DNA from: an uncultured Bacteroidota bacterium
GTDB taxonomy: Bacteria > Bacteroidota > Bacteroidia > Chitinophagales > LD1
Assembly: GCA_903919075.1 (NCBI GenBank)
Contig: CAIXGR010000026.1
Location: 1-42,669, forward strand
Length of the DNA: 42,669 bases
Reading direction: 5' to 3'
The translations under genes and the position numbers were made by a program. Of this stretch, positions 1 to 42,669 are shown in pieces. Every line of letters begins with the position of its first letter. The first letter of the stretch is position 1. Below the pieces are notes generated by a model that was not told the origin of the DNA, did not search any database, and saw only the letters and a program-made list of their open reading frames with translations.

Positions 1-572
1 CAACCATATCCTAATGTTCCACTATCATCTGCGGCTAACAATACAGAACCCACCGCAACTACTCCTGATGGTTGATATTGCTGTAATCCGTAAACCTTTA
101 GGCTATCATTCATATAAACAGCACCGTTATAAGTAACCCTACCTGTAACATTCGTAGGCTGCACCATACTGCTCTGATAAGTCACGTAAACATGCTTATT
201 ATTGTTTCTTGTGCCGCTTACCTGATATAAAATGTAGTAAACGCCTTGATTTGGGTAATCTTTTAACGGGGTTAAACCAAATATTGAAACATTAGCCGCT
301 ACTGCTGTTAACTGTGTTGCATCAAATCTGCATACAAATGAAGTTCCTACAGGTGGCGTTCCGTTAGTCTGTAATGAATAACTATTACTACCTAAGTTCA
401 CCGCTGCCCCACCAGTGCCTACAAACACGTTAGAGGGTGAACAGGTAGAATCACCACCACATAGTTGTTGTACCGCACCACCTTTAGGTATAGCAGGTGC
501 CATGTAGTTAAGCCCTTGCGAAAAAGCTAAATCAGAAAATAGTAAAAAGATGGCTAAAATAAATGTTCTCAT
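1..572 (-). CDS. Secreted fibre-like protein with signal peptide (partial, 3' end outside window)
   Basis: An open frame runs from an ATG at 572 to the window edge (190 codons, no stop). The N-terminus is a clear Sec signal peptide: MRTF, a hydrophobic run ILAIFLLFSDLAF, then SQG as the likely cleavage site, in the Bacteroidota style. The mature part is rich in Gly, Thr, Asn and Val with alternating beta-type sequence and two early cysteines (QQLCGGDSTC), like fibre or adhesin modules. It begins 8 bp after the stop of the upstream 294-residue gene, so the two are probably co-transcribed. It is the last visible member of the leftward fibre cluster. Function is not recognised. The signal peptide suggests export by the infected host rather than, or before, virion assembly. 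Confidence 0.75.
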   Translation of the reverse strand, partial: MRTFILAIFLLFSDLAFSQGLNYMAPAIPKGGAVQQLCGGDSTCSPSNVFVGTGGAAVNLGSNSYSLQTNGTPPVGTSFVCRFDATQLTAVAANVSIFGLTPLKDYPNQGVYYILYQVSGTRNNNKHVYVTYQSSMVQPTNVTGRVTYNGAVYMNDSLKVYGLQQYQPSGVVAVGSVLLAADDSGTLGYG

Positions 573-580
573 AATGGCAA

Positions 581-1465
581 TTATTCAACTCGTGCAATTA
601 TTGCATTTGTTGATGTTATAAAAGTTATTCTGAATTGACCTATCAAATTGGCGGTTGATACCACAAGGTTTGCGCCCCCTGTAATTGCGGGTGTTATAGC
701 TTGTATGCCGGTATTTACTTGTATGGTTACATTGTTGCTCCCATTACTATTGTCAATTGTTAAGTCAAAAATTGTCCCCTGAGTAGCTCCCAATGCCGTT
801 CCCAATGCGGTTGCGGTTGGCAATGTTATTACAGTTGCTGCGCCGCTTGTGGATGTTATATATCCGCTTAATATTTGGCTGGTAGTTGCGGTTGCGGTTG
901 AATTTATGGGGGTTGGTGTGTTTTGTGTTAAATTTTTACTTGCCCACGAACTGTTACCGATTGCATCGCTTGTTAGCACCTTGCCTGCGCCTTTTGTTGG
1001 ATTGTCATAAGTAAAACTGCCCGCAATAATAGTATTTTGAAGCAGCGCGTCAATAGATAAAGGCGTATGATTCCCTTCTGCATCTTGAAAAGCATACGTA
1101 TCTGTCATAGCATTTATTTGATAAACACCACCTTTATTTTTAAGTAAAATTTCGTTGCTATCAGCCTGTATTCTAAAATCTGCTCCATCGGTAGGTCCAA
1201 TAAAATTAGCTGCTGCCGTTGTGCCTGCATTACCAGTTAAAGACCACCCTGAGCCACTTCCAGAAGAAGGTTGCCAAGAAACATGTCCAAAGCTATCACT
1301 GGTTAAAACATACCCATTATGCGCTCCCGAAGCAAGTTTAACTCCGCTATTAAAGTTTGCACTATCGGCCCATGTATAAACCCCCGTCTTTACAATACCC
1401 TGTGCTGATACGAATTGAGTAATTAAAAGCGCAAGTATTACGCCGTATATGTTCCTTGAATCCAT
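581..1465 (-). CDS. Fibre-like protein with signal peptide and VLTSD repeats
   Basis: 294 residues. The N-terminus (MDSRNIYG, then VILALLITQFV, then SAQ|G) reads as a Sec signal peptide. The mature protein is low in charge and rich in Ser, Thr, Asn and Gly. It carries two copies of a motif of the form G-x-VLTSD-x-x-G-x-x-SW (about residues 51-64 and 162-174), common in Bacteroidota phage fibre and surface proteins. The C-terminal third is Thr/Val/Ile-rich beta sequence. The ATG at 1465 overlaps the previous gene by 28 bp; it is the only start that gives the complete signal peptide. The reading as a receptor-binding or surface fibre is an inference from composition, repeats and position at the end of the virion cluster. 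Confidence 0.75.
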   Translation of the reverse strand: MDSRNIYGVILALLITQFVSAQGIVKTGVYTWADSANFNSGVKLASGAHNGYVLTSDSFGHVSWQPSSGSGSGWSLTGNAGTTAAANFIGPTDGADFRIQADSNEILLKNKGGVYQINAMTDTYAFQDAEGNHTPLSIDALLQNTIIAGSFTYDNPTKGAGKVLTSDAIGNSSWASKNLTQNTPTPINSTATATTSQILSGYITSTSGAATVITLPTATALGTALGATQGTIFDLTIDNSNGSNNVTIQVNTGIQAITPAITGGANLVVSTANLIGQFRITFITSTNAIIARVE

Positions 1466-2379
1466 TGAACAGAAGTTATTGTAATTGAGTTAAAAGTTAA
1501 AGTATCGGTTGTGTTGTCATAACTCCATTGTCCCGCGCCTGTCGGTGCAAGTAAGTTTCCGTCTAAGTAAAGCTGCTTAATTGTGCCGCCGTTAAATCCT
1601 AATACTGGTGTATATGCCTGTTGTCCTGATACTGTCTGTTGGGCGGTAAATGATTGTTCTGCCCCGTTACTTGCAGGCGTTATTGTTCCGAATTGGTAGT
1701 AAACAACCTCTAATTGGCGTGAATTAACTGAACTAGCTATGTCTGCCGTTACCGCTACTACTATGTTATTTGTTGAACTGAATATTGGCGTAATAGCAAA
1801 TGGTGCCGTTTCGTGTTGCTTAACTACAACATTACCATTCATAGTTTTTGAAGTAACAATAGCAAATCCTGCTGCTGGTCCAGTTCTTACAATAGTTATG
1901 TCATAGTGAAAATCACTTATGCTATCGGTAGGTGTTATTGTATCAGATGCAAGCTGAATACCACCAAATGAAATATTTGTTACAATGGTTGCATCTCCGT
2001 TTAAGTCCTCATACTGCACTCTGAATCTAACCTCTGAACCATTTACCGAAAGTAAATTAGCCCCTACTGAATAGCTTTTTAGGGTAGTTAAAGAGGTAGA
2101 CGAACCGTTATTTGTTACCGTAAGGTCGTTATAAAGTATAGCCGCACCGTTTGAACCATTCTGTCCTGCGGGACCAACTGGCCCAATACCGCCCGCAGGC
2201 CCCGTATTGCCTTGTAAAAACGGGAAAGACTGACTTTGTCCGTTTGTATATACAATCGTAAACGTATTGCTTTGCGGTCTGTTGTCCGTAACACTTGCAA
2301 TGCCTACGCAGTTGCAGTCGTTATTGATTATTTCCAGTATTGCATTATTTCCGCCAACACAAGGTATTGCGTTATTCAT
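1438..2379 (-). CDS. Tail fibre with short collagen-like stretch
   Basis: 313 residues, no signal peptide. Residues about 58-79 form a collagen-like Gly-X-Y run (GNTGPAGGIGPVGPAGQNG), which in phage fibres usually forms a trimeric stalk. The N-terminus (about 1-45) contains CNCVG and may be the attachment part. The remainder is beta-rich. The last 60 residues (YTPVLGFNGG, QLYLDGNLL, WSYDNTTDTLTF) look like a compact C-terminal head domain. It starts just after the stop of the 61-residue gene and overlaps the next gene. Most likely a virion fibre protein. A separate chaperone is not evident. Confidence 0.75.
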   Translation of the reverse strand: MNNAIPCVGGNNAILEIINNDCNCVGIASVTDNRPQSNTFTIVYTNGQSQSFPFLQGNTGPAGGIGPVGPAGQNGSNGAAILYNDLTVTNNGSSTSLTTLKSYSVGANLLSVNGSEVRFRVQYEDLNGDATIVTNISFGGIQLASDTITPTDSISDFHYDITIVRTGPAAGFAIVTSKTMNGNVVVKQHETAPFAITPIFSSTNNIVVAVTADIASSVNSRQLEVVYYQFGTITPASNGAEQSFTAQQTVSGQQAYTPVLGFNGGTIKQLYLDGNLLAPTGAGQWSYDNTTDTLTFNSITITSVQWIQGTYTA

Positions 2380-2380
2380 C

Positions 2381-2566
2381 TTAGTTCTGATTTAAAAAAC
2401 ACGTAATTGAACACTCGTATCCTGTTGCCAAATAAAGCCTATACGCCAAATACATTTTTTTAAGCAGGCACATTTGCACACGAATGTCTTTGCCAATTTT
2501 TGCCATGCTGTTAATCTTGCAATATTGCGCTGCAAACCGTTGTGTTATGTAGTTTTGTTGTATCAT
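2381..2566 (-). CDS. Small hypothetical protein coupled to the fibre genes
   Basis: 61 residues from the ATG at 2566, whose A is also the last base of the upstream stop (TAATG), a typical translational-coupling junction. A start at 2593 would give 70 residues but overlaps the upstream gene further, so I prefer 2566. The protein is basic and helical with four cysteines (QYCKIN, VQMCLL, YECSITC). The spacing (Q-x-C-x-I, and a Lys/Met-rich helix) recalls the cysteine-rich C-terminal tail of the neighbouring 323-residue protein, so the two may be related or interact. No function is recognised. Confidence 0.6.
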   Translation of the reverse strand: MIQQNYITQRFAAQYCKINSMAKIGKDIRVQMCLLKKMYLAYRLYLATGYECSITCFLNQN

Positions 2567-3537
2567 TAGCAGGTCGTGCAGCCTCCACTGCATTTTGCGT
2601 AATAAGCCTGTATTTTACCCGTTACGCAGCCAATATTTCCAGTTGCAGCTATCTTTATAGCATCCAGTTCAAAAAGCATCTTGGTTATGTAATCGGTATT
2701 GCTGCAATTATCGTCACTACAACTACAATCGCCGTTTAATAAGCCTTGTATTTGCCCCATGATACATGCAGTGCTGTTGCCAGAAATGAGAATATAATTA
2801 TTGGCGTAACCAACTTGGCACTGTCCAACGGTTGTATATACAAAGTAGGTAAACTGTATAATCTGGTCGGGTATATTGTTGGTATATCCTAACATAGCTG
2901 CTGTTAATGTAACAGATGGGGCTATTGCGGTAGGTATAAAGTTGGTAATATCTATAACTGTTCCGTTCTCTAATGTAATGCGCAATAAAGTAGAAGTAAT
3001 ATCGCTATACGCAGGGTTAGGCGTTCCGTAACCACCGGGGTTTGTTTGTGCATTATATGTTCCAGTAGTATCAGTAAATACTATTGCGCCATTGCCTATA
3101 TTTTCCTGTATAGAAAATCTTGTAGTTAAGTTGCTCGGTATAGATGCACCGCAACAAGGAACTGTAAAGCTATTTTGTATGCAGGTATAAGTTGTTGCGC
3201 CTACCACTATACCATATACTAACACATAGGTTAGATTTGGCGTAAAGGCAGATAAACCGAAATTAGCCGCCGTTAATGGTGTTCCTCCTGTTCCATCAGC
3301 AGATGGCAGGTAAGCGGCATGGTAGGTTCCTAATAAAGTAACTCCTGTGCTATCGTATAAATAAAAAACGGTTGAAGTTATGGCAGATATATTCGGGCTA
3401 TTGGGTGTTCCATAACCCGTAGTATTGCCTGCGGTATAAATGCCTGTGGTATCGGTAAAAGTAATGCCGTTAGCACAATTAACAACTAAAGTAGCTGTTA
3501 TTGTCGCTGTTACTCCTGTGCAATTTAAGTTAGGCAA
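2566..3537 (-). CDS. Fibre/adhesin protein with two tandem repeat domains and Cys-rich tail; TTG start
   Basis: 323 residues. The start is TTG at 3537: no ATG or GTG lies in frame before the nearest upstream stop, and no Met occurs early in the protein. There is an obvious internal duplication. A unit beginning FTDTTG-x-Y and containing GYGTPN occurs at about residues 27-50 and again at about 154-178, each followed by an ITST segment and beta-rich sequence. The last 60 residues are cysteine-rich (CSCSDDNC, later CSGGCTTC) and may bind metal or form disulphides. This repeat style is familiar from Bacteroidota phage structural proteins. It is the first gene after the ATGCGTGT leader element, so it heads the fibre transcript. 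Role in adsorption is inferred. Confidence 0.7.
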   Translation of the reverse strand: MPNLNCTGVTATITATLVVNCANGITFTDTTGIYTAGNTTGYGTPNSPNISAITSTVFYLYDSTGVTLLGTYHAAYLPSADGTGGTPLTAANFGLSAFTPNLTYVLVYGIVVGATTYTCIQNSFTVPCCGASIPSNLTTRFSIQENIGNGAIVFTDTTGTYNAQTNPGGYGTPNPAYSDITSTLLRITLENGTVIDITNFIPTAIAPSVTLTAAMLGYTNNIPDQIIQFTYFVYTTVGQCQVGYANNYILISGNSTACIMGQIQGLLNGDCSCSDDNCSNTDYITKMLFELDAIKIAATGNIGCVTGKIQAYYAKCSGGCTTC

Positions 3538-3550
3538 TGAAGGTCATATC

Positions 3551-3573
3551 ACACGCATGTTTTGTCAAAAGTA
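3551..3573 (-). promoter_or_regulatory. Late promoter -7 box and ATGCGTGT leader element for the fibre genes
   Basis: On the minus strand TACTTTTG (3566-3573) matches the Bacteroidota -7 consensus TAnnTTTG. Seven bases later comes ATGCGTGT (3551-3558), and the TTG start codon follows after 13 bases. I see no good TTG/TTTG -33 box at the usual spacing, so recognition may depend on a phage factor. The same 8-base element precedes three other late gene groups. Confidence 0.55.
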
Positions 3574-3579
3574 ATATTT

Positions 3580-6500
3580 TTATTTTAAAGCCTTCTTGGT
3601 TAATTCAATTGGTGTTAAAGGAACGCCCGTTGTTTCTGCTGTTATCTTGGCAAAATCACCCGCCGCCTTATCAAACTTACCTTTCGCTACTTCCGAAAAC
3701 CCTTGCGCCAATTCATTTGTCACCTCTAAAATAGGTAAGTCTACGCCATATCCAAATGCAGGGCTTTGATATTTATTGATAACCGCCTCTGCAACTGGTG
3801 AAAATATCGGTACGCTCTTGGTAATATTTCTAAGTCCGTCAAAAAACAATTTATCCTTATCTTTTTTATCATTACCGCTTGCGGGCCTTGCTGCGTCAAT
3901 AGCCGTTAACATTAAAGTATTCAGCACAAACACGTTTGCAATAGCTTTAGCCGCACCTACTTTAGCCTTTGCGCTTTCGGGGTTGTGCATGTAGTCAATA
4001 ACGTGGCTCATTACGTTATTCATATTCACAAAACCCTGCCCGCCGTATAAACTTAATGCCCTTGTTAATGCGTTGGTGTCTTTTCTGAATGAAGGCCCGT
4101 TAAACGTATCAATACTCGGCTGTGTGGCTAATGTAACCTTCTCGTAAATATCACCTACTGCTTTCCAGTAAGCATCGCCCTTTAATTCGGGTTGCGTTGC
4201 GTCTATTTTAGCCTTTGCCGATTCCCAATAAGCCTTTTGCACCATTCTGTGCGCCATCAACATAGGTTCGGTTGCTTTAGAAAGGTCTACCACTTTATCG
4301 GTATTGGGTATATTAATTTTACCCATTTCCTTGCTTAGTTCGGCATAATCTGTTATGCCGCTTTGCAAGCGCATATTGGCCATATCGTTGTGCTGCATCA
4401 TTTCCCGTTCAACTGCATCATACGTACGTAATTGCATCGGGTTAAATGATTTCAGTAAGTTACCCAAATCGGCAACCATTTTAGGCACTTGCGGTAACAG
4501 ATATTTCGATTCAATTTCACTCGTTGCTAAAAATACGGCACCAATTTCTTTAGGTGGTATAAATGGATTTAAACCCAATACTGCGGTGCTAAAGGTAGCG
4601 TAAAACTTCTTTTCGCGCTCACCCATTTCTCCTATCACTCCTTCAAAGCGTGTCGGGTCTTCTGCATGTGCTTTTTGTCTGTTCCACCACTCAATATCAT
4701 CCTTGCTTACATGCCCCTCTAAGCCGTTCATTATAGCGTCCATATTGCGTATAACAGGCGAATATGCTGCGTATTTAGAAGAAGAATTGATGTAGGTCTG
4801 TTGTGTTATGTCGGAAGATAAAACAAGATAGTTGTTACCTTCGGGTGCGGGTACGCGATATTTTGCGCTCCTAAAATCGTCAATATTCTTCTGTTCTTTT
4901 TGATATGAACGCAAGTCGTTGGTGTCACCGTGTATAAGCGGGTAAAACTTTTCAAGCGGGTTTAACTTAATACCGTTTTGCATATAAAATGCGTTATCAA
5001 TAAACGGGTGTATAAATTCAGCCGCCTGTTGCCATCCGTTATTTTGTTCGCCAAATTCCTTTTGTGCAAACTCTCTTATCTTGCCAAACGCCTCACTGGT
5101 TATTTTCACATCGGTTGTGCCACGCACTCCTTCAATAGCAGGAAACCTAAAGGATTGCACACCCTTTTTAAGTTCATCTATTCTGCCTGCATCGCTTTGT
5201 ATCTCATGGGTTAACTCCTCGATACGGTCTTTTATTTCAGCCTTTTGTTTCGGTTTAAGGTTAGCCGTGTCCTGTTTGCTTAAAGCATCTAATTCGGCTT
5301 GCTTAGCGGGCAATTCAGCCGATAATCTTTCGGCACTGCGTTCATTCTGAAAGTAGCTTTTATTCACATCGGCCTGCCTTAATGTAAGGTAAATGTGGTT
5401 TAACTCTTTCGGGCTAACTTGCAAGCCACCCGCTACCAAATCTTTTCCTGCTATTTTATTTAAGTCAACAGGTTTGGTCTTTTCAAATGCTTTTGCGTTC
5501 TCGTAATCTCCCCGCTTTTCGTAATCCTTTTTATTAAAGGCCAAATCTTCTGCGGTCTGCTTTATTCTAAACGCTTTGCCTGCTGCCTGTGATGCCGCCT
5601 TTAATCCTGCGTTTATCAATCCGTCACTTGTTCCTGTCAACCATTTCCCAAAGCCTGTTACACCCGAAGTAGCGCGAACATATTTGCCCACCAGTGGTAT
5701 CAGGTTCTTTAAAACAGGTGTTTCGCTATGTGCCTCTGCAAACTTATCAAAAGCAGGAAATCTATTAGCGTGTTCCGATTGAACGGTTTTTTGCACTTCT
5801 TCTTTTGGTATAAAAGTATTGGCCGTATCAATTACACCCCCTGCCGTTTTTTTGATATAGTCGGCCTGCGTTTTAAACTGCATTACATCAGTAAAGAAAC
5901 GTTTGGCTTCTTTTTGCGAAGGCGTTAAATCTGTTTCGGGTATATCAAACAACTTTTCTTCACCATTCAGGTCTTTTAATATAGCCTTTAGCGTAGGTAT
6001 AGCCTTTTCGCTTTTCAGGTCTTTACTAAACATTTCCATGCGTAACTGAAAAGCCTTTTTATTCTCTTTTCCCGCCTCGGTATACAACGTTTCGCCTATC
6101 TTGTCAATATAATCTCCAATAGCACCGCGCAACACATCAACACCTCGCTGTATAGTTCCCTTACTCCATTTTGTGCCTACGGGATTAGTGGCTAATCCAT
6201 ATTTTCCGTTTGCGGTATGTAGTTCTTTTGTTGCGTTTTTAATTGCTTCAATATCTTTCGATTCATTCGCAACTTTTAGTTTCTCTTTTGCGGCATCAAC
6301 ATCTGCTTTTAACTGTGCAACATCTGCATCTTTTGCAAAGTCGGACATTACACTTTCCTTCTTCCAAACGCCCTTTGCCTTTAATGTTGAAATTAACGCA
6401 CTACGGGTTTCGCTGATATGATTAAAGTTGTTTTCTTCTGCAATGTTTTCAGACTTTGTGTTTTTCGCCATTTCCTTATCTAAAAATTCATGGTCGCTTG

Positions 6501-9270
6501 CTTTTGTTCCAAACACTTGCTTTTCAGATAATCCTATTCTTTTCTTTTTTTCTTCTTTGGCTGCCTGTTCTTCTTTTGTGTAGGGCTCAGATTCTCCCTC
6601 ATTTTCATTCAAAACATCAATTAAATCTTTTTTCTGCGCTTGCAACTTATCACTACCAACAACCTCTTTATTCTTACCATCCAACTGTTCACGCGCCAAA
6701 GCGTCAACAAACTCATTAAACGTCATATCGCTTGTTAATCCTAACTTATCATAAGCCCAATTCTTAGCCTGTCTTGCCCAATCGGTTATTTGATTAATGA
6801 TACGGTCTGCTATCCCCGCTTTTTGTAACTCCTCGTTTAACTGCTCAACCCGTTTGCCCGTTGCGTCTGCCAAAAACTCGTCTGCAATTTCATCATCAGT
6901 TTTAAGGTGCGGGTATAATTCACGCAACTTATCAATGGCTCCTTCTTGCAATGCTAATCGTTTACCCTCTGCCCATCTTTCTGGTTCGGCGGTTTTCATT
7001 ACCTCGTTAGCTACGTGCTGCACTTCATGGAAAACCGTATCGCCCTTTATTTTGCTAATATCAGGGTTAAGGTATAGCTTACCTTTCCACACAAACCCAT
7101 TCGGGTCGCTTATATCAACGCCTGTTTCCTTTTTAGCCTCATGCAATGCCGTTATCCAATCCATCGCCTTGTTGGTTATTTCAAGGTTTGGGAAGTTAGA
7201 TTTGGCTATTTCAATCGCCCTAGTTAACCCTTCTTTGGTAATTGGTTCCGATGTGGACTCTTTTTGAAAGCGGGTTTCTTCGGTATAACGTGGGCTTAAT
7301 CCCTTTTTATTAATATATTTTAAGGCTTCTTCGTCCAACTTATCCCCATATTTATCTAAAGTAGCATTAGCATTAGATATAGCCTCTTCCTTACTATCAC
7401 CCCTTGCAATTAATGCTCCTGATTTTGCCTCTGATACTTTATATTCTTTACCGTGCTTATGAATAAAGAAATCTCCTTCCCTATTCAATTCAACAGGCTT
7501 TGCACCTTCTGCCCGTAAAAAACCGCTATCATTAGTTGTAGTATAGTAAGTCTTGGATATTGGTTTTGCTTCTTTTACCTCTTGCATCGTGCGTTTGGTA
7601 ACAGGTCGTTCTTCATCCACTTTTTCAGGATATGCTATCTTCGCTTCATCATATACCTCCTGCATTACCTTAACTAACCCCTCGGCTTTAGCAATTCTTT
7701 CTTTCCTTTCGGCAGGAAACGACTTATCATTTTTTCTTTCCTTTTCAAGTGCCTCTGTAGCTTGTTTTAAATTTTCTCTTGCGGTATCTAAATCCTCAAC
7801 TGACTTTAATAAATTCTTACTTGGACCCGATATACCTTTAGGTTTTGGCTGTGATGTTTGTTCGCGTTCAGGAAATTCCTTCTTGGTCATTTCAAGGGTT
7901 TCGGGCAGGTTTTCGATACTTGCATTTACTTCCCCATCACCTAAAATTTTGAAATTAAGTTGGGTATTTGGCGTTCTTCTTTTGAGAACATTAAGTATTT
8001 GTTCCTGTGCCTCTAATTTAGATTCAGCCGCCCTAATTTCGGGTGTTTTTTTACCCGCTTTTGCAGTCTTTACATTTTGACGTTCTTCAATAACTCGCTT
8101 TTCTTGTTTAATAATGTCAGATTTTAATACTTCTTCCGTATTTCTTCTAACTTTTATCCCACGCCCCTCCAATTCCTTTTCAATTTCAGGGGTAATTTCT
8201 TCCGCATCACCAATAACCGAAACGGCAGTTTGCATCTTATTTACTAAGTCGTTCTTCTGCTCTTTCAGGCTTATGCCCTTTTCTTCCGCTTTGGCATTAG
8301 CTTCCTTCGCCTTTTTCTTAATCTTTACCTCAACAGTACGCTTGCTATCTTCGCTTTTTATGGTTATTGTGGTAGGTTCTGTTTCTGAAATATTTAACTC
8401 GGCAGAATTTATTTTATGCACCGTCCCATCAGCTTCCTTTACCCTAGCCCGACCATCAGGCAGCAATTCTTCTACAACACCCTTAACCTCGCTACCGGCT
8501 ACTTCAAAACTTACCGTTTCGCCTATTTTAACATTGCTTTTTATGGCAGGTTCGGCTACTTTCTTTCCGCCACCCTTAAGCCCGTATCCCTTTAGCTGCT
8601 TATTGGTTTTATCAACTAAATCATGCGTATCGACATATTCTTCAGGTTCGCTTAGTTCGCCATCGGGCTTTTCAATAGTAGCCCGTATGCCTTGTTCACC
8701 ATCAGGCATAGTAAACGGTTCGGTGTGTAGCTTAAAGCCGTTGGCAAGGTCTATCGTATTGGCCTTATCTGTAACTACATCACTTTCTTTAAGTTTTCCT
8801 GTCCCTTCACTGGTCGAAACAGGTTCTTTGCGAAGTCCATCGCTTTTTGGTGCGGTTTTCTGTGCGGTTTCTCCTTCGGCAAGTGGCTTAATAGTTTGTC
8901 CATCGCCTTGTCGCTTGCTGTCGGGTTCAACTGTTTCAGTAGTTGCTTTGTTTGATTCGCCCCCATCTGCTTCTCCGCTTTGTATAAGGCTTCCAAGTCC
9001 GTTAATTGCTTCCTTTTCCTCGGTTGTGAGTTGTCGTTCTGCATCTTCTAATTGTTTTTGGACATCTTCGGGTATCTCAACTTTAGCGGCTTGCTGTATA
9101 TCCTCTTTGTGACTTTCAAATAGCGCGTCTAAAGCATCGGGCTTGCTCTGCGTTTTTATATCGGCAGCCGTTGCAACGTGTTCAATAAAACCGTCAGGAT
9201 TAGCATTAACAAATTTCTCAAATTGTTTTGCTGTGTAACGCTTGCCATCATGTGTTACGAAACATGCCAT
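3580..9270 (-). CDS. Giant virion 'cargo' protein with HExxH metallopeptidase motif
   Basis: 1896 residues. The N-terminal half is highly charged and coiled-coil-like (Lys/Glu-rich, about residues 60-640). Around residue 748 is HEVQHVANE, an HExxH zinc site, followed about 50 residues on by DEIADEFLAD, which fits the third ligand of gluzincin-type peptidases. Further coiled coil follows (about 870-1060). The C-terminal 300 residues hold a hydrophobic stretch (ANVFVLNTLMLTAI) and a layout like the C-terminal modules of 'large polyvalent proteins' in phages. Its place after the tail genes and next to other giant proteins suggests an internal or ejected virion protein. Peptidase activity, whether for self-processing, cell-wall passage or host attack, is inferred from the motif only. 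Confidence 0.75.
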   Translation of the reverse strand: MACFVTHDGKRYTAKQFEKFVNANPDGFIEHVATAADIKTQSKPDALDALFESHKEDIQQAAKVEIPEDVQKQLEDAERQLTTEEKEAINGLGSLIQSGEADGGESNKATTETVEPDSKRQGDGQTIKPLAEGETAQKTAPKSDGLRKEPVSTSEGTGKLKESDVVTDKANTIDLANGFKLHTEPFTMPDGEQGIRATIEKPDGELSEPEEYVDTHDLVDKTNKQLKGYGLKGGGKKVAEPAIKSNVKIGETVSFEVAGSEVKGVVEELLPDGRARVKEADGTVHKINSAELNISETEPTTITIKSEDSKRTVEVKIKKKAKEANAKAEEKGISLKEQKNDLVNKMQTAVSVIGDAEEITPEIEKELEGRGIKVRRNTEEVLKSDIIKQEKRVIEERQNVKTAKAGKKTPEIRAAESKLEAQEQILNVLKRRTPNTQLNFKILGDGEVNASIENLPETLEMTKKEFPEREQTSQPKPKGISGPSKNLLKSVEDLDTARENLKQATEALEKERKNDKSFPAERKERIAKAEGLVKVMQEVYDEAKIAYPEKVDEERPVTKRTMQEVKEAKPISKTYYTTTNDSGFLRAEGAKPVELNREGDFFIHKHGKEYKVSEAKSGALIARGDSKEEAISNANATLDKYGDKLDEEALKYINKKGLSPRYTEETRFQKESTSEPITKEGLTRAIEIAKSNFPNLEITNKAMDWITALHEAKKETGVDISDPNGFVWKGKLYLNPDISKIKGDTVFHEVQHVANEVMKTAEPERWAEGKRLALQEGAIDKLRELYPHLKTDDEIADEFLADATGKRVEQLNEELQKAGIADRIINQITDWARQAKNWAYDKLGLTSDMTFNEFVDALAREQLDGKNKEVVGSDKLQAQKKDLIDVLNENEGESEPYTKEEQAAKEEKKKRIGLSEKQVFGTKASDHEFLDKEMAKNTKSENIAEENNFNHISETRSALISTLKAKGVWKKESVMSDFAKDADVAQLKADVDAAKEKLKVANESKDIEAIKNATKELHTANGKYGLATNPVGTKWSKGTIQRGVDVLRGAIGDYIDKIGETLYTEAGKENKKAFQLRMEMFSKDLKSEKAIPTLKAILKDLNGEEKLFDIPETDLTPSQKEAKRFFTDVMQFKTQADYIKKTAGGVIDTANTFIPKEEVQKTVQSEHANRFPAFDKFAEAHSETPVLKNLIPLVGKYVRATSGVTGFGKWLTGTSDGLINAGLKAASQAAGKAFRIKQTAEDLAFNKKDYEKRGDYENAKAFEKTKPVDLNKIAGKDLVAGGLQVSPKELNHIYLTLRQADVNKSYFQNERSAERLSAELPAKQAELDALSKQDTANLKPKQKAEIKDRIEELTHEIQSDAGRIDELKKGVQSFRFPAIEGVRGTTDVKITSEAFGKIREFAQKEFGEQNNGWQQAAEFIHPFIDNAFYMQNGIKLNPLEKFYPLIHGDTNDLRSYQKEQKNIDDFRSAKYRVPAPEGNNYLVLSSDITQQTYINSSSKYAAYSPVIRNMDAIMNGLEGHVSKDDIEWWNRQKAHAEDPTRFEGVIGEMGEREKKFYATFSTAVLGLNPFIPPKEIGAVFLATSEIESKYLLPQVPKMVADLGNLLKSFNPMQLRTYDAVEREMMQHNDMANMRLQSGITDYAELSKEMGKINIPNTDKVVDLSKATEPMLMAHRMVQKAYWESAKAKIDATQPELKGDAYWKAVGDIYEKVTLATQPSIDTFNGPSFRKDTNALTRALSLYGGQGFVNMNNVMSHVIDYMHNPESAKAKVGAAKAIANVFVLNTLMLTAIDAARPASGNDKKDKDKLFFDGLRNITKSVPIFSPVAEAVINKYQSPAFGYGVDLPILEVTNELAQGFSEVAKGKFDKAAGDFAKITAETTGVPLTPIELTKKALK

Positions 9271-9312
9271 TTATCCGATTTGGTATTTTTCGTCCATTTC
9301 TACTTCGTCCAT
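9271..9312 (-). CDS. Possible 13-residue acidic leader peptide
   Basis: ATG at 9312, stop TAA at 9271-9273 placed directly before the ATG of the 1896-residue gene (TAAATG). The peptide MDEVEMDEKYQIG is strongly acidic. It could be a real micro-protein or only a device for translational coupling to the giant gene. It begins immediately after the stop of the 45-residue gene, so the junctions are tight, which favours real translation. Confidence 0.35.
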   Translation of the reverse strand: MDEVEMDEKYQIG

Positions 9313-9313
9313 A

Positions 9314-9451
9314 TTATAAATACCAGTTTAAAACATGCTGGCCCTCTGCAAAATAAACAGGTAGGCAGTTAGTTAATAATATGCCATTGCTGTTCATATA
9401 GTTTGTTAGGTCTGGTAAGGACGAAAATGCTTTGCTATGCCAAGTTGCCAT
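9314..9451 (-). CDS. Small hypothetical phage protein, 45 residues
   Basis: ATG at 9451, stop TAA at 9314-9316. The protein begins MATWHSKAFSSLPDLTNYMN, then has GILLTNCLPVYF and ends in an aromatic tail, HVLNWYL. The pattern (a LTxYxN helix, a short beta hairpin and an aromatic end) resembles many short uncharacterised proteins found between virion genes of Bacteroidota phages. The homing endonuclease gene starts 145 bp upstream on the other strand and may have been inserted between this gene and the ATP-grasp gene. A TATTTTCG box (9470-9477, minus) could be its promoter. Confidence 0.55.
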   Translation of the reverse strand: MATWHSKAFSSLPDLTNYMNSNGILLTNCLPVYFAEGQHVLNWYL

Positions 9452-9490
9452 AAATTATATTTAGTGACCCGAAAATACGTATATTTTTAC

Positions 9491-9596
9491 TATATTCGCA
9501 TTACGATGTCTGATAGCACCGAAAAATATTCTAACCTTTAACGCCGCTTGCCCAAAAGTGTCTATCAGCACCTATTAAGCAGGCGGTTTTATTTTT
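9491..9596 (+). promoter_or_regulatory. Upstream region of the HNH gene: -7-like box and small inverted repeat
   Basis: TATATTCG (9491-9498) fits the Bacteroidota -7 box with one change and points toward the HNH gene. Downstream lie CTGATAG and, about 45 bp later, its complement CTATCAG inside related contexts (GTCTGATAGCACC and GTCTATCAGCACC). Near the start codon AAGCAGGCGG can pair with CGCCGCTT upstream, so the leader may fold over the start region. This could hold down expression of the endonuclease. No clear -33 box is visible. Confidence 0.35.
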
Positions 9597-10115
9597 ATGA
9601 AACTTATACCATTATCCATCCACAGTAAAATTAATGCAGGAAAGTTTTTCGCAATGGTTGACGATGATATGTATGATTATTTAATTCATTGGGATTGGTC
9701 TGCGAGATTAGATTCAAAAAACGGAAACTATTACGCAACAAGAAAATTTCAGATAGGCAAAAAGCGCCATGTCCTACAAATGCACAGATTTATTTTAGGT
9801 GTTACTGATGGAAATATTAAAGTTGACCACATAGACCACAATGGACTTAATAATCAGATTAGCAACATAAGGGAATGCACTCACAAGCAAAATATGGCAA
9901 ACGTTTTGTCACAAAAAGGCTCTACATCTATATATAAGGGCGTTTCTTGGAAAGCTAAAAACAAGGCATGGATAGTGCAGATAACGGTAGAAAAAAAGCC
10001 AGTTCATATTGGCTGCTTTAAATCAGAGTTAGAGGCGGCAAAAGCGTATGATATTGTTGCTAAGAAAGTATATGGAGAATTTGCTTTTTTAAATTTTAAA
10101 AGTCAATCCCTATAA
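9597..10115 (+). CDS. HNH homing endonuclease with AP2 DNA-binding domain
   Basis: 172 residues on the strand opposite to all its neighbours. The HNH part is at about residues 62-105: MHRFILG, then VDHIDHNGLNNQISNIR and NMAN, giving the DH...N...N arrangement of the metal site. The C-terminal third (STSIYKGVSW, KAWIVQI, IGCFKSELEAAKAYD, FAFLNF) is an AP2-type three-strand DNA-binding module, a common pairing in free-standing phage homing endonucleases. Its 3' end overlaps the end of the ATP-grasp gene by 20 bp, tail to tail. The orientation and its own promoter region mark it as a selfish insertion, probably with a target site in the flanking virion genes of related phages. Confidence 0.9.
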   Translation: MKLIPLSIHSKINAGKFFAMVDDDMYDYLIHWDWSARLDSKNGNYYATRKFQIGKKRHVLQMHRFILGVTDGNIKVDHIDHNGLNNQISNIRECTHKQNMANVLSQKGSTSIYKGVSWKAKNKAWIVQITVEKKPVHIGCFKSELEAAKAYDIVAKKVYGEFAFLNFKSQSL

Positions 10116-11358
10116 CTTTCATTTTTTCAATCGCTTCACTCAATCTATCAATAACACTTTCGGTTTGAATAGAAAGCCCGTAACCTTCAATCTTAGATAT
10201 ATATTCCTTAACCTTTTCAATAGCCTCGTCCATACTTTTTCCTATGGCTACAACGGCCCCGATTTCATTAAGTTCGTATTTTTGCGGTATAACATAACGC
10301 TGCCCTTTTATCATACAGCAGTTCTTTAGCTTTACCCATTGTTCAATATCGTCAGGATAGCTTATTGCCTGCCAGTTTTTTTCTGCCCAACTGCTTTTTA
10401 TAATTATTTCTATGCCATACTTGCCAGCATATACAGGCTCAATCAAAACTCCACCTGCGCCATGCCACATTATTTCACCCCAATTCAAAATCATTTCCTG
10501 TGAAAGTTCAGAAGGTGGCGATGGTTTCCTCGCTGTGGCATCTATCATGTAACTCTTGCCATCTTTAGTTACCCTACTTTCGCTGCTAAAATCTCCTCTG
10601 TAATTATAAAACTTAAAGGTAGGTTTCATCTTATCAAAAAAACCTGTCAAAACCTTTGGCAGCTTGTCGTATTCCTGATATGTAGCAGCAAATCCTAAGT
10701 CCTTCAGTTCAGCCCCCAGTGGCACTATTTTAGGGTATTCGCCATCAATCGTGTATATATCCAAACCCGTTTCAACCTCTGCGTCTATACCCTTAAAACA
10801 AAGAAATTCGGCTATTAATTTCTTTGCGCCCAACCTGTGTTCAAGTTCATCAAGCATTGGTTCGGATAGCTTGTAGTTTTTGGCACACCACGTTTCCATG
10901 TCGCCCCTAAACTTGCTCACCTTTACATAAATATCTTCATTTTGTTTTAAGTATTCTCTTAGTTTAGGTAAGCCAACAACTTTGTCTACTTCGGGCGTAA
11001 GTAGACCCAACTTCTTCATTAGGTTTATTGTTCCTAATCGGTCAAGTTCTAACTGCTCGCCCTTTCTGCTTCCCCAAACCCTATATCCCAACTTAACTAA
11101 ATGTTCTTGTAAGTCTCCCTGATAAGTGTCAAGAAATATTATTATGTCTGCCGTTTCTAAATAGTCGAAAAAACTATCTACCCGTTCAATATCGTCAAAG
11201 CCCTCTCCTGTTAAAAAAGCATTACTATCGGGGAAAGCATTAAAATTCCACGGACTATAAAAAAGCACATGCCCAAACTCTCTGCTCAATCTTTGTGCGA
11301 ATGAAACAAAGTTTCCATTATCGAATACTAAAGCAGTCTTATCTTTCAGGTTCTCCAT
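10096..11358 (-). CDS. ATP-grasp enzyme, distantly PurD-like
   Basis: 420 residues. Order of parts: a Rossmann-like pre-ATP-grasp lobe (TALVFDNGNF, then DIIIFLDTYQGDL), the linker GSRKGEQLELDR, a lysine-containing strand YVKVSKFRGDMETW, the hinge strand LIAEFLCFKGIDAEVE, and the Mg-ATP segment ESRVTKDGKSYMIDATARKPSPP. The usual E...N metal ligands are replaced by a D...R-type version. The fold resembles glycinamide ribonucleotide synthetase and peptide ligases, which join a carboxylate to an amine using ATP. Nothing indicates a purine role here. The gene sits between giant virion proteins and starts inside the end of a 29-residue acidic ORF. Possible substrates are that peptide, a virion protein or a host molecule; all are guesses. 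Confidence 0.7.
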   Translation of the reverse strand: MENLKDKTALVFDNGNFVSFAQRLSREFGHVLFYSPWNFNAFPDSNAFLTGEGFDDIERVDSFFDYLETADIIIFLDTYQGDLQEHLVKLGYRVWGSRKGEQLELDRLGTINLMKKLGLLTPEVDKVVGLPKLREYLKQNEDIYVKVSKFRGDMETWCAKNYKLSEPMLDELEHRLGAKKLIAEFLCFKGIDAEVETGLDIYTIDGEYPKIVPLGAELKDLGFAATYQEYDKLPKVLTGFFDKMKPTFKFYNYRGDFSSESRVTKDGKSYMIDATARKPSPPSELSQEMILNWGEIMWHGAGGVLIEPVYAGKYGIEIIIKSSWAEKNWQAISYPDDIEQWVKLKNCCMIKGQRYVIPQKYELNEIGAVVAIGKSMDEAIEKVKEYISKIEGYGLSIQTESVIDRLSEAIEKMKVIGIDF

Positions 11359-11435
11359 GTATCTATATCAAAATCGTCTTCTTCATCAGGGTCGTATGGT
11401 TTATTTACAGCCCTCCGATAATTTAATTTTTCCAT
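11346..11435 (-). CDS. Overlapping 29-residue acidic micro-ORF
   Basis: ATG at 11435 inside the last codons of the 730-residue gene (different frame), stop TGA at 11346-11348 inside the start of the ATP-grasp gene. A good Shine-Dalgarno (GGAGG) lies 3 bases upstream of the ATG. The peptide reads MEKLNYRRAVNKPY and then an acidic end, DPDEEDDFDIDTWRT. The overlap at both ends implies coupled translation with the ATP-grasp gene. Alternatively, loss of one A in the A5 run at about 11430 would fuse this frame to the 730-residue protein as its natural C-terminus. I favour a separate ORF because of its own ATG and ribosome site. Confidence 0.45.
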   Translation of the reverse strand: MEKLNYRRAVNKPYDPDEEDDFDIDTWRT

Positions 11436-13593
11436 CCGCCTCCATTTTCCGCAGCAAATTAACCAAATCTTCTTTCATATCCGTTTTTAATCGGTCACGC
11501 AATACCTGTTTGGTTTCTTCGGGCAGGTCTTTTACCTGTGTTGTTTGTGGTTCGCTGTTTTCGGCAATTTTTTGCCCTTGCTCTCCTTGTCCCACTCCGC
11601 TACTTTCGCTTTGCCCCCCAGCGCTTTCTGTCCCGCTTTGGTGTGCGCCCATTTCCTCTGTTGTTCGCTCTTGTATGGCATCGGTTCCTATTTTTGGTAA
11701 GTCAATATTTTTTTCTGCCGCTATGCGTTCAATCGCCTTTATTTCGGGTTCATTCAGTGTTGCGCTTTCTGCATGTAAGGTAGTGTAAGCCTGCTTTAAT
11801 GCTTCGGGTTCCATTTCCTCATACATCTTCTCACTTGCGCTCTTTTCAACAGGTTCGGGCGTTGGTTCGGGTTGCGGGAAGTGCTTGTCCTGTATCTCTA
11901 ACAACTTAGCCTGTAATGCGGGCTTATCGCTTATGCCCGTTTTGCCTAAGTTGGTCAGGTATTCATCAATGGCCTCAACCTGCTCTTTTGATTTGTTGTA
12001 TAAAGGTTCGCCGTTTTTTATTGCACCCTCCCGTTCACCAATAGCCGCAGGGTTAGCGTTGGCATCCATCTTTAATGTTTCCAAATGCGCTACGGCATCT
12101 TCGTGCGGCTTAATGAATTTGTCTACAATATCATTTCTAACATTATGCTGTAAATCGTATGCCTCATACCGTGCATCAGAATCTAACTTACTACCGCCGC
12201 CTGCCATGTTAAGCTGCTGTGCCGTTGTGGTTATCCTACCTATTTTAGCCTTAATATCGGTTGCTTCTTCGGGGCTTATTTTTTGCGTTTCGACAAGGGT
12301 ATCAACAATTTTATTGACCTTATCTATTGCTTTTTTCCCCTCGCCTTCACCTTTCCTTACAGCATTTTCAATATAGCCATACATGGTTTGGTCTACCAAT
12401 GGTGTTTTGGTAAAACTACCCATTGTGCCGCCCAACAAGCCGCCTAATAAAGCATTTTGCGTATCAGCTATAACTGATTCCTTGCTGAATAATTGTGTGC
12501 CATATTTACCCTCTCCCGTTTTTGCATTTTCGGGCGCAATAAAATTATCGTATAGTTGTTCTCCCGCCTGCTGCACACCGCCCATTAAATAACCCGCCGC
12601 CCCTGCTTTGGCCGCTTCTTCCAACATGGGCGAAGTTGCTAACCGCTTCATGTTGTCTATCATTTTTGAACTTGCTTTTTTTGCAACGGTATTAAATGTT
12701 TCGTTGCTTACATCTTTGCCCGCAAGTTCCTTTAGTTCTGTTTCAAGCCCTTCTGTTATGCCCTCGCTCACTTGCTTGCCTAATATGCGGTCGGTCAATC
12801 CTGCGCCCCATAAGTCCGATAGCATCGAAGTAGCTGCAACGGCGGGCGTTAAAAGCAAAGTCATTCTCGCATTATTCGTATCACTCAATCCTGCCCGTTT
12901 ACCACTTTGCATAATCGGGTCAATCATGTAGGTAGAAAATGCTGCTAAGTTCTTAATCTTCTTGCCCCATTCCGCAGTTTTTGCTGCGTTTTCAAGTGCC
13001 TTTATTCCTTCTGCGCCTTCCGATAATAATTTACCACCTTCAGCTATTGCGCCCGGTTCGTCACCCACTAAAGCCATAGCCGCTACACCGCCAACGGTTC
13101 CAAGCATGCCGCCTAAACTATTTACAAATGGCCGCCATCCTCCAAATATTCCGCCCTCGGTATCTTCTTTAGGTATATCAAAGGTGCCGTATTTATCAAT
13201 CGCCTCGGTCGCTATTTTATTGAAGTGGTCGTAACCTTCCGAATTGTTACCCGTAGCATCTAAAACTATTTTAGGCAGGTCAACTATGCCTTTTACGGCT
13301 TCGGGAATCAGTCCATTATAAAATGATTTTGCCGCTTCAACTATAAGGGGTGTACTGGCCGATTGTGTTTGAATAGGCTTATCGAAATTTGCAGCCGAAT
13401 AATCTATTCCTTTTTGAACGCCCGTTGGTTGTTTGGGCTGGCTTAAAAGTTTCGGATTAGCCTTAACGTTCTGTATTAGCCCGTTTATATCTTCGGCAGA
13501 ATACTTCCCCGTTGCAGTAAGTTTCGCTCTTATTGCATTTTCATCAACAGGTTTTTGTTGCTGAATGGTCGCGGGTTGTATCGGGTCTGCCAT
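11401..13593 (-). CDS. Large internal virion (cargo-like) protein
   Basis: 730 residues. The N-terminal 60 residues are polar. Between about 140 and 180 there is a Gly-rich, weakly hydrophobic segment (SLGGMLGTVGGVAAMALVG), and another Gly-rich stretch (GGLLGGTMGSF) lies near 390; such segments occur in proteins that are ejected and insert into membranes. The rest is helical and charged, with a Pro/Glu linker (PQPEPTPEPVEK, about 585) and a Ser/Gly/Gln-rich tract before the C-terminal helix. It is preceded without a gap by the 477-residue gene, so both lie in one operon with the 772- and 1896-residue proteins. No enzymatic motif was found. Confidence 0.65.
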   Translation of the reverse strand: MADPIQPATIQQQKPVDENAIRAKLTATGKYSAEDINGLIQNVKANPKLLSQPKQPTGVQKGIDYSAANFDKPIQTQSASTPLIVEAAKSFYNGLIPEAVKGIVDLPKIVLDATGNNSEGYDHFNKIATEAIDKYGTFDIPKEDTEGGIFGGWRPFVNSLGGMLGTVGGVAAMALVGDEPGAIAEGGKLLSEGAEGIKALENAAKTAEWGKKIKNLAAFSTYMIDPIMQSGKRAGLSDTNNARMTLLLTPAVAATSMLSDLWGAGLTDRILGKQVSEGITEGLETELKELAGKDVSNETFNTVAKKASSKMIDNMKRLATSPMLEEAAKAGAAGYLMGGVQQAGEQLYDNFIAPENAKTGEGKYGTQLFSKESVIADTQNALLGGLLGGTMGSFTKTPLVDQTMYGYIENAVRKGEGEGKKAIDKVNKIVDTLVETQKISPEEATDIKAKIGRITTTAQQLNMAGGGSKLDSDARYEAYDLQHNVRNDIVDKFIKPHEDAVAHLETLKMDANANPAAIGEREGAIKNGEPLYNKSKEQVEAIDEYLTNLGKTGISDKPALQAKLLEIQDKHFPQPEPTPEPVEKSASEKMYEEMEPEALKQAYTTLHAESATLNEPEIKAIERIAAEKNIDLPKIGTDAIQERTTEEMGAHQSGTESAGGQSESSGVGQGEQGQKIAENSEPQTTQVKDLPEETKQVLRDRLKTDMKEDLVNLLRKMEADGKIKLSEGCK

Positions 13594-15027
13594 TTATTCT
13601 CCTGTGTCTTGTTCGGTGTCCAAATCTTGTAGCATTTCAGAAAACTTTTGGTCTTGTATGCCTACGCTTAATGCCTGTTGTGCCGATTTGGTTTGCTCCT
13701 TTGGTGAACTTACAGTCGTTTCATTGTAAGGAATCTCTTGAAAAACTGTAAATTCGTGCTTACCATTAACAGTCTTTTCGCCTGCTGCGGGGTGACTGCG
13801 CGTAAATGGGTTAAACGGTGCGCTTCTTAACGCGCCACCATCAACGGTAGTGCTATTGGCCGCATCCTTGCCCTCCGAAACAGTAAATCCCATAAATACC
13901 TGCGGCTTACCATCAGGGCCAGTTTTGCGCAATAAATTGGTAGGCTTAACCACTACATCCTTGCCATCTAAACCGCTAAAGTCTATCTTTTGTGAGAAAT
14001 CGGCCGAGAAAACAGGGCCACGAGCCGTCATAAGCGGCACATTTTTAATACCGCCATTCTTTTCGTCCATTTCAAAGCCTAGATTACCAGCTACTTGATG
14101 CAAATATCGCACATCGGGCAGGTAATTCTTCACACTTCCGTCTGCATTTGAGCCTGATTGTGTGGCTAAGTTGTTATAAACCCGCGCCAAATAGCTGCCT
14201 CCTTCGTTCATTAAGCCTGCCTGTTGCATCTTCTTAATCTTCATTTCGGTAAGACGCATATTGGGCGTATATTCAAGGTTTTTCCAATATAAGGGCGTTC
14301 CTTTGCTATCTACATGCTGTTTATAGTTTGCACCCATTGTTATAGCCTGCTGCCTTGCATCCGTAGGGTTCATGCCGCCATCAATCAACTGTTGATATGC
14401 CTTAGAAACATAATCCTTTGCGTCAACCGGTTTGGGTTGGTAATGATTCGGGCCTCCAAACTCTTTTGTAAACACGCTATCATCAAACTTGCCTGCTTTA
14501 AAACCACCGGAATAGTTTAGCGTATCTGTTTTTCCATTCTCGTAGTCTTGCAATTGACTGCTAAATGTGTTGCGTTGCGTTCCGTCAGGATTCAATAGTC
14601 TTTCAGTTAAGCCTGCCTGCTGGTCGGCCTGCCAGTGTGCTTTAGATACTGCGTTTTGCAGTTCTTTTTGAGTAGTAGGGTGGTGATATATGGTATTGAT
14701 ATAGTTATGCAGGTCAACCATGCCCCGCGTCTTTATCCACTTCTCTAAATCGCCATTACTTTCCTTTATTCCTTCCGCAATCGGGCCTTTAAGGGTATCG
14801 CTTAATGCTTTGATGCGCTCTAAACCTTGCGGCAAAACAGGCATGTCCTGTATAGCCTGTTGGTATTTTTGCACCTCTGCCGCAGCCGCTTCGTTCTCTT
14901 TGTTCTTCTGTTCTGCCAACTGATTTGCACCTTGTTGATACATAAGCGCAGCCCGCTTATCATTTCTGATAGCGTCCCAGTTCTTAGTCCCGCTTAGTGC
15001 ATTAAGAAATCCGAAATCAATCGCCAT
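13594..15027 (-). CDS. Virion-associated protein of unknown function
   Basis: 477 residues starting with MAIDFGFLNALSG. A helical region rich in Gln, Ala and Asn (about 25-60) is followed by a mostly polar protein with mixed secondary structure and a Gln/Ser/Glu-rich C-terminal helix. It lies 3 bp after the stop of the 772-residue gene and its own stop touches the start of the 730-residue gene, so it is part of the tightly packed cargo operon. No signal peptide, membrane segment or catalytic motif is visible. Assigned to the virion only from position and size. Confidence 0.6.
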   Translation of the reverse strand: MAIDFGFLNALSGTKNWDAIRNDKRAALMYQQGANQLAEQKNKENEAAAAEVQKYQQAIQDMPVLPQGLERIKALSDTLKGPIAEGIKESNGDLEKWIKTRGMVDLHNYINTIYHHPTTQKELQNAVSKAHWQADQQAGLTERLLNPDGTQRNTFSSQLQDYENGKTDTLNYSGGFKAGKFDDSVFTKEFGGPNHYQPKPVDAKDYVSKAYQQLIDGGMNPTDARQQAITMGANYKQHVDSKGTPLYWKNLEYTPNMRLTEMKIKKMQQAGLMNEGGSYLARVYNNLATQSGSNADGSVKNYLPDVRYLHQVAGNLGFEMDEKNGGIKNVPLMTARGPVFSADFSQKIDFSGLDGKDVVVKPTNLLRKTGPDGKPQVFMGFTVSEGKDAANSTTVDGGALRSAPFNPFTRSHPAAGEKTVNGKHEFTVFQEIPYNETTVSSPKEQTKSAQQALSVGIQDQKFSEMLQDLDTEQDTGE

Positions 15028-15030
15028 ATT

Positions 15031-17349
15031 TTATTGTGGTATTGGTTGTCCTGTTTGTGGGTCAAATTTAGCCTTTGGTGCGGTATATCCAAAACCCAAT
15101 AACGCTTCGGGGTGTTCTTTGAAATACTTAGCCTGTGCTGTTGCAATTTCTGCTTCACTCTGCCCTTTGGCTATTAAGGCTTTGTTGAACGTATCGTATT
15201 GGCTACCCGGCCCAAAGGCTTTAGCTACTTCCATACGGTTGTTTATATCCGATAAGGCATTGCTTGCTAACTGCGAGCCGCTTTGTTTTGTTGCCAACGC
15301 TTCATTATACTTCCTGTCAAAAATCTCCTTGTTCATAGCAATATCCTGATTCACAACGGGCAGGAAATTATGAAAGTTCATTTCTTTAAGCGCAGCATCT
15401 TTAGTTGCAAGTGCCAAATTCGTTTCGCCCCTACCCGCATTAACCCTTGCTAAGTTCGCCGCCACCATACCTGCATTGCCGCCGCTTGCGTTGGTTATAT
15501 CGCGCACCGCTTGGCTATAATTACCTTGTTCGCCACTTGTCACTAAAGCCTTTTCTTCAGGGCTTATTCCTGTGTTGCTGAAGTAACGGGCCTTGTTCAT
15601 ATAATCGCTCCATTCGGCAGGTATTTTGTAGTCGGGCAGCTTCTTCGTTGCAGCACTTAAGCCCATTCCTAAGCGCACAGCATCAAATGCACTGCCCGTA
15701 ATGTTGCCTACTAAGTCTTTCGTATTGGGTGATGTGGTTGTTGGCGGGGTTGCGGGTTGTGTGGTAGAATCTGCCCTATCCTCGTCTGTTGCCAGTGGCC
15801 CAATCTTTGATTTTATTTCGGGCAAAACTGGCAGTGTGGTATTGTTTTGAAGCCCAAAAATATCAGAGCCTAATAATCCGCCATTTTGTGAGGGGTCGGT
15901 TATGGCAGCGGTTGTTTTTGGCTGTGTTGCGGTTGTTTTAGGTGCAACACTAACTGCGGGTGCAACAACTTGTGGCGTTTGGCTAATTTCTGTTCCTTGA
16001 ATAGTCAACGGACTTTGTGAAATAGTTGCGGGAAGTTGTGTGCTTTGCGCTGGCTTTTCATTTGGCTTATTTTGAAAAACAGGCGGTTGTTTTGCTATAT
16101 ATTCTTCCGTTAGTTGCTTTTGAAGTTTACTATCAACTTCTTGTCCTTTATTATCACCTTGCGTATGAAACCATTTGCCGTTTTTATAAACCGCATCTTT
16201 TGAGTTACTATAATTATCGGCCAAAACATTTGAGCCTGTATTTACAACTCCCTCCTTAACCGATGGGGTCTCTTTTTGAACAGAATTATGCCATTTAAAA
16301 TAATCGAAGTTTTTATCTATCGGTATTTGCTTTCCCTGCTTATCGTGGATAAATTTATCAAAATACTCCATTCTATACCCCCGCCTCTTAACTTCATCAT
16401 TGATAGCCGTTTCTTCGTCTTGCTTTGCTTTTCCGCCTAATCCTGTTTCCCTTGCCAGTGCTGCAAGTTCTGAATCAGATAATGAAGAAAGCGCAGACGC
16501 TGAAATGGGTCCGCCATTACCAAACTCCTGATTAACAGGCTTACGCTTATCAATATCTTTTAGTATCGCTGCAATTTTATTCGCTTCTCCTTTTTTAGCG
16601 TGTCCTAATAACTTTACCCAATCTTCTTCAGGCACAATGCGCTCATCACCCTCTACGCGCATACCCGTATCTTTGCCCGTTTTCATATCAATAAGCCCTA
16701 TGCCGCCATCTTCGTGGGTGGGGCCAATTAACTTACCGCCATTTCTGAATAAAGAAAAAGCACTTGCGCCGTTTACGTCTATTGGTGTCATACTATCGGT
16801 TTCGTCTGGGGCGGTAATATTGTCGCCTTGCTGCTCGGGGTCAGTTCCTATATTGAATGCCTGTGGCGTTTGCGGTGTTGGTTGTGAGCTGCCATCCGTT
16901 TTCTTTTTCTTAAACAGGTTGTTCAGAAAGCCTAAACTACCAACTCCACTTGTCAGGTCTTTTACGGGCAACTTTTTATCCCCCGAAGTTCCTGCAATAG
17001 CTTTCCCTAGCCCCATAACATCTTTGCCTATGCCGCCAAAATTACCCGTAAAAACATCTGCGGTTATATCTAAAGCGGTCAATGCTTCTGCGCCCCATCC
17101 TATACCTGCATTCTTAGCATCTTGATTCAGGTTATTATAGGCATCCGTTCCTTTGTTTCGGTTTGCTTCTACCTTGTCACCAATGGCAGCGGCTATGTTT
17201 AAGCCCGGCACCCAGTTTAATGCTTTGCCCCATGCGTTCTGTTCGCCTTTATTGTTAATGCCCAAAAAGCCTTGTAAGCCCTTTGGTATTTTGGCAAAGG
17301 TCGGTAGCGATTGGTCGTTAACAAACGGTCTAATATCAGAAAATAGCAT
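15031..17349 (-). CDS. Large virion protein with EDGGI/GDERIVPE motif
   Basis: 772 residues. About residues 60-170 form an amphipathic, Gly/Ala-rich region ending in a basic patch (LFKKKKT). Around 205-245 is a motif recognisable from many Bacteroidota phage virion proteins: FRNGGKLIGPTHEDGGIGLI followed by VEGDERIVPEEDW. The middle is low-complexity (Thr, Pro, Gln, Ser), probably disordered. The C-terminal part (from about 590) is helical, ending near PQTGQPIPQ. It is the first gene after the ATGCGTGT leader element at 17362-17369, so it heads the cargo operon. An ejected or tail-tip role is inferred from order and composition. Confidence 0.65.
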   Translation of the reverse strand: MLFSDIRPFVNDQSLPTFAKIPKGLQGFLGINNKGEQNAWGKALNWVPGLNIAAAIGDKVEANRNKGTDAYNNLNQDAKNAGIGWGAEALTALDITADVFTGNFGGIGKDVMGLGKAIAGTSGDKKLPVKDLTSGVGSLGFLNNLFKKKKTDGSSQPTPQTPQAFNIGTDPEQQGDNITAPDETDSMTPIDVNGASAFSLFRNGGKLIGPTHEDGGIGLIDMKTGKDTGMRVEGDERIVPEEDWVKLLGHAKKGEANKIAAILKDIDKRKPVNQEFGNGGPISASALSSLSDSELAALARETGLGGKAKQDEETAINDEVKRRGYRMEYFDKFIHDKQGKQIPIDKNFDYFKWHNSVQKETPSVKEGVVNTGSNVLADNYSNSKDAVYKNGKWFHTQGDNKGQEVDSKLQKQLTEEYIAKQPPVFQNKPNEKPAQSTQLPATISQSPLTIQGTEISQTPQVVAPAVSVAPKTTATQPKTTAAITDPSQNGGLLGSDIFGLQNNTTLPVLPEIKSKIGPLATDEDRADSTTQPATPPTTTSPNTKDLVGNITGSAFDAVRLGMGLSAATKKLPDYKIPAEWSDYMNKARYFSNTGISPEEKALVTSGEQGNYSQAVRDITNASGGNAGMVAANLARVNAGRGETNLALATKDAALKEMNFHNFLPVVNQDIAMNKEIFDRKYNEALATKQSGSQLASNALSDINNRMEVAKAFGPGSQYDTFNKALIAKGQSEAEIATAQAKYFKEHPEALLGFGYTAPKAKFDPQTGQPIPQ

Positions 17350-17361
17350 TCATCATGTGTA

Positions 17362-17387
17362 ACACGCATTTATATTTTCAAAGGTAA
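17362..17387 (-). promoter_or_regulatory. Late promoter -7 box and ATGCGTGT leader element for the cargo operon
   Basis: Minus strand: TACCTTTG (17380-17387) is a full match to TAnnTTTG. After nine bases comes ATGCGTGT (17362-17369), then 12 bases to the ATG at 17349. No TTTG is present at the usual -33 position. It lies in the 43-bp gap between the 1405- and 772-residue genes. Confidence 0.55.
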
Positions 17388-17392
17388 CATTT

Positions 17393-20300
17393 TTATAGCT
17401 TTGGCGATAACCTATATTTTGTTTCGTGGCTACTTATCCTTACAACAGTATTTGAAATATCATTAATAACCTCTAATTGAACAGTCATATACTTACCTCT
17501 TAATCTTGTTGGTGCCGTTATTCCCCGCGTAGGATATTCGGCAAACCCTTGTCTGAATTTCCATCTTGGGTCAAGTAAAAAGTTGATAATCTGTGGTGCG
17601 TAATCCTGCACATTTAATGTGGCCGTATTCAACTTATTACCCGCTGCTATATTATTCATGGCTATCCTGCCATTATCAAACCACACTGGTTCTGTTTGCA
17701 CTGGATTAACCGAAAATTTAAGTTGCGAATTTACCAGCGTTCCATATATCAAGCCAACCGGCCCTGCATCATGTTCATACAAATTACCATTACCTCCAAC
17801 GGCAGGGTTAACGCTTAACAGGCTACCACGTAAGCCAAAATATAGATTCGGTATAAAACTGTGGAAGGATTTAAACTGGCTTTCGGCCTCATTAAATTCT
17901 ATGGTTTGCCCTGCTATATTCCCCGCCGCGTTTGCTATGTTTGAAAAGGTATGGTAAAGACTTTGGTTCTTGTAATCAAACGCGCCTACTATACCGCCGC
18001 TAAACGGATTATCCTTGCCCCAATAATTTCTTGTAGCACCATAAAAAAAGTTGTGCATACCGTAAATATCGGATGGACTGATAATACCACCTTGTAATCT
18101 GAATAGTTTGCCCTGATTCGCGTCTATAAAATAAACAGTTTTGCCGTTATTTACAACACTAAACTGGTGCTGCGTTCCGTTTACTTCATTAAGGTAGTCA
18201 TGCCCTTGAAAGCCTGTATTGCTTGCCAAAACCAATGCTTCACCCGGCCCTGTGTCACCCGTTTGTTGCGCCCTGTCATTAAACCTTACCCTTGCTACTG
18301 CGGTTTCCTGAAAAATATAGAGTGTGCTGAATAGGCTTTGTAAGGAATTAATTTGCCCCTTGCTGCCATCTGCGGATTGAACGTTATCTACTGGAAACAA
18401 TCTGAATGTATCAAACTGTTCGCCATATATTTTTGTTCCTGTGCTTATTTCATTTACAGGAAAATCGTAAACAGGTATAAAATTGGCAGGCTTTGATACA
18501 AATGCAAAATCCTGTATGCTATCAGCCGACAAAACCGAATTATCATTAAAATCTTCTAATTTAAGTTGTGTTGTTGAATCGTAATAAAGCCCGTTTTTAA
18601 AGTCGGGCAATGTAGTATCATTAAAGGCCGCCGCTGGTAACGGGCCTAAGTTATCATAAGTATTTCCTTGTCGTAGCGCGGTATTAAAAACAGATTCAAT
18701 AGGGAATGATAAGCCCAATGAATAATCTTGGTTGTTATTATGCACTTGGTCTAATAACGAGTACGAGCGATAGTAAGTGAAGTAATCCAAAAAGCAATCG
18801 CCACCCCAAACCTCTACGTTATTAAATATACATCTGCCGTTGTTACCTGCCTGCGCTTTTGTAGTGGCTATAATACCTGCATTGATAGGCACAAAATGCC
18901 CGATAGGTAAATAGGTTCTGTTTTGTAACAGCGAAGGTGTTATAGTATAGCTGCCAATCGGTCTTTTGTAGTTGCCTATAAAATAAGCCGTATGCCCGTT
19001 TCCGCTATCTGTTAAGCACCCTACCATTGCTACGGGATTTGGGTTGCTTTGCGATAATACGGGGTTTGTAATAAACATTATCTTTGGTTCGCGTTGATAT
19101 GCTCCGTATCGTTGCGGCTTGCCTCCGTTCTCCCAGTTCAGGTAATCGGCTACAAATGTCCCGTCTGTATAATATAAATTACTGCCCTGTATAGTTACTT
19201 CTTGCCCCGTTTGAACATTCGGATACCAACTTTGCGGCAATATGCCTAATGGTATTAATGAACCCAATGGAAACATTTGATATGCTGCGGGGCCAATAGT
19301 TGCCGCTTGGTTTAATTGGTCGGGCGTAATAACTGTTGTGTTCCAACTATTATCAGGGTTAGCCGTATCAACACTGCGGTAATTCTTTTGATAGTAACTT
19401 TGATGCCCGCTTCCCGTAGGCCAAACTAATTGTTGCGGTGCGGCATCGCTCATAGACAACGGATTTGTTGCCGTTATCGGGCCGTTAGCGTTATATGCTG
19501 TAGTGCAAATGTTTACTAACTCTACTACATCACCCTCTAAAGATGCCGTTCCTACAATAGAGTTATCTATCATAAAGTCAGGACACTCAAAAAATGCTGC
19601 GGCTGTTGTTGCAGTGCAGGATGGCAGGGGTTGAGGAAAACTTGTTGGGTTAGATGGTGCGTACGAAGGCAATTGATACGGAGCAACATTATATGGTGCA
19701 AGCCTTGCGTCAAGTCCTACATATTGCGTATTCGGGTTAGTATATCCGCCCCATCCTTGTACTAAACCATTCCATACATCCCCCCCATAATAAGTGCTGT
19801 ATGGCTGTCCCGAAACAAACGGCGCAGTAGGATTAGTAAAGGGATGGTTCCATGCTACATATCCATTAAAAGCCGTTGGCAGTGCGGTTATAGTTACCCT
19901 ATCACTATTATTATTATCTAAAGTATTTCCTGAACTCATTACAAGCCCTTGCGCTAATATCTGCTTAATACGGTCAGTCCTAACAATACTAAATCCACTT
20001 ACCTGTAATTGGCCGCCTGCGTCATAAAGTATATCGGTCATGTCTATACCGCTTACTTTTAACCCCAATAAATTCAGCACGAAATTATCAGTGCTAATAT
20101 TGTTTGTTACTTGTTGAGATGGCCCTTGTGAGGTATGTATCCAATCTCCGTTTACGCCAAACGGTATCGCTGTGTTACCCGATAGCCTGTTATCAAATGC
20201 GGTGTTGCCGTATCTTGTAGGAAAGGTAAAATCGGTTAAGTGTTGAGCGAAAAAAGGCTGCCCCTTTCGGTCAAATATAACAATAGCAAAAGGGTATATC

Positions 20301-21610
20301 TCGCCTCCAAAGTGGCCGCGTAAAATACTGCTCCACTGCACACCTTTATAGTTGATATAATCGCTTATAATATCGTATGTAACAGGAACGCCATCGGTCA
20401 TGTTTATAGTAACGCCATCTGCCAAACCGCCCTGCCCTGAAGGTTGAGATGCGGTAAGCGGTGTAGTGGTTGCTAATCTTGAATTATCCGATAGCATTAA
20501 CTTCTTAATCGGTGATACCTGAATGTTTGTGGTGTTTATTTCGAGCAAGGGAAACACGCTGTAATTGGCTAATATCCTTACGTTGTCTTTTAAGTTCCCC
20601 GTTTTTGCTTTGCTTATTTCTGCATAACGTTGCACTAAACTGTCCACCGCTATTTGTGTGCCTTGAAATTGATGCTGCACTAAAATTGATGCACCGGTTA
20701 TGTTGCCCTTAAAAAAAGTGTAAGCATTGGCGGGTGCGGCATCGGTTTCCCAATAAAGCGCAGCAACTTCTACTTGGCTAAATCTTACATCTAAAAAATC
20801 TATTTCAAGCAAATTGCCCTTTGTGCTTTGGGCGTTGCTGTTCTGCATTTGGTATTGCGTCCAGTTTGCATTGATAGCATCAAGCGTAACAAACACTTGC
20901 CCCGTTCCTGTACTCCACGGCGTAGCGTATCCGGTTTGGTGTATATAACGGTAAAAGTATTGATAACTGCCGCTTAGTAGTTCACCTGTTATGGTTTGCT
21001 TAAACTTGCACAGCCCCCATGTAAGGTCTATCATTTGCGCCATGCCATGTACACTGTAATAAGATGGATAAGGCTGTGCGTATGGCGTGGCAAAATAAGC
21101 GGTGCCGTTATATACAACCGGCAGTGCGCCTAACAGGATATTAAATACTCTCGGCTCGTTAAAATTGTCGTTAAAATAAACGTTCTCTATTAAACTGTTT
21201 TCGGTAACTACTTCATAATCCCGCATGGGGTGCAGTTGGCTAAAGTTCAGTTTTGCACCAAAAGGGTCATACAAATCATTAAACATGGTTTGATAAACAA
21301 AAGAACCATACGCCGCCTCTGTAACTAAACCTATTTCGCTGTTTACGCCATTGCTTAAAAATAAAACCAGCTTATTATTTATTTCTACTCCACCTATCGG
21401 CACGTAGTTGTTTGCGCCGATGTTGTAGTTCGGTGTAATCCGTAATCTAAAGTCTGTGCCGTTTGCGTTCTGCCATGCGTAGGTTCCGTCAATATTGTAT
21501 GTAACCCTGCCATTAAGCGCATACACATAGGTATTTTGCCCTTGTTGCAGGTTGTCTATATCCTGCCACATGCCCTTTGCAAAGGTATTTACAAATCTTT
21601 CGGTTTTCAT
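17393..21610 (-). CDS. Very large tail protein (crAss-like muzzle/stabilisation-type candidate)
   Basis: 1405 residues, beta-rich, poor in Lys and with very few charged helices. The start (MKTERFVNTFAKGMWQDIDN, then NTYVYALNGRVTYN) matches the style of the large tail protein that follows the ring-protein genes in crAss-like and related Bacteroidota podoviruses. It has repeated Tyr/Asn/Pro-rich beta segments, and the end (IRISSHETKYRLSPKL type) is compact. It overlaps the upstream 247-residue gene by four bases (ATGA). In the family this protein forms the outer tail barrel. That assignment here is from position, size and remembered N-terminal pattern. Confidence 0.65.
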   Translation of the reverse strand: MKTERFVNTFAKGMWQDIDNLQQGQNTYVYALNGRVTYNIDGTYAWQNANGTDFRLRITPNYNIGANNYVPIGGVEINNKLVLFLSNGVNSEIGLVTEAAYGSFVYQTMFNDLYDPFGAKLNFSQLHPMRDYEVVTENSLIENVYFNDNFNEPRVFNILLGALPVVYNGTAYFATPYAQPYPSYYSVHGMAQMIDLTWGLCKFKQTITGELLSGSYQYFYRYIHQTGYATPWSTGTGQVFVTLDAINANWTQYQMQNSNAQSTKGNLLEIDFLDVRFSQVEVAALYWETDAAPANAYTFFKGNITGASILVQHQFQGTQIAVDSLVQRYAEISKAKTGNLKDNVRILANYSVFPLLEINTTNIQVSPIKKLMLSDNSRLATTTPLTASQPSGQGGLADGVTINMTDGVPVTYDIISDYINYKGVQWSSILRGHFGGEIYPFAIVIFDRKGQPFFAQHLTDFTFPTRYGNTAFDNRLSGNTAIPFGVNGDWIHTSQGPSQQVTNNISTDNFVLNLLGLKVSGIDMTDILYDAGGQLQVSGFSIVRTDRIKQILAQGLVMSSGNTLDNNNSDRVTITALPTAFNGYVAWNHPFTNPTAPFVSGQPYSTYYGGDVWNGLVQGWGGYTNPNTQYVGLDARLAPYNVAPYQLPSYAPSNPTSFPQPLPSCTATTAAAFFECPDFMIDNSIVGTASLEGDVVELVNICTTAYNANGPITATNPLSMSDAAPQQLVWPTGSGHQSYYQKNYRSVDTANPDNSWNTTVITPDQLNQAATIGPAAYQMFPLGSLIPLGILPQSWYPNVQTGQEVTIQGSNLYYTDGTFVADYLNWENGGKPQRYGAYQREPKIMFITNPVLSQSNPNPVAMVGCLTDSGNGHTAYFIGNYKRPIGSYTITPSLLQNRTYLPIGHFVPINAGIIATTKAQAGNNGRCIFNNVEVWGGDCFLDYFTYYRSYSLLDQVHNNNQDYSLGLSFPIESVFNTALRQGNTYDNLGPLPAAAFNDTTLPDFKNGLYYDSTTQLKLEDFNDNSVLSADSIQDFAFVSKPANFIPVYDFPVNEISTGTKIYGEQFDTFRLFPVDNVQSADGSKGQINSLQSLFSTLYIFQETAVARVRFNDRAQQTGDTGPGEALVLASNTGFQGHDYLNEVNGTQHQFSVVNNGKTVYFIDANQGKLFRLQGGIISPSDIYGMHNFFYGATRNYWGKDNPFSGGIVGAFDYKNQSLYHTFSNIANAAGNIAGQTIEFNEAESQFKSFHSFIPNLYFGLRGSLLSVNPAVGGNGNLYEHDAGPVGLIYGTLVNSQLKFSVNPVQTEPVWFDNGRIAMNNIAAGNKLNTATLNVQDYAPQIINFLLDPRWKFRQGFAEYPTRGITAPTRLRGKYMTVQLEVINDISNTVVRISSHETKYRLSPKL

Positions 21611-22350
21611 CTTCTGTTACCGTTGTTTCCACCCCTGCCGCCTACCGTAAATCTATTTGGAAACCAATATTTACTTATCTCCCGCATTTCGCTATCGGTC
21701 TTTTTATTGATAAACGCGCGGGCTTGTCTTGCTCGGTTATACCAAATACGCTCAAAGGTAGATGCTCGGTTATCGCCCATGCGTAAACAAAGCTGCCATG
21801 CAATATATTGTGTGCAAGCTGTTACGGGTATGCCATCAATCATTTTTACATAGCCATCTTCGTCCATCGGTATCTTCCACCCTTGTATCACCACTTCCTC
21901 GCTATCATTTACGGGGCCGTGTATCTTTACCCAACAGCCCTCTAATGTAAACGCTCGGTGGTTATTACAAATCGCTTCATTTATACTTGGCGCTATTTCG
22001 CTGCAACAACTATTTTGGCAGGTATTGGTGCAGCGGTTCTTTTTGTATAAAAACGGTATCACGCAACCTGCTAAAGTAAGGCACTCTAAGGCTACAAATC
22101 CATCACACAATTTTACCCGTCCGTTTGCGGTGTAAGCGGTTTGGTCTATGGGTTCGTATATCGTGCAGGCGCGGGTATCTTTTATAATCAACTCGTTTGC
22201 CTCACCCGCCCACCTTACAAGGTCTTCCTGTAAACTTTGCAGCAAGTGCGAAAAGCCTGTATTACCAACAGCGGCACGAATAGCAAATTTTGGGCTTACC
22301 ATTTGGTAAACCTCAATATCGTTGGTGCTATTTATTCTACCATTTTTCAT
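21607..22350 (-). CDS. Tail/neck protein, Cys-rich, unknown
   Basis: 247 residues. Mixed alpha/beta protein with cysteine pairs in the middle (RCTNTCQNSCC at about 110-120) and others near 62, 78, 92 and 130. The C-terminal 60 residues are basic with a conserved-looking IWYNRARQARAFINKK segment, then a Gly/Asn/Arg tail. It sits directly upstream of the 1405-residue tail gene with an ATGA overlap, a position held by tail hub or ring proteins in crAss-like phages. That role is an inference from gene order. The cysteines could bind metal. Confidence 0.55.
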   Translation of the reverse strand: MKNGRINSTNDIEVYQMVSPKFAIRAAVGNTGFSHLLQSLQEDLVRWAGEANELIIKDTRACTIYEPIDQTAYTANGRVKLCDGFVALECLTLAGCVIPFLYKKNRCTNTCQNSCCSEIAPSINEAICNNHRAFTLEGCWVKIHGPVNDSEEVVIQGWKIPMDEDGYVKMIDGIPVTACTQYIAWQLCLRMGDNRASTFERIWYNRARQARAFINKKTDSEMREISKYWFPNRFTVGGRGGNNGNRR

Positions 22351-22576
22351 CCGGACATTTTTCTCTTGGTGCCTTTAATTTACCTACTTCACCTTCCAAA
22401 TAGCAGCCGCAATTTTTACAAATCGGCTTGTATTCAAAGAATGGAAATTGCTTTTTAATCCCGATTCTTTTAGATAGCGCAGGACATGCTTTACAAATTG
22501 CTCGTCTTTCTTCGACTTGTTCATCGGTAAGCCTGTTTCCTTTTATATAATCCTGTAATGCTGCGCTTATTGCCAT
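22337..22576 (-). CDS. Small zinc-finger-like protein
   Basis: 79 residues. Contains CKACP at about 28-32 and CKNCGC at about 53-58, with a further Cys near the end (EKCPDEKW), a plausible four-cysteine zinc site. The N-terminal helix (ALQDYIKGNRLTDEQVEERR) is charged. Similar short two-CxxC proteins occur between tail genes of Bacteroidota phages and may be assembly factors. It overlaps the next gene by 14 bp and the previous one by 10 bp, so it is clearly part of the tail operon. Confidence 0.65.
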   Translation of the reverse strand: MAISAALQDYIKGNRLTDEQVEERRAICKACPALSKRIGIKKQFPFFEYKPICKNCGCYLEGEVGKLKAPREKCPDEKW

Positions 22577-22974
22577 ACAAAACTATCCCCGTCCACATAC
22601 TCCGTTAAATATCTAAGCCCTTCTTTTCTTCTTGCCCTTAACCTTTCGCTTATTTCCAAACTCGTTTCAACAATATAATTTCTCCACAACGGGTGCTTTA
22701 TCCAAACCAATGAGTAATCTAAGTTGCCGAAAGTTTTTATATGCTCAATATCTCTACCTTCATATAAATGCTCCAGTCCTTGAATATAGCCCAAATTAAG
22801 CGGTAATGGTATGCGGTTGCCCGTTTGTATTGCTTTGTCAAATAACAGCCTGAAATAGTCTGCAATAAACGCCTTGTTATCGGTGGTTGACTTTAGTTTG
22901 TATTTCTTTAGATACAAATCCATTTGCTCGGCTATTTCCGCTATACCCCGTTTTGGTTCTTCATGTTTTTTCAT
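22567..22974 (-). CDS. Small hypothetical protein in tail operon
   Basis: 135 residues, charged and mainly helical (MKKHEEPKRGIAEIAEQMDLYLKK type start), with an aromatic patch LDYSLVWIKHPLWRNYIVE near residue 90 and a basic helix after it. It overlaps both neighbours by a few bases (four at the upstream junction). No motif of known function. Likely a tail or neck assembly factor given its position between the 226-residue protein and the tail genes. Confidence 0.6.
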   Translation of the reverse strand: MKKHEEPKRGIAEIAEQMDLYLKKYKLKSTTDNKAFIADYFRLLFDKAIQTGNRIPLPLNLGYIQGLEHLYEGRDIEHIKTFGNLDYSLVWIKHPLWRNYIVETSLEISERLRARRKEGLRYLTEYVDGDSFVWQ

Positions 22975-23651
22975 AGCGTAACATTTGTTACTTCGTTATC
23001 GCTATTATCAGCCTTAACTGTTCTTGCTATGCCTACTTCCTTTTCAAATATCAGGTCATACATTGCGCTCTCTAAAGTTGCAGGTATCGGGTAATTATCG
23101 GTGTCCCAATCATAGCACAGTATTTCAGTCCCGTTATCGGTTACAAGGTTAGCGGGGTCTGCAAATACGCCGCGTAGGTTCACTCCCTCCAAAGCCCACA
23201 AATCGTCTACGCCATGCACGTATAAAGTATTGCCTATCTTTTCGGCATATATTCTTTGTGCAGGTGAAAAACGACTATACTCGGCAAAGCTGCCGTAGTT
23301 ATAATCGCTTAATGGTATGCGGGTTTGTTTGTTTACAAGGCCAAAATAAGTAATAGCCATGTTGTCGGGCAGGTCAAGCACGGCGGGTATCTCTACATAA
23401 TATACCTTTTCGCCCCAACAATACTTTTGGCACATAGATTTGTCTGCCTTGGTTAAAGTAAGGCAGCCTAAATCCTGTTCATATCCTTGCGGAACGTAGT
23501 TGTATTTCTTAATGTTTGCACCAACTAAATACGCCCGCCAATATCTTATCCATTGCGCTATCTGCCTGTCTCCGTAGGTCATGGCTCGGTTAGCCCTGCC
23601 ACCGTTTACAAGGTCACGAATATTATAGATGTGAGTTACCAATGAGGGCAT
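22971..23651 (-). CDS. Ring/adaptor-type neck protein candidate
   Basis: 226 residues. The start (MPSLVTHIYNIRDLVNGGRA, then DRQIAQWIRYWRAYLV) has the pattern seen in the ring or tail-tube proteins following the capsid genes of crAss-like phages: a helical N-terminus with a QI..WI...RA helix, then a beta-rich domain (YYVEIPAVLDLPDN). The C-terminal helix ends acidic. It lies between the inserted GIY-YIG gene and the small tail genes. Assignment as a neck ring protein is by gene order and pattern only. Confidence 0.55.
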   Translation of the reverse strand: MPSLVTHIYNIRDLVNGGRANRAMTYGDRQIAQWIRYWRAYLVGANIKKYNYVPQGYEQDLGCLTLTKADKSMCQKYCWGEKVYYVEIPAVLDLPDNMAITYFGLVNKQTRIPLSDYNYGSFAEYSRFSPAQRIYAEKIGNTLYVHGVDDLWALEGVNLRGVFADPANLVTDNGTEILCYDWDTDNYPIPATLESAMYDLIFEKEVGIARTVKADNSDNEVTNVTL

Positions 23652-24376
23652 TACTTACTTAGGTTTTCAAATATATATTTTCCCAAAAATGGATGTGTAC
23701 TTTTTCTTGTAAAATATTTACTCAAGGACGGTTTGGTTGTTCCTATAGACTCCGCTACTCTACCTACCCCGTCTAATACGTAAGATTCTCCTGTAATAAC
23801 ATTTGTTACTTTAAAGTTCTTTCTCGCTTTAGATGGTATGCCTGTTTTAGATTTTCGAATCTTGTCAATAGCATCTTGGCTCATTTTTCTGCCTAAGGCC
23901 TTGTGCCTTATCTTATCTTTATGCTCATCCGTTAAGGGAACTCCCAAAGGCCTACCCTCTCCAAATCCGTTTATCTTACCCCTTTTTTTGCCAAGCCAAT
24001 ACCTCGTTGGGTTTTTTAATTTTGCTTCCCGTTGTTTTTGTTTTGTTTCTGAACTAGGGACATAATTATTAACCCCATCTCCGCCAGAGGTAAGGTTAAC
24101 TAGGTTTGCACCAAAAGACTTAAAAAGCAATATGTATTCTATTTCTTTTTTCTTAGCGTCTTCAGTAGTAAGTCCATCTTCTAGTATTGTTAGAATAAGC
24201 TGATTGCCGCCCTGCAATACTTTTTTAACCCAATTTGCCCTCTTATTTGTCTTTTTAGTGCTATAGTATTTATGATTAGAAAGCCTATTGGCAGGTTTTT
24301 TTGTTATGCCAATGTATCTAATTTCATCAACATTTAGTGAAGATGAAAGACCATAAATTACGTAATCCGCATTCAT
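23651..24376 (-). CDS. GIY-YIG homing endonuclease
   Basis: 241 residues from ATG 24376 (a start at 24385 adds MCF). The GIY-YIG motif is DYVIYGL ... IRYIGITKKPANRLSNH, with the catalytic Arg in PANRL and an active-site Glu further on (KKEIEYI). The C-terminal half holds NUMOD-like DNA-binding repeats (GRPLGVPLTDEHKDKIRHKA and a second DAIDKIRKSKTG), followed by a DGVGRVAESIG helix-turn-helix and a PFLGKYIF end. It lies on the same strand as the capsid and tail genes, between the 121- and 226-residue genes. A free-standing mobile gene, not a virion component. Confidence 0.9.
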   Translation of the reverse strand: MNADYVIYGLSSSLNVDEIRYIGITKKPANRLSNHKYYSTKKTNKRANWVKKVLQGGNQLILTILEDGLTTEDAKKKEIEYILLFKSFGANLVNLTSGGDGVNNYVPSSETKQKQREAKLKNPTRYWLGKKRGKINGFGEGRPLGVPLTDEHKDKIRHKALGRKMSQDAIDKIRKSKTGIPSKARKNFKVTNVITGESYVLDGVGRVAESIGTTKPSLSKYFTRKSTHPFLGKYIFENLSK

Positions 24377-24389
24377 AAAACACATTTAA

Positions 24390-24412
24390 TGAGTTAAAGT
24401 ATTCCTAACTCA
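24390..24412. repeat. Inverted repeat between capsid-decoration gene and GIY-YIG gene
   Basis: TGAGTTA (24390-24396) and TAACTCA (24406-24412) pair perfectly around a 9-base loop, directly after the stop codon of the 121-residue gene. There is no U-tract, so it is not a standard terminator. It may mark the insertion junction of the endonuclease gene or stabilise the 3' end of the capsid transcript. Confidence 0.45.
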
Positions 24413-24778
24413 CTATGAACCAAATACTCCTACTACTAACCAAACGTTTGTTTGTGTAGAGTAGAATAACGTTCTCTTGCCAGCAGCTACGGCTACGGCA
24501 GTATTAACGCCTGCACCTAAGTTACCGCCTGTTTGCGGAAACACATTTAAGCTGTTCGCGCCGTTGTTTATTACCCATGCGTAAACCGGTCCTAAACCAA
24601 CGTTAGGTATCTTTACGCTATCGGCAGTTGTGGCTACGGTTGCTACGGTATTAAACGTATCGGCCAGTTGCAAGGCGTTAGCCTGTCCACCGCCAGCGTG
24701 TGCCGTCAGTCCGATTGATGCGGTTACTTGTTGCAGGTTTATTTCAAATCTGCGTATAAGGCTTGTTAATAGGTTCAT
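24413..24778 (-). CDS. Small head-decoration or fibre-like protein
   Basis: 121 residues. The N-terminal 30 residues are helical (MNLLTSLIRRFEINLQQV). The rest is Ala/Val/Gly/Asn-rich beta sequence (GPVYAWVINNGANSLNVF, KRTLFYSTQTNVW) of the kind found in small decoration or head-fibre proteins. It overlaps the 81-residue gene by four bases. Several bacterial viruses have such a trimeric outer capsid protein near the major capsid gene. The assignment is an inference. Confidence 0.5.
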   Translation of the reverse strand: MNLLTSLIRRFEINLQQVTASIGLTAHAGGGQANALQLADTFNTVATVATTADSVKIPNVGLGPVYAWVINNGANSLNVFPQTGGNLGAGVNTAVAVAAGKRTLFYSTQTNVWLVVGVFGS

Positions 24779-25020
24779 TCTTTTTCTTTTTGCTTGTTAT
24801 TGAATTTTGCTATTTCTAAAGGATTATTAGCGCGGTTTCCTGTAAGGGTTTCCTTGTCGCCATCTTCCTTTATAATAACTGTCTTATAGCCGTGTTGCTG
24901 TGCATCAAACTGTCTTACCGCTTTTACGGTAGGTATTTTGATTTCAGTTACCGTAGTTTTCAATTGCGCAGTTTCTTCCTGCTTAACTTCTTTTTGGTCT
25001 GTCGATTCGTTTGGTTCCAC
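24775..25020 (-). CDS. Small charged hypothetical protein
   Basis: 81 residues, rich in Glu, Lys, Gln and Thr, with no cysteine and no hydrophobic core of note. One stretch, VRQFDAQQHGYKTVIIKEDG, could be a beta hairpin. The N- and C-termini look disordered. It lies between the 87- and 121-residue genes with minimal spacing. Possibly an accessory head protein. No function recognised. Confidence 0.5.
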   Translation of the reverse strand: MEPNESTDQKEVKQEETAQLKTTVTEIKIPTVKAVRQFDAQQHGYKTVIIKEDGDKETLTGNRANNPLEIAKFNNKQKEKE

Positions 25021-25021
25021 T

Positions 25022-25285
25022 TTATTTCATTTTGTCGCAATTAACACATGGTTGTGATGTTTGCGGTTGGTTATAAATTTTGTTTTCTACTACCATTGGC
25101 TGATAAATTACAGTCATTCCGTTTTTTGTGCCTTTACAGCCCGTACACTCGCCCATAATCTTATCAATCAACTGTTCACTTGTCATGCCTTCTGCGCCTC
25201 CAAAGGGTATAGCTAACTCCAATAATTCGGGCAATGATAACTGCCTTAGTTCGTTCTTTGCATCTACGCCTGTGTATTCGCTCAT
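25022..25285 (-). CDS. Small protein with two CxxC motifs
   Basis: 87 residues. The N-terminal half is a helical, LEM/SAP-like stretch (LPELLELAIPFGGAEGMTSEQLIDKIM). The C-terminal half carries CTGCKG (about 48-53) and CVNCDK near the end, a likely zinc ribbon. It overlaps the upstream 221-residue gene by four bases. The helical half could bind nucleic acid or a protein partner. Its place right after neck genes suggests a head-completion accessory protein. Function unknown. Confidence 0.6.
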   Translation of the reverse strand: MSEYTGVDAKNELRQLSLPELLELAIPFGGAEGMTSEQLIDKIMGECTGCKGTKNGMTVIYQPMVVENKIYNQPQTSQPCVNCDKMK

Positions 25286-25947
25286 ACCCCTCCTTTACTT
25301 TCTTGTGCCGTTACTGTGGCTTGTTCAAAATCATCCACATCAGTTTTCATCAGTATTTTGGCAATTTCTATTATCTCGTTAGCAATATAATCCGCAGCTT
25401 CAAAAACTCCGTTGGGGTTTGTTGCGCTGTTTATTACCTGTAACAATCTAAAGTAATCGCCACTTATACTTAATGGTGTTGACGTAGACAAAATATTGAT
25501 AACCCTATACGTTCCGTTGTTCCCTTTTTTATACATCGGAAATCTATCCGTTGGTATATTATTAGGGTCTTGCGTATTGGTATCAACACTGCTTAATGGC
25601 ACAGGCACAATATTTCGTTCTTTAGGTGCAATGTTACCATTGCAATCCTTCTGATTCCAAACTCCTTTCATCCTCGCAAGGTCACGATAATCATTTATCA
25701 TCGCGGGCGTTGTTTCGGTAGTGGTGTAAAGCGTTATTTGATTAACCCCTGTAAAGCTAAATGGCTCTATCAGGTGGGTTAGCCTATCGGTAAACGCCTG
25801 CACCTTATTGAAGTTTGGCCTTGTCTGTTCATACCAGCTATTGTAAGCCCAGTTCAAATAAGTATCAATTTCAGTCGGTATAAATGAGGGGCTACCCGCT
25901 TGGTCTATTCTAAGCGTAAGGGTATCACTCATTTGCTGAAATGTCAT
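25282..25947 (-). CDS. Head-tail connector (adaptor-like) candidate
   Basis: 221 residues. Starts MTFQQMSDTLTLRIDQAG, then PTEIDTYLNWAYNSWYEQTR: the pattern of an N-terminal helix pair with a 'eID-YLN-A' motif seen in the adaptor or first ring protein after the major capsid gene of podoviruses. The middle is beta-rich, and the C-terminus is a long helix (EAADYIANEIIEIAKILMKT). It overlaps the next gene by four bases. Assigned as connector by pattern and order. Confidence 0.55.
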   Translation of the reverse strand: MTFQQMSDTLTLRIDQAGSPSFIPTEIDTYLNWAYNSWYEQTRPNFNKVQAFTDRLTHLIEPFSFTGVNQITLYTTTETTPAMINDYRDLARMKGVWNQKDCNGNIAPKERNIVPVPLSSVDTNTQDPNNIPTDRFPMYKKGNNGTYRVINILSTSTPLSISGDYFRLLQVINSATNPNGVFEAADYIANEIIEIAKILMKTDVDDFEQATVTAQESKGGV

Positions 25948-25957
25948 AGAACGCTAT

Positions 25958-26806
25958 TTATTTTGGTTTCGGGCCTGCTGCCTTTAATGAGGTGCCTTTC
26001 TTTAAGGTGATATACACTTCATCGTTTGATTTCAGGTACCCAATTACTGCATCTATACTGTTACCTATAATCGAGGCGTTGTGCTTGTAGGTGCCATGCG
26101 CGGTCTTGTAAAAGCCCGTTTCTTTTGCAGCATCACCTTCAGCAAGCGCATTGTAGGCTACAATATAATAGTCCATATCGGGGCTATCCATAATAGCTTT
26201 CAACTTCTTTCTGTTGGCTTCCGCTTCACCTGTCTTGTGTATTCTGCCGTTCTCCCAAATTTGAGATAGGTCAGTTTGTTTCTGAATGCGCGGCTTTGAA
26301 GTCGAGCGATTCATATACATACACAAGAAGTTCACAATACCTTCTTCGTAAGTAAAAATCTTGTTCTGATAAATAATGTCCTCCTGTCTTGTTTCGGCAT
26401 ATTCAATGCTCGACTTGTGCGCGTCTATCACCCTAAACTGGTGGTCTTTCTTACGCGCTTCTTCGCCTTCAAAAACTAATCTTGTTCTTACAATAGGAGA
26501 GTGAAACACGCAGTAGATATATTTAAGGTCGTCTTCCTTATCTAATCTCCACGTTGCACCTACCGGCCCTATACCTAAACCGTCTGCTCTTGTTCTTTGG
26601 TCTATAACGGGGTTTTTATGCCTGTCACGTATCACATCATCAAAAATGGTGTAACCGCCAAAGTTTAACTTATGGCATGGTATCAGTTCAATCAGTGCTA
26701 CATCGCCTGCGTCAGCAAGTTTTTTATGTCTTGCGTAAAGGGTTTTGTATTCCTCTGTTTTCTTGTACTTCTCAAAATCGTAATCTTTTGCTACTGCTGT
26801 GGACAT
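25958..26806 (-). CDS. Hypothetical protein downstream of the major capsid gene
   Basis: 282 residues, alpha/beta and rich in Lys, Asp and Tyr. The N-terminal 40 residues are a charged helix. Middle segments such as LKYIYCVFHSPIVRTRLVF and EGIVNFLCMYMNRS suggest a folded core. The C-terminus is basic (LKKGTSLKAAGPKPK). It comes 51 bp after the major capsid stop, separated by a strong hairpin, so it is probably expressed at a lower level than the capsid. In related phages the gene in this slot is a conserved virion or head-maturation protein of unknown role. Confidence 0.55.
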   Translation of the reverse strand: MSTAVAKDYDFEKYKKTEEYKTLYARHKKLADAGDVALIELIPCHKLNFGGYTIFDDVIRDRHKNPVIDQRTRADGLGIGPVGATWRLDKEDDLKYIYCVFHSPIVRTRLVFEGEEARKKDHQFRVIDAHKSSIEYAETRQEDIIYQNKIFTYEEGIVNFLCMYMNRSTSKPRIQKQTDLSQIWENGRIHKTGEAEANRKKLKAIMDSPDMDYYIVAYNALAEGDAAKETGFYKTAHGTYKHNASIIGNSIDAVIGYLKSNDEVYITLKKGTSLKAAGPKPK

Positions 26807-26826
26807 GGGGTTTATTTAAAAGTATA

Positions 26827-26847
26827 GCGGGGAGAATATCTCCCCGC
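26827..26847 (-). terminator. Strong hairpin after the major capsid gene (partial terminator or RNA-stability element)
   Basis: GCGGGGAGA (26827-26835) and TCTCCCCGC (26839-26847) form a perfect 9-bp stem with a 3-base loop, 11 bp beyond the capsid stop. On the minus strand it is followed by TATACTTTTAAAT rather than a clean U-tract, so read-through is expected. Such a hairpin after a capsid gene usually raises the capsid mRNA relative to downstream genes. Confidence 0.6.
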
Positions 26848-26857
26848 CGTTATTTGG

Positions 26858-28378
26858 TTACGCTTGGAACGGTGTAAAGTTAAGGAACTTACTTGGGTCA
26901 CGCACGATGTAGTTGTATTCAATTTCCTTACCGATACTGAAACCAGAGAAATCGTTTACGTTAATCTTAGCACGGTAGCCGTTGGTGTATGTTCCGCCCA
27001 ATATGCCGGTAGGGTCAATCGTGCCGGGTGTAAAGTTGTTGTTCCAAATGTCATCCAATCCGCAACCACCTCTGAAGAACAATTGCATTAAAGGATAGCC
27101 TTCGCAATCGCTGTCAGGTGCAATAATGAAACGGAATGATTCAAGTGGCGGGTTAGCTACTGCATAGTTACCCATTTGCGGCGTTCCGTGAACGGCAGGG
27201 TTATCAAACACAGCGCACTTCAGCAATACCAGTTCATAGGTACTCCATTTGTAACGGATAATGTTTTTGCTTAATCCCATTTCTTCCATATCACCTGTGC
27301 GGTAATTGTAGATAAAGCAGCAGCCGCCTGATTGGTCGGCATATCCTTTTAATACGTTTTGCAGCAAACCAAATGCCTTAGTTCCGCAATGCACATACAT
27401 GGTTACGTTACCCGTTACACCATAAAGGATAGACCAGTTTTCAACTGCATCTTCAATTTGGTTACGCAATAAATCGTAGTTCGATGCTTGCTGGTAGTAA
27501 GTGTTTACGTTATAAACGATGTTGTTACCGCTTGCAATCTGTGCAAGGAAACCGTCACCCTTCATAACGCTGTTACCGTTTGCATCAGTAATGTATATGG
27601 TTCCGCTGTTGTTTACAGTGCTTTCGCCGTAAACTATACCCATTTCAAGGTCTAACAGGGTTTCCATTTCAAACTGGTAAATTTCGGTAGGTGTCCAGCA
27701 CTTTTGCCCGTCCACGCTTTCAAACCAAGTAACGGTAGCTATACCATCCTTACATAAAGTCATTTTAGGCTTCATGGTGGTGTTATAGTTCACATATTGG
27801 TCAGGTAACTTGTTCGGCATGTAGGTGGTCGAAGTGGTACAAGTTGCAACTGCAATAGTTGTTTGTCCTAATGTAGCACCTACTAAAATGTTTTCAGGAA
27901 CGGTTGTAGAAGATGAAGATTCAATCTTCACTTGGTAGTCCCAATTTGAACCGTTAGTAACAGGGCCGCTTACGATATAGAACAGGATATAAGAACCTGT
28001 ATCGCTGAAAGTATATTTCAGTGTCATGCCGGGTTGAATCCAGTTATCATTCGGGCCTAATGTCATGGTTTGGGCTGCGCCACCACCACCACTACCGCTG
28101 TTGATTTGCACCTGCAAAGTAACTAATTGGCGTGTTCTTGTTTGAACTGCCCAAGTTACGTTGTTGTTGCCTATCATCAATTTGCTGCCTGCCGCTTTAA
28201 TTTCGCCACTGGTTGCGTATCGGCCATAGCCTAAAGCCATGCCTGTAAAGTAAAAGCAGTATTCATCGCATATCTGTTTAGTGATACGCTCGATGATTTC
28301 GGGGTGTCCTACGCCCGCTGCGTTTAGTATGGGTGCGGTTAATACCGCGTCCGTTAACTGTGCTGTATATTTTTTCAC
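26858..28378 (-). CDS. Major capsid protein (probable)
   Basis: 506 residues, low in Lys and Cys, mixed beta and alpha, with the size and position expected for an HK97-fold capsid protein of the crAss-like group. The N-terminus is MKKYTAQLTDAVLTAPIL. A long insert of beta sequence (about 100-190) follows an SGSGGGG loop, and a helical spine is likely around DLLRNQIEDAVENWSILYG (about 305). The C-terminus (EIEYNYIVRDPSKFLNF) is well ordered. It directly follows the scaffold-like gene and precedes a strong hairpin. Identification is by gene order, size and composition. Confidence 0.7.
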   Translation of the reverse strand: MKKYTAQLTDAVLTAPILNAAGVGHPEIIERITKQICDEYCFYFTGMALGYGRYATSGEIKAAGSKLMIGNNNVTWAVQTRTRQLVTLQVQINSGSGGGGAAQTMTLGPNDNWIQPGMTLKYTFSDTGSYILFYIVSGPVTNGSNWDYQVKIESSSSTTVPENILVGATLGQTTIAVATCTTSTTYMPNKLPDQYVNYNTTMKPKMTLCKDGIATVTWFESVDGQKCWTPTEIYQFEMETLLDLEMGIVYGESTVNNSGTIYITDANGNSVMKGDGFLAQIASGNNIVYNVNTYYQQASNYDLLRNQIEDAVENWSILYGVTGNVTMYVHCGTKAFGLLQNVLKGYADQSGGCCFIYNYRTGDMEEMGLSKNIIRYKWSTYELVLLKCAVFDNPAVHGTPQMGNYAVANPPLESFRFIIAPDSDCEGYPLMQLFFRGGCGLDDIWNNNFTPGTIDPTGILGGTYTNGYRAKINVNDFSGFSIGKEIEYNYIVRDPSKFLNFTPFQA

Positions 28379-28395
28379 TGGTTAGTTTTGTTTGG

Positions 28396-29445
28396 TTATT
28401 TGAAGTTTTTAGGGTCTTTTAATACGGCAGGCTGCTTCTCTGTTTGCAGTGGTGCAACATCCGCTAACGCTTTCCCTCTTACGTGTGGTGCCTTATCTAA
28501 GGCGTTAAGTGCTTTCGTCTTATCGGTTAGCATCCTGTTGGCAATCGCTTTCTTAAATCCTTCCTTGTTCTCTACAAATACAGCTACCTCGGCTAATAGC
28601 GAAGGGTCTTCTTGTATGCGTTTCAGGATGGAGCCGTCAGAAATCTTTGCCTCTATTGTCTTTAAGAAATCCTTTACACTTGATTCTGTTTTGCCTCCAA
28701 ACTTCAGCCCTAAGAAATCACGTTGCTTGGCAAGTTCTTCTTTTGCTTTGTTCAGAAATTCAGGTTTAGGTGCGGTGGATAGGCTTAAAGCCTTTCGGGT
28801 GCTATTGAGTTGTTCAGAAAGTTGTTCGCTTCTTTGTTTGATATTACTGTTCAGCGCAAGGCGTATATCCTCGGCTTCTTCAGTAATGCGGTCGGGGTTC
28901 TTGTCCTTCCATGATTGTAGTTTAGCTGTTGCGCGTTCGTTAGCCGCTTCGCTATCTAAACCCAAATCGGTATATTTTGAAATCTCGCGGGCTAAAACCA
29001 AATCTTCATCTTGGAATTTTAACGCCTTACCCCAGCTTTGAATATACTGGTCGTTGTCAACTACGCCCTTGCTTTCAACAAGCATTTGGGCTTTACTGTA
29101 ATTATCCTTGTATTGTTTGGCACGTTCTAATACCTTTTCTTCATCAAAGTTTTCAGTATCAATATCATCATCCAGTTCTTTCCACTTCTTGCGGTCAAAC
29201 ACAGATGCAGATACAGGCGCAACGTCTGCTTTATCTTCGTCTACAATCAATAAAAATTCTTCTTGTTCTTCGGCAGGGATAACCGCATCTGCAACCACAG
29301 CAGTTTTATCTTCTGTTTTCGGTGCTATCGGGTCTTTAACAGGTGCCGAACCTAATCTCTTTTCTTCCGCTTCTTTCATTACATCTGTAATGCTTTGCGG
29401 AGTAATCAGCACTTCTTGCTTAACTTCTGTTTTTTCGTCACTCAC
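28396..29445 (-). CDS. Scaffold-like / capsid assembly protein; GTG start
   Basis: 349 residues, very acidic N-terminal third (EEQEEFLLIVDEDKADV), then nearly all helix and coiled coil (RAKQYKDNYSKAQMLVESKG; SEQLSEQLNSTRKALS). Such acidic helical proteins immediately upstream of the capsid gene are typical scaffolds. The start is GTG at 29445: an ATG four bases upstream is out of frame and stops after three codons (ATG AGT GAG TGA). It is the first gene after a strong promoter and the ATGCGTGT element. Confidence 0.65.
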   Translation of the reverse strand: MSDEKTEVKQEVLITPQSITDVMKEAEEKRLGSAPVKDPIAPKTEDKTAVVADAVIPAEEQEEFLLIVDEDKADVAPVSASVFDRKKWKELDDDIDTENFDEEKVLERAKQYKDNYSKAQMLVESKGVVDNDQYIQSWGKALKFQDEDLVLAREISKYTDLGLDSEAANERATAKLQSWKDKNPDRITEEAEDIRLALNSNIKQRSEQLSEQLNSTRKALSLSTAPKPEFLNKAKEELAKQRDFLGLKFGGKTESSVKDFLKTIEAKISDGSILKRIQEDPSLLAEVAVFVENKEGFKKAIANRMLTDKTKALNALDKAPHVRGKALADVAPLQTEKQPAVLKDPKNFK

Positions 29446-29459
29446 TCATAAAAGAGGTA

Positions 29460-29514
29460 ACACGCATGTTTTGCTTCATGGAAACGAAAGTAATGTTTTT
29501 TTTAGAATACCAAA
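29460..29514 (-). promoter_or_regulatory. Scaffold/capsid operon promoter with ATGCGTGT leader element
   Basis: Minus strand: TTTG (29511-29514), an 18-bp spacer, then TACTTTCG (29485-29492), a good Bacteroidota promoter. The transcript should start near 29480. ATGCGTGT (29460-29467) lies in the leader, 14 bases before the GTG start at 29445. This is the best -33/-7 pair among the four late units. Confidence 0.7.
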
Positions 29515-29559
29515 TTTATTTTTTCAGTAGTAATTAAGGTGCCGATATTTTGAGCAACT

Positions 29560-29880
29560 TTATTGCTATTGTACTTTATTCTCTATCAGTTACTACTTAA
29601 AATCAAACTCCAAGTGGTGAGTTCGGTTGGCGGGTGTGCATAGTGCGTTTATCCCAATGTTTTAAATTGGTTGTCCCGCACTATACGTTATACTTTTAGT
29701 TCCAGTGCGGAGCCGTCCAGCTAACGAATGTGGTATTGATACTGCTAATAGTCAATACTTCAAATCTACTGTCAGGCTTAATTAGCTGCCTCCCATGTCT
29801 TACGGCTCATTCTTTAGGCCACCGTTGCGCTGTGCATGAATCCCCCAGTAACGCTATGATATAATCGCTGATGTCTGTTG
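29560..29880. other. Gene-free segment with stable hairpins (second possible RNA)
   Basis: No ORF of note. ATAGTGCG (29640-29647) pairs with CGCACTAT (29677-29684), and inside it CCAAT (29654-29658) pairs with ATTGG (29666-29670), giving a nested 8+5 bp hairpin. Further on GTATTGA and TCAATAC form a 7-bp stem (about 29734-29759). CAAATCTACTGTCA (29762-29775), whose complement contains the -7-like box TAGATTTG, recurs exactly at 39822-39835. It could start a leftward RNA through the hairpins, but no -33 box is seen here. Confidence 0.4.
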
Positions 29881-29897
29881 CCCGTCCGACTATAAAA

Positions 29898-30081
29898 TAA
29901 AAAACCCCGTAGTAGAGGATACGAGGATTTTTTATAGGGCTTTAGTTTCCCTTAACCCATCCCACTACCTCTACGCAGTTGGATGAATCTTTTTATGTCT
30001 TTTATTGAAACCTACCTTCTGGCGACAAACCGACCATAGTGGTAGGAGTTTCAAAAACCATCACAGGGCGAACCGTTTTAG
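29898..30081 (-). ncRNA. Probable ~180-nt structured noncoding RNA with complementary loops
   Basis: A leftward unit with its own promoter (30087-30116) and a terminator (29905-29926 plus U-tract) but no credible ORF. Predicted parts in order: hairpin 1, where GGTAGG (30041-30046) and TTTCAA (30049-30054) pair with TTGAAACCTACC (30005-30016), 12 bp with a 2-base bulge and a 24-base loop; hairpin 2, stem 29958-29966 with 29977-29985 (8 of 9 pairs) and a 10-base loop; then the terminator hairpin with an 8-base loop. The loop of hairpin 2 contains GUAGAGG, the exact complement of CCUCUAC in the terminator loop, so a 7-bp kissing contact or antiterminator is possible. I do not recognise a known RNA family; 6S-like size but different layout. 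Confidence 0.55.
29899..29932. terminator. Bidirectional intrinsic terminator
   Basis: CCCCGTA (29905-29911) pairs with TACGAGG (29920-29926, one G-U pair in the RNA) with an 8-base loop. T-runs follow in both directions: TTTTTTATTTT on the minus strand and TTTTTT on the plus strand. It ends the candidate ncRNA on the minus strand. Confidence 0.7.
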
Positions 30082-30086
30082 TATCA

Positions 30087-30116
30087 CAAATATACAAACC
30101 TTTTTGATTCTACAAA
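30087..30116 (-). promoter_or_regulatory. Bacteroidota-type promoter of the candidate ncRNA
   Basis: Minus strand TTTG (30113-30116), 18-bp spacer, TATATTTG (30087-30094): both boxes match the consensus fully. It lies just beyond the terminator of the 98-residue gene, so it would start a separate transcript at about 30080. Confidence 0.65.
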
Positions 30117-30148
30117 ATAAAAAAGCCCTGCATTACTGCAAGGCTTCC
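30112..30148 (-). terminator. Intrinsic terminator after the 98-residue gene
   Basis: On the minus strand AAGCCTTGCA (30137-30146) pairs with TGCAGGGCTT (30123-30132) around a 4-base loop (10 bp, two G-U), followed by TTTTTTATTTT. A classical rho-independent terminator 20 bp beyond the stop codon. Confidence 0.8.
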
Positions 30149-30167
30149 TTATTCAATAAACCAAATG

Positions 30168-30464
30168 TTAAGATGCTGGCGTAAGTGCTGTGTTAATAGC
30201 AGCTACGTTAGCGTCTAATTTAGCTTCTGCGGCTTGTAATGCTGCGATAACGTCTGCATCGCTTGTGCTACCCTGCAATGTGGCTAACGTTGCCTTAGTT
30301 TCAGCTAATGCGCTTAGTGCTGAATTAACTGCGGTTGTTACACCGTCAAGTTTGGTATTCAGGTTTACAAATTCTGCGGTTTCTGCTTCGGTCATGTTCT
30401 TTGGTTTTAAGAGTAAATAAATGATTAAAAAGAGTGCTAAGATAATTATAATGTTTAGATACAT
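30168..30464 (-). CDS. Small membrane-anchored helical protein
   Basis: 98 residues. Residues about 3-20 are a strong membrane segment (NIIIILALFLIIYLLL), followed by KPKN and an Ala/Thr/Leu-rich amphipathic helix with heptad-like spacing (LNTKLDGVTTAVNSALSALA; AAEAKLDANVAAINTAL). An internal ATG (30395) would give a soluble 75-residue version starting MTEAE, the form more usual for small phage helical proteins; the region before it could therefore be a later addition. It lies between two terminators, so it is a monocistronic unit. Lysis-related (holin or spanin-like) or a minor virion protein are both possible; no lysozyme is seen nearby. Confidence 0.6.
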   Translation of the reverse strand: MYLNIIIILALFLIIYLLLKPKNMTEAETAEFVNLNTKLDGVTTAVNSALSALAETKATLATLQGSTSDADVIAALQAAEAKLDANVAAINTALTPAS

Positions 30465-30479
30465 AGAGTGAAGATAAAT

Positions 30480-30508
30480 AAAAACGGCGCAACTTTCACC
30501 GCGCCGCC
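30480..30508 (-). terminator. Intrinsic terminator after the NHL gene
   Basis: Minus strand CGGCGC (30501-30506) pairs with GCGCCG (30485-30490) across a 10-base loop and is followed by TTTTTATTTAT. It lies about 20 bp after the stop of the NHL-repeat gene. Confidence 0.75.
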
Positions 30509-30527
30509 CTTACCCCATAAACCAATC

Positions 30528-31622
30528 TTAGTAATGGTTAAACGCTCTTATGCGATAGCCATATACGCATATCCATACCTTACCGCTAGGGTTCTTAGCT
30601 GATACTGAATAAGGAGATAATAAAGCCGCCTTAGTAGGTAAGCCCGTATCTCCATCATTGGCAGGCACTCCTGTTCCCGCTGCCGAGAATATGTTACCGG
30701 TAGTCTTTTTAACTTTCCGTATCGCGTTATTGTATTGGTCTGCAATAAATATATTCGCGCTATCGTCCACTGCTACATCAACAGGCAGGTTAAGCTGTGC
30801 CGACAATGCACTGCCACCGTTACCACTAAAGCCTGCTGTGTGGTTGCCTGCAATGGTTACTATCTTACCGTTAGCTTTTGTTACTTTTCTTATAACGTTG
30901 TTATTACGGTCTGCTATGTAAATATTGCCGCTATCATCTGCCGCTATACCGCAAGGCTGATTAAATGTTGCGCTTGTAGCTACTCCCGTATCACCGGTAT
31001 ATCCTGTTGAGCCGTTACCCGCTATCGTTGTAATAACACCCGATGTTTTGAATACCTTGCGTATTCTAACATTCTGTTGGTCAGTAATATATAAGTTGCT
31101 GCTGTCGTCTAAGCACAGTCCGTATGCTGTTCCTAGTTTTGCACTTGTAGCCGCTGCGCCATCGCCGCTAAAACCGTTAACGCCGGTGCCTGCATAAGTC
31201 TGTATAATACCATTCTTAGCAAATATTTTACGCACTCTAAAGTTTAACTTATCGGCTATATACACGTTACCGCTGTCATCTGCGGCTATTGCCTGCGGCC
31301 CGTTAAATATGGCCGTAGTAGCCAAACCGCCATCACCTGCGTAACCTACATTAGTGCTGTTGGTTATGTAGCCACCTATAACACTCATAACGCCCGTGGT
31401 ATGGTTCACCTTGTTTATGGTGTTTGTCATGGCATCAATGTAAAAAACATCAAGGCTATCATTTACGGTTACGGCAATCGGGTAACATTCGGCTTGTGTT
31501 GCAGGTATGCCTACGTAAGGCAGTTGCCCGTAAAATCCGTTACCAACCACCGTGTTTATTTGTGGCTGTGCAATAGCCGTTACACAGGCTAAAGTAAAAA
31601 GTGAAATCAGTAAGTTTTTCAT
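30528..31622 (-). CDS. Secreted NHL-repeat beta-propeller protein
   Basis: 364 residues. The signal peptide is MKNLLISLFTLACVTAIAQ|P (cleavage after IAQ). The mature protein consists of about six NHL-type repeats. Each has a DDSGN-x-YIAD segment, then N-x-x-IRKV, then an IAGN/AGTG-x-GFSGDG turn and an ATSAxxNxP link (clearest at about residues 110-330), folding into a propeller. NHL propellers bind proteins, glycans or RNA. Secreted ones of this type are common in Bacteroidota hosts and unusual in a phage virion cassette. It lies between the portal gene and the 98-residue gene, 34 bp beyond the portal stop, and ends at its own terminator. Likely a host-derived accessory gene that alters the cell surface, or an adhesin. 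Function unknown. Confidence 0.8.
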   Translation of the reverse strand: MKNLLISLFTLACVTAIAQPQINTVVGNGFYGQLPYVGIPATQAECYPIAVTVNDSLDVFYIDAMTNTINKVNHTTGVMSVIGGYITNSTNVGYAGDGGLATTAIFNGPQAIAADDSGNVYIADKLNFRVRKIFAKNGIIQTYAGTGVNGFSGDGAAATSAKLGTAYGLCLDDSSNLYITDQQNVRIRKVFKTSGVITTIAGNGSTGYTGDTGVATSATFNQPCGIAADDSGNIYIADRNNNVIRKVTKANGKIVTIAGNHTAGFSGNGGSALSAQLNLPVDVAVDDSANIFIADQYNNAIRKVKKTTGNIFSAAGTGVPANDGDTGLPTKAALLSPYSVSAKNPSGKVWICVYGYRIRAFNHY

Positions 31623-31656
31623 GTGCTTGTTTAGTTTTTGTAAAAGTATATAAAAA

Positions 31657-34164
31657 TTATTGTGGTGTGCTTGTTACGGGTTTATTATGTTCCAATTCGT
31701 GCGATGCAATCATCAAATCTACATCGTCTTTCTTCTTCACGCTCATAGCATTTTCCTTATGCTCCAGCTTAAGTTGGGTGTCCTCAATCTTAGCCTGTGC
31801 GTTTATCTGTGCTGCCTGTGGTGCTGAACTTGCAGCAATTTCAGCAAGCTGAACTTTAGTTTCAAGTTCCTTCGCTTTCATTTGCTGTTCGGCCTGTGCC
31901 TGTTGCGCCTCACCTTCACTCACCTTCGCCTTTATTTTATTCAAAGCATCTATACCCTTATCGAATATACGCTCTGCTTCTTTCGCGCTGGTAGCGTTCA
32001 TTATTTTTATTAAGGCCCGCGCCATTTCAGGTTCGTTCTGTATAGGCATTAACGCCTCTGCCATTTGGTATATCTTCTGCTGCACGGCTGCATCATTTGC
32101 GCCATTCTCAATAGTCACACCGTAACGCGCAAGGTTCCAGTCGGACTTGCTCATTAAGCGCAATGTTTCGTAGCCATCATCACCTAACCATGAACGCACA
32201 ATATCTTTGCCCGCCCACGTTCTCCCCATCTGCTCACATAACTTTTCCAATACCATTGCCTCAACAGTATAAAGCACTGTAAAGTATGGCTGCGTACTCA
32301 TGCTGCTTGCTAACGTGCTTTCCTGCATTTGGCCTAAGCCTGTATCGCTTTTTAGTTCACCTTTACGCGCACCCGTTATGCCTGTTATATTGGCAATATT
32401 CATATCCAAAAAGGCCACAAATCTTAACAGGTCGTTTATTGCACTGCTTAACCCTAAATCAATTGCTTCGGGTTTATTGATATGCTTTGAACCTGCAATG
32501 TTCATTAACTGCTGGTCGCCCTCTTTCGCGCTGTTATATCGGTATGTAGCATGAACCGCCATGTTGTAGGCATTATCTGCGCCATCGGCCTCGTTAGCCT
32601 CGTCTATCGTTAATATCTTTCCCTTCACCTGCGCCATTAACTTTTCAATAGCAAAGAAAGTTTCTACCCGTAATGCCTCAAATGGTTGCGCCAATTGAAC
32701 AATTGAAGGGTTCGGGTCTACTATGCCTACAAAGTTTAAGGTCTTTCGCTCTACATAATCACCTACAATATGCTGGTTAGGAACAGGGCGCACTTGGTAA
32801 TAAATATCACTACCCCATCTTGTGCCTTCCCAAAGTTCATCCACATAGCGGTAAACATAAGTTGCGCCTTCGGTATTGTCATTATCGTCTACATACTTCA
32901 GGTGCGGGTTTTCAAGGTCGTATTTATTCTCCTCCATCTTCACGCGCACCATCTTTGTAGCCATCCAGTTCTGCTTCCAACCGTTCAGCATCAACGGTCT
33001 TGCCATATCCGTTGTTCTTACAAAAACTTGCCCGCACTCATTGATATAAGAGGCTGTCATGGGTCTGCCAGTAAGGTCTAAGCCTGCTGCATACATCTTT
33101 AGTTTCTTCGCATCTTCGGCGGGAAGTTCGGGACACATCGCCAATATATTAGCAGGTGTTTCCCGCATGTAGCGGCCCGCCAATGAACCATCCTGTATAA
33201 AGTTTGATTCAGGGCTAAGGATATAATAAATATCGCCTGCGTTTATAGCTTGAATATCGGGGTCGTCTACGGCATCGTATATCTCAAAACCCAATATGCC
33301 CGTTACAATATAATTACGGAACCCCATGTGCGACATTTTGTACCGTATAGCGTTCTTATTTTTCTTCATCAGGTAGTCCAACCCCCGCTTTACCATAACC
33401 TCTTTATCGGTCTTGTATTCGGTAAAACTCATTTTCCCTAAATCTTCATCGTCCCCAAACTGCCACTGGTCGTTTTGCTCCAAAGGCTTACCCAATAACT
33501 TATCTACACCGCCTACCTGTCGTGCCTTGCGCGTCATTTTTTCTGCCATTTCTTCGGCATACTCTTCTAACTTATTGTTGATAGCATCTGAATTACTTAC
33601 ACCAACACTAAACTTTAAGCCCATACTATCGGCCTCGCCAACCAATCGGTTTATAATAGCTGGTATCTGATTAACCTGCCTGATATAAGCAGGCAGTTGC
33701 TTACCAAATTCACCCGCATATAAGTTTGTAATGTGTCCAAACTCATTCTCATTTACCCTGGCGCTTGCATATTGATACATTTGAGTAAAGAAAGGATTTA
33801 CGCATGTTTGACTGTAACTTATGCCCGCATCAATATATTGTTTTGCCCAACGCCACTGTTCGTTTTCAGAATAAATAGCCCGCTTTCGTTCAAGTTGCTG
33901 GTTTATCTTTTTGCTTACTTCGTTATAAGCCTTACCGTGCATGGTTGTTTTGGGCGCATCTGCACCACCATAAGGCTGAAATCCAACGGGGCGCAATGTT
34001 TCCTTTTCTTCTTTTTCTATACGGTGTAACTTGGCATAGTTCGCAGCTATCCTATCATCAATAACCTTAACCTCCTCATACATTTTTTCAATGCGGATAG
34101 GCGAAGGCGGCACGATATAATCGGGAAACCCGACAAAGCCGTTAGTTGGTGTTAAGTCTGCCAT
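31657..34164 (-). CDS. Portal protein (probable)
   Basis: 835 residues. The N-terminal 70 residues are a charged helix (PSPIRIEKMYEEVKVIDDRIAANYAKL). The core has the mixed alpha/beta composition of phage portals (YIRQVNQIPAIINRLVGEAD; a long conserved-looking region 250-560 with GILGFEIYDAV and GDIYYILSPESNFIQDG). Residues about 590-660 (GITGARKGELKSDTGLGQ) match the conserved 'tunnel loop' neighbourhood of portals in this group. The C-terminal 110 residues are a Gln/Ala/Glu coiled coil, the barrel region. It overlaps the terminase gene by 23 bp, as expected for a TerL-portal pair. Confidence 0.75.
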   Translation of the reverse strand: MADLTPTNGFVGFPDYIVPPSPIRIEKMYEEVKVIDDRIAANYAKLHRIEKEEKETLRPVGFQPYGGADAPKTTMHGKAYNEVSKKINQQLERKRAIYSENEQWRWAKQYIDAGISYSQTCVNPFFTQMYQYASARVNENEFGHITNLYAGEFGKQLPAYIRQVNQIPAIINRLVGEADSMGLKFSVGVSNSDAINNKLEEYAEEMAEKMTRKARQVGGVDKLLGKPLEQNDQWQFGDDEDLGKMSFTEYKTDKEVMVKRGLDYLMKKNKNAIRYKMSHMGFRNYIVTGILGFEIYDAVDDPDIQAINAGDIYYILSPESNFIQDGSLAGRYMRETPANILAMCPELPAEDAKKLKMYAAGLDLTGRPMTASYINECGQVFVRTTDMARPLMLNGWKQNWMATKMVRVKMEENKYDLENPHLKYVDDNDNTEGATYVYRYVDELWEGTRWGSDIYYQVRPVPNQHIVGDYVERKTLNFVGIVDPNPSIVQLAQPFEALRVETFFAIEKLMAQVKGKILTIDEANEADGADNAYNMAVHATYRYNSAKEGDQQLMNIAGSKHINKPEAIDLGLSSAINDLLRFVAFLDMNIANITGITGARKGELKSDTGLGQMQESTLASSMSTQPYFTVLYTVEAMVLEKLCEQMGRTWAGKDIVRSWLGDDGYETLRLMSKSDWNLARYGVTIENGANDAAVQQKIYQMAEALMPIQNEPEMARALIKIMNATSAKEAERIFDKGIDALNKIKAKVSEGEAQQAQAEQQMKAKELETKVQLAEIAASSAPQAAQINAQAKIEDTQLKLEHKENAMSVKKKDDVDLMIASHELEHNKPVTSTPQ

Positions 34165-36061
34165 TGGTTCTTATTTGTTGCGCCTGTAAAGCACTGTTCA
34201 CTGTTACTAATTTGCCACCCTGCATTATCAAAAACCTTTCAAACTTAGGTTCGGTTTTCTTTTTATTGGATTCATCATTTGCCTTTTTATTCTTCTGTTG
34301 TTGCCGTGCAAGTAAGCAGGCCCACTTGTAGGCATCCGCTATATCCGTATTGTTATTTGGGCCAAAGTCTATTAACTCGTCAATCAGGTTCACAAAGACT
34401 TGATTCTGATAATTGTCCTTAGTAGCTTCAACAGCATATTCCAAAGAGGTGCGCCATGCTATCGGGCTGTTGCCCTTCACAAACCAACGGTTCTTTGTAT
34501 TGCTGCCCAGTTCATCCAATATAGACGGACGGCGGCACATATACTTTGTGGCGTTGTTCTCAATAAAATAATCGGTTATCATTTGGTTTAATTCCTCTCC
34601 GCAGCACTCCGCGTTGTAGTGCATACAGGTCAATACCAAATCCTCAAAGGCTTGGTATAAACTACCGTGCCTGTAATGTAAGATACAAACAGGTAGCCCC
34701 GTTAGTTCCTGCATACTTTGAAACGGCCTATAAACTACAAAGGCGTTTTTACTATCGCTGTCAACCACTTCGCCACCGTCACGCACAACGTCAAAGCCTA
34801 CCACATCGCGCATCGGAAGTTCTGGCTTTGGTGGTAAATACATATACCACCTGCCGTAGTCCTGCGCTACAAACTTTGTTTTGATAACGCCATTCTCTAC
34901 ATAGCGTTCAATATTACCGCGTGTTATAGATTTTTGTATCTGTGCGTTTGTTATGATACGCGCTTTTTGTTCTCCCAGTTCGGCAACGGGGAATGGGCTA
35001 TTGGTAAAGCGAAGGAACGCATCGTTTTCGTTTTCGGGATAGTTTTGCTTGAACTCATTGATACCCGACTTATCCCCTATCTGCTCCAGTATATTCAATC
35101 GGTGCTGAAAATATTCTTCAGCCACATCAACAAGGCTTTCCCCTGTTGATGGGTCAATAGCTAATCGCTGCCCAATTTCTAACCCTTTACGGTCATATTG
35201 CGGCACCCATCCCAACAGGGCTTTGTGTCGCGGTATAAAAAACTTATTCCACCCCAATTTATCGGCGTTCCGCCATATACTACACACGGCTTCATACCCT
35301 GCGTTATTGGCGTTAGACGTTCCGCCCATAATAGTCATGCCATACTTTTGACCGCCGAGCATCATATTGGCCGCGTTGGTATCGGTCAGTTCTTTTAAGC
35401 AGTCTATTTCACCCGCCTCGTCTATGATACAGAATTTAAAACGGAATGACTTTGCAACGTCCTTGTTGCTAACCTTCTGAAACGATATAAGATTATTGGC
35501 CCCGCATATTTTGCTTTGTCCCGTATCTTCGTCCGTTTCCTCCCATCCATAATGCAGTAAATCTTTTGTGTTTTTAAGGTAGGGATACATCTTCATTACC
35601 GCAGGGTAATTGTTTAGATGCACATCATACTTGGCCTTGAAGTTATCCTTGTGCCTTACTTCTTCCCCTTTCGGAAACAGGCACACTACTACGTTGTTCT
35701 TTTGAAACATCATTTCAATAGCAGCAAGAGAGGACATATTGTAACTGAAAAACTTATCCCGCGCCTTCCAAACAAAAAGGTTTTTCTTGTCGCGCAGGGA
35801 TTCATCAATCAGGTCGAATAAATCTTTCATTACGTCCACATGATACGGACTGCTTTGAATACGGTATTCTTCTTTGGATAGGCTTTCTACGGTAGAGAAG
35901 TTAAGGTGTGCATAGTAGCGGCCAGTAATTCTTTCGCCGCCCACTTCGTAGCCATTGTGGATATAATAAAGCTGTTCTTTATACCACGACCTCCATGCGT
36001 CCTTATCATCAAGGGCGTAATCGGGTATGCCGTTTTTTACTACGGGCTGAAACTTGCTTAT
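34142..36061 (-). CDS. terL: Terminase large subunit; start codon irregular
   Basis: DNA-packaging motor. Starting at GTG 35944 gives 600 residues, but the frame is open upstream and encodes 39 more residues that look conserved (GIPDYALDDKDAWRSW, then EQLYYIHNGYE) before GGERITGRYYAHLNF. No ATG, GTG or TTG exists in that extension after the TAG at 36074-36076; ATA at 36061 is the best-placed codon and I end the feature there. Walker A region KARDKFFSYNMSS lacks the usual G/K, while Walker B is good (FCIIDEAGE). Nuclease residues: GFDVVRDGG, CCGEELN and DIADAYKWA supply the acidic triad. It precedes the portal and follows a possible small subunit. Residue numbers here count from the GTG. Confidence 0.85.
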   Translation of the reverse strand: MSKFQPVVKNGIPDYALDDKDAWRSWYKEQLYYIHNGYEVGGERITGRYYAHLNFSTVESLSKEEYRIQSSPYHVDVMKDLFDLIDESLRDKKNLFVWKARDKFFSYNMSSLAAIEMMFQKNNVVVCLFPKGEEVRHKDNFKAKYDVHLNNYPAVMKMYPYLKNTKDLLHYGWEETDEDTGQSKICGANNLISFQKVSNKDVAKSFRFKFCIIDEAGEIDCLKELTDTNAANMMLGGQKYGMTIMGGTSNANNAGYEAVCSIWRNADKLGWNKFFIPRHKALLGWVPQYDRKGLEIGQRLAIDPSTGESLVDVAEEYFQHRLNILEQIGDKSGINEFKQNYPENENDAFLRFTNSPFPVAELGEQKARIITNAQIQKSITRGNIERYVENGVIKTKFVAQDYGRWYMYLPPKPELPMRDVVGFDVVRDGGEVVDSDSKNAFVVYRPFQSMQELTGLPVCILHYRHGSLYQAFEDLVLTCMHYNAECCGEELNQMITDYFIENNATKYMCRRPSILDELGSNTKNRWFVKGNSPIAWRTSLEYAVEATKDNYQNQVFVNLIDELIDFGPNNNTDIADAYKWACLLARQQQKNKKANDESNKKKTEPKFERFLIMQGGKLVTVNSALQAQQIRTNGRLNTN

Positions 36062-36082
36062 ATTATTCGTATGCTAACATCA

Positions 36083-36090
36083 ACACGCAT
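36083..36090 (-). promoter_or_regulatory. ATGCGTGT leader element before the terminase gene
   Basis: ATGCGTGT on the minus strand begins directly after the stop codon of the 175-residue gene (TAAATGCGTGT). A weak -7-like box TACTTTAG lies 20 bases upstream inside that gene. The ATG opens only a ten-codon frame (MRVDVSIRII) that ends at TAA, out of frame with the terminase by one base. Confidence 0.45.
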
Positions 36091-36618
36091 TTATCTGTTT
36101 TCTTCTTCCGCTAAAGTAGTTTCTTTTTGACCTTTCATTACGCCTTTTTTCTTCACCTCGCTTGTAGCGGTGTTATCAATTTCCTTTTTACCCTTTAGTA
36201 ATTTAGGCATTTCACTTAACACATCGGCGTATTTCTTAGCGTTATCATCGGTCAGGCTTATGGTATCTCTCACATACTCCGCTACTTTCTTCATGCCTAA
36301 TACGTAGTCATTCTTAAACTGGTAGCTTATGTTGTGCTTGCAAAAGTCCTGATATTCTTTTTGAGCAACCCGCATAACAGGCAGTTTCAATAAGTCCATC
36401 TTCAGATTCAATGCGTCTACCAGTTTCTTTTTACGCAGTTCTTCGGGGTAATTGAAATAAATATTATCCTCACCGGGGTCAGTCATGTATATCACAAACG
36501 CCAAATAGGGCGCACCCATTTTAGGGTCGTCCAGTAAAGCTGCAAATTCAGGCACAGCAGATGCAAAGTCGTAAGGTATTCTCACAACTCCCTTATCTCT
36601 GATTACCGGAATTATCAT
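36091..36618 (-). CDS. Hypothetical protein upstream of terL (possible small terminase)
   Basis: 175 residues. The N-terminal half is mixed alpha/beta (IIPVIRDKGVVRIPYDFAS, YLAFVIYMTDPGEDN), the rest helical and ending in a Lys/Glu-rich tail (KKKGVMKGQKETTLAEEENR). It overlaps the 46-residue gene by four bases and its stop abuts the leader element before terL. The position directly upstream of TerL is where TerS often lies, but I see no clear helix-turn-helix, so this is only a possibility. Confidence 0.5.
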   Translation of the reverse strand: MIIPVIRDKGVVRIPYDFASAVPEFAALLDDPKMGAPYLAFVIYMTDPGEDNIYFNYPEELRKKKLVDALNLKMDLLKLPVMRVAQKEYQDFCKHNISYQFKNDYVLGMKKVAEYVRDTISLTDDNAKKYADVLSEMPKLLKGKKEIDNTATSEVKKKGVMKGQKETTLAEEENR

Positions 36619-36755
36619 TTTTTAAGTGCGGGATTGCGCTGGTCGGCATCGTAAGTGCCAGCCGTTTTGCATTGCCCGTTCTTTGTTATTTTCGTTATCT
36701 TCTTAGGCTTCGATTCTTTATTACCGTAGTCTAAGCCTTTCTTTTTAGGGTTCAT
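36615..36755 (-). CDS. Very small basic protein, 46 residues
   Basis: ATG at 36755, TGA overlapping the ATG of the next gene (ATGA). Basic: MNPKKKGLDYGNKESKPKK, then KITKNGQCKTAGTYDADQ and a final KK. Its single Cys and Lys-rich composition resemble DNA-associated micro-proteins of phages, but function is unknown. The four-base coupling to the 175-residue gene supports that it is translated. Confidence 0.55.
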   Translation of the reverse strand: MNPKKKGLDYGNKESKPKKITKITKNGQCKTAGTYDADQRNPALKK

Positions 36756-36776
36756 AGCTTTATTGTTTAACGCAGG

Positions 36777-36896
36777 TTATTTGCTACACACTTTGCATCC
36801 GCTTCCCGATGCCATCTTAGTAGTTTTAGTTCCCTTAGTTGCCGAGCCTGAACCGTATGCCTTTGGCTTGCCTGTTGTTGCTGCTTTCTTTTTCAT
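36777..36896 (-). CDS. Very small basic protein, 39 residues
   Basis: ATG at 36896, TAA at 36777-36779. MKKKAATTGKPKAYGSGS, then Lys/Thr-rich sequence and a C-terminal CKVC. It looks disordered and basic, with a possible metal-binding CxxC end. It starts two bases after the stop of the 85-residue gene, so it belongs to the same leftward operon. Function unknown. Confidence 0.5.
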   Translation of the reverse strand: MKKKAATTGKPKAYGSGSATKGTKTTKMASGSGCKVCSK

Positions 36897-36898
36897 GT

Positions 36899-37156
36899 TT
36901 ATTTAGTGTTTAAGATTTTACCGCCTTTAGATTCGATTAGTTTAAATATATCCGCCTTCGCAAGATTAACCTTATAGAACGCGCCGTTAGCCTGCACCTT
37001 GCTCCTGTTCGGCACAACGGTCTTGTTGTCGCTTTCTGTCCAATCGTCAATGATAATTGAACCAAGAGGAAACGCTACTTCTCGTAGCGTTTCCGTTCCT
37101 TTACCGTTTGACAGGTCAGATGTTTTACTTAATATTGGTAGTAGTAAGAATATCAT
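36899..37156 (-). CDS. Small hypothetical protein
   Basis: 85 residues. The start MIFLLLPILS is hydrophobic but short for a signal peptide. The remainder (LGSIIIDDWTES, ANGAFYKVNLAKADIFKLIESKGGKIL) looks like a small alpha/beta domain. Its ATG lies one base after the stop of the preceding gene. No function recognised. Confidence 0.5.
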   Translation of the reverse strand: MIFLLLPILSKTSDLSNGKGTETLREVAFPLGSIIIDDWTESDNKTVVPNRSKVQANGAFYKVNLAKADIFKLIESKGGKILNTK

Positions 37157-37157
37157 C

Positions 37158-37841
37158 TTATGGTTTAAGTGCGTGTTCGTAAATTAACTTTCTAAACTCC
37201 TCCATGCTTTCTCTCGCATTGTTCGGGTCAGGCCATGCAACCATCACCCCATCAAAGTCTTCAAAACTCAACTTCCACAAAGATATGTTATAATTTTCGG
37301 CATTTTCAAATTCGTTTACCGCCGCTATGCACACCTCCTTGTCTGCTTCGCTTTTGTAGTTCAGCTTGTAGGGGGTCTTTACAATCATTTCTTCCTGCAA
37401 CACAACATCACCTTCCTTTTCTTCAGGCACTAATTTCTCCCACGTTGGCGCACCGCCCGTTTCTTTGTAGTTAGACGGGTTCAGATATTCAAGTTCGGGC
37501 TTACCGTCTTTCTCAAACTCCTTGTAGTAACCGTAAACATCGCTCAACAAAATATCCGTTTCGTCTTTGCCGGTGTTGGTAAAATACTTTGTCCCGTTTA
37601 CTTCTTTCATTACTACATTGGCTTCATAGATAGCGTTACGGTCTTGGCAAACCTGCTCCCATGTTTCGCGCAACGGGTGTTCATTTTTCATCAGCCAGTA
37701 ATCGGCTTTTCCTTTTAGCGTAGGGTTGCTGTTTCTTATTTTAGCAAACGCACCTATCAGCCCCCTTACCTGTCTTGGGCTAACTGCTAATCCTTCTTTC
37801 TTGTCTGTCTTTTTGCCATACATCGGCTTTGTTTCTGTCAT
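37158..37841 (-). CDS. Hypothetical early/middle gene product
   Basis: 227 residues from ATG 37841 (MTETKPMYGKK). A longer frame to 37904 exists, but it would overlap the upstream gene and gives an unlikely N-terminus, so I chose the internal start. The protein is alpha/beta and acidic, with a helical start (SPRQVRGLIGAFAKIRNSN) and several aromatic stretches (VYGYYKEFEKDGKPELEYL). The C-terminus (FDGVMVAWPDPNNARESM) is well formed. No motif recognised. Confidence 0.55.
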   Translation of the reverse strand: MTETKPMYGKKTDKKEGLAVSPRQVRGLIGAFAKIRNSNPTLKGKADYWLMKNEHPLRETWEQVCQDRNAIYEANVVMKEVNGTKYFTNTGKDETDILLSDVYGYYKEFEKDGKPELEYLNPSNYKETGGAPTWEKLVPEEKEGDVVLQEEMIVKTPYKLNYKSEADKEVCIAAVNEFENAENYNISLWKLSFEDFDGVMVAWPDPNNARESMEEFRKLIYEHALKP

Positions 37842-37881
37842 TGGTTTATGTTTAATGGTGAATAAAAATACTAATCTTCGT

Positions 37882-38442
37882 TTAGTAGTATAAATTATTT
37901 TCAAAAATATACTGTTCCAGCTTGGCCTTTTTCTTTTTATAAAGCCGTTTCTTTCTCTTAACAGCGGCTTTACTTGGCAGGTTGCTTATATAATACTTGC
38001 GCCTGTCAATTTCTTTCTTTTGTTCCTCGCTGTATAGTTCTGCTTTAAGTTTTGAGGGGTCTTTCATCATGGCATTATGCGCGTATTCCAAATTGGTTAA
38101 TATCCGATTTGTTCGGCCTAATATTCCCTTTAGTGTTCCTTTTGCTTCAAGTCCCCTGTATTTTATTATCTTAGCCTTATCGCCTATCCTGTATGGCACA
38201 ACACTTAGTTTTACTTCAGGTAGTTCAATATCGTAATGGAATAACATGCTATCCTGTATGCCACAAAACATAGCCATCGCTAAACCTACCGCTTGGTCGG
38301 CAGTCAGGTTGTGTATATCCATTAACTGTTGAATAACGGTAGTATGCTCGGCAGGTATAAACTTAGCCACAAAATCCTCTAGGTATTCTTTGTCGCCCCG
38401 CTTCGGGCTATAATGTTTTGTAGACAGTTTAGCCACTCTCAT
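37882..38442 (-). CDS. Hypothetical basic protein
   Basis: 186 residues. The N-terminal half is helical with hydrophobic pieces (QLMDIHNLTADQAVGLAMAM). The C-terminal third is very basic (KAAVKRKKRLYKKKKAKLEQ), suggesting nucleic-acid binding. It overlaps the 73-residue gene by four bases. The 40-bp gap to the next gene holds a small hairpin-like sequence (ACTAA...TTAGT). Function unknown. Confidence 0.55.
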   Translation of the reverse strand: MRVAKLSTKHYSPKRGDKEYLEDFVAKFIPAEHTTVIQQLMDIHNLTADQAVGLAMAMFCGIQDSMLFHYDIELPEVKLSVVPYRIGDKAKIIKYRGLEAKGTLKGILGRTNRILTNLEYAHNAMMKDPSKLKAELYSEEQKKEIDRRKYYISNLPSKAAVKRKKRLYKKKKAKLEQYIFENNLYY

Positions 38443-38660
38443 AGTTCATCATTTATCCTCCCCATCAACTCCGCCTTAATCCTATCGCAGTAATCTTTCA
38501 GTTCAGCCGCTTTGATACGGTTTGCCTCTCTATTAGCCTCATGTTCCTTATCGCTGTCAAGTGACGGCATGGAGAGGTTTGTGTGGTGCCAACATTGTTT
38601 GCGCGCAAAGGTTAGCCTGCACGATAGTTCGACAAAGTTGTAGGTGGATAGGTCGGTCAT
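38439..38660 (-). CDS. Small helical protein
   Basis: 73 residues, helical and charged, with two segments: YNFVELSCRLTFARKQCWHHTN and a C-terminal coiled-coil-like helix ending CDRIKAELMGRINDEL. The four-base overlap with the next gene supports translation. No known motif. Confidence 0.5.
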   Translation of the reverse strand: MTDLSTYNFVELSCRLTFARKQCWHHTNLSMPSLDSDKEHEANREANRIKAAELKDYCDRIKAELMGRINDEL

Positions 38661-38716
38661 GGTTTAATGTTTAACCGTTTCGTTTACTCCTGTTATTGAA
38701 ATATTGGTTTGGGTGG

Positions 38717-39214
38717 TTATTTGCCTTTATTAAGTGATTTATAAACTTCGATATTTTTCGGGTATTTATTAATTCTACTCCCACTAAACATAAGTTTCGG
38801 GTTAATCCAGTAAACGTCCTTCACTATACTTGCACATACAAACGTAAGCCTTGCCAGTTCTGCTATTGCTTTTTTGTAAGTGTTGATACTACTTACACTA
38901 TTTTCCTCCATATACCTGCGCTTATTCAACCATAGGTAATCTTTGCCGTTCTCCAATTCATAAACAATCCAAAGAAATAAACTTTTTGCCGATGGGCTTA
39001 ACTGCGCTACGATTTTCCTATTCTCACTTTTCGTATAAATCTTGCAATACTCGTCACGCTCTAATTCAATTTCAACCGGCACGTAAATACCATCAATCAG
39101 TTCTAACTTATTTTTATCCTGCCTACGGTGTATCAGTATCTTAAAGTCACTGCCAGTTAACGGGTTGTTCTGAAAGTCTGCTTCGTCTATCTTTGGTGCG
39201 CGGTATTTGTTCAC
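38717..39214 (-). CDS. Possible winged-helix replication initiator (RepL-like)
   Basis: 165 residues. After a loose N-terminus (ADFQNNPLTGSDFKILIHRR), the core LSPSAKSLFLWIVYELENGK, then DYLWLNKRRYMEENSVSS, INTYKKAIAELARLTF and VYWINPKLMFSGSRI has the order and phrasing of plasmid/phage winged-helix initiators (a helix, recognition helix near SINTYKKAI, and a WINP wing). It is the second gene after the repeat-rich 39.6-39.9 kb region, which fits an initiator near its origin. The identification is from pattern memory only; a transcription regulator is the alternative. Confidence 0.4.
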   Translation of the reverse strand: MNKYRAPKIDEADFQNNPLTGSDFKILIHRRQDKNKLELIDGIYVPVEIELERDEYCKIYTKSENRKIVAQLSPSAKSLFLWIVYELENGKDYLWLNKRRYMEENSVSSINTYKKAIAELARLTFVCASIVKDVYWINPKLMFSGSRINKYPKNIEVYKSLNKGK

Positions 39215-39603
39215 AGTGATGCAATTCGTTTTAATACATCAGCCGATGTGTGTCCATCAAAAAATGGCGCACAGTCAAGTTCTTTCGCAAAATTACAATC
39301 ATTCCATTTAGATTCAGGAAGATGGTAGGTAATTTGTTCCCCCTGTTCGGTGTGTATGCCCAGCAAAAACCATCCGTCCCAAACAGAGCCATCAGAATGT
39401 TTCTTGCTTTTCCATACAGGCAAATCGGTCAATAGATTAATGCCTTTACACATGGCGATATAAATTACAATCCTATGCTCATATAGTTCATCAAAGGTAT
39501 GATACCCGTCTGAAATATTCCCCTTAAAGGGCAATCTATCAACTAATCTTTGCGCCTCTCCAAATGGAGTTAATGTTCCCGTATCTGCCGCCTTCTGTTC
39601 CAT
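39211..39603 (-). CDS. Conserved-type phage protein with DGHTS motif
   Basis: 130 residues. The middle has a WDGWFLLGI strand and the sequence ITYHLPESKWN, and the end PFFDGHTSADVLKRI is a pattern I recognise from small uncharacterised proteins of many tailed phages (…DGHTS.DV..R). It overlaps the next gene by four bases and is the first gene of the leftward operon driven from the promoter at 39822-39853, with a leader of roughly 210 nt. Function unknown. Confidence 0.6.
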   Translation of the reverse strand: MEQKAADTGTLTPFGEAQRLVDRLPFKGNISDGYHTFDELYEHRIVIYIAMCKGINLLTDLPVWKSKKHSDGSVWDGWFLLGIHTEQGEQITYHLPESKWNDCNFAKELDCAPFFDGHTSADVLKRIASL

Positions 39604-39634
39604 TTATGTTGTTTTATAAGTTACTATTCATAAT

Positions 39635-39870
39635 TGTCAAAATTTGACACTTTAAAACCGCCGTCAATTTTTTGAAACCCTTGATACCACTACGTTTCAG
39701 AACAATTTTAACAAAACCATCAAATCGTGTGTATTAATACAATACCTATAACGATTTGATGAATCTACTTGCAACAGTCCCAAACCTATACTGCCATTAC
39801 GTTTCAGCCTATTTACGAACACAAATCTACTGTCATTATTTGACAATATCAAATTATTGACGGTTTTAAA
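39635..39870. repeat. Repeat-rich operator or origin region
   Basis: Within 240 bp: two TGTCA-N5-TGACA palindromes (39635-39649, 39831-39845); two near-identical 14-bp direct repeats CCAYTACGTTTCAG (39687-39700, 39794-39807); an 11-bp inverted repeat CATCAAATCGT/ACGATTTGATG (39718-39728, 39751-39761) around the palindrome GTATTAATAC (39731-39740); and an outer imperfect inverted repeat TTTAAAACCG...CGGTTTTAAA (39651-39675, 39849-39870). The parts are arranged almost symmetrically about 39745. This suits a replication origin, or a repressor-controlled leader with looping between the two operators. Confidence 0.6.
39822..39853 (-). promoter_or_regulatory. Operator-overlapped promoter for the leftward operon
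   Basis: Minus strand TTTG (39850-39853), 20-bp spacer, TAGATTTG (39822-39829). The palindrome TGTCATTATTTGACA lies entirely inside the spacer, so a repressor bound there would block RNA polymerase. Transcription would run through the repeats into the 130- and 165-residue genes. Confidence 0.55.
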
Positions 39871-39961
39871 TGAAATAAATATTCACGTAACCAGAACAAG
39901 GGCAGCCCACACCCGTCACACCGACCTCATCCAAAATCACTACTTTCGCCAAACACCTGTT

Positions 39962-40093
39962 ATGAGCAACTACCAAACTTCTCCCGCACCTTGGCTTATT
40001 ATCTTCAAATGGCTCGAATACCATAACGGCTATCTTATCACCAGCGAGTTTATCTGTAACGCCTATTTTGATGCTGAAATCTGTTTGAATTAA
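39962..40093 (+). CDS. Possible 43-residue rightward protein
   Basis: ATG at 39962, 13 bases after a -7-like box TACTTTCG (39941-39948) on the plus strand. The peptide begins MSNYQTSPAPWLIIFKWLEY and has an aromatic-rich end. A competing leftward frame (39866-40105, 79 residues, starting MTTALIQTDFSIKIG) covers the same bases and cannot be excluded. I prefer the plus-strand ORF because of the box and because it would be divergent from the leftward operon. Confidence 0.3.
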   Translation: MSNYQTSPAPWLIIFKWLEYHNGYLITSEFICNAYFDAEICLN

Positions 40094-40105
40094 GGCAGTC
40101 GTCAT

Positions 40106-40760
40106 TAACTAATCCATGTCAGTCAATCCGATTAGAGTAAGCGATAATTTGATATGATGTGCGAGCGGTAGAGGCTACCCACCCGCCCCCGCCATTGCGC
40201 ATAGGCATCCCCGAACATACCCCCTCCTAGCAACATTTTCTGCCATAAAAAAAGGATTGTTTGTAACGGTTGGGCTTGCTTACTTGGTTCAATTCAGCCC
40301 GCCCTTACTACTATTGTTGTCGTTCGATACAACTCAAAGCATTAAGGAGCGGGGTATATGGTTTCTGATTGGCTTGCCATGGGATAGAATAAGGCAGTCG
40401 AGCCTATTTAACGCGGGATAGATTAGGGCGGGCTGCTTTGTTTATCTTATTACGTATTGACTTGCTCGGATTAATGACCTGCCAATTATTCCTACATTGG
40501 GCAATCGAATCATAACTGATAATATGTCAAGTAGCAATAATGGCAATTTAACAAGTTTAGCCATCTTATTGTAACGGCATTAGCCTTGATTTAACGCATA
40601 GTTGTTTATTCCGACTAATCCGTGTAGGTTTGCATTAAATGAACGCGGTATGAGGCACGTAATGAGGGGACAGCCCTATTTACTTCCCACAAACTATACT
40701 ACATTTACCATTATTAGCGAATAAGCAAACAGTTTTGCTCCAAATGTCTTATAATAACAA
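40106..40760. other. Gene-free control region with an 11-bp inverted repeat
   Basis: About 650 bp between the leftward late/middle genes and the rightward early genes. No ORF above about 16 codons looks real. Notable structure: GGTAG-AGG-CTACC hairpin (40167-40179); CAGCCCGCCCT (40295-40305) and its exact complement AGGGCGGGCTG (40425-40435), 119 bp apart, enclosing small internal hairpins (AGGC/GCCT near 40392-40405). The pyrimidine-rich stretch CCCACCCGCCCCCGCC (about 40178-40193) is unlike the AT-rich surroundings. This may be a structured RNA, an origin or a packaging-related site. No strong Bacteroidota promoter was seen. Confidence 0.4.
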
Positions 40761-40982
40761 ATGTCCAAATTAATAGTAGATGCTCGGCAATATGGGGAAC
40801 TATGTGAGATGCATCATGCGAGCGTTTGCAGGGCGATAAGTCGCGGGCATTATATGGCTGGCGTTGTTAGGGTTCAACGGGTTTGCAACTCATACGCCAT
40901 ATTCCTGGAGCCCGACTATTTCGATGCGGACCGCGTTAAGCAGATGATGAAGGAAAGCAATGTGCCGATAAGGAGGAAATAA
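40761..40982 (+). CDS. Small helix-turn-helix protein
   Basis: 73 residues. MSKLIVDARQYGELCEMHHA, then SVCRAISRGHYMAG and a beta wing VVRVQRVCNSYAIFLEP: the pattern of excisionase-like or winged HTH proteins (helix, turn, recognition helix SVCRAISRG, wing). The C-terminal helix is basic (ADRVKQMMKE, PIRRK). First gene rightward of the control region, so a candidate regulator of the early/late decision and a possible ligand for the TGTCA palindromes. DNA binding is inferred. Confidence 0.6.
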   Translation: MSKLIVDARQYGELCEMHHASVCRAISRGHYMAGVVRVQRVCNSYAIFLEPDYFDADRVKQMMKESNVPIRRK

Positions 40983-41031
40983 CTATTCCACCATCCGCGA
41001 ACAAAATAAAATTGATTAAACCAAACGTTTG

Positions 41032-41367
41032 TTATCTTTTAAACTCCAGTTCTGGCATTATTGGTATTACTAAACAGGCCCTTGGCCTATCGTGATGTCC
41101 ATCACTTTTATTTACCAAAGTGCCGCCATCAGAAATTTTTTTTAGTTTTCGGATTAATGCGCTTTCTAATTCCCTCGCTTCTGACTTGGTAAGATTATTG
41201 GATACTATCTTTACGGTTAATTTTTTCTTTGCCATATTTTTCCATTCATTACACCTGCTAGCCATTGCATTATGCCTATATTTTGAGGTGTCGCATGCCA
41301 TACCTACATAAAATGGAATATTTTTTACGCCGTAATGAACATAAACGCGATAATTATTCTCTTTCAT
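41032..41367 (-). CDS. Small GIY-YIG endonuclease
   Basis: 111 residues. Motif YRVYVHYGVKNIPFYVGMA with basic residues after it (SKYRHNAMASRC) and a glutamate in LTKSEARELESALIRKL, the usual order of GIY-YIG. No DNA-binding repeats follow, so it is short, like the stand-alone type. It overlaps the 47-residue gene by four bases (ATGA) on the minus strand, flanked on both sides by rightward genes, which suggests insertion of the two genes as a unit. Confidence 0.8.
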   Translation of the reverse strand: MKENNYRVYVHYGVKNIPFYVGMACDTSKYRHNAMASRCNEWKNMAKKKLTVKIVSNNLTKSEARELESALIRKLKKISDGGTLVNKSDGHHDRPRACLVIPIMPELEFKR

Positions 41368-41507
41368 TTTACTGCTGCTTTCTTAGTTAGCAATGTTTGC
41401 ACGTATTCTTTAAACGTTGTGTTATCATTTATAGCCTGTATGGTTAATGCTTTCACCACTTCGGGCGCAAGGTGTATTAGTTTTGATTTTAATGTATTGT
41501 TAGCCAT
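41364..41507 (-). CDS. Small ribbon-helix-helix-type protein, 47 residues
   Basis: ATG at 41507, TGA overlapping the ATG of the GIY-YIG gene. MANNTLKSKLIHLAPEVVKA (a strand then helix), LTIQAIND, then FKEYVQTLLTKKA: the size and pattern of an Arc/CopG-like repressor (beta strand, two helices). It has a good promoter of its own. It probably represses the shared promoter and so limits the GIY-YIG enzyme. Binding is inferred. Confidence 0.65.
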   Translation of the reverse strand: MANNTLKSKLIHLAPEVVKALTIQAINDNTTFKEYVQTLLTKKAAVK

Positions 41508-41523
41508 GTTTATATATTTGACG

Positions 41524-41554
41524 CGAAGATAATAAAGTATATTTATAGCGCAAA
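41524..41554 (-). promoter_or_regulatory. Promoter of the RHH/GIY-YIG pair
   Basis: Minus strand TTTG (41551-41554), 19-bp spacer, TATCTTCG (41524-41531): close to the Bacteroidota consensus, 16 bp before the ATG at 41507. Confidence 0.65.
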
Positions 41555-41619
41555 ATGTATTTTAGATATAAATTATTGGGCTTGATTTTCAACCATTTAC
41601 GATTTTATTTGTTAAAAAT

Positions 41620-41662
41620 TATACCCTACTATTGTATATCTCGTATATACCCCCTACTATTG
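41620..41662 (+). promoter_or_regulatory. Tandem promoter/operator repeats before the J-domain gene
   Basis: TATACCCTACTATTG (41620-41634) and TATACCCCCTACTATTG (41646-41662) repeat with a 28-bp period. Each includes TACTATTG, a -7-like box (TAnnTTTG with one change). They lie 42 bp and more upstream of the ATG at 41705. They may be two start sites or two binding sites for one regulator. Confidence 0.5.
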
Positions 41663-41704
41663 CAATGCCGAAGCGATGAACGCAAGGCATAAAAACTTAC
41701 CACA

Positions 41705-42214
41705 ATGACAACTTTATTTTTCAAGGATTGCAAGACCTTATCAGATGTTAAACAGACTTACAGAGATTTAGTAAAGATTCACCACCCAGATAAAGGAGGC
41801 GATGAACTGACAATGAAGTCAATCAATAACGAATATGAAAAGGCAGTTAAACACATAGTAGCGGGCGGCACCCTAACAGCCGAAGAGCAAGAAGCCGAGA
41901 TATTAAACGCCGAAGCATATAAGAACGCTTTAAATGCTTTACAAAACCTTTTAGGCTTAGTTATAGAGGTTTGCGGGGGCTGGTTATGGGTAAGCGGTAA
42001 CACATACGCACACAGGGCAGCATTTGCAGCCTTTAACGCAGAGAACCCAAATAATAGATTCTTTTGGGCAAGCAAAAAGAAAATGTGGTATTTCAGAGCG
42101 CCAGAGTATGCAACCAAGGGCAAACACAAATCTTTAGACATGGAGCAAATAAGGGGCAAGTATGGCAGCCAGCTAATAAGCGGCACGCGCCCAGCCTATC
42201 AAATAGCCTCTTAA
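41705..42214 (+). CDS. J-domain protein (DnaJ-like)
   Basis: 169 residues. N-terminal J domain, about residues 1-55, with the essential HPD in VKIHHPDKGGDELTM and following helix INNEYEKAVK. This stimulates the ATPase of DnaK-type chaperones. The rest is not DnaJ: LLGLVIEVCGGWLWVSGNTY, then FFWASKKKMWYFRAPEY and a basic end with EQIRGKYGSQLI, a C-terminal module known from J-proteins of phages and mobile elements. It probably recruits the host DnaK to phage protein complexes, for example in replication. Followed 92 bp later by the DUF3560 gene in the same direction. Confidence 0.85.
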   Translation: MTTLFFKDCKTLSDVKQTYRDLVKIHHPDKGGDELTMKSINNEYEKAVKHIVAGGTLTAEEQEAEILNAEAYKNALNALQNLLGLVIEVCGGWLWVSGNTYAHRAAFAAFNAENPNNRFFWASKKKMWYFRAPEYATKGKHKSLDMEQIRGKYGSQLISGTRPAYQIAS

Positions 42215-42228
42215 AAATGTGGTTTACT

Positions 42229-42243
42229 GTGGTAAGTTACCAC
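42229..42243. promoter_or_regulatory. Palindrome upstream of the DUF3560 gene
   Basis: GTGGTAAGTTACCAC is a perfect 7-bp inverted repeat around one base, lying between the J-domain stop and the DUF3560 start. The following GTTGTAACCGTTCAAC also has paired ends. It could be an operator or a short leader hairpin. Confidence 0.4.
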
Positions 42244-42306
42244 CGGCCCGTTGTAACCGTTCAACGTTAATTTAATTCTCATTTAATCATTATAAAAACT
42301 CCAAAC

Positions 42307-42669
42307 ATGAACACCTACCACAAATTTTGCCCGAATGTTTTTTTAGCCAAGTGCAGCGAAAATCACGAAAGCGGCGAAGTCATACCCGTAACCACCAAAT
42401 ACGGAAAAGAGAACGAAAGCATAGTTTTTAACCTTATAGCACAACGTGACGGCTTTTATTATTACTCAATAGTTCGCGCGGATGGTTACAACCTGCAAGA
42501 GCGCGCAAAAGCAAAGGCGGAACGTTATGAATCTTGGGCCGTAAGTGCAGAAAATAAAAGCACTGAATATTATCATGCTTCTAACGAAGGAAAGGATTTT
42601 TTAAGTTTGGGCGAACCTATCAAAATAGGGCATCACAGCGAAAAAAGGCACCGCGCTTTAATTGATAGA
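42307..42669 (+). CDS. DUF3560-family protein (partial, 3' end outside window)
   Basis: 121 codons from ATG 42307 to the window edge, no stop. The protein begins MNTYHKFCPNVFLAKCS. The helical part ERAKAKAERYESWAVSAENK followed by LGEPIKIGHHSEKRHRALI is the recognisable DUF3560 pattern (a charged helix, then 'G-x-P-I-x-x-GHHSE-x-RHR'). These proteins occur on plasmids and phages, often among early genes. The biochemical role is unknown. It follows the J-domain gene and probably shares its transcript. Confidence 0.8.
   Translation, partial: MNTYHKFCPNVFLAKCSENHESGEVIPVTTKYGKENESIVFNLIAQRDGFYYYSIVRADGYNLQERAKAKAERYESWAVSAENKSTEYYHASNEGKDFLSLGEPIKIGHHSEKRHRALIDR

Follow-up and report, generated by a model that had tools for sequence, protein, structure and literature searches.

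Does a stretch without recognisable genes in a distantly crAss-like phage make a folded RNA with its own start and stop signals, and if so, to what kind of RNA is it related? The window analysed here is one whole contig of 42,669 bases, for which a Bacteroidota host is presumed from the promoter type and the phage's relatives. Its portal is 22.6% identical to that of Cacepaovirus cr131_1, its terminase is 22.6% identical to that of Azobacteroides phage ProJPt-Bp1, and its head protein matches phrog_11589 (E-value 4.5e-6). The gap in question (29446-30167) lies between a 98-aa gene and the 349-aa gene in front of the head protein. For the minus strand of this gap an initial annotation had proposed a structured phage RNA with a consensus promoter, about 180 nt without an ORF, an intrinsic terminator and two hairpin loops complementary over 7 nt. 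It had suggested that a contact inside the terminator loop could make termination conditional, and it had recognised no RNA family. The observation is confirmed and its coordinates are right, while its interpretation is supported in part, as the annotation stopped at the terminator and missed a divergent match to a known but unexplained RNA family that follows within a few nt.

The promoter, leader and terminator of the gap

The promoter is one of three exact matches to TTTG-N16-20-TANNTTTG, the Bacteroidota-type pattern, on the minus strand of the window, with none on the plus strand. No sigma-70-type promoter was found on the minus strand of the gap. No minus-strand ORF of 60 aa or more lies in 29446-30167, although two of 27 and 31 aa do. 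The terminator (29926-29905 plus TTTTTT) is one of two terminator-like sites in the gap (7 pairs each, with 4 and 3 G-C pairs), where shuffled sequences give a mean of 0.7 (sd 0.8). Folding of the minus strand of 29890-30085, a check which had been suggested in advance, gave -57.5 kcal/mol with a z-score of -3.18 (-3.13 in a separate run), and 1 of 200 shuffles was as good. The loops GUAGAGG and CCUCUAC are exact complements, while 0 of 400 dinucleotide shuffles had two hairpin loops, closing pair included, complementary over 7 nt or more. As a terminator-like hairpin also follows the gene upstream, the unit seems to stand on its own. The features identified are listed in Table 1, where R1 is the leader and its terminator and R2 the RNA that follows.

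Table 1. Predicted features of the gap and the basis for each (all on the minus strand)
Coordinates	Feature	Basis
30119..30146	Terminator-like hairpin plus T-run after the preceding 98-aa gene	Read directly; similar palindrome at 3755-3774
30087..30116	Bacteroidota-type promoter TTTG-18-TATATTTG; transcription start expected near 30081	Pattern scan
29898..30081	R1, structured RNA of about 180 nt, no ORF above 31 aa on this strand	ORF scan, fold and shuffles
30005..30054	Hairpin A of R1 (UUGAAACUCCUACC...GGUAGGUUUCAA)	Fold
29958..29989	Hairpin B of R1, its loop carrying GUAGAGG	Fold
29968..29974	Loop strand a, GUAGAGG	Read directly; shuffles
29905..29933	R1 terminator stem-loop (b, loop, b')	Terminator scan and fold
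29912..29918	Terminator-loop strand a', CCUCUAC, abutting the 3' arm	Read directly
29899..29904	U-run of the R1 terminator	Terminator scan
29791..29896	R2, divergent RF02932-like RNA, mainly its 5' domain	36.5 bits, E-value 2e-5 to 3.9e-5; descriptor hit
29860..29894	R2 helix 1, UAUAGUCG (29894-29887) with CGAUUAUA (29867-29860)	7 of 7 pairs of family helix 1
29845..29871	R2 pseudoknot 1, UCAG (29871-29868) with CUGG (29848-29845)	4 of 4 pairs
29827..29854	R2 helix 2, GCGUU (29854-29850) with AGCGC (29831-29827)	4 of 4 family pairs
29792..29840	R2 pseudoknot 2, UUCAUG (29840-29835) with CAUGGG (29797-29792)	5 of 5 family pairs; shuffle p 0.15 on its own
29781..29810	R2 helix 3, AUGAGC (29810-29805) with GCUAAU (29786-29781)	5 of 6 family pairs, one G.A mismatch; sequence differs from the family core
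29604..29790	Possible 3' part of R2, up to a weaker terminator-like hairpin (29625-29604); tentative	Folds and terminator scan; not alignable to the family by eye

The element is not a tRNA or tmRNA, and no Rfam family reaches its gathering score in the window. Weak Rfam matches over R1, including AdoCbl (E-value 0.16) and Thr leader (E-value 0.63), were taken as chance, two of them after inspection of their alignments. A template repeat as of a diversity-generating retroelement was also considered, but the window has no long repeat pair; a reverse transcriptase was not searched for. The 364-aa protein between the portal and the gap (30528-31622, minus strand) has repeats of the type DSGNIYIADRN, by eye like NHL repeats, and two of the three copies of one DNA repeat of the window fall in it. 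A long hairpin (CGUAUAGUGCGG...CGCACUAUGC; 29700-29640, minus strand) lies between R2 and the next gene, and may belong to R2 or be separate.

Conservation of the two loops in related genomes was a criterion by which the initial annotation was to stand or fall, but it could not be applied because no near relative was found. DNA matches to named phages were short and weak, the head protein had no match in named phages, and searches of viral contigs and genome contigs with the head protein or terminase gave distant relatives but no near ones. Two pattern searches for near relatives of the window variant gave no hit. Four loci from a third did not look like the RNA, though they were not checked for ORFs, and a model built from viral members of the family discussed below gave nothing at those places. 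A related phage contig (locus L204, 17934-18836; contig 4 of genome G085) has a long gap at the same place in front of its head-protein genes, with strong palindromes and a direct duplication of about 90 nt, but no RF02932 match.

An RF02932-like RNA and the RF02932 family in phages

With a permissive Rfam search, the stretch directly after the terminator matches RF02932 (Betaproteobacteria-1 RNA, function unknown) across the model, positions 1-120, with a local end over the core. The score is 36.5 bits, with an E-value of 3.4e-5 for 731 bases and 2e-5 for 421 bases. This is below the gathering cut-off of 49.4 bits, and R2 is therefore termed RF02932-like and not a member. In whole genomes searched with strict filters, the window's own genome was the only one with a match among 149 near relatives (E-value up to 0.001) and 395 genomes of the class (E-value up to 0.005), the two draws overlapping.

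Of 349 genomes of the order of Paraburkholderia, 6 matched and 4 passed the cut-off. Six copies are taken as real (L070-L075, chromosomal loci in Burkholderiales genomes), and have Hma, PLD, caspase-like, PDC-S06 or DnaE2/ImuB-type genes nearby; three of them are in one genome, one of these being cut on its 5' side where a dnaE2-like ORF ends. The two weak hits left (L066/L076 and L067/L077) lie inside long ORFs and were taken as chance.

First pattern scans for the family gave no member by eye, nor by Rfam in nine of the fourteen loci obtained from two of them. A pattern from the family core, GGNNGCGAAGYTAGCNCC, had at least 120 hits in IMG/VR viral contigs, and 93 of 120 also carry the next conserved block and are taken as members. 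Membership of these contigs rests on this second motif, with Rfam run on seven, all of which match RF02932 at 75 to 101 bits. On one viral contig with such an RNA (L091) there is also a C4 antisense RNA and its targets (1540-1745). Two named phage genomes carry an RF02932-like RNA unannotated, after the primase gene of Acidovorax phage AP1 (L198, 8928-9106) and under small annotated ORFs in MW202545 (L199, 5947-6118), scoring 105 and 116 bits respectively with the viral model.

An alignment of 36 of 46 selected viral members supports six helices, two of them named pseudoknots here, with 89.1% of cells paired, 190 double-change cells against 64 in shuffles, and 36-49% paired when partners are slid. 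Ten loci were left out by choice (L078, L080, L081, L084, L092, L103, L119, L142, L159, and L192), some because they looked odd. On swapping partners among 44 sequences, pseudoknot 2 scored 12.9 for own against 10.8 for swapped partners (sd 0.3), while pseudoknot 1 was weaker, with 38 of 44 own against a mean of 29 and a maximum of 37.

In many of these loci a T-run stands directly before the family RNA. Of 71 non-redundant upstream regions of 270 nt, 38 have a terminator with a long stem, against 1 of 231 random pieces of the same loci, and 33 lack one. In 30 non-redundant loci the order is upstream strand a, stem strand b, a loop that often holds a hairpin, strand a', stem strand b' and T-run, with a' abutting b' in 17 of the 30. 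Pairing of a with a' is specific as a group, with a mean score of 16.9 for own pairs against 11.2 for swapped ones (sd 0.5, maximum 12.7 of 500); 23 of 38 have 7 bp or more, against a mean of 6.5 and a maximum of 13 when swapped. Taken singly, only 15 of 30 loci reach a p of 0.05 or less by loop shuffling. Sigma-70 promoter scores of 10 or more of 12 occur upstream in 8 of 29 regions, against 2.8% of 580 controls. Four loci with this element (L079, L106, L132, and L138) were among the seven searched with Rfam, and no match to it appeared at an E-value of 0.001. A subclass (L096, L099, L115, L127, L133, L135, L136, and L172) has a conserved insert of 60-70 nt (GGAACGCAGACCAAAGTTAGCTGCG...GGGACTCAGAACCCAGCC) between the R1 terminator and R2, about 75-160 nt before the core motif, which is possibly a third structured element. 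By eye no clear promoter lies in it, which argues for read-through.

With regard to neighbouring genes, the nearest upstream ORF of 110 aa or more matches a primase family in at least 19 of 50 loci, while no downstream family recurs in more than 3 of 47. Flanking genes are mostly in the same direction (36 of 50 upstream, 36 of 47 downstream). A packaging-RNA role, suggested by the place among virion genes in the window, was set aside because of this frequency of primases elsewhere; one locus (L079) lies directly before terminase genes.

As to whether the window belongs with these loci, a descriptor of helix 1, pseudoknot 1, helix 2 and GGYGGC finds 48 of 86 family members and one place in the window, this one. 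It finds none in 1.98 Mb of non-member sequence and none in 5.12 Mb of Markov-shuffled window, both strands counted. It should be mentioned that the descriptor was written after seeing the window, with tolerances from the family. In a hand alignment, 26 of 29 family pairs can form in order, with helix 1, pseudoknot 1 and helix 2 in register. Pseudoknot 2, between the helix-2 loop and the strand before GAACGGCUG, has its pairs in the right place, but its shuffle value allows no decision on whether it is a true feature of R2. The most conserved core of the family (GGYGGCGAAGYUAGCRCC, with helix 3 GYUAGC/GCUGRC, and GGCUGRCG) is absent as sequence, a replacement helix 3 takes its place, and helix 5 forms 1 of 3 pairs. 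The model built from the 36 viral members scores the window at 10.4 bits (E-value 0.17), no better than chance. A hit of 10.6 bits in a related phage contig lies inside an ORF, and the proteins flanking the gap in that contig showed no clear similarity to those of the window. A scan of 296 genomes of the phylum with this model returned nothing, also missing the window's own genome, and three crAss-like phage records gave no RF02932 match. Homology of R2 to the family is considered likely. For R1, a shared plan and place are claimed and homology is left open. What is conserved in the other phages is an analogue of the two loops, an upstream strand that pairs specifically with the terminator loop but usually does not lie in a hairpin loop.

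Possible roles of the two RNAs

The explanation preferred, though only somewhat more likely than not, is that the segment is the first half of a two-RNA module of a kind found in many phages, in which a promoter-driven, loop-contacted and conditional terminator (R1) gates a structured RNA (R2). What the sequence itself demonstrates is the promoter, the fold, the loop complementarity, the terminator and the RF02932-like 5' domain, together with a similar order in dozens of other phage contigs. That R1 and R2 can be one transcript, and that the contact of the two loops decides whether polymerase stops or reads through, is inferred. In this view, polymerase starting at about 30081 makes R1; if the loops pair, the terminator is weakened or delayed and R2 is made, and if not, a short RNA ends at about 29899. 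Read-through was not assayed, no transcript is known, and the signal is unknown. In the other phages the linker from a to b is 10 nt or less in 21 of 30 loci. By reasoning and not computation, this is too short for the contact and the full stem together, so the two would exclude each other and the contact could act as an antiterminator. In the window the contact would be a 7-bp loop-loop (kissing) interaction, which could coexist with the hairpin, and its effect could go either way. The function of R2 is unknown, perhaps tied to DNA replication because it often follows primase genes in other phages, but in the window the neighbours are virion genes and this link does not hold there. Conditional termination, as suggested in the initial annotation, is also the mechanism favoured here, but it is untested.

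Of the alternatives, all considered unlikely, the one that survives best is that R1 is a stand-alone small RNA of 100-190 nt acting in trans, with R2 made separately. Promoter and terminator frame R1, and the terminator stems in other phages are very long (16-25 bp), more than an attenuator would appear to need. However, in the 30 loci above the T-run stands directly before R2, leaving little room for a promoter of R2, and by eye none is clear in the longer spacers.

Less likely still, R1 and R2 may be one large RNA in which the terminator-like hairpin is a structural domain and the complementary loops join separate copies, as in phi29 packaging RNA or the GOLLD and ROOL cages. The apparent steric incompatibility of contact strand and full stem within one molecule in the other phages makes pairing between molecules possible, and kissing loops join chains in phage-borne GOLLD and ROOL (PMC12286853). 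Nevertheless, the 33 upstream regions without such a terminator speak against it, and the module is much shorter than GOLLD. U-runs follow the stems, but as the search required them this is not independent evidence.

A leader terminator read through under control of a phage protein, as with the lambda late leader and Q, with the loop contact incidental, is doubtful. It shares the plan of promoter, leader under 200 nt and terminator, and flanking genes elsewhere are mostly in the same direction, but the strand-loop pairing is specific to each phage and a conserved RNA follows; no antiterminator gene was searched for. Chance, meaning an ordinary terminator and leader beside a sequence that only resembles RF02932, could draw on the missing core, the low viral-model score, the lack of near relatives, the weak value for pseudoknot 2 and the late writing of the descriptor, but is opposed by the empty descriptor controls, the RF02932 E-value, the loop shuffles and the order similar to that in other phages.

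A broader reading is possible but tentative, namely that many tailed phages, from phages of Proteobacteria to a crAss-like phage of a presumed Bacteroidota host, carry a small RNA operon. In it, a new RNA class (R1, without an Rfam match in the four loci tested) would gate, by its strand-to-terminator-loop contact, production of a second, highly conserved double-pseudoknot RNA (R2). R2 would then be a core phage RNA working with the replication machinery or on a universal host target. RF02932 is a curated family without a known function, and the paper behind its Rfam entry dates from 2017. The present results place it in many phages, often after primase genes, lengthen it, give it two covarying pseudoknots and attach an upstream promoter-terminator element in about half of the viral cases examined. 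This makes its function testable in phages and extends the plan, in a divergent form, to a crAss-like phage. If the loop-gated terminator is real, it would be a phage attenuator controlling a noncoding RNA and not a gene.

Comparison with known systems

No description of the two-part module was found in literature searches, which covered open-licence papers only; nothing was obtained for RF02932, only irrelevant papers for Betaproteobacteria-1, and other searches returned PMC2864571, PMC9114089, and PMC8383071. Absence from print is claimed for these searches alone. GOLLD and ROOL are structured phage RNAs of unknown function with kissing loops (PMC12286853), but are much larger, and neither gave an Rfam match in the window. 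Transcription attenuators and the lambda late leader with Q have a short leader ending at a terminator that can be read through, while here there is no coding leader, no known antiterminator protein, and a structured RNA follows. The put RNA of HK022 is a nascent phage RNA that controls termination (PMC9378689), acting on pausing and termination of early genes, whereas the contact proposed here is with the local terminator loop.

Betaproteobacteria-1 RNA (RF02932) shares with R2 helix 1, the CAG/CUG pseudoknot, helix 2 with ACUGNGGGA, GGUGGC, and their order and spacing. R2 differs in scoring below the gathering cut-off, in lacking GGCGAAGYUAGC/GGCUGRCG, in lying in a crAss-like contig among virion genes, and in being preceded by a promoter-terminator unit that the Rfam model does not include. 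The upstream element of RF02932 RNAs in IMG/VR contigs, described here, has in common with R1 a promoter just upstream, a strand complementary to the terminator loop, and a terminator with the RF02932 RNA directly after its U-run; in the window a' likewise abuts the 3' arm with a gap of 0. In the other phages, however, strand a usually lies near the 5' end, a few nt before a stem of 16-25 bp with a loop of 19-68 nt, while in the longer R1 of the window it lies about 107 nt from the expected start and in a hairpin loop, the stem is shorter and the terminator loop is 8 nt.
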